Source: a virus
DNA length: 27,787 nucleotides
Strand: one strand, 5' to 3'
Virus record (IMG/VR): IMGVR_UViG_3300034024_000089
Location: 1-27,787 of that record
The notes beneath the pieces were generated by a model. The model was not told the origin of the DNA, made no database searches, and was given only the letters and a program-made list of their open reading frames with translations. Below are positions 1 to 27,787 of the stretch, piece after piece. Both the position numbers and the translations under genes were made by a program. Every line of letters starts with the position of its first letter. Within the stretch, counting starts at the first letter, position 1.

Positions 1-66
1 GGATTTCATTAGTTTTTTAAGGTCACTTGCACTTTCTTTTATTGTAAAGACCTTAAAGGTTGACAT
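1..66 (-). CDS. Possible N-terminus of transposase-like protein, cut by window edge
   Basis: An ATG at 64-66 on the minus strand opens a frame that runs off the left edge and gives 22 residues beginning MSTFKVFTIKES and ending in DLKKLMKS. The pattern IKES..DLKKLMK resembles the first helix of winged-helix transposase proteins (IS630-like) common in Bacteroidota; that is recalled family knowledge, not a search result. The opposite strand is also open over 2-189, so the coding strand is not proven. Too little is present to assign a function. Confidence 0.3.
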   Translation of the reverse strand, partial: MSTFKVFTIKESASDLKKLMKS

Positions 67-230
67 AACACTAGATTGTTTACTACAATACATCATATTA
101 TATTTTAGACCAACACAAACAGAAATAAATAGTAATATTATACAACTATTTCTTAAAAAGAAATGGGATAAACCAAGTTGGGAATCATAAATAAAAATAC
201 AATTTTGAAAGCAATTCACAATCACTTTAG

Positions 231-617
231 TTATCTTGATATAATTTGCTTTTTCCGCCGATATCTTTCTACACCAATCACAATAACAATCCCTGCAGCA
301 TAACACAGTAAATCAATCCAGGAGAATGAAGTTCCTATAACCGTCCTGGCCATCTTTGAATGCCTTAAATTAAGTTTTTCTACAATATTGAAGAATTGAA
401 GCAATTCTATAGTAAAAGCGAATATCAATACACTTATTGCTACAGTTAAAACCGGCAACCGGAGAAAAGATTTAAAAAAGCAATATAGGAGAATAACAAC
501 TAACACATCTCCCATATAAGGCCTTACAAAAGAATCATGGACATAAAATGCTATCAAAACTTCAGTCAAGAAGATGAAAATAGTAAAGCCGAAGTAAGTT
601 TTGTTAAAAATCAGCAT
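231..617 (-). CDS. DUF2809 family small integral membrane protein
   Basis: A 128-residue protein with about four hydrophobic segments (roughly residues 8-26, 36-55, 57-75 and 99-117) and a basic C-terminus. The motif HDSFVRPYMGDVLVV at about residues 27-41 is characteristic of DUF2809, a family of small inner-membrane proteins of unknown function found widely in Bacteroidota and Firmicutes. Length matches the family. It is followed on the same strand by nothing recognisable and is separated by 41 bases from the response regulator at 659-1084, which lies upstream of it in the direction of transcription, so the two may be co-transcribed. It is ordinary chromosomal sequence outside the prophage. 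Confidence 0.8.
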   Translation of the reverse strand: MLIFNKTYFGFTIFIFLTEVLIAFYVHDSFVRPYMGDVLVVILLYCFFKSFLRLPVLTVAISVLIFAFTIELLQFFNIVEKLNLRHSKMARTVIGTSFSWIDLLCYAAGIVIVIGVERYRRKKQIISR

Positions 618-658
618 ATTAGTTTGATAGGATCCGGTTATTGTTTCTTACCGTACAA

Positions 659-1084
659 TTATTTAATATAATTAGGGAATATACAGGTGCTCCAATAACT
701 TATAATTACTTGTATTAATTCTTTTATTGCACTATAACTTGACGGTTTAACAAAAAAGCCCTGAACCGATTTTGAATAAGCATCTACTACATGTTGTTGT
801 TCTGCAGTAGTAGAAAAAAATAAATAAGGAATTGACATTAGTCTTAAATCCTCATTTTCATGGATTTTTTCTCTTAATTCCATACCGCTTAGTTTGGGCA
901 TATTAATATCAGAAAAAATTATAAATGGTTCAATAGCTGTAAATTTTAAATATTCTAAAGCTTTCTCAGCTTCAGCAAAAAAAATAATTTCATTTACATA
1001 ATTCAGTTCTTTAAAAACATCAGCCAAAATTTCCTGATCATCTAAATCATCTTTAATTATAATTATAGGGCCTTTTTTGTTCAT
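659..1084 (-). CDS. Single-domain CheY-like response regulator
   Basis: A 141-residue protein made only of a receiver domain. The acidic pair D12-D13, the phospho-acceptor D59 (in FSDINMPKLSG), the conserved hydroxyl at S91/T92 and the lysine K113 (in FFVKPSS) are all present, so it should be phosphorylated by a partner histidine kinase and act by protein-protein contact; there is no output domain. No kinase is in the window. The usual leading E or D before the acidic pair is a lysine (IIKDD), a mild variation. Stand-alone receivers of this type are abundant in flavobacterial chromosomes, which supports this part being host DNA. Confidence 0.88.
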   Translation of the reverse strand: MNKKGPIIIIKDDLDDQEILADVFKELNYVNEIIFFAEAEKALEYLKFTAIEPFIIFSDINMPKLSGMELREKIHENEDLRLMSIPYLFFSTTAEQQHVVDAYSKSVQGFFVKPSSYSAIKELIQVIISYWSTCIFPNYIK

Positions 1085-1217
1085 GATATTTTTTTAGTAA
1101 ATGTAGTTTATTTATCTTAAAAAAATAATCTTTATGAATTTACCGGCACCTGACGATGACTTATATTCTTAAAGTGCAATCGAGCCACTTTTGCGTAAAT
1201 GGTTTAGGCCATAATTA

Positions 1218-1355
1218 TTATAACCTATGAAGGATTTTAAGAAAGTTTGCAGGCTTTAGTTCCTTATAGTACTCAATAATATTCCTGATGCCGGGATAAA
1301 AGCGTTGCACATGCTATTTGTAGACCATAGTATGTATATCAAATCCTTGTGCCAT
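1218..1355 (-). pseudogene. Decayed short ORF with one amber codon
   Basis: From an ATG at 1353-1355 a 45-codon frame reads MAQGFDIHTMVYK, then TAG, then HVQRFYPGIRNIIEYYKEL and on to a TAA at 1218-1220. The residues on both sides of the stop look protein-like, and a CAG-to-TAG change would explain it. I do not recognise the family. It lies between the response regulator and the presumed phage end, so it may be host gene debris. The frame is short enough that chance cannot be excluded. Confidence 0.22.
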
Positions 1356-1619
1356 CTATGGGCTATTAATTAAATTGTAAAGAGAACAATAATATAAAAA
1401 GGTCAAAAAAGCCAATAAAATAAGGACGTAAGCCAAGAAAGGTCGGAATTTAAATAAAAACGAAATGTAAAAGAATTACCATTTACTACCATTTTAAAAT
1501 ATATATATAATCTTTAAGAGCTATTACCATTACACTAATAAACAACCTTAAAAAGCTTTACAACCCTTTAAAAACAAGCCTTTACACCATAAACATATAA
1601 AACTATTAATAACTACACA
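1356..1619. other. AT-rich intergenic stretch
   Basis: No open frame or RNA gene is visible here. It holds one copy of the 17-bp repeat described at 1568-1584 and repeated TACCATT words near 1480-1530. The chromosome/prophage junction could lie in this stretch or in the next 250 bases; I cannot place it because the matching right end is not in the window. Confidence 0.5.
1568..1584 (+). repeat. 17-bp direct repeat, copy 1 (TTAAAAACAAGCCTTTA)
   Basis: This 17-mer occurs again without mismatch at 13646-13662, in the divergent head-gene promoter region 12 kb away. A perfect 17-base match between two non-coding regions of one element suggests a shared binding site or an internal duplication, although low sequence complexity weakens the case. 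Confidence 0.5.
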
Positions 1620-1642
1620 AGCCCACATACTGGGCTTTTTTT
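1620..1642 (+). terminator. Intrinsic terminator
   Basis: AGCCCA (1620-1625) pairs with TGGGCT (1631-1636) across a 5-base loop and is followed by a run of seven T. On the minus strand there is no comparable T tract, so it acts on rightward transcription, insulating the immunity region from host transcription entering from the left. Confidence 0.6.
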
Positions 1643-1682
1643 ATATCTATTTATCAACACTCAAAAATGTACTTTTATTTTA

Positions 1683-1718
1683 GGTTAACAGTTGGGTTAA
1701 CAGTTGGGTTAACAACTG
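1683..1718 (+). repeat. Tandem 12-bp repeat, three units
   Basis: Units GGTTAACAGTTG (1683-1694), GGTTAACAGTTG (1695-1706) and GGTTAACAACTG (1707-1718); the last differs at two positions. Each contains the palindrome GTTAAC. Its position just outside the repressor gene, where Mu carries its left-end transposase-binding sites, suggests transposase or repressor sites. I found no copies of the 12-mer near 26.9-27.8 kb, so the end-binding role is unproven. Confidence 0.75.
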
Positions 1719-1911
1719 CATGTTTTTTTACAGATAGCTCCAAGCTAAAAAAAAGCATTTTAAAGTATATTTGGCACTAAAATAACAAACTCACGCTTCT
1801 TAAAATCAAAGACAATATAAAATTATATTTTTTAAAATACTGATATATAAGATTTAAAACTATATTTATAAATATAGGATTTTTTAAAAAGTTTGTGCGT
1901 AACTATATTTG

Positions 1912-2616
1912 TTACATCATTGTGTTAATGCGTATACTTGCTTTAATCAGTGCCAATGCAGAGATTTTAGACACGTGAATATCCTTTGCCTCATGGTGCC
2001 TGTTCTCACTGACCAGTTTTATAAATTCATTACCGTTCTCTGACCTCTGTATATACTTAACAGTAACATACTCCTCCCAATCGTCTATTTTTACACTTAA
2101 TAAATACATTTCGCCAAAAAAAAGATTATCAAAGCTCATTTCTTTATATAGTATTATATCGCCACTCTTAAGCAATGGGTACATACTATCACCTGTTACG
2201 ATTACCGCGCCGTCACATTTAGGAAGATTAGGGATTTTAATAGTATCCAATATCCTTTGAGGCTTATCATTATTAAATAATTCTTTTAAACCTGCAGCTG
2301 CCTCCCAGTCGTATAAAGGTATTTCCTGATTAGGGTGTATTTTATCTGTAGTCTTTCTATTAGTGACCATTTGTACTACACCAATGTCATCTTTTATCAT
2401 TAATCCTTTTCCTGATATTAACCAAGTAAGGTTGATTTCAGGATAATATGACGAAATTTTAGCAATCACATCTCCTCCAACTTCACTTTTTAGACTTGAT
2501 CCTCTAAAATTAGAGGCTGATACTTCAAGTTCTTCAAAAAAATTTTTCTTATTAAAGCCTTTATTGTTAATGAATTGGAGTATTCTATTTTTTATGGGTG
2601 CTGAAATTTTGTCCAT
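1912..2616 (-). CDS. Phage repressor, S24/LexA-type self-cleaving
   Basis: A 234-residue protein with an N-terminal helix-turn-helix region (about residues 8-70, including FFEELEVSASNFRGSSLK and LTWLISGKG) and a C-terminal S24 peptidase domain. The catalytic serine is S144 in TGDSMYPLL and the general-base lysine is K187 in VTVKY. The likely self-cleavage site is A108/G109 in WEAAAGLK. By family, it should bind operators between itself and the divergent gene at 2679, hold the lytic genes off, and be inactivated by RecA-stimulated cleavage after DNA damage. It is transcribed away from the early genes, as the repressor of Mu-like phages is. Both active-site residues are intact, so the immunity switch looks functional even though other phage genes are broken. 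Confidence 0.88.
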   Translation of the reverse strand: MDKISAPIKNRILQFINNKGFNKKNFFEELEVSASNFRGSSLKSEVGGDVIAKISSYYPEINLTWLISGKGLMIKDDIGVVQMVTNRKTTDKIHPNQEIPLYDWEAAAGLKELFNNDKPQRILDTIKIPNLPKCDGAVIVTGDSMYPLLKSGDIILYKEMSFDNLFFGEMYLLSVKIDDWEEYVTVKYIQRSENGNEFIKLVSENRHHEAKDIHVSKISALALIKASIRINTMM

Positions 2617-2620
2617 ATAT

Positions 2621-2652
2621 TTTGTATTGATAAAATTTTGTCTTTATATTTG
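2621..2652 (+). promoter_or_regulatory. Early rightward promoter
   Basis: TTTG at 2621-2624 is followed after 20 bases by TATATTTG (2645-2652), a full match to the Bacteroidota -33/-7 pattern. It lies in the 62-base gap between the divergent repressor and Cro/Ner-like genes and would start transcription about 20 bases before the ATG at 2679. Repressor operators are expected to overlap it, but no clear operator repeat is visible. Confidence 0.65.
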
Positions 2653-2678
2653 CTTAACAATTCTAAACAGGTAAAGCA

Positions 2679-2879
2679 ATGGACAAAAGTAACCAAAAAA
2701 TGAAATACAACAAGTACAATCCTTTAGTGCTAAAAAAATTAAAAGAAAAGTATGGGCTCTCGACGATGTTCATTAACCAATCTTTAAGAGGAGAACGCAC
2801 GAGTGATACCAGCACAAAGATCTGCCAGGATTATAAGATTATAGAGAAAGAACTTAACAAAACCTTAAATAAACTATAA
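2679..2879 (+). CDS. Small Cro/Ner-like DNA-binding protein
   Basis: A 66-residue, lysine-rich protein (many K, few acidic residues in the first half). Residues 18-45 (LKKLKEKYGLSTMFINQSLR and following) fit a helix-turn-helix in which GLSTMFINQSLRG is the turn and recognition helix. It is the first gene of the rightward early operon and faces the repressor, the position of ner in Mu and cro in lambda, so it most likely damps repressor and early transcription after induction. The family is not certain from sequence alone. Confidence 0.6.
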   Translation: MDKSNQKMKYNKYNPLVLKKLKEKYGLSTMFINQSLRGERTSDTSTKICQDYKIIEKELNKTLNKL

Positions 2880-2917
2880 TTAGTATTAGGAAGAGCATCA
2901 TTTAAAATCAACCAATT

Positions 2918-3112
2918 ATGAACGATCTGATAGAACAGTATAGAGCCCAAATAGAAGCTTTACAAAAAGAACTTGAAAAAAAGAACAAGCACATTGAATT
3001 TGCTAACTCACTTATCAACGAACTATATGAGGCTATGAGGAAAGAACAAATTGCCAATTTTGAAGGGACTGCCGCAAAAGAATATTTCACATGGCTAAAT
3101 TCAGTCAATTAA
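2918..3112 (+). CDS. Small coiled-coil protein
   Basis: A 64-residue protein whose first 50 residues form an unbroken charged heptad-like helix (IEQYRAQIEALQKELEKKNK and onward), ending in a short aromatic tail (YFTWLNSVN). I do not recognise a family. It sits between the Cro/Ner-like gene and the transposase in the early operon. The antisense strand is also open over almost the same span, but the coiled-coil composition and operon direction favour the plus strand. Confidence 0.5.
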   Translation: MNDLIEQYRAQIEALQKELEKKNKHIEFANSLINELYEAMRKEQIANFEGTAAKEYFTWLNSVN

Positions 3113-3174
3113 TCAGCAAGTTTAAGCTATAAAATGTTACGTTAAATATAGTAATTATCTCTGGTAAAGGTTTG

Positions 3175-3224
3175 TCATTTATCTGATTGATAGTATTTGC
3201 AAGGTTCAAGTCCTTGGCCGGAAC
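3175..3224 (+). other. tRNA-3'-half-like element in the transposase leader
   Basis: CAAGG (3200-3204), loop TTCAAGT (3205-3211) and CCTTG (3212-3216) make a perfect five-pair stem with a consensus T-loop, followed by seven bases (3217-3223) in the acceptor position. Upstream, a weak stem around CTGATTG with a five-base variable region has the right spacing for an anticodon arm. The D-arm and the 5' acceptor strand are not recognisable, so this is not a functional tRNA. It may be a relic, a structured leader, or chance. Confidence 0.25.
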
Positions 3225-3241
3225 AAAAAAATTAAAATACA

Positions 3242-5275
3242 ATGCCATTTATATTTTCAAATAAAAAAGTAGCCGTAGAACTGGACGAACTGGTCCCAAA
3301 GTTTTGGAATAGTTTAAAAGTTCTACAGGTAGAACTTTGGAGATACAAAGACAAACCGTTCGGCATAAAACGCTTACAGGTCGGTGGCAATGGGCGTAAA
3401 CTGCTTATTGACTTCGATAGTTTAAGCAGGGAAATCCAGGACGCCTTAGGCGATCCACGAAAATCTGACCATCCATTGGAACCCTATTTTCAATGGGATG
3501 CGGAAGCTACTGTATTTTACGGAAAATTCAAGCGTGCTGGCGTAGCGCTTAAAACAGAAGAACAGGAAAGGTATATTATTAATGCCAGCGTGTTACAAGC
3601 AGTTGTAAAATTGGAACAGGCACGCATAGCCGAACGAATGAATAAAAAGAAATCGTGTGCGGGTTTGGTGGAAAGTTTACGCTATGATGTCGAGGGCTTT
3701 CAAAATCATTTACGGGTAAAACATCAGGTAGAACATACGTTGCCGGTTTCTATACGTTTTGCGGCACTTTTAAAAGATTTTAAAGCAAACGGATATATTG
3801 CCATAATCAAAGACCCGAACGGTACAGGCAAACAAAACGCACGAATAGTAACCGATAGATACGAAATGCTTTTTAACGGATTGTTTAAAAACCAATTGCA
3901 CAAACCTACACCTACCGAAGTGGCGCGTAATTTTGAAGCCTTCCTAAATGGTTATGCCGAAGTCTATAATGAAGATACAGGGGAGTTATACAACCCGAAA
4001 GATTTTAAAAAACTTTCTCAAGCTACCATAATCAACTATATCAACAAATGGGAAAACAAGCTATCCACCTATAAAACCCGAAGCGGCGACCGTCAGGAAT
4101 ATATGGGAAAATTCAAGCCACACCATCAAATGGACTTACCCACATTAGCGGGTTCCATCATATCAATAGACGACCGGCAGCCACCATTTGTTTACAACAA
4201 GCAAAACGACAGGGTTTGGTTTTATTTGGGTGTCGATATTGCTTCACAAGCCTTTACAACAGTAGTATATGGTAAAACTAAAGAAGGGATTATTATTGAT
4301 TTTTACCGCCAGATGGTGCGGAATTATACCGAATGGGGATTTTGCCTGCCACACGAATTGGAGTGCGAAAGTTCATTAAACAGTAGTTTTAAAGATACTT
4401 TATTACGTTCGGGTGCCATGTTCCAGGAAGTAAAAATCGAAGCCAACAATGCGCGGGGCAAATACATTGAAAGAATGAATGGCAAACTACGGTATGAGGT
4501 GGAAAAAGAGGCATACGGATGGCTCGCACGCCCAACAGCAAAGAGCGAAGCCAATCAACCAGGTAATGCAAAAAAGCAAATCATTCCTTATGATGAACTG
4601 GTAAATGAACGAATGCTGGAACTGGAGCAGTGGAATAACAGCCCGCACCCATTGGATAAAAGTATAAGCCGTTGGGACTATTTTACAGCCAACCAAAACC
4701 CGAACCTAAAACCCACCAATTGGAACGCCATACTGCCTGTTATTGGCTATAAAACACCCACCTCCTGCAAAGGAGGTTATATCAAATTACAAGGGCAAAA
4801 AAGGGCCATAGCCGAAGAAGGCAAAATACTAACCGGAGAAGCATTAATCCAGCAAATGCGGATTATTGAAGGTAAAGACTTTGATGTGTACTGGCTGGAC
4901 GGCAACGATGGCCACGTATTAAAAGCTTTTGTTTATATGAATGACCGGTTAATTTGTGAAGTCATGGAAATGCCGCGCTACAATCGTGCAATTGCCGAAA
5001 GGACTACAGCCTGTCATGAGGCTATCAAACTACAAAGTGCTTATGTGGCTTCGGTAGATGCTTTTGAAAAACGCCAAAGAAACAAAATCGAGAATATCCA
5101 AATTATAGATAATACGCCTAAAACCGTAAACTCCAACTTTAAATTTCCTAACCTGAAAAGGTTGGAACGTGAAGAAGGGCCAAAAGCCATCTTAGACGAA
5201 GACAACGATGAATTTGAATATGTCCCTAACCAATATCAATCAAAACGAACATTAACATCAACCTTATGGAAATAA
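3242..5275 (+). CDS. MuA-like transposase (DDE recombinase)
   Basis: A 677-residue protein, close in length to MuA (663). It should bind both phage ends and perform the strand cleavage and transfer reactions of replicative transposition. The RNase H-like catalytic domain spans about residues 300-480. D310 (in IISIDDRQPP) is the first metal ligand; the second is probably E374 in ELECESS, and the third E410 in KYIERMNGKLR. The second position is therefore Glu where MuA has Asp. A beta-barrel domain follows (about 500-600), and a basic C-terminus ends in KRTLTSTLWK. The N-terminal part carries an HTH-rich DNA-binding region. The last ten bases overlap the MuB-like gene, indicating translational coupling. 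No frameshifts or stops are seen. Confidence 0.9.
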   Translation: MPFIFSNKKVAVELDELVPKFWNSLKVLQVELWRYKDKPFGIKRLQVGGNGRKLLIDFDSLSREIQDALGDPRKSDHPLEPYFQWDAEATVFYGKFKRAGVALKTEEQERYIINASVLQAVVKLEQARIAERMNKKKSCAGLVESLRYDVEGFQNHLRVKHQVEHTLPVSIRFAALLKDFKANGYIAIIKDPNGTGKQNARIVTDRYEMLFNGLFKNQLHKPTPTEVARNFEAFLNGYAEVYNEDTGELYNPKDFKKLSQATIINYINKWENKLSTYKTRSGDRQEYMGKFKPHHQMDLPTLAGSIISIDDRQPPFVYNKQNDRVWFYLGVDIASQAFTTVVYGKTKEGIIIDFYRQMVRNYTEWGFCLPHELECESSLNSSFKDTLLRSGAMFQEVKIEANNARGKYIERMNGKLRYEVEKEAYGWLARPTAKSEANQPGNAKKQIIPYDELVNERMLELEQWNNSPHPLDKSISRWDYFTANQNPNLKPTNWNAILPVIGYKTPTSCKGGYIKLQGQKRAIAEEGKILTGEALIQQMRIIEGKDFDVYWLDGNDGHVLKAFVYMNDRLICEVMEMPRYNRAIAERTTACHEAIKLQSAYVASVDAFEKRQRNKIENIQIIDNTPKTVNSNFKFPNLKRLEREEGPKAILDEDNDEFEYVPNQYQSKRTLTSTLWK

Positions 5276-6144
5276 CAGCACAATTTCAGGAAAACGTAAT
5301 CGCTGCAATTTTAGAAAACCGTAACAATTTTGAGGGTAGCGATAAAGACTACTCTAAAACTTTAGACATTAATTATTCCGTTTACAGCCGTCTCAAAAAA
5401 GGCGAAACCGATAGGATAATCAGTAAACAAAGCCTGATAACGATTGCAAGGAAGCTAAATATCCAAATGTATCAGGATACCTGGCGTTCCGTTGAGACAA
5501 TTGTTTACAGCAAGATAAAAGAAGACCTGCAAAAATGCCAGAACCAAAGCATATCTATCATTTTAGTAGATGATTGCGGTATCGGCAAAACCTATTCGGC
5601 ACAAAGGATAGTCAAAAAAATGACTAATGCTTTTTATATCGATTGCAGCCAGTGTAAAACTAAGCAGCAATTTATCAGGACTTTGGCGGGTACTGTTGGC
5701 GTCAGGAATAGTGGCAGGTACATCGATGTTAAAGAAGATTTAAAATACTATTTAAACAACTTTACAAAACCATTAATCGTACTGGACGAAGCGGGCGATT
5801 TAGAATACAATGCCTTTTTAGAGCTCAAAGAATTATCAAACGCTACGGTAAAAAGATGTGGCTGGTATATGATGGGGGCCGATGGGCTCAGGGCAAAAGT
5901 AGAACGCGGCATCAGAAATGAAAAAGTAGGATATAAAGAAATTTTTGATCGTTACACAGGAAGTTTTACACAAATAAGCCCCACCGGTAAAGATGACCGT
6001 ACTGCTTTTTATATTGACTTAATTGGTTCGGTAGCCACTGCCAATGTAAGCAATCAGGAAAAAGTAAATAAGCTAGTAAAACAGTGCCTAAAAAAACAAT
6101 CAAGTCTCCGGTTACTGGAAACGCTAATTAAAACAGACAAATAA
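5266..6144 (+). CDS. MuB-like AAA+ ATPase, transposition activator
   Basis: A 292-residue protein. By family, MuB polymerises on target DNA with ATP, delivers it to the transpososome and stimulates MuA. Residues 28-66 resemble the HTH found at the N-terminus of MuB (SVYSRLKKGETDRI then LITIARKLNI). The Walker A loop is DDCGIGKT at 102-109; the first glycine of the usual GxxxxGKT is an aspartate. Walker B is PLIVLDEAGD at 169-178. It starts inside the transposase gene and ends one base before the start region of the next ATPase, so the three are one translational block. Confidence 0.87.
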   Translation: MEITAQFQENVIAAILENRNNFEGSDKDYSKTLDINYSVYSRLKKGETDRIISKQSLITIARKLNIQMYQDTWRSVETIVYSKIKEDLQKCQNQSISIILVDDCGIGKTYSAQRIVKKMTNAFYIDCSQCKTKQQFIRTLAGTVGVRNSGRYIDVKEDLKYYLNNFTKPLIVLDEAGDLEYNAFLELKELSNATVKRCGWYMMGADGLRAKVERGIRNEKVGYKEIFDRYTGSFTQISPTGKDDRTAFYIDLIGSVATANVSNQEKVNKLVKQCLKKQSSLRLLETLIKTDK

Positions 6145-6145
6145 A

Positions 6146-6775
6146 ATGGCAAGAGCAATATCAGTAAAAACATTGTTTAACAAAACATATAATGAATTTG
6201 AGTTTACAGGTGTTTGGGGCAATGTCTTAGGCAATCCGGAAAAAGGTAAAGAGTGGTTGATTTATGGAGATGAAAAAAACGGAAAAACCCTTTTTGCGCT
6301 AAAATTGGCAGAATACATAAGCCAGTTTGAAAACGTACTTTATATATCGGCCGAAGAAGGCACCGGGAAATCATTTCAGGAGAACGCCAAAAACAGGGCA
6401 AAAATTGATTTTAAAAAAGCTAAAATTAAATTTTTAGAATATGAACCGCTTGACGAAGTAGAAGCCATTTTAAGCAAACGCCAGTCCCCAAAAGTGGTTT
6501 TTTTTGATAATATGACAGCTTATAAAGACGAATTTGTTAATGGGCGGTACAAAAAGTTAACTACCAAATTTCCCACTATAACAATGGTTTTTATAGCACA
6601 TGAAGACAGGGGTGAACCTTATACGGCAGCAGCAAAACTATGTAAAAAGCTAGCCCGTATTATTTTTAGAGTAGAAGGAATGGTCGCTAATATAACAGGA
6701 AGCTGCCCCGGTGGCCAGATAATAATAGACGAGCAAACTGCCCAGCTCATATACGGAAGCCAAATTAAACAATAA
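6146..6775 (+). CDS. RecA-fold P-loop ATPase, phage nucleotide-binding protein
   Basis: A 209-residue protein with Walker A GDEKNGKT at 41-48 and Walker B KVVFFDN at about 116-122, in the arrangement of short RecA/AAA_24-type phage NTPases. It is separate from the MuB-like protein and immediately downstream of it. The role is not established; placement in the transposition block suggests help in replication or target handling. The original stop region is part of a 31-bp tandem duplication (6755-6816), so the coding end has been copied once beyond the stop. Confidence 0.75.
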   Translation: MARAISVKTLFNKTYNEFEFTGVWGNVLGNPEKGKEWLIYGDEKNGKTLFALKLAEYISQFENVLYISAEEGTGKSFQENAKNRAKIDFKKAKIKFLEYEPLDEVEAILSKRQSPKVVFFDNMTAYKDEFVNGRYKKLTTKFPTITMVFIAHEDRGEPYTAAAKLCKKLARIIFRVEGMVANITGSCPGGQIIIDEQTAQLIYGSQIKQ

Positions 6776-6816
6776 TGATAAAATAGGAAGTCAAATTAAA
6801 CAATAACGATAAAATA
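6755..6816 (+). repeat. Adjacent tandem duplication of 31 bp
   Basis: 6755-6785 and 6786-6816 are head-to-tail copies of a unit starting GGAAGYCAAATTAAACAATA and ending in GATAAAATA; they differ only by two C/T transitions. The first copy contains the last codons and TAA of the ATPase, so the second is a non-coding echo of them, a recent replication-slippage event. Confidence 0.9.
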
Positions 6817-6826
6817 AGTATTAACA

Positions 6827-7084
6827 ATGAAAATCTTTACACCCTCACATCGCCTTTTAGCATTAGGACTGGTTTTGCAATACGATAGCGAACGCCAAGA
6901 TTTAGGATTAGCCCCGATCCTATCCACGGGGCATCGCATTTTGATAAACCAGGAACGTGGTAGAATTATGAGCGGAGACTTTGACTATTTACAGTCAATA
7001 GAATTTGAAAACAAAATTGAAAGCATATTAGTTGAAATAAGAAAACAAAAGTGGAAACCTGAAAACGAAATTAAATATGACTAA
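6827..7084 (+). CDS. Hypothetical phage early protein
   Basis: An 85-residue protein, mixed in character, with a hydrophobic N-terminal helix (HRLLALGLVLQY) and a charged C-terminal helix (ENKIESILVEIRKQKWKPENE). No family recognised. It lies in the early operon after the P-loop ATPase; its start follows the tandem duplication directly. Its last codons overlap the ATG at 7077 of a broken downstream frame. Confidence 0.55.
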   Translation: MKIFTPSHRLLALGLVLQYDSERQDLGLAPILSTGHRILINQERGRIMSGDFDYLQSIEFENKIESILVEIRKQKWKPENEIKYD

Positions 7085-7301
7085 AAAAGAGCACAGACGT
7101 AGTTAGACTGCATACAAAACTAAGGGATGTTGTACCTATTAGCGCGACAAAGGACTATAATCGTACCCTAGGGTTATGAAACTCAAAATAAATATATACG
7201 GGAACTAATACAACGATCCCACTATTAGGATACAGTTTCACATACCAATCTCCGATATAAATTCAATTGAGGTAAAAGAACCTGAAATAGTAACAAGTTA
7301 A
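7077..7301 (+). pseudogene. Broken early ORF with four in-frame stops
   Basis: One frame from ATG 7077 to TAA 7299-7301 contains four internal stops but no frameshift. The last 42 codons, from ATG 7176, read MKLKINIYGN, a TAA at 7206-7208, then YNDPTIRIQFHIPISDINSI and so on, which looks coding. The first half (MTKKEHRRS, TAYKTKGCCTY) is less convincing. It may be one decayed gene or a short decayed gene at 7176-7301 after a spacer. Family unknown. Confidence 0.35.
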
Positions 7302-7314
7302 AAACTAAAACAAA

Positions 7315-7959
7315 ATGAATACACTAGAAAAAAAAATCGATTTATCACAACTGACACCGGAAGAACTACAGGCAGAACTGGACAGACGTAATGCGGATGC
7401 AACGGCAAAAAAAGAAGCCCAGCGCAAGGCATACGAGGATATTAAAGCAACAACAGTCATTTCATTATGTACCGATGCATTGCTAATAAATGAAAAGCTA
7501 AAACAGTTTAAAAATAAAGCTTTTTCAGACATGCATACTATTTATGAAATGCTTAAAGAATATAGTTCCCGTCACGCCGACGGCAAAGGCAACTTTAGGT
7601 TAGAATGCGGCAATTACAGAGTAAGTTACAAACGCCAGGGAAAACCAACTTTTGATGAACGGTCACACCAGGCAGAAAGGCACATCATTGACTTTGTAAA
7701 CTCAAAATTTGAAAATGATGTTGACACTAAAGATTTGGTTATGTCCCTGCTGGAGCGCAAAAAAGGCGAATTGGATATTAACCTTATTCAAAAATTATAC
7801 GCGATGGAAGACCGTTTCCAAGACGTGAATTGGAAACGTGGTATTGAGCTACTAAAAGAAAGTTATTCTTATTCGCATTCAAAAGACTACATCGGCTTTG
7901 AGCAAAAAAGTGATAAAGGCGAATGGCTACTTATAAACCTTCAATTTTCAAACATTTAA
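7315..7959 (+). CDS. DUF3164 family phage protein
   Basis: A 214-residue protein of the DUF3164 family, which is found in the early region of Mu-like phages; the molecular role is unknown. The N-terminus is an alpha-helical, charged segment (LTPEELQAELDRRNADATAK). The central block around residues 80-145 (KGNFRLECGNYRVSYKRQ, then the DFVNSKF region) and the C-terminal SLLERKKGELD...LYAMEDRFQDVNWKRGIELL region carry the family signature. Length is normal. It is followed by a short gene whose ATG lies just after its stop, so the two probably share a transcript. Confidence 0.8.
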   Translation: MNTLEKKIDLSQLTPEELQAELDRRNADATAKKEAQRKAYEDIKATTVISLCTDALLINEKLKQFKNKAFSDMHTIYEMLKEYSSRHADGKGNFRLECGNYRVSYKRQGKPTFDERSHQAERHIIDFVNSKFENDVDTKDLVMSLLERKKGELDINLIQKLYAMEDRFQDVNWKRGIELLKESYSYSHSKDYIGFEQKSDKGEWLLINLQFSNI

Positions 7960-7961
7960 TT

Positions 7962-8159
7962 ATGAGCGCTATAAGACCAATTACAGACCATGAGCTATAC
8001 GAAGTTAATGGCAAAGAAATTTATAAAAATAGTAATGGCGAATGGATTGCCAGAGAGGAATTAACTTATAAAGAACGTAATGCCTTTAACAATTACAAAA
8101 AGACAGTAATTGATAATCCTAATTTCAAAAAACATACTACTTCAACTTTTAAAATTTAA
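7962..8159 (+). CDS. Small hypothetical phage protein
   Basis: A 65-residue protein beginning MSAIRPITDHELYEVNGKEI. The ATG at 7962 is chosen over one at 7923 because the earlier one lies wholly inside DUF3164 and would add residues that only echo that gene in another frame. It is polar, rich in K and N, with no membrane segment. Short proteins of this type follow DUF3164 in related prophages; no function can be given. Confidence 0.5.
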   Translation: MSAIRPITDHELYEVNGKEIYKNSNGEWIAREELTYKERNAFNNYKKTVIDNPNFKKHTTSTFKI

Positions 8160-8167
8160 TATAACAC

Positions 8168-8398
8168 ATGAATTGGAAATGTATAGAAGAAATTGAAGCT
8201 AAAATTATTGAAGCATATCCAACGTAGAAAAAAAATGTAGTCGGCGTAAAAATGGATAAGATTTCCACATTCAATCCAAAAAATATCAGAAGATTAACAA
8301 ATATTACGATTAAAGTTGAAGGACAAAAGAAAAAATATGACGTAGGAATGACTCACACTTTTTGCCCTTTTTGTGGAGAAAAGCAAGGTAAAGATTAG
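8168..8398 (+). pseudogene. Zinc-binding-like small phage protein, amber-interrupted
   Basis: ATG at 8168 reads MNWKCIEEIEAKIIEAYPT, then TAG at 8225-8227, then KKNVVGVKMDKISTFNPKN and continues in the same frame to a stop at 8396-8398. The end contains HTFCPFCGEK, a CxxC knuckle. A single C-to-T change (CAG to TAG) would explain the stop. The 76-codon length and composition on both sides indicate one gene inactivated by a point mutation. Without suppression only an 18-19 residue peptide is made. Confidence 0.6.
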
Positions 8399-8470
8399 TT
8401 CAATTCATCTCCCGAAAGGCATACAGAGCAGTTCAAGTCTGCTCTAAGAGCAAATTTTAAACATGAAACT

Positions 8471-8926
8471 ATGGCAACAGTAAAACAATTACAAGTCCTA
8501 TTTACAAAATTAGGGATTGAAAAACAGCAAAGGCACCAGCGCATCCATGCCTGGACTTCGGGAAGGACAAATTCTTCACAGGAACTGCATTCCGACGAAC
8601 TACAGGAACTGTGCAATACATTTTCCAACGAATGGAAAAGAAAAACAGAAGCTTTACAAGACGAAAAGCAGTTAATTATATCCGGGATATTAAACCTTGC
8701 GGAAAAAACCGGTATAAAACAGCCGGGCGACTATGGTTCATTTAATCACTTTATGTTATATAAGAGCGTCGTAAAAAAGGATTTGCCATTATGCAACCTG
8801 GAGGAGCTACGGCTGGTTTTAGAACAGTTCAGGGCCCTAAAGCACAACAATGACAAATCAGCACAAAATGCAGGGACAAAAGCCTTTTTTAACCAATTAG
8901 GGATGCCGAACATAAGTAAGAACTAA
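8471..8926 (+). CDS. GemA-like regulatory protein (DUF1018-related)
   Basis: A 151-residue protein. The first 50 residues (TVKQLQVLFTKLGIEKQQRH, then ELHSDELQELCNTFSNEW) follow the GemA pattern: an N-terminal helix, a short-loop region and an LxxxEAQELI-type helix. GemA in Mu is an early protein linked to host gene modulation. The C-terminal part (GDYGSFNHFMLYKSVVKKDL and the helix after it) matches the form seen in Bacteroidota Mu-like prophages, from family recall. No breaks are present, unlike the genes around it. Confidence 0.62.
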   Translation: MATVKQLQVLFTKLGIEKQQRHQRIHAWTSGRTNSSQELHSDELQELCNTFSNEWKRKTEALQDEKQLIISGILNLAEKTGIKQPGDYGSFNHFMLYKSVVKKDLPLCNLEELRLVLEQFRALKHNNDKSAQNAGTKAFFNQLGMPNISKN

Positions 8927-8948
8927 TGAACTGTTTAAAATAAAAGAA

Positions 8949-9066
8949 ATGCCGGCACGACAACAAAGTTGTAAGAACATTAAAGAGTGTGGCAACCTGC
9001 GAGACTACGGCTGTTTTTTGTCAGGACTGCAATAAACAACTAACAGAACCCGAAACCGAATGCTGA
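8949..9066 (+). pseudogene. Frameshifted small cysteine-rich ORF
   Basis: ATG 8949 gives MPARQQSCKNIKECGN and continues to a TAA at 9033-9035; a second frame picks up near 8995-9005 and reads CETTAVFCQDCNKQLTEPET then C-stop at 9064-9066. The joined product has paired cysteines (CKNIKEC, CQDC) that fit a zinc-ribbon. One indel near position 9000 accounts for the break. Family and role unknown. Confidence 0.4.
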
Positions 9067-9118
9067 TAAAAAATTACGCGCCAATTATTTTATTTACACT
9101 TAATATAATACAATAATT

Positions 9119-9244
9119 ATGTCCATTAGCATTTTTGCTAACATAGAGCCCAGGCTGTTAAACCTTATTTACGGTTTAATATTATCATTCCTCTTTGTTT
9201 TTATTGGTTTTTTATTCCAATGGCATCTAAAAAAAGAAGTCTAA
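9119..9244 (+). CDS. 41-residue single-span membrane protein
   Basis: MSISIFANIEPRLLNLIYGL followed by a continuous hydrophobic stretch (ILSFLFVFIGFLF) and a positively charged end (QWHLKKEV). The topology is one transmembrane helix with a cytoplasmic C-terminus by the positive-inside rule. It sits among early genes, 11 bases before the next ATG. Phage small membrane proteins in this position can act in exclusion or host takeover, but nothing in the sequence specifies this one's role. Confidence 0.5.
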   Translation: MSISIFANIEPRLLNLIYGLILSFLFVFIGFLFQWHLKKEV

Positions 9245-9254
9245 AAGAAATCAA

Positions 9255-9485
9255 ATGAATATAGAAATTAGAGTTAGAATCGAAACGATTTTCGCAATTA
9301 ACAGGCTCCTGCAAGGAGTTTATGAGGCGGAAGTACCAATGGAAGTTACACAGAAAATTTATCGCTCCATGGGCTTTGAATTAGCCGATAAATTCGACAA
9401 AATTCAAAAGTCGAATATCAAGAAGCCTACGTTATTCGATTATAAAAAGTTGCATAAAATTACTTTAAAATTTCATGAAGGCTAG
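9255..9485 (+). CDS. Hypothetical early phage protein
   Basis: A 76-residue protein, probably all-helical: RIETIFAINRLLQGVYEAEV and ELADKFDKIQKSNIKKPTLF are amphipathic. Balanced charge, no membrane span, no motif recognised. It follows the 41-residue membrane protein by 10 bases, so the two are probably translated from one message. Confidence 0.5.
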   Translation: MNIEIRVRIETIFAINRLLQGVYEAEVPMEVTQKIYRSMGFELADKFDKIQKSNIKKPTLFDYKKLHKITLKFHEG

Positions 9486-9587
9486 GCGTTGTACAATACT
9501 AATTAACCTTTTACCAACGGTAAATAATCATCATACGCAAACAGCTCTACAGGCTATGGCAGATAAAATACACCAATAATTTTAACT

Positions 9588-9905
9588 ATGAAAAAGAAAA
9601 TTTACATCGTCGGCAAAGTATCTGGCGAACCATTAGCAGAATGCACAATGAAATTTGCTACTGCTCAGAAAGAGATCGAAAGTCAGGGATTGATAGCCAT
9701 AAATCCATTAGCGGTCGTAGGGGATTGAAAAACCCCTTGGAGCAAAGCAATGAAACTATGCCTACTAAAATTATTAGAGTGCAATGCAATTTTATTACTC
9801 GATGACTGGCAAAACAGCAGGGGCGCAATGATAGAACAGAAATTAGCTCAGGATTTAGGTATTAAGATATTATTAGAAACTAAAGATTTACAAAAAAAAG
9901 TTTGA
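9588..9905 (+). pseudogene. DUF4406 (nucleoside deoxyribosyltransferase-like), opal-interrupted
   Basis: From ATG 9588 one frame of 105 codons reads KKKIYIVGKVSGEP, LIAINPLAVVGD, then TGA at 9726-9728, then KTPWSKAMKLCLLKLLECNA and ILLLDDWQNSRGAMIEQKLA to the stop at 9903-9905. The family (Rossmann-like, related to nucleoside 2-deoxyribosyltransferases) normally has W after VVGD-like sequence, so TGG has become TGA. All other family landmarks are present. Truncation leaves only the first 46 residues. TGA recoding is not expected in this phylum. Confidence 0.75.
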
Positions 9906-9956
9906 TTATGGAGCAATTTTAAAGCTCTCAAAATTTCATCTATACAACCAGTTCAA

Positions 9957-10385
9957 ATGGAAGAATACACCACTTACGAAGTAACCCTCATTGCCACTAA
10001 AGATAAATGGATATTCCAGTACCGCAAATCAGACGGTATTTTACACTGTTTCCTCAATTTAAAAGGTTCAGGCTTTTCTAATTTACTCCGAAAACAAACC
10101 TTTCCCGAAAATATCGCAATGATTGAAGCATGGTCAAAGTTCAAGAAAATAGTAACCATCGAACTTAAATTGGACGATTACAAGTTTAATAGTTTATGGG
10201 ACAAATACAATCTAAAACAAAAGCGGGAACAATCCGAAAAAGCTTTTAATAGTTTAGATTTTGTTGATAAAATAAAATGCTTTTCTAAACTGGCAAGTTA
10301 TGACGCGTACCTGGCACGCACCAAAATAAATAAAGCTCTTTTAGTTACCTGGATTAATCAAAAAAGATTTAATGATGAATTTTAA
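9957..10385 (+). CDS. Hypothetical phage protein
   Basis: A 142-residue protein. The N-terminal 55 residues look like beta strands (YEVTLIATKDKWIFQYRKSD and following), the C-terminal half is helical and basic (KFNSLWDKYNLKQKREQSEK, ending LLVTWINQKRFNDEF). No recognised domain. It is the last intact gene of the early accessory block and precedes the broken methylase by 75 bases. Confidence 0.5.
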   Translation: MEEYTTYEVTLIATKDKWIFQYRKSDGILHCFLNLKGSGFSNLLRKQTFPENIAMIEAWSKFKKIVTIELKLDDYKFNSLWDKYNLKQKREQSEKAFNSLDFVDKIKCFSKLASYDAYLARTKINKALLVTWINQKRFNDEF

Positions 10386-10459
10386 ATTAAGTAAAAATCA
10401 GTAATAATACCACATTAAAACACTGATAACTTCAAAAAAACAAATCTTAAATAACGCCC

Positions 10460-11277
10460 ATGTGCAAGTTAGCAGGCCATTACTTCACTATCATGGCGGA
10501 AAATTCCTTCTTGAAAAGTGGATCATTAACTTCTTTCCGCAGCATCGTTGTTATGTTGAATCGTTTGGCGGTGCTGGTTCGGTTCCAAAAAAAGCAGATC
10601 GTATGCTGAAGTATATAATGACCTAGGTACCGAAATTGTTAATGTTTTTGAAGTTTGTAGAAGATCCGGAGCTGATTTAGTTGAGGCATTGAGAATAACG
10701 CCATTTAGCCGAATTGAATTGAATTTAAGCTATCAGTCTACTAACGACACTTTTGAGCAAGCACAACGTACCATAATTCGTTTGTATATGAGCTTCGAAT
10801 CAGCATCAGCCAGTGGCCAAAAGACCGGCTTTCGGGCAAACTCTAATAGAAGCGGATCAACACCTGCACATGATTGGATGAATTATACAGATGCGCTTCC
10901 GGCTATTATTGATCGTATGCGTGGCGTTATTATTGAAAATAAGGACGCTGTTGAAGTAATGATACAGCATGATGCTACATACTACATTACATTATGTTGA
11001 TCCACCCTATGTTTTAAAAACTAGATGTCGTAAGAAAAAAACAAGAAGTTACAATTTTGAAATGACAGACGAGCAACATGAAGTTTTAATTTCTAAATTA
11101 TTGCAGTTAAAGGGGATGGTTATACTTTCCGGCTATGATAATAATTTATACAACGGTCTGTTGCCCTGGCGTAAAGTTTATAAAAAGGCTTTTGCCAATG
11201 GTTCTGGTGAAAGAAAAGAAGTGCTTTGGACAAGCCCAAATACGAATTTGATAAATGATTTATTTAGTGTTGTGTAA
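10460..11277 (+). pseudogene. D12-class N6-adenine DNA methylase, frameshifted
   Basis: Three overlapping frames together rebuild a Dam-like D12 methyltransferase. Frame 1 (from about 10462) has HYHGGKFLLEKWI and the SAM-binding motif YVESFGGAGS; frame 2 (from about 10585) has AEVYNDLGTEIVNVFE and a long helical target-recognition part; frame 3 (from about 10975) has the catalytic motif LHYVDPPYV and the C-terminal ILSGYDNNLYNGLLPW. Breaks lie in a run of A near 10580-10592 and near 10975-10990. Initiation is also doubtful: the ATG at 10460 is out of frame. Such genes usually protect phage DNA from host restriction. The product is not made intact. Confidence 0.82.
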
Positions 11278-11375
11278 CTGCAACAGCCATTTTAAAAAAT
11301 TAAAAATTAATAAAAAAGAAAATATGAAACATACCATTAAATCTGTCTTATAAATTCAATTAATACACAAAAAAT

Positions 11376-11400
11376 ACCGCTTCAATTGAGCGGTTTTTTT
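11376..11400 (+). terminator. Intrinsic terminator closing the early operon
   Basis: ACCGCT (11376-11381) pairs with AGCGGT (11389-11394) around a 7-base loop and is followed by seven T. It lies just after the broken methylase and a nine-codon open frame (MKHTIKSVL) at about 11324, and before the promoter of the next gene, so it separates early from middle transcription. Confidence 0.85.
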
Positions 11401-11426
11401 ATGCTTATTTGCCAAATAAAATCGCC

Positions 11427-11457
11427 TTGACTGATATAATAATTACGAATAACTTTG
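11427..11457 (+). promoter_or_regulatory. Middle-type promoter, nearly leaderless
   Basis: TTG (11427-11429), exactly 20 bases, then TAACTTTG (11450-11457) match the Bacteroidota -33/-7 consensus fully. The gene's ATG is at 11464, only six bases after the -7 box, so transcription would begin at or beside the start codon and the message would have little or no leader. Confidence 0.75.
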
Positions 11458-11463
11458 TAAATT

Positions 11464-11670
11464 ATGGCGTACAATCGAAACAATTATTACAAACGAGCAC
11501 GTTACATTATAGAAATCTATAATGGAGCGAAGCATGCCGATGTACCCGATACTACTATCGTAAGGAATGTGTTTCCTAAACATAACATTCATTTAACCTA
11601 CCGCCAATGGATGAATATTAAAGGACTGGTAATACCTAAGCCAATTACTAATCAGTTAAATATCTTTTAG
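11464..11670 (+). CDS. Conserved small phage protein in the mor position
   Basis: A 68-residue basic protein (NRNNYYKRARYIIEIYNGAK, then FPKHNIHLTYRQWMNIKGLV). Proteins ending YRQWMNIKGxV recur in Bacteroidota Mu-like prophages in my recall, without known function. It has its own promoter and stands alone between an early terminator and the structural genes, where Mu carries the middle-operon activator mor; a DNA-binding activator role is therefore a reasonable guess only. It is intact. Confidence 0.6.
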   Translation: MAYNRNNYYKRARYIIEIYNGAKHADVPDTTIVRNVFPKHNIHLTYRQWMNIKGLVIPKPITNQLNIF

Positions 11671-11727
11671 GTTATTTTGTTTTACATTTAAAAATACTAT
11701 TTTTTGGTAAAACTTATAATATAAATC

Positions 11728-12079
11728 ATGGCAATTTCAAAACCCATAAAATAGTAGTTATAGTAGTTGTAGCTTTTCTTGGATTGGCCTTATTTAGTAG
11801 ACTTACCCAAAATAAAGTGATTGAAAAAGATAATCAAACTCAATCCGAAACAGAAGCTAGTAAAGTAATACCTGGAGCTAATCCCGTTGATATTTATTTG
11901 AACTTATAAAAAAGAGGGTTTAAAATAGACAAACAAATGAGAGGTTCAAAAAATAGTTGCTTTTGGTATTGCAATAAATCAGAATTTAATTAGATAAAGC
12001 CTCAATAGTAATTGGTCAAGCAAAATTTAGAATAGACACTTCGAAATTCTTACGATTGATGTATATTGAAAAAGCTTAA
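11728..12079 (+). pseudogene. Decayed single-span membrane/exported protein
   Basis: Repairing one base near 11747 joins MAISKP to HKIVVIVVVAFLGLALFSRL, a signal-anchor, followed by TQNKVIEKDNQTQSETEASK and IPGANPVDIYLNL. A TAA then replaces what was probably GAA, after which KRGFKIDKQMRGSKNS continues in frame; a second break near 11985-12000 leads to ASIVIGQAKFRIDTSKFLRL and a stop at 12077-12079. At least three lesions. I do not know the family; the position between regulator and head genes suggests accessory cargo (a moron). Confidence 0.5.
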
Positions 12080-12098
12080 AAACTTTTAATCGTAGCTT

Positions 12099-12605
12099 TT
12101 ATGAGATAATCGAACCGTTAAAACTAAATACTACATTTTTACTTTGGTCATTATTTAAACTCCAGTCTTCAAATTCTGTAGTAAAATTTAATTCCCGTAT
12201 CCGCAAACCTATTTCGTTTCGGTTTTGGCTTTTGGCATCAATTATCACTAATGGGGTGCAGAAGTCAGTATTCCAACCTTGCAAAGCCTTGTAAACTTTA
12301 TACTCAATTTCGTAGTATTCTATTGTTTTTTGTTTCACAGCTTCGGGTGCAAGGTTAAAACTTTGCGAGAATGGCTCAAACAATAATACAATATTAATAA
12401 CCGTAGTATTTAATTGGATATTGCCCTGCAATGCAGAATAGCTAGTACTTGGAAAGTCAATAAGTAATGCCGGGAACGATACCGTCGCCTTATAATTTTC
12501 AAAACTATATTGCCAGAAATTTTGCTCCACAAAGCCAATATCAGGCACTTCGATTTTAATTTTTTGTTGAATTTCAAGAAACAACTTTGCAAAAAATGAA
12601 TTCAT
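12099..12605 (-). CDS. Tail-completion/gp37-like structural protein
   Basis: A 168-residue acidic-neutral protein (MNSFFAKLFLEIQQKIKIEV, EQNFWQYSFENYKATVSFPA, ending in NNDQSKNVVFSFNGSIIS). In Bacteroidota Mu-like prophages a protein of this size follows the virion-morphogenesis gene and probably corresponds to Mu gp37, which acts where head meets tail. It is the only member of the leftward head cluster that is still fully open, and it terminates 20 bases from the decayed gene at 11728, with which it converges. Assignment comes from gene order more than from motifs. Confidence 0.45.
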   Translation of the reverse strand: MNSFFAKLFLEIQQKIKIEVPDIGFVEQNFWQYSFENYKATVSFPALLIDFPSTSYSALQGNIQLNTTVINIVLLFEPFSQSFNLAPEAVKQKTIEYYEIEYKVYKALQGWNTDFCTPLVIIDAKSQNRNEIGLRIRELNFTTEFEDWSLNNDQSKNVVFSFNGSIIS

Positions 12606-12629
12606 AAGTTTATTATTTAAAATGTTTTT

Positions 12630-13051
12630 TTAATCTTTTGCTACTTCTCGCTGTATGGCGTTATTTAAAACAGGGTTGTCATTTTATCTATTAGCATAAA
12701 TTGACGCTGTTTAATATCTACTTTTCGAGTGTGTGATTTAACACTGCTTTGCCCTGTTTTATAAGTTACTGTTTGGTGCTTCTGAGTTGTTTTTGTTGAA
12801 CTTGCCAATCCCTGCTTTCTTTCCCCACAAGTATTCCAGCTGTGTGCCTTTATGTTTACCATTCCTTTGAAACCCTCGTTATGTACTTTTGCATACGGTA
12901 TATTATTTTTTTATAGTAACATTGGCCCTGCTGTATGGTATAATAATTTACCGAACGCAAGATCCCGGTTTTTACAAGTGTAGTACCTTTGCTTTTCCCC
13001 ATTTTTTAAAGGTCGTACCTTACGCACCAGATACAATTCAAGTTTAGACAT
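12630..13051 (-). pseudogene. Virion morphogenesis protein (gpG-like), broken
   Basis: The frame starts at ATG 13049-13051 (MSKLELYLVRKVRPLKNGEK), overlapping the stop of the terminase fragment. A TAA at 12911-12913 interrupts it. The rest reads NNIPYAKVHNEGFKG, VNIKAHSWNT, KSHTRKVDIKQRQFM, the conserved core of the phage virion-morphogenesis family; a last frameshift near 12668 joins NNAIQREVAKD and a stop at 12630-12632. The first 46 residues may belong to another protein joined by deletion, because they do not resemble the family start. Nonfunctional. Confidence 0.6.
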
Positions 13052-13263
13052 TACAAACTTGACCGTTTTATATGAAAATCTGCCGTCTCGCTTGTATAGT
13101 AATTTGGGAAGTAATATTTAAACCATTCTTCATGGTTTGTTTCTAAATATTTAATTTTCTTTAGTTTGTCGGCGTGGCTTTCTTTTAAGTCAATAGGTGT
13201 GGCATTATCCATATTTTCGCAGAACTCGCGCCACAATTCCAGATACTCTTTATAGTTGCTTTA
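13051..13263 (-). pseudogene. Terminase large subunit, N-terminal fragment only
   Basis: About 70 codons remain: YKEYLELWREFCENMDNATP, KKIKYLETNHEEWFKYYFPN and YYTSETADFHIK, then an abrupt end RSSL-stop at 13051-13053. The pattern EWFKYYFPxYxxxExADFHI is what I associate with the start of large terminases in Bacteroidota Mu-like phages. The Walker A, Walker B and nuclease parts (some 400 residues) are absent, so DNA packaging is impossible. No start codon remains in this frame; a base loss in a CTATGAAAG-like junction could have destroyed it. The sequence joins directly to the next gene, consistent with a deletion of several kilobases that also removed the portal gene. Confidence 0.6.
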
Positions 13264-13587
13264 GTTTAGAGTTGATAAATTCATCAAAATAGTTTTTTAA
13301 AAGTTTAGCATGCCAAATTAATGTCCTGTATAAAAGTCAATATTTTGCGACCTACTTCTATATATTCGCCTAAAGCAATTTCAGTTTCAAGACGTTGAAT
13401 ATTTGAGGTAATTTTACTCATAGTATCGGCTTCTGCATTCGTTGGATGTTTTTTTTAAATCGGTTGCCAATTTACTGACCGTCTTTTTAGTTACTCTAAC
13501 CCGTGAGGCAATCTCTTTATATGTTATACACTTATTAACATAGAGCGTTCGAGCATACTCCCACTCGTCTTTTTTTGTTAATTCCAT
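13250..13587 (-). pseudogene. Terminase small subunit, frameshifted
   Basis: ATG 13585-13587 reads ELTKKDEWEYARTLYVNKCI, TYKEIASRVRVTKKTVSKLA: the HTH of phage terminase small subunits that start with a [KD]EWExAxxLY pattern. A break near 13440 moves the frame to NAEADTMSKITSNIQRLETE and IALGEYIEVGRKILTFIQDI, and another near 13315 to HAKLLKNYFDEFINSKLKQL with stop at 13250-13252. Two indels in a gene of about 110 codons. It is the first gene of the leftward head cluster and diverges from the capsid cluster. Confidence 0.65.
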
Positions 13588-13607
13588 TTCAAAAAAGTAT
13601 CTAAAAC

Positions 13608-13628
13608 AAAAACAAATCCTTTGTTTTT
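13608..13628. promoter_or_regulatory. 9-bp perfect inverted repeat, possible operator
   Basis: AAAAACAAA (13608-13616) and TTTGTTTTT (13620-13628) flank TCC. The spacing (centres 12 bases apart) suits a small dimeric regulator. On the plus strand it also resembles a weak hairpin with a T-run, but the stem is A/T only, so an operator is the better reading. Confidence 0.4.
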
Positions 13629-13645
13629 ACAGGACAAAATTGCAC

Positions 13646-13662
13646 TTAAAAACAAGCCTTTA
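13646..13662 (+). repeat. 17-bp direct repeat, copy 2
   Basis: Identical to 1568-1584. Here it lies in the divergent head-gene control region, suggesting a site for a common phage-encoded binding protein. Confidence 0.5.
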
Positions 13663-13764
13663 AAAAAAACAAAGCAAGGGTTTCACTCTTATTATGAAGA
13701 GTTTGCAAATAGATAGATGTTTGTACTCTCTAAAGGGATAACCCAAAAACTAAAATCAGGATTA

Positions 13765-14205
13765 ATGGATAAATTCAAAAAAATTAATAAGGAATTTTAC
13801 GAATAATAAAGATAACGTTCCAAAGGCAGATCGTTATGCGATGTTTGAAAGCTTCAGTTTAAAAGAATTTCAAAACAGCGTTACCGGGAACCAAATGGCA
13901 GATTTAGTCAATGAAATTATTGGCCAATATGCCGGGTTTATGATCTTAGAAAGAAGTACAGTATTGGCTTTTGCTGCAACTGGTGCACTTCGTGTCCCTG
14001 GAGAAGCCTTAACTGCTATTGACAACCTAGCAACCATCTTATGGCAAAAGAGAGTGTTACAAAAGCAATAGGCGATACTAAACTATTCCAAGATATGGAC
14101 ACCCCTTTATATTATGGAGATATTCATTCTGGACTTGTAAAAATGGGTGGCCGTTGCCGCCGTGAAGACTGGAAAGGCATAGCTGTAATTGTTCAAACAG
14201 CATAG
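13765..14205 (+). pseudogene. Deletion fusion: protease start joined to major capsid C-terminus
   Basis: ATG 13765 gives MDKFKKINKEFYE and stops; KINKEF is the usual start of a prohead-protease-type gene in these phages. A shifted frame from 13802 then reads KDNVPKADRYAMFESFSLKE, MILERSTVLAFAATGALRVP and EALTAIDNLATILWQK, and after loss of one A near 14047 continues as ESVTKAIGDTKLFQDMDTPL, YYGDIHSGLVKMGGRCRR to TAG 14203-14205. MERSTVL, LFWQKxSV, YYGDI and GGRxRR are features I associate with the C-terminus of Bacteroidota phage major capsid proteins. Most of the protease and the front of the capsid gene are missing. Confidence 0.62.
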
Positions 14206-14232
14206 TAATAAATAATAATTACCTAATTATAA

Positions 14233-14586
14233 ATGAACGAATATATCCTAACGGCAATTTTTGGTATTGCCACGACTTTTGCAGGATGGTTTGCCGCCAG
14301 AAGGAAAAACCTTGCCGAAACAAGAGCAACTGAACTGGCCAATACTGAAAAAGCCGTAAAGATGTATCGCGAAATAGTAGAAGACTTAGGCGAAAAATAC
14401 AAAGCGGCAATTAGCGATGTTGATGATCTTAGTGCAAAATATAAAGATGCTATTAGTCAGCTTGAAGAAGCCAAAGAGCAATTAAAAAGATCAGATGGCC
14501 AATTACAATTGATGATGGAAGAAAATCGGCATCTTATTGAAGAGTTACAAAAATTTAAACAATTAAACGGAAAAAGTAATCATTAA
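14233..14586 (+). CDS. Membrane-anchored coiled-coil protein, holin-like or lysis accessory
   Basis: A 117-residue protein with one N-terminal transmembrane helix (YILTAIFGIATTFAGWFAAR) and a long charged coiled coil (about residues 36-110). It overlaps the amidase remnant by one base (TAATG), which ties it to the lysis cassette. Proteins of this shape stand in the holin position in Bacteroidota phages; the single span would suit a class III holin or an accessory factor. The frame is intact. Confidence 0.55.
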   Translation: MNEYILTAIFGIATTFAGWFAARRKNLAETRATELANTEKAVKMYREIVEDLGEKYKAAISDVDDLSAKYKDAISQLEEAKEQLKRSDGQLQLMMEENRHLIEELQKFKQLNGKSNH

Positions 14587-14987
14587 TGAGAAGCATAAAG
14601 TACATAGCCGTGCATTGCACCGCGACCTCTCAAAACGAGCATTAGTGCAATTCAAAACTATTGGAAAAGTCAACGCGGTTGGAAAATGCCCGGTTATCAC
14701 TTTATCATTTTACCGAATGGTATACCAGTTCAATTATTGCCCATTGATGAAGTTTCAAATGGAGTAAAAGGTTTTAATAAACATCGCTTATTTGGGAGGA
14801 GTGATGCAAAAACAATCCTTTAGAAAATAGGACTTACAGCAAAAAGCAACGCTTTTAGAACTTTTAAAAAATACAAAAGCAATTTCCAAATGCTATTATT
14901 CAAAGGCATAGAGATTTTCCAGATGTAAATAAAGCGTGTCGTGGTTTTGACGCTAAAAGAGAATATCAAAATTTAAAACCTATTTAA
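14586..14987 (+). pseudogene. N-acetylmuramoyl-L-alanine amidase endolysin, heavily frameshifted
   Basis: Fragments in several frames rebuild an amidase_2 domain: MRSIKYIAVHCTATSQN (with the zinc-ligand histidine of the VHCT motif), then ISAIQNYWKSQRGWKMPGYH and FIILPNGIPVQLLPIDEVSN, then NPLENRTYSKKQR, then AIIQRHRDFPDVNKACRGFD and AKREYQNLKPI. Breaks are near 14640, 14790-14805 and 14860-14870. The second zinc histidine (QRHRDF) and neighbourhood survive but are out of frame. In an intact phage this enzyme cuts the amide link between muramic acid and the stem peptide. With four or more lesions no active enzyme can form. Confidence 0.85.
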
Positions 14988-15035
14988 ACCATGAAATCGA
15001 AGATTCAAGATTTCCAAAATTAAAATATAAAATTC

Positions 15036-15539
15036 ATGAGTAAAAAATTATTCAGTCTGTTGTTTTTGTTTGTTGTTTTGGTTGAAACGTTAGTTTCTTG
15101 CAAAAGTACTAGCGTTTCTCCTCCAACAAAAACCGAAACTTCAAGAACCGTATCAGTAAAAGAGGTGGTGCGGGACACCATTTTTGAAACTAAAGAAGAC
15201 AGTAGCTATTATAAGGCCTGGTTAGAATGCCGGAAAGGCCAGGTGCTGATTAAATCTACTCTCCAAAAAACAAAGGGTAAGTATTTAGCACCTCCAAAAA
15301 TTACCCTAAAAAACAATTACCTAACAGTTGATTGTGAAGCGGAAGCCCAAAAATTGTTTGCCCAGTGGAAGGATATTTATAAAACAACCAATATGCAAAC
15401 TGTCACTACAAAACCAGTTGAAGTCGAGAAAAAGCTTACCTGGTGGCAGCAACTACAAATATGGTGCGGACGGATTTTTCTTTTGCTACTATTAACTATT
15501 ATCGTCTTAAGTGTATTACGTTGGAGACGCATTATTTAA
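15036..15539 (+). CDS. Candidate unimolecular spanin (lipoprotein with C-terminal span)
   Basis: A 167-residue protein with a lipoprotein signal peptide (KKLFSLLFLFVVLVETLVSC; lipobox L19-V20-S21-C22) and a C-terminal transmembrane helix (about residues 146-162, IFLLLLLTIIVLSVL) ending in RWRRII. The periplasmic part (about 23-140) is polar. Outer-membrane lipid at one end and inner-membrane helix at the other is the defining layout of u-spanins, which fuse the two membranes in the last step of lysis. The gene lies straight after the endolysin remnant, where spanins sit. It could also be a generic phage membrane protein. Unlike the amidase it is undamaged. Confidence 0.55.
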   Translation: MSKKLFSLLFLFVVLVETLVSCKSTSVSPPTKTETSRTVSVKEVVRDTIFETKEDSSYYKAWLECRKGQVLIKSTLQKTKGKYLAPPKITLKNNYLTVDCEAEAQKLFAQWKDIYKTTNMQTVTTKPVEVEKKLTWWQQLQIWCGRIFLLLLLTIIVLSVLRWRRII

Positions 15540-15560
15540 CCATCATTAAAATTATTAAAA

Positions 15561-15923
15561 ATGTCAAACCATAAAGAATTAGCGGCCGATTATTTTGAAC
15601 GCCACTCAACAAGCAATGAATGCCATATTACTTCGGATAATAGAGTATTTCATACAAAAGGCAGTGCCAAAAGTTTTGTCTCCATATTAGACGACAAAAA
15701 AATAAGCTCTTTTGAAAAAGAGGGACTAACATCTAAAAAAGAAGATGTTGACGAGGATCAACTAGCCGTAAAGCTAGAGGAACTCGAAGCAACGGAACTA
15801 GTAAAAGAAAACTACGAAGTCTTAAAAGATTTGGTAAAGTATTTTCAAATTAAAGTTGCCGACCAAAAAGCAGATACGTTGATCGCGGCACTAATAGAGT
15901 ATAAACTTAAATTACAAGCATAA
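15561..15923 (+). CDS. Pre-sheath structural protein with HeH/SAP-like C-terminus
   Basis: A 120-residue protein; MSNHKELAADYFERHSTSNE and CHITSDNRVFHTKGSAKSFV match a short protein found directly before the sheath gene in related prophages. The C-terminal 35 residues (YEVLKDLVKYFQIKVADQKA and DTLIAALIEYK) resemble the HeH/SAP helix-extended-loop-helix fold seen in phage structural proteins. Its TAA overlaps the ATG of the sheath gene by one base, marking the start of the tail operon. Confidence 0.65.
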   Translation: MSNHKELAADYFERHSTSNECHITSDNRVFHTKGSAKSFVSILDDKKISSFEKEGLTSKKEDVDEDQLAVKLEELEATELVKENYEVLKDLVKYFQIKVADQKADTLIAALIEYKLKLQA

Positions 15924-17077
15924 TGGCACAAGGAACTGGAACACCAAAGGTTAGCGTAAATGTAGCTTCTGGTAATTTGCTACGCCAAGTTCAAGTAATT
16001 GACGGCGTTGCAGGAATTGTAGGTACAGCTTATGTAAAAATAGGCGTAATTGAGACGGTTTACAGCTATGACGATGCTGTGGCAAAAGGCTATACGGCAA
16101 CTGCTGAACCATTTTTAAATGCTCAAATCAAACTATTCTTTGAAGAATTGGGAGGCAATCAGGAGCTTTGGATTTTAGGAACTGAAGATACCATGACGTT
16201 AGAAAGTATAGTTAATAATACCAATGCCAATGGCTTGAAAAAATTATTGACTATCTCGCAAGGTAGGATAAATATAGTCTATATATGCCGCAAACCTGCC
16301 GCTTCTTATACAATGCCTGTAGGTTTTTTGGATAAGGATGTTGAAAATGCAGTTGTAGCGAGTAAAGCCATTTGCCAGTACCAACAATCCATTAACCGCC
16401 CAATACGAATTTTGATAGAAGGGCGTGTAAAAGATGTCAATTTGTTTCCCTATTACAAACCAAACACAGCAAACAATACTTATGTTGGTGTAGTTTTAGG
16501 AAGCAATTTAAACAATGGTTCGGCTGCAGGCGCATTGGCTTTGGCGCGTGCCTGCAAATATGGGGCCCACGTCAAATTAGGTAGTGGACAAAATGGTGCA
16601 TTGTCATTGACACAGGCTTACATAGGTAACAAAACATTAGAAGAATTCGATCCTATCGAATTAGACAATTTTAGCAATGCTGGTTATATTGTAATGCACC
16701 GCCGGGAAGGTGCGGCCGGTTATTATTTTGGTGTGGATAATATGGCCGGTGCCGATGACTTTCGCATTTTAGTTCATGGCCGGTTAATCGATAAAGCCCA
16801 ACGAATTGCAACAGCAACAACTACACCCTTTTTAGAAACTTCGGTAAGAGTTACTCCAACAGGAACGATTAAAGAAACCGATGCCCTTTATTTAGAAGAC
16901 CTGATTAAAGCACAAATCAGGGCTAAAATGGGCGGTCAGATTAGTAATGTTGATGTCATAGTTCCAACAGATCAGGACATTATAAATACCAGCACATTAG
17001 CGATGCAAGTAAAAATACAGCCTCTTGGTTATTTGACTTGGATTATCATAACACTAGGTTTAACCAAAAATTTATAA
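15923..17077 (+). CDS. Contractile tail sheath protein (DUF2586)
   Basis: A 384-residue protein of the DUF2586 type, used as sheath by Bacteroidota myophages. Landmarks are the N-terminal GTGTPKVSVNVASGN, the central RPIRILIEGRVKDV, the YGAHVKLGSGQNG segment, and the C-terminal region DDFRILVHGRLIDKAQRIAT with KAQIRAKMGGQISNVDVIV. The sheath surrounds the tube and contracts to drive it through the target envelope, equivalent to Mu gpL. No break is present. Its presence shows the particle has a contractile tail. Confidence 0.82.
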   Translation: MAQGTGTPKVSVNVASGNLLRQVQVIDGVAGIVGTAYVKIGVIETVYSYDDAVAKGYTATAEPFLNAQIKLFFEELGGNQELWILGTEDTMTLESIVNNTNANGLKKLLTISQGRINIVYICRKPAASYTMPVGFLDKDVENAVVASKAICQYQQSINRPIRILIEGRVKDVNLFPYYKPNTANNTYVGVVLGSNLNNGSAAGALALARACKYGAHVKLGSGQNGALSLTQAYIGNKTLEEFDPIELDNFSNAGYIVMHRREGAAGYYFGVDNMAGADDFRILVHGRLIDKAQRIATATTTPFLETSVRVTPTGTIKETDALYLEDLIKAQIRAKMGGQISNVDVIVPTDQDIINTSTLAMQVKIQPLGYLTWIIITLGLTKNL

Positions 17078-17080
17078 AAG

Positions 17081-17524
17081 ATGGCAAATGTAAATATTAC
17101 AACTTCCGAATGTGCTTGGTCGCATTTTGAAGCAAAAGTACTCACAAGAGTAGCTAAAGGTTTGCGTGGTTTTAGCTTTAAAAAAACCATTGAAAAAGAA
17201 CATTTATTCGGTGCTGGTGACGAACCATTGGATATTATGACCGGAAACAAAAAGTATGAGGGCAATATCAAACTGCTGGGGTTTGAAGTTGATGCTCTAA
17301 ATAAAGCCGCAGCATTGGCTGGTTACGGAGATATAACAGAGGTACCGCACGAAGCTATTGTTATTACCTGTTCTTATAAAAGGCGTATAACAGATACTAT
17401 ATCAAGTTATACTGCAACAGGAGTAGCTTTTACAGAAAACGGTGTCGATTTGGAACAAAATGCTAAACATAGAGAAATCACATTGCCTTTTATAGCAATG
17501 AATATTGACTTCACTGTATCGTAA
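17081..17524 (+). CDS. Tail tube protein
   Basis: A 147-residue protein three bases after the sheath gene: the standard place and size of the tube subunit (Mu gpM). The sequence ANVNITTSECAWSHFEAKVL, TRVAKGLRGFSFKKTIEKEH, LFGAGDEPLDIMTGNKKYEG describes a beta-rich tube fold with a charged N-terminal strand, and the GxxxPxDIxxGNKKYEG motif is typical of tube proteins of this group. Frame intact. Confidence 0.72.
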   Translation: MANVNITTSECAWSHFEAKVLTRVAKGLRGFSFKKTIEKEHLFGAGDEPLDIMTGNKKYEGNIKLLGFEVDALNKAAALAGYGDITEVPHEAIVITCSYKRRITDTISSYTATGVAFTENGVDLEQNAKHREITLPFIAMNIDFTVS

Positions 17525-17591
17525 AAAAGAAGCCAGGACAATCAAATTGTCAATTATTTAAATAAAAATCAACTTATCAAAACTAAAAACA

Positions 17592-18005
17592 ATGGCAAAA
17601 GAAACCAAAGATTTAAAAAGTGTATTCGCATTAAGAAAAACAAAAGAAGCTGAGAAAACAAAGGCAGTAGAAGTTACAGCCGAAGCAAAATTACTTCCTT
17701 TTATAACTCGCTTTGGCCAGGAAAAATTGGACGGTTGGAAACACCAAAATAGTGGCAGGGAATTAATCTATTTAAAAGTAGATAACGCTTTGGCTGTTTT
17801 GCGCCCGCCCACGGCTAATGATTTAGGCGACTACATGACTGCAATTGGAACAAATGGCATGGATAAAGCCGTAGCCATGATTATAGAGCAATTGTGGTTA
17901 GAGGGCGATTACTCACTTATTGAAGACGAAGACAGTTTTATAGCTGTTTTTCTTCAGGTAAATAACATCTTGGAGGGGAAAAAAGCGGAGTTTTTTCGCT
18001 TTTAG
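17592..18005 (+). CDS. Tail assembly chaperone, G frame
   Basis: A 137-residue protein between tube and tape measure, the fixed position of G/GT chaperones. Basic N-terminal tail (ETKDLKSVFALRKTKEAEKT), then a helical domain (KLLPFITRFGQEKLDGWKHQ, NALAVLRPPTANDLGDYMTA). The frame ends at TAG 18003-18005, while a +1 frame is open from 17962 to 18180; see the next entry. Chaperones of this kind bind the tape measure during tail assembly and are absent from the finished particle. Confidence 0.7.
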   Translation: MAKETKDLKSVFALRKTKEAEKTKAVEVTAEAKLLPFITRFGQEKLDGWKHQNSGRELIYLKVDNALAVLRPPTANDLGDYMTAIGTNGMDKAVAMIIEQLWLEGDYSLIEDEDSFIAVFLQVNNILEGKKAEFFRF

Positions 18006-18180
18006 TAACAAGGGGCAAAAGAATTGTGAAAATAGTCAGGCAGGTTTAGACTTCCTGATTGTTTTCGGCAGTATGCAGTTTGGGGCTAATGCACTTAAGG
18101 AATGGGGAGACAATTTATTCTTTTACAGAACCGGTATCGCTCTCGAAATTTGGAAACAACAAGGCAATAGAAATTTTTAA
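17962..18180 (+). CDS. T frame of tail assembly chaperone, reached by frameshifting
   Basis: This frame has no start codon near its beginning and no independent function; it reads FAFSNKGQKN, ENSQAGLDFLIVFGSMQFGA, NALKEWGDNLFFYRTGIALE, IWKQQGNRNF. It overlaps the G frame over 17962-18005 and is +1 (equivalently -2) relative to it. Two slippery candidates lie in the overlap: GGGGAAAAAAG at 17975-17985 and TTT TTT CGC at 17991-17999. Fusion would give a GT protein of about 195 residues. The stop at 18178-18180 falls six bases before the tape-measure ATG. Confidence 0.7.
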   Translation: MTSWRGKKRSFFAFSNKGQKNCENSQAGLDFLIVFGSMQFGANALKEWGDNLFFYRTGIALEIWKQQGNRNF

Positions 18181-18185
18181 AAATC

Positions 18186-19880
18186 ATGAATAATACAATC
18201 GAGTTTGTTGTAAAGATGCGGGACATGATGGGTGCGGGGCTTAATCGCTTAAGTTCTACTTCCCAAAGTGCATTTAATCGTATGAGCGCAGCTGCCCAGG
18301 GAATGACAAACCGAAACCAGGAATTAAAAATGAGCTTTAATGAACTCCAAAAGAAAATCCAACAGGTTGAAAATATTATAAAAAGCAGCACAATATCAAG
18401 CAAGATCGCAGAAGCCCGCAGAGAGCTGGCTGCCTTACAAAAAAAGTCAGCGGGACATGCCGGGAATATGGGCGGTGCTGCCGGTGCTGATAAGGGGTTA
18501 GGAATTGGCTCAATGTTGGGCGGTTTTGCATTGAAAGCAGGTTCCGCGATAGTAAGTGCCGTTGGTCCTGCAGTGAGTGCCATGATTACCAAAAGTGTGG
18601 AAAAGGAGCAAGTCATTACCAAACTGACTCCCTTTTTAGGTAAACAAGGAGCTACCAATGCTTATAAAAATATCCGTCAGGATGCCGATGTTGCTCCTTT
18701 TGATACCGCTTCTTTGTTAGAAGCCAATATGGCGTTAATCTCCGCAGGCGTTAATGCAAAAGATGCCCGTAACGATACAATGAACTTAGCCAATGCCGTT
18801 TCTGCCGTAGGTGGCGGTAATGATGTTTTAAGCCAAATGGCTGCCAAAATGCAACAAATCAAAACGGATGGAAAAGCAACTACAATGGATATTAAACAAT
18901 TTGGAGTAGCCGGGATCAATATTTACGAAATGTTGCATCGCAGCACGGGCAAAAGTATTGAGCAAGTCAAAGAAATGGAGGTTACCTATGCGGGTTTATC
19001 GAAAGCAATGGCGATGGCAAATTCTAAAGGAGGTGTTTATGACGGCGCAATGGCAGCACAAAGCCAGACAATGTCGGGAAAATGGAGTACAATAAAAAAC
19101 AAACTGGGAAATGCTGCTTCCGACATTGGAGATACCTTTAGCCCGGTATTTCATAAGTTATTAGATTTAGGCATCAGTTTCGCAAATGGTATTGCCCCCG
19201 CTTTGGCCCAGGCACAACCCTACATCGAAATGCTATCTAATGGCATTGGAGTAGCGATAGATTATATCATGCAGATGATAAATGGTACCAGTGAGTGGAG
19301 CGGTTGGATTGACATTGTAAAAAGTTACTTCTTTATAATCTGGGAGCATACTCAAAATATAGCAATGAAGTTTTGGCATATTGTAAGCGGCATTATAGAA
19401 TTCGTCAAAAAGAGTGAAATCCTAAAAGATATTTTCAAATTTATCGGTTGGATTTTTGAAAAAGTTTATGGATTAGTTGAAGTATTAATGGACGGTGTTG
19501 TATGGCTTTGGGACAATGTAATTAAGCCTATTATTGAAGCTATAGATAGTGCCTATAAATGGATTAAAGGTGATGATGACATCGAAGTAAAAGCTACCAA
19601 AACAATAGTGCCTGTAAAGAAGAAAGAACCCGAAAAACCACAGCCGGCATCTGCTTTAGCAACAAATACAGCATTGAATAACAGCAATGCAAATGCAGGA
19701 AAATCAGCAGGCGATACAGTTACAGGAGGCGGGCCAAAAGTGGTTAATATCTATCTTGGGAAATTTTTTGAGAACATTCAATTTACAACTTTGAATAGTG
19801 GCGAAACGGCTCAGGAATTAGAAAATTTGGTTACAGAATGTTTAGGGCGTGTGCTTTATAATGGTTCAAAATTAGTATAA
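18186..19880 (+). CDS. Tape measure protein
   Basis: A 564-residue protein with an N-terminal coiled-coil region (about 20-90), a Gly/Ala-rich hydrophobic stretch (104-136), the tape-measure domain region around TPFLGKQGATNAYKNI and FDTASLLEANMALISAGV (150-250), and hydrophobic helices at about 370-460 (YFFIIWEHTQNIAMKFWHIV). The tail is Asn/Ala-rich, then ends in a beta-like segment. By the usual rule of about 0.15 nm per residue this predicts a tail roughly 85 nm long. It scaffolds tube length and probably exits first at the target. Frame intact. It follows the T frame by five bases. Confidence 0.88.
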   Translation: MNNTIEFVVKMRDMMGAGLNRLSSTSQSAFNRMSAAAQGMTNRNQELKMSFNELQKKIQQVENIIKSSTISSKIAEARRELAALQKKSAGHAGNMGGAAGADKGLGIGSMLGGFALKAGSAIVSAVGPAVSAMITKSVEKEQVITKLTPFLGKQGATNAYKNIRQDADVAPFDTASLLEANMALISAGVNAKDARNDTMNLANAVSAVGGGNDVLSQMAAKMQQIKTDGKATTMDIKQFGVAGINIYEMLHRSTGKSIEQVKEMEVTYAGLSKAMAMANSKGGVYDGAMAAQSQTMSGKWSTIKNKLGNAASDIGDTFSPVFHKLLDLGISFANGIAPALAQAQPYIEMLSNGIGVAIDYIMQMINGTSEWSGWIDIVKSYFFIIWEHTQNIAMKFWHIVSGIIEFVKKSEILKDIFKFIGWIFEKVYGLVEVLMDGVVWLWDNVIKPIIEAIDSAYKWIKGDDDIEVKATKTIVPVKKKEPEKPQPASALATNTALNNSNANAGKSAGDTVTGGGPKVVNIYLGKFFENIQFTTLNSGETAQELENLVTECLGRVLYNGSKLV

Positions 19881-19882
19881 AT

Positions 19883-20506
19883 ATGGTTTCAATATTTGAT
19901 TTACAGGCCTTGTACAAAACGTATTTTAATACGTCGCCCTATTATATATCGCCTAAGGGTTCGGAAAAATCAGTTACCCAGGATATTGTTTATTCGGGAA
20001 TTTCACAAAACCCCAGTCCGAAAGGCACGATTTACAAAAGTAAAGACGACATAGCTTTTAACAAAATAGGTGCGTATGGACAGGATATTTGGTTTCCCAT
20101 CGAATTTTGGATCAGAGAAAATAAAACACTTGAAATTGAAGCTTGCACAGTAGCGGTCAACTTGAGCAAAACAATAATTAAAACCGCCGTAAGCGAACGC
20201 AAAGGTACAGTCCACGAGATTTTTGGAGTTGATGACTATAAGTTTACAATAAAAGGTTTTTTGATTGATAAAAACAGAACCTTTCCCGAAGATCAAATAA
20301 ATAAGCTCAAAGAAATTTTTGAGACAACAGAACCAGTTTCATTACATGGGGGTTACCCGGAGTTATTCCTGGATGAAAGTTGTGGGGTTGTAATTGCTAC
20401 GCTCGATTTTCCGGAAGTGCAGGGCAAAAGCCCCTGGATACGCCCATTTAGTATGACTTGCGAAAGTGACTTTATTAGTGATATTGAAAATTTAATTATT
20501 AAATAA
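19883..20506 (+). CDS. DUF6046-like tail protein
   Basis: A 207-residue protein in the place of Mu gp43, between tape measure and hub. Landmarks are DIVYSGISQNPSPKGTIYKS, QDIWFPIEFWIRENKTLEIE and SVHGGYPELFLDE-type strands near the C-terminus. The family is seen in Bacteroidota tail modules and probably belongs to the tail tip complex; its exact function is not known. It starts two bases after the tape measure gene and overlaps the hub gene by one base (AATAATGG). Confidence 0.6.
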   Translation: MVSIFDLQALYKTYFNTSPYYISPKGSEKSVTQDIVYSGISQNPSPKGTIYKSKDDIAFNKIGAYGQDIWFPIEFWIRENKTLEIEACTVAVNLSKTIIKTAVSERKGTVHEIFGVDDYKFTIKGFLIDKNRTFPEDQINKLKEIFETTEPVSLHGGYPELFLDESCGVVIATLDFPEVQGKSPWIRPFSMTCESDFISDIENLIIK

Positions 20507-21498
20507 TGGCATTTCACTTAACAAGCGACATCACTATTGGCATGAATAAAAAAGTGAAACCTGCAAAGGTATCATGGAAGACCGATATTAATTCATTTAC
20601 CGATACTTGTACCATTGAATTGCCACGTATAACCTATTTGAAAACAATAAAAACAATAACTCCGGATAAACAACAACCTAATGAGCGTAAAGAATATGAC
20701 ATTAGAGAAAATGATAGAATTACAATCCTTTTAGGTTATGATGGCAAAAACGAAAAGCGTTTTGAGGGTTTTGTCAAACGGGTTAATATGGCAATTCCTG
20801 TAAAGGTAGAATGTGAAGGATACAGTTATCTGTTATATGATATAATATTTAACAAAACCTACTCAAGTGTAACGGTTAAGCAGCTATTGACTGATTTGTG
20901 TACTGGGACTGAAATTGTTTTGTCAGACGAAATTCCACTTGTTCCATTAAAAAATGTGCGCTTTAAAAATGCTACTGGAATACAGGTTTTAGAATGGTTA
21001 AAAAAAGAGTGTAAGCTCGCTGTTTATTTCAATTTTAAAGAATTATATGTAGGGACTTTATTTGGCAAAACACAAGCGACTATAAAATTTCGATTGGGTT
21101 GGAATACCGTTAAAGAAGACGATTTTAAAATTCGGTTAGTTGATAAAAACGTACGCATCGTAATCCATGAAAAGAACGAAAAGGGCGAAGTAAAAAAAAT
21201 AAAATCAGACATTCAAAAATATAATGACGAAAAAACCCTAAAAGTCAAAGCGGGAATACCTGCTGACCTATTGAAACAAATTGCCAACCGCTTGCAAACG
21301 AAAAGCAATTATCATGGTTATGAAGGTAATATAACTGCCTTTTTAGAACCTGCAGCTAACAAAGGAATGGTAGCGGATATTACCGATAAACAATACACCG
21401 ACCGTACCGGCCTCTACTTTATAGAAAGCGTATCGGGTGAGTTTGGAACTGGAGGCGGAAGGCAAACTATCGGATTAGGCTATTTAATATCTAAGTAA
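20506..21498 (+). CDS. Baseplate hub protein, gpD-like
   Basis: A 330-residue protein of the gpD/VgrG-N (phage late control D) fold: DITIGMNKKVKPAKVSWKTD, RITILLGYDGKNEKRFEGFV and KNVRFKNATGIQVLEWLKKE are strands of the two barrels, and the end TGLYFIESVSGEFGTGGGRQ is typical. It forms the trimeric hub to which the spike attaches, corresponding to Mu gp44. It lies directly before the spike gene, with three bases between. Frame intact. Confidence 0.75.
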   Translation: MAFHLTSDITIGMNKKVKPAKVSWKTDINSFTDTCTIELPRITYLKTIKTITPDKQQPNERKEYDIRENDRITILLGYDGKNEKRFEGFVKRVNMAIPVKVECEGYSYLLYDIIFNKTYSSVTVKQLLTDLCTGTEIVLSDEIPLVPLKNVRFKNATGIQVLEWLKKECKLAVYFNFKELYVGTLFGKTQATIKFRLGWNTVKEDDFKIRLVDKNVRIVIHEKNEKGEVKKIKSDIQKYNDEKTLKVKAGIPADLLKQIANRLQTKSNYHGYEGNITAFLEPAANKGMVADITDKQYTDRTGLYFIESVSGEFGTGGGRQTIGLGYLISK

Positions 21499-21500
21499 GC

Positions 21501-21989
21501 ATGACATCAGAGCAACTAAGGATTGGATTTGAGGAAATGGCCAAAGCACACGGCCCGACAGTCAGCAATATTGCAAAAGTAAAATCAGTTAATGAAACTA
21601 AAGCCATTTGCATATTAGAAGATGAAGACGGTCAAGAAATACCAGATGTAAGACTTCGTCCTGTGCTAAATGGAAATAAAAGTTTTATCCAAATACCGAA
21701 AGTTGGAACGTTTGTTTTGGCTGTTAGAATTGAAGACGATGACGATTGGATGGTTATAGCTTGCGACGAAATTACAAAAGTGGTCTATTATGTTGGTAAA
21801 ACTGTTTTTGAATTAAGTGACAAAATACAATTAAAGGCAGGAGGCGAAAATATGGCAAATCTAATTGATGCGCTTTTTACCGCAATTGGTAATATGGTAT
21901 TTACAACAGATAATGGCCCAACGATTAAGCTTATCAATAAAGCTGAATTTGATAATTTGAAAATAAAATTTAATACCCTTTTAAAATGA
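21501..21989 (+). CDS. Baseplate spike / gpV-like OB-fold protein
   Basis: A 162-residue protein. Residues 20-95 (SNIAKVKSVNETKAICILED, IPDVRLRPVLNGNKSFIQIP, PKVGTFVLAVRIEDDDDWMV) fit the OB-fold of gpV/gp45-type spikes: short beta strands with P-K-V-G-T motif. The C-terminal helix is LINKAEFDNLKIKFNTLLK. The intervening beta-helix spike is short. It should puncture the outer membrane. Its TGA overlaps the next ATG (ATGA). Confidence 0.68.
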   Translation: MTSEQLRIGFEEMAKAHGPTVSNIAKVKSVNETKAICILEDEDGQEIPDVRLRPVLNGNKSFIQIPKVGTFVLAVRIEDDDDWMVIACDEITKVVYYVGKTVFELSDKIQLKAGGENMANLIDALFTAIGNMVFTTDNGPTIKLINKAEFDNLKIKFNTLLK

Positions 21990-22204
21990 GTTTAAATAAA
22001 CCCGGTTTAGTAGCTGCATTGATTGAAGTTTTTACAAATGAACAAAGCGAAGAAACTAATGCTAATGCTTCGGTAACGCGTTTGGCAAACGGAATAGCCA
22101 ACGCAATAGAAACTTTTGTAAAGTCAGGACGGGTAAACGTAAATGTGACAACCACAGGAAGTGTCTCTGCTCAAACGGGTACAGGAACCGGAAATATAAC
22201 ATAA
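21986..22204 (+). CDS. Small tail protein
   Basis: A 72-residue protein, starting four bases before the spike stop. The helical first half (LVAALIEVFTNEQSEETNAN) and Thr/Gly-rich tail (VNVTTTGSVSAQTGTGTGNI) suggest a filament tip or a PAAR-like accessory, but no PAAR motif is visible. Its size and position match a conserved short ORF between spike and gp46-like genes in related prophages. Function unknown. Confidence 0.5.
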   Translation: MSLNKPGLVAALIEVFTNEQSEETNANASVTRLANGIANAIETFVKSGRVNVNVTTTGSVSAQTGTGTGNIT

Positions 22205-22205
22205 T

Positions 22206-22502
22206 ATGCCAAAGGATATTTTATTAACAGAAGACCTCGATTTAAAAATTCAGAATGGCGATTTTGTCCTTGGAGAAAGTACTGCTCAGCATCAAAAATT
22301 ACTGATTTTAAGCGACAAAGGCGAATACAAAGAAAACCCAATGCGCGGCGTTGGATCTCGTAGGTATTTAGAGGACAGCAAAGCTGATGCATTAGCACGG
22401 GAAGTAAGACAGGAGTTTGTGGGCGATGGAATGAATTTAAACACAATAAAAATAGGCGAAAACGGCACAATAGAGGTTGATGCTTTTTATCCTGAAACTT
22501 AA
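22206..22502 (+). CDS. gp46/W-like baseplate wedge protein
   Basis: A 98-residue protein with the gp46 pattern: DLDLKIQNGDFVLGESTAQHQ, LLILSDKGEYKENPMRGVGS, and a C-terminal KIGENGTIEVDAFYPE. In this family the L-x-G-D strand and the KGE(Y/W) turn with a following P are conserved. It corresponds to Mu gp46 and P2 W, part of the wedge that ties the hub to the J-like protein, its next-but-one neighbour. Confidence 0.65.
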   Translation: MPKDILLTEDLDLKIQNGDFVLGESTAQHQKLLILSDKGEYKENPMRGVGSRRYLEDSKADALAREVRQEFVGDGMNLNTIKIGENGTIEVDAFYPET

Positions 22503-22504
22503 AA

Positions 22505-22801
22505 ATGAAAAAAATAAAAGTATTATCGTTACAAAGTTGGTTTGATATTTCGATACAGTATACTGGCAATATTTATAATGCTTTTACAATTGCAAACGCT
22601 AATAATCGATCGCTAACCGATATTTTAATAACCGATGAAATAGTAATCATACCAGATGAATTGCTTTTATCAAATAAAGCCATACAGTATTTTGAAGCTA
22701 GGAATTTAAAGCCGGCAACTGGATATTTAGGAACAACAAGCTTAAATATCCCAACAGGAATAGGATATATGGCAGTAGGAACTGATTTTATAATTACATA
22801 A
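22505..22801 (+). CDS. LysM-like baseplate protein (gpX-type)
   Basis: A 98-residue protein in which LQSWFDISIQYTGNIYNAFT, IANANNRSLTDILITDEIVI, IPDE has the layout of one LysM repeat (a Y/F-D-IAxQ start, IAxxNN, L-x-G-x-L-x-I-P). Phage gpX/LysM tail proteins bind near the tail tip and can touch peptidoglycan. Placed between gp46-like and J-like genes; ends on the A of the next ATG. Confidence 0.55.
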   Translation: MKKIKVLSLQSWFDISIQYTGNIYNAFTIANANNRSLTDILITDEIVIIPDELLLSNKAIQYFEARNLKPATGYLGTTSLNIPTGIGYMAVGTDFIIT

Positions 22802-23640
22802 TGGCAAGAACGATAACACAAATACACGAAGAAATTCTATCGAACATATTGTTCAATGAAAATTTAGCAACTATAAACTCACCGAGTAATACGGCTATCT
22901 ATCGCTTATTCGCTTATGTTATAGCGGTATCAATTTTTGTCTTGGAAACACTTTTCGATATTCACAAAAAGGAACTACAAACCGAGTTGTTACAGCAAAA
23001 GAGAGGCACGCTGCCTTCATACAGAACCCTGACTTTGGATTTTCAATATGGCTTTAACTTATTGCCCGATTCGGATAAGTTCAACAATGCAGGTGCAACT
23101 GCTGAACAAATTACCACCAGTAAAATCGTAAAATATGCTGCCGTTGGGGAGAGCAGCGAAGATAGCCGTGTAATCATTAAAATCGCAGGGGAAAGTAATG
23201 GAATTTTGGCACCTATTACAAATGCCCAACGTTTGGCTTTTGAAAGTTATATCAACGAAGTTCGGTATGCGGGCGTTAAAGTTACTGTAATTAATTATTT
23301 GCCGGATCGCCTATACCTTAACCTTAAGATTTACCGCGATCCGTTGCTCATTGATTCACAAGGCAATTCAATTTTAAACGGTGGCAAGCCTGTTGAAAAT
23401 GCCATTAAAGCCTACATGAAGCAATTGCCATTCAATGGGGAGTTAGTCCTGGCGCATCTTGTTGACGCACTTCAAAAGGTAGAAGGTGTTTTGATTCCAC
23501 ATATTGTGAGTGCTGATAGTTCCTGGATTGATCCGGTTGTAAATGGCTATGGCCAGCCACAGCCTATAAACGTGAAGACTATTGCTGTTAGCGGCTATTT
23601 TGAAGTAGTAAATTTTACCAATATTACTTATGTGGTTTAA
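22801..23640 (+). CDS. Baseplate J-like wedge protein
   Basis: A 279-residue protein of the baseplate J (Mu gp47) family. It has the helical N-terminus (ITQIHEEILSNILFNENLAT), a hydrophobic membrane-like helix around FAYVIAVSIFVLETLF, and the conserved strands VIIKIAGESNGILAPITNAQ and GVKVTVINYLPDRLYLNLKI, with AYMKQLPFNGELVLAHLVDA near the end. It is somewhat short for the family (usually 350+). It overlaps the next gene by 11 bases. Confidence 0.72.
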   Translation: MARTITQIHEEILSNILFNENLATINSPSNTAIYRLFAYVIAVSIFVLETLFDIHKKELQTELLQQKRGTLPSYRTLTLDFQYGFNLLPDSDKFNNAGATAEQITTSKIVKYAAVGESSEDSRVIIKIAGESNGILAPITNAQRLAFESYINEVRYAGVKVTVINYLPDRLYLNLKIYRDPLLIDSQGNSILNGGKPVENAIKAYMKQLPFNGELVLAHLVDALQKVEGVLIPHIVSADSSWIDPVVNGYGQPQPINVKTIAVSGYFEVVNFTNITYVV

Positions 23641-24115
23641 CATCAACTATAACCAATTAGCCCTATTGCTATTGCCTACTTTTTTGCGAAAGCCGGTAAT
23701 AGTAGCATATATACAATCGCTTCTGGTTCCTATAGACAAACTGTATTACAAATGGTCCGTTTTCAGGGTAGATAATTTGTATAGGATCAAACACACCGGA
23801 CAGGTTTTTTCTTTAAGGAAATCACTTAATGACAGGTTTGATCCTGTACAAAGAAGAATATATATTACAGACGGCAACTTTTACGACACAACTTACATTT
23901 ATACCGAAGCGGAAGGACAGGATGTTTGGCTTTACACCGAAGCCGAAGCCGGAACACTTTACCTGCGGACAGAACCCGAAACGGCTGATACAGGACTTGA
24001 TTTCATTGTATGGGTACCGCAGCAGGTTTATACTTCAGAAATATATGGCCTCAAGGCTCATATTGATTTTTATAGAGCAGGTGGAAAAAGATATAATATT
24101 TTTATACATGAATAG
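23630..24115 (+). CDS. Tail protein I-like (gp48-like)
   Basis: A 161-residue protein in the gpI/gp48 position after J. The first half (LALLLLPTFLRKPVIVAYIQ, SLLVPIDKLYYKWSVFRV) is the wedge-contact part; the second half is strand-rich (TEAEGQDVWLYTEAEAGTLYL) and may attach fibres. It overlaps J by 11 bases and the fibre gene by 8 bases, so translation is coupled through the whole baseplate block. Confidence 0.6.
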   Translation: MWFNINYNQLALLLLPTFLRKPVIVAYIQSLLVPIDKLYYKWSVFRVDNLYRIKHTGQVFSLRKSLNDRFDPVQRRIYITDGNFYDTTYIYTEAEGQDVWLYTEAEAGTLYLRTEPETADTGLDFIVWVPQQVYTSEIYGLKAHIDFYRAGGKRYNIFIHE

Positions 24116-24908
24116 GACAAATTTTAATCAAACGGGCGGTTTTCCTCTCAAAACAGAAAGGCTGCAAGAGCTACAAACGGCTTTTGAAATATTTAATGCT
24201 TATGGTGCAATGGCCGGCAACCTTACGGTTATTTCGGGCTGTGAAACGGTCGGTACGACAGTACAGAACGGTTTTGTCTTTATTAATAGTGAACTTTTAG
24301 AGTTCCGGGAGGCATCTGTAAATAGTAATTCCCGTGTTGTTATTATTGAAGAAACTGCATCAAAAACTTTTCAAAACGGCCAGCTAAAACCTACCTATTA
24401 TGTACGCTATGCGACATTTGGGACGGCAGCCGCTTCATGGCCCTGGACAGATTTTAAAAAGATTGACCCGATTAAGCAATTAATGCAGAGGCTAAATACA
24501 TTAGAAAAGAAAACGGCTGTATTCCAGTCTGGCGGCGGCATGGTTTTGTGGAATAAGCCGGCTGCCGATATTCCTGCCGGCTGGCAGGAAGTCGTTAACT
24601 GGCGCGGCCGCATTCCTGTCGGATTAGATACAGCGCAATCTGAATTTAATGAAATGGGGAAAGCAGGAGGTGCAAAAAGTAAAACCTTTAGTATTGCTGA
24701 AATGCCACAGCACACACACGAATATAATGATATATACCATTCTGAGTATGGCGGAAATATAGGCGTTGGCGGTCGCGGTTCGGGGGATACAGATTGGGAC
24801 AATGCCGGATATGGCATTCAAAGAACATCACAAAGTTCGGGCGGCGGTCAAGCATTTAGCATAATGAACCCATATAGGGTTGTAATGTTTATCGAATACA
24901 TAGGATAA
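24108..24908 (+). CDS. Tail fibre with phage collar-type C-terminal domain
   Basis: A 266-residue protein starting at ATG 24108 (MNRTNFNQTGGFPLKTER). An upstream in-frame ATG at 23829 would overlap the gpI-like gene almost fully and is rejected. The C-terminal half from about residue 141 (GGGMVLWNKPAADIPAGWQE, VVNWRGRIPVGLD, FSIAEMPQHTHEY, ending NPYRVVMFIEYIG) is the phage tail collar / receptor-binding tip with the usual MPxHxH turn. It is probably the host-contacting protein of the tail. Confidence 0.72.
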   Translation: MNRTNFNQTGGFPLKTERLQELQTAFEIFNAYGAMAGNLTVISGCETVGTTVQNGFVFINSELLEFREASVNSNSRVVIIEETASKTFQNGQLKPTYYVRYATFGTAAASWPWTDFKKIDPIKQLMQRLNTLEKKTAVFQSGGGMVLWNKPAADIPAGWQEVVNWRGRIPVGLDTAQSEFNEMGKAGGAKSKTFSIAEMPQHTHEYNDIYHSEYGGNIGVGGRGSGDTDWDNAGYGIQRTSQSSGGGQAFSIMNPYRVVMFIEYIG

Positions 24909-24909
24909 T

Positions 24910-25317
24910 ATGGCAACAAATTTAAATACCATTTTAAGCTGGTTTAAAACCGGTTTAAAACCTAACCAAGAGCAGTTTTGGTCTACATGGCAATCATTTT
25001 GGCATAAAGATGATGCTATCCCCCAGAGCAGTATTTCTGGGCTTACCGATGTTCTGAGTGCCAAAGCGGAAAATTCGCAATTTAATGCACATAAAATAGA
25101 TGTAAACGCCCATGCGGCACTTTTTGCCAAAGCAAAGATTTATTTGCCTGGTGAACTACAAATATTTAAGAAGTTGGGATATAATATCCCAAATGCTTTA
25201 GAAGTTGGTGATTGTGTTATTGCGATAATTCAAGGTTTATTAATTAAAGGAACTTATATAGGGGGCAATCCTCTCTTATTAGCAAGTTATAACATTTTGG
25301 ATCAAGACGAATTTTAA
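24910..25317 (+). CDS. Fibre-associated tail protein
   Basis: A 135-residue protein. Its N-terminal part (ILSWFKTGLKPNQEQFWSTW, QSFWHKDDAIPQSSI) is a recurring motif of Bacteroidota phage fibre or fibre-assembly genes and suggests attachment to the tail. The rest (GELQIFKKLGYNIPNALEVG, CVIAIIQGLLIKGTYIG) resembles beta-strand fibre sequence. Lies two bases after the collar-type gene, same operon. Confidence 0.55.
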   Translation: MATNLNTILSWFKTGLKPNQEQFWSTWQSFWHKDDAIPQSSISGLTDVLSAKAENSQFNAHKIDVNAHAALFAKAKIYLPGELQIFKKLGYNIPNALEVGDCVIAIIQGLLIKGTYIGGNPLLLASYNILDQDEF

Positions 25318-25324
25318 ACCAATT

Positions 25325-25533
25325 ATGACAAAAAAAATGAAAATTAAAACGTTAGAAAAACGCATTGGGAAGTTGGAATCTATTCTCAAAACCAAGCTCT
25401 TTAAATAGTTAATAGCTTTAATCCAAACGAAAAAGTCATTATTCAATTCGAGAATAACATTTTTTAGATAGTTCATCAAATTACTAATACCGAAGTGACT
25501 TCTAAGTCCCTCGACACTTTTACAAATTCTTAA
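25325..25533 (+). pseudogene. Broken small fibre-operon protein
   Basis: ATG 25325 gives MTKKMKIKTLEKRIGKLESI, LKTKLFK and TAG at 25406-25408. A shifted frame continues as NSFNPNEKVIIQFENNIF, is cut by TAG at 25465-25467, and then reads IVHQITNTEVTSKSLDTFTN to a TAA at 25531-25533. One frameshift and one stop. It is the only damaged reading frame between the sheath and the last fibre gene. Confidence 0.45.
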
Positions 25534-25535
25534 TT

Positions 25536-26552
25536 ATGAAAAAAATATATTATGCACTGCTGCTGTTATTTGCAGTTACCGTTAATTATGCGCAAACGCA
25601 AACCATAAATTCTCAACTGAAATTAACTAACGTTCCGCAAGGTTCCGCATCGGATTCAATACTTGTCCGCGGTTCTAATGGAATTGTAAAATTTGTCAAA
25701 CGAAGCAGCTTCTCATCCGGTTCAGCTCCTGCAAGCGATGCCAGCGCAACGGTAAAAGGGGTTGTGAATAATATCTCATTACAGGAACTCGGTGGGGTCG
25801 ATAAACTTATAAATGGAGTAAGAATAGGAAGAGGTGGTGGAAATAAGTATGGCAATACTGCTATAGGTGATGGTGCTTTATTTTCAAATATTTATGGTGC
25901 TCCAAATACAGCTATTGGGTCAGGTGCATTATATTATAATCAAGATGGTTCTGGCAATATAGCTGTAGGATTTAATTCAGGAGGTTTTACTTTAGGAAAC
26001 AGAAACGTATTTATAGGTAACTTACAGGGTACAGGTATAACAACTGGTAATGATAACCTTGTTATATCACAAGGAAATGGTCTTTCTAATGGTGTAACAA
26101 CAGGAAGTGGTAATACAATTATAGGTAAAGTTACCGGATTAGCAAATGATTTAGCAAATAGCATCCTTATTACAAATGGTATAGGGAATGTAGGTTTTAG
26201 CCATATATCAGGTCAAGGTACAAAACTACCTTCTCAAACCAATGCATTAATAAATGCAGATACTAGTGGTAAAGCTGCAATTACAAAAGAATATTTAGAA
26301 TCAAAAGAGCTAAACTTTACAACAACTTTGGATTTTGAACCTACTCCATCTTTAGGTACCAGTCAATTAACTATTACTGTTCCTGGTGCAGTTGTAGGTG
26401 ATTTTTTATTATTAGGGCATCCAGCACCCCCTATAGGAGGAAGCTTTACGGCATTAGTAGGTGCTGCAAATACAATTATTGTAAGATTTTATTCTGGATA
26501 CGAATTTGTCGATCTACCAAGTTTACAGTTTAAAATAAGAATTTTTAAATAG
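25536..26552 (+). CDS. Exported protein with YadA-head-like repeats
   Basis: A 338-residue protein with a Sec signal peptide (KKIYYALLLLFAVTVNYA, cleavage expected after A19). Residues about 95-165 contain repeated NTAIGxGAL, GNIAVGFNSGG and GNRNVFIGN units like the left-handed beta-roll of YadA/Hia adhesin heads. The C-terminus (about 240-338) is a separate beta domain ending in QFKIRIFK. A signal peptide on a protein coded within a tail-fibre operon is unusual: most fibres are cytoplasmic. It may be displayed by the lysogen or reach the particle after lysis. No break. Confidence 0.68.
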   Translation: MKKIYYALLLLFAVTVNYAQTQTINSQLKLTNVPQGSASDSILVRGSNGIVKFVKRSSFSSGSAPASDASATVKGVVNNISLQELGGVDKLINGVRIGRGGGNKYGNTAIGDGALFSNIYGAPNTAIGSGALYYNQDGSGNIAVGFNSGGFTLGNRNVFIGNLQGTGITTGNDNLVISQGNGLSNGVTTGSGNTIIGKVTGLANDLANSILITNGIGNVGFSHISGQGTKLPSQTNALINADTSGKAAITKEYLESKELNFTTTLDFEPTPSLGTSQLTITVPGAVVGDFLLLGHPAPPIGGSFTALVGAANTIIVRFYSGYEFVDLPSLQFKIRIFK

Positions 26553-26586
26553 AAATAAACTATAAAATTCATATAAATAAATTATT

Positions 26587-26916
26587 GTGGAAAATTTTTT
26601 AAATCTCATTTTAGGGACAAATGATATTCCTACTTATTGCGCTTCATTGGTTTTTGCTTTATTAGGTGTAGTTGTAGTCTTGCTTTTAAAAGCTCAAAAG
26701 CGAGATAAAACAAGTCGTTCAACTCCTTATCAATTCAATTTTTGGTTTTTAATTTTAGATAACCTTAGAGAAGTTGTATTGGGCTTTCTACTATTGCTTT
26801 TGGCCCTGCGTTTTTCGGTCGAATATGCGGGTACTGAAATAACGATGTATTATGCATTAGGGCTTGGGTTTGGAATACAAAAGGATTTCGCTTTGGATAG
26901 CCAATATAGAAATTAA
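26587..26916 (+). CDS. Small multi-span membrane protein, holin-like
   Basis: A 109-residue protein with a GTG start at 26587 (no ATG in frame nearby). It has hydrophobic stretches YCASLVFALLGVVVVLLLKA and FLLLLLALRF, plus a weaker third near MYYALGLGFG. Three spans and a basic loop (KAQKRDKTSRST) suit a holin or an exclusion protein; the family recurs at the end of Bacteroidota tail operons in my recall. It is the last plus-strand gene before the RNA-like element. Confidence 0.55.
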   Translation: MENFLNLILGTNDIPTYCASLVFALLGVVVVLLLKAQKRDKTSRSTPYQFNFWFLILDNLREVVLGFLLLLLALRFSVEYAGTEITMYYALGLGFGIQKDFALDSQYRN

Positions 26917-26947
26917 TGCACGTAAATAATCTTTAGAAGGCGGGATT

Positions 26948-27065
26948 AAAAAAAGTCCTCCAACATTTAAATAAAATTCTCACATCTAATTAAATAGCAC
27001 AAGCCACACGTTGGAGGACATAAGTCTTCTAATTGCGTGGCTTTTCCATTTATAATCTTGATATG
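26948..27065 (-). ncRNA. Candidate small RNA with pseudoknot and T7 terminator
   Basis: Read leftward. Stem A pairs AAGCCAC with GTGGCTT (plus-strand positions 27037-27043 and 27001-27007). Stem B pairs GTCCTCCAAC with GTTGGAGGAC (27010-27019 and 26955-26964), ten perfect pairs. The 5' arm of B lies inside the loop of A, while its 3' arm lies outside, which is an H-type pseudoknot. Stem B is followed on this strand by seven T (26948-26954), a terminator. A -7 box lies at 27073-27080. The implied transcript is about 118 bases and has no ORF. The start at 27065 is inferred from promoter spacing. On the plus strand stem A is followed by TTTT, so the element may also stop rightward transcription. 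Confidence 0.55.
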
Positions 27066-27072
27066 AGAGCCG

Positions 27073-27080
27073 CAAATATA
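27073..27080 (-). promoter_or_regulatory. -7 box for the candidate small RNA
   Basis: TATATTTG on the minus strand is a full TAnnTTTG match. The -33 box is weak: the nearest TTG is 26 bases away instead of about 20. Its position, about eight bases before the inferred RNA start, supports the RNA call more than it stands on its own. Confidence 0.45.
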
Positions 27081-27146
27081 ATAATCAATTTTAAATATTT
27101 AATCATCAATCAAAAAACGTAATAGAATCAAAACAAAATTTTTGCA

Positions 27147-27787
27147 TTGGCTCCACTGCCGTTCATGGGGCAAAAAAGAAAGTTTCTAAAGCCGTTTAAG
27201 CCTGCTTTAGAAAGATATCCGGCAGATGCTACTTATGTAGACTTATTTGGCGGCAGTGGCTTATTAAGCTACACTGTTAAGCAGTTATATCCTAACGCTA
27301 CTGTCATATACAACGATTACGACAATTATAGGGAGAGAATACAAATATTCCCAAAACGAACCAGCTTTTAAACGACCTTAGGGCTATATTGAAAAATTAT
27401 CTAAGAGAACAAAAAATTATTGGAGAAGTTCGTGATAAGATTATCAATAGGATACACAAGGATAATATGGCCGGCTATGTGGATTGTATTACACTCATCA
27501 GCTCTATACTCTTTCCAATGAAATACGTGCTTTCATGTGAACAATTACACAAGGAGACATTGTATAATCGAGTTGCGCAATCAGTTTATGATGCAACTGG
27601 CTATCTTGATGGTTTAGAAATAGTGTATATGTGCTATAAGGAACTATTCGCTAAATACAAAGATTTAGAAAATGTTGTATTTCTAGTAGATCCGCCTACT
27701 TATCAACAGACACCGGAACGTATAAAAGCTATTGGGAACTTCGGGATTATCTTGACGTGTTGCAGGTTAAGGAAAGATTGTAATTAG
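27147..27787 (+). pseudogene. Second D12-class adenine methylase, frameshifted and cut by window edge
   Basis: The first frame (from TTG 27147 or ATG 27168) has PLPFMGQKRKFLKPF, the SAM motif VDLFGGSGLLSY and YNDYDNYRERIQ. Losing one A near 27343 stops it; a second frame from about 27389 covers NYLREQKIIGEVRDKIINRI and the DGLEIVYMCYKELF helix to FLVDPP. At 27697 one T is missing, so the catalytic DPPY loses its Tyr; the repaired frame would read LSTDTGTYKSYWELRDYLDV. A further break is near the end of the window. The gene probably continues beyond. This is a different subfamily from the copy at 10460. Confidence 0.8.

Follow-up and report, generated by a model that had tools for sequence, protein, structure and literature searches.

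A pseudoknotted RNA family of Mu-type phages and Flavobacteriales genomes with a possible role in regulating transcription

Introduction

Near the right end of a phage genome, a short region separates a 109-amino-acid gene from a methyltransferase ORF. Does this region encode an RNA, on which strand is that RNA made and what could it do? The region lies in virus record IMGVR_UViG_3300034024_000089, which was analysed over its whole length of 27,787 bases and is referred to here as the window. The gene content includes a CI-like repressor, a Mu-type transposase (phrog_310), an AAA ATPase and tail-sheath, tape-measure and tail proteins. The combination of a CI-like repressor, a Mu-type transposase and tail-sheath and tape-measure genes indicates that the window represents a Mu-like phage with a contractile tail. 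A first-pass annotation, made from the letters alone, had proposed a free-standing minus-strand RNA with a promoter, a pseudoknotted body and a terminal U-run, and had named control of late genes, superinfection exclusion and a sponge role as conceivable uses. These signals can be read directly in the window, and homologues covary in both stems and in the pseudoknot, which argues for such an RNA.

Two further features of the window were observed. Methylase-like regions at 10462-11277 (named by eye) and 27147-27787 (adjoining the RNA locus) are each broken into pieces in different frames, representing either pseudogenes or sequencing errors. A lone CRISPR-DR50 direct repeat (177-222, plus strand, 57.2 bits, no array called) is located in the left part of the window beside host-like ORFs of 128 amino acids (231-617) and 141 amino acids (receiver-like, 659-1084; names by eye). 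It is perhaps a leftover in host flank and perhaps phage-borne.

Results

The RNA is predicted to form a long rod, with pairing between the apical loop and the 3' tail. All parts described here lie on the minus strand. A -7 promoter element, TATATTTG (27073-27080), corresponds to the Bacteroidota TAnnTTTG motif and places the predicted +1 at 27068, resulting in a predicted RNA of 121 nt (26948-27068) that extends from the promoter to the U-run. The outer stem P1 contains 9 bp (27068-27060 / 26986-26978) formed by UCUCAUAUC and GAUGUGAGA. The inner stem P2 joins AAGCCACGC (27035-27043) to GTGTGGCTT (= GUGUGGCUU, 27001-27009). Both stems are found in the fold and covary in homologues. P2 is the second stem of the first-pass annotation, which had assigned it seven pairs; the stem is present and consists of 9 pairs (27043-27035 / 27009-27001), one of them G-U. 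The apical region can form a mini-hairpin, P3 (GAAGAC-UUAU-GUCCUC, 27014-27029; arms GAAGAC 27029-27024 and GTCCTC 27019-27014), with a near-invariant loop and an A-C mismatch that is kept. In homologue L248, a G-C pair of P3 is replaced by A-U through changes on both sides. P3 rivals the pseudoknot for GUCCUC. The pseudoknot is formed by element a (GTCCTCCAAC = GUCCUCCAAC, 27010-27019), located in the apical loop, and element b (GTTGGAGGAC = GUUGGAGGAC, 26955-26964), its 3' strand. As described previously, a and b form ten perfect pairs (27019-27010 / 26964-26955) ending at a run of seven T (26948-26954), which directly follows b; these pairs are interleaved with P2. Beyond the U-run, element c (26936-26940) represents an alternative partner of b and reads CCUUC in the window and CCUCC in most homologues. 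The earlier label of an H-type pseudoknot is incomplete as a description of an RNA in which the apical loop of a long rod pairs with the 3' tail and a downstream element competes; the outer P1 stem, the small apical hairpin and the conserved element after the T-run had been missed.

The RNA is found in Mu-type (fF4-like) phages and Flavobacteriales genomes. Two homologous loci were reached by similarity to the window: locus L122 through the protein of the 109-amino-acid gene and Flavobacterium phage fF4 at the DNA level; the RNA is present in both. BLAST of one homologue against phages and plasmids returned no match, and a loose first pattern yielded, among the matches listed, no homologue beyond short chance similarity. 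With a search pattern derived from the loop and the 3' strand, 47 viral stretches (2 judged chance) and 39 genome stretches (6 judged chance) were identified; the matches dropped as chance (L150, L158, L174, L176, L181, L183, L192 and L194) were without the fold by eye and mostly coding-like. Covariance model R1 matches the window at 26949-27071 on the minus strand with 82.6 bits, and covariance-model matches were obtained in 10 of 397 genomes of one host family, 11 of 396 of one order and 3 of 395 of the phylum. In total, 99 sources gave 95 distinct cores. Named hosts, as judged from named contigs, include Flavobacterium, Myroides, Chryseobacterium, Capnocytophaga, Polaribacter, Aquimarina and Riemerella. 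The Mu-type transposase family was matched in 28 of the 44 virus and phage records carrying the RNA. Among 7 records with a length of 30 kb or more in which a relative of the window's transposase occurs, 6 also contain the RNA. The search pattern fixed GUCCUCC and GGAGGAC in most sequences, and the invariance of these motifs is therefore not counted as evidence. That the RNA itself is an artefact of the pattern was rejected because relaxed-pattern and covariance-model searches recovered the paired b variants GGGGGAC and GGAGGGC.

A single genome can carry several copies of the RNA. The chromosome of Flavobacterium sp. NK2020 (CP051546.1) contains three (L185, L190 and L200), probably in three related prophages. 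In L179, the promoter and the P1 5' strand are swapped for unrelated sequence while the remainder of the RNA is intact, which places a breakpoint of recombination or rearrangement within the RNA gene.

The rod is conserved in structure while its sequence varies. The minus strand of the window folds with an MFE z-score of -3.2, and its energy was reached by 0 of 200 shuffles. When the loop was kept open, all 66 homologues folded gave the P1-P2 rod. Under the same condition, the rod scores better than each of 60 shuffles for the window and for 50 of 50 cluster representatives, whose median z-score is -7.7 with the window as the weakest at -4.6. These shuffle tests reject a chance fold. Each of the eight outer pairs of P1 and the eight inner pairs of P2 is Watson-Crick in at least 55 of 66 sequences (at least 83%), mostly with 3-4 pair types. 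When strands of the same RNA are combined, the paired fraction among the 50 representatives is 0.98 for P1 and 0.93 for P2, compared to 0.49 and 0.44 when strands are swapped between phages; the contrast is strong, but it is not a formal test because the home-made register of P1 and P2 was taken from the MFE structure and favours own pairing. The compensatory changes in homologous prophages on which the annotation had beforehand staked the sequence half of its claim are present in the stems and in the pseudoknot as well. Dozens of related viruses keep the fold while nearly every letter of the stems changes, and the RNA therefore represents a real family. The apical loop is near-invariant and far more constant than the stems, with part of it fixed by the search pattern. 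Separately, nine bases of the repressor ORF (GTTGGAGGA, window ~2473-2481, minus strand) are complementary to the RNA loop, which could be chance.

The pseudoknot indicates which strand is selected. Folding energy alone cannot assign the strand because the plus strand of the window also folds well (z-score of -4.75); the comparative evidence can. Across nine positions of a:b in 94 sequences, the minus reading contains 33 G-U pairs, no A-C and one U-U, and no broken pair is observed in 8 of the 9 positions counted. The first seven pairs are mostly fixed by the pattern, yet positions 8 and 9 vary freely among the 94 homologues and stay paired. As each G-U pair on the minus strand would read as A-C on the plus strand, the ratio of 33 to 0 suggests that selection on the pseudoknot acts through the minus strand. 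In P1 and P2, G-U pairs are not in excess (12 G-U vs 13 A-C and 6 vs 13, respectively, in 66 sequences), so a role of the rod on the plus strand is possible as well; the same count does not discriminate between strands for b:c either.

Element c could compete with element a for element b. A perfect 5-mer complement of b is found within 26 nt downstream in 65 of 93 homologues (2.5 expected in shuffles). Where b contains GGGGG, 8 of 9 tails contain CCCC and all contain CCC; where it contains GGAGG, CTCC is found in 73 of 84. In L269, the b sequence GGAGGGC is matched by GCCCTCC downstream. The matching tails of the GGGGG variants and of L269 indicate that c changes along with b, whereas a remains GUCCUCC and accommodates the b variants through G-U pairs. 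Element b (GGAGGAC) can thus pair with a (GUCCUCC) in the apical loop or with c (CCUCC) downstream, and a:b and b:c are mutually exclusive because both use b. P3 (GAAGAC/GUCCUC) also uses a, so that three pairings compete for a and b. The window is a weak example of b:c, with c pairing only via a G-U. A possible hairpin around c, P4, has a stem of at least 5 bp in 17 of 35 cases, a modest signal. Element c could instead act in the plus-strand message.

Conserved signals flank the RNA. The -7 box noted just upstream by the annotation is a regular part of the locus: each of the 94 parsed homologues has a TAnnTTTG box, located 43-56 nt ahead of the loop, compared to 5% of shuffled 40-nt windows. 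Its TA is exact in 92 of 93, and a TTG is found 17-23 nt upstream in 57 of 93 (26.5 expected). In F. johnsoniae, the G of the TAnnTTTG consensus lies at -5 (PMC6847099); by this numbering, the first base of P1 falls within ~2 nt of the predicted +1 in 90 of 92 homologues, and the predicted RNAs have a median length of 120 nt. At least five T are found within 8 nt after b in 91 of 92 homologues. The stem preceding this U-run is the a:b pseudoknot, in place of the local GC-rich hairpin of an intrinsic terminator, and termination at this site is therefore putative. Two hallmarks of a free-standing small RNA, namely a promoter of its own on the RNA strand and a conserved secondary structure with compensatory changes, are seen in the sequences compared. 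In the window, a repetitive stretch, TTGATTGATGATT (~27080-27112), lies upstream of the -7 box; it is common to many, though not all, homologues and may represent a binding site or a simple-repeat expansion.

The RNA is located where late genes meet variable cargo. In the window and in homologous loci, recognisable gene families around the RNA are in the opposite orientation to it; same-strand clusters near it, defined by thresholds of our own choice, are short ORFs that we read as shadows of opposite-strand genes. The 3' end of the RNA faces late tail genes or small membrane-like genes that run towards it. Varying genes occupy its 5' side, with a thymidylate synthase-like protein cluster in 42 of 68 loci and D12 or C5 DNA methylases, an ABC-type ATPase, a GNAT protein or a formyltransferase in others; we infer that the non-methylase neighbours are also tied to DNA modification. 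The start of the neighbouring gene is often 70-90 nt from the RNA loop. Where positions were compared (e.g. G1136, G1152 and fF4), the transposase lies near the end opposite the RNA. The RNA is kept while the neighbouring cargo genes vary, indicating a probable role in the core life cycle of fF4-like phages. Within 3 kb downstream of the RNA no leftward gene family was recognised, so that any target of read-through is a guess.

Discussion

The conserved features are best brought together by a phage-encoded regulatory RNA in which a:b ends transcription before the late genes and the constant loop is kept for a partner, a reading that, on sequence comparison, we consider reasonably likely. Sequence comparison shows a host housekeeping-type promoter directly ahead of the RNA on the minus strand, P1 starting with the first bases of the RNA, a rod of P1 and P2, and pairing of a with the tail element b just before the U-run. 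In a lysogen, the RNA would be made from the prophage. The pseudoknot would act as a folding-dependent terminator, stopping leftward transcription ahead of the late genes, while contact with a phage or host protein, or with another RNA, may hold the near-invariant apical loop constant. Capture of a in P3 or by such a partner would allow b:c to form, leading to failed termination and more antisense RNA of the late region. In this model, the RNA would be not only a gene product but also a regulatory switch. The full form of this mechanism, in which the pseudoknot itself is the terminator and is undone by the competing partner of b, and in which the loop senses its partner and sets the level of antisense on the late genes, is rather doubtful.

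Alternatively, the RNA could be a small RNA acting in trans, with the U-run as a plain 3' end shielded by the pseudoknot, the constant loop GAAGACUUNNGUCCUCC binding a protein or host RNA and c being part of late mRNA. This is possible, if on the unlikely side. A promoter of its own, the U-run and a loop far more constant than the stems, although part of it was set by the pattern, are consistent with such a role; however, c changes with b and not with a, which an RNA ending at the U-run fails to explain, and a search for trans targets of the loop in the window and fF4 gave nothing convincing, including no convincing extended partner.

Two further explanations involve the rightward transcript, and we hold both to be improbable. 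The element might serve the plus strand as a bidirectional terminator and/or as the leader of the rightward DNA-modification gene, with minus-strand folding as a side effect. The plus strand does fold, its reading has a U-rich stretch after P2 and the spacing to the start of the neighbouring gene would suit a leader, whereas the 33:0 ratio of G-U to A-C in the pseudoknot, the TAnnTTTG box at the 5' edge of P1 and the U-run after b all belong to the minus reading. In a second model, the RNA is encoded in cis and targets the leader of the modification transcript, like the antisense RNAs of plasmid copy control. This would fit the position and orientation, and rightward read-through would be fully complementary to the RNA. 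Such antisense RNAs need no constant loop, but in the present family the stems vary around a constant loop, and the identity of the adjoining gene changes from phage to phage. We retain the regulatory RNA with a terminating pseudoknot as the preferred reading. Pseudoknot-dependent termination with a competing strand would, if true, represent an uncommon mechanism.

The RNA is absent from the RNA catalogues searched. The annotation had been unable to place it in a named family, and this holds for the window, its near relative L122 and further loci: Rfam 15 contains no family at or above the gathering cut-off for this RNA (window and 18 homologous loci), and relaxed searches returned only unrelated families far below the cut-off. 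The c4 antisense RNA (RF01695) and other phage RNAs in Rfam 15 are likewise phage-encoded and structured; they do not match even at relaxed thresholds. The loop sequence was not found in the literature searched. A GUCCY-hairpin motif is listed for Bacteroidetes and Proteobacteria without an Rfam accession (Weinberg 2010, PMC2864571); its name suggests a GUCCY hairpin, and by this likeness of name it could conceivably be an earlier description of the present RNA.

The pairing logic is similar to that of the CI RNA of satellite phage P4, which is complementary to an upstream and a downstream site (seqA and seqC) and controls transcription termination (PMC4825925). Here, b plays this part, with a as its upstream and c as its downstream partner (a:b and b:c), a likeness of logic with no claim of homology. 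In P4, the CI RNA arises by processing of a longer transcript and, in lysogeny, acts on the phage's own replication genes (PMC4825925), whereas this RNA has a predicted promoter of its own and points away from recognisable phage genes. P4 CI lies upstream of the replication genes in their transcript, ending it early, while this RNA is located at the end opposite the transposase.

The setting is similar to that of mom in phage Mu, where divergent promoters momP1 and momP2 lie beside a DNA-modification gene and the divergent promoter is preferred without the late activator C (PMC4287176). In both cases a promoter lies beside the DNA-modification gene of a Mu-type phage and is divergent from that gene's promoter. 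In contrast, no structured, conserved RNA is described for momP2 in the sections of that paper covering it, and the likeness drawn here is one of position, with no claim of homology. Closest to the window are fF4 and the fF4-like prophages, which represent the same phage group and in most of whose genomes a DNA-modification gene is noted among the last ORFs (PMC7761591). A term search of that paper returned no mention of this RNA, which fF4 carries. The family is widespread with strong covariation, and since at least one carrier, fF4, is a working phage in a culturable host, the expression and function of the RNA are directly testable.
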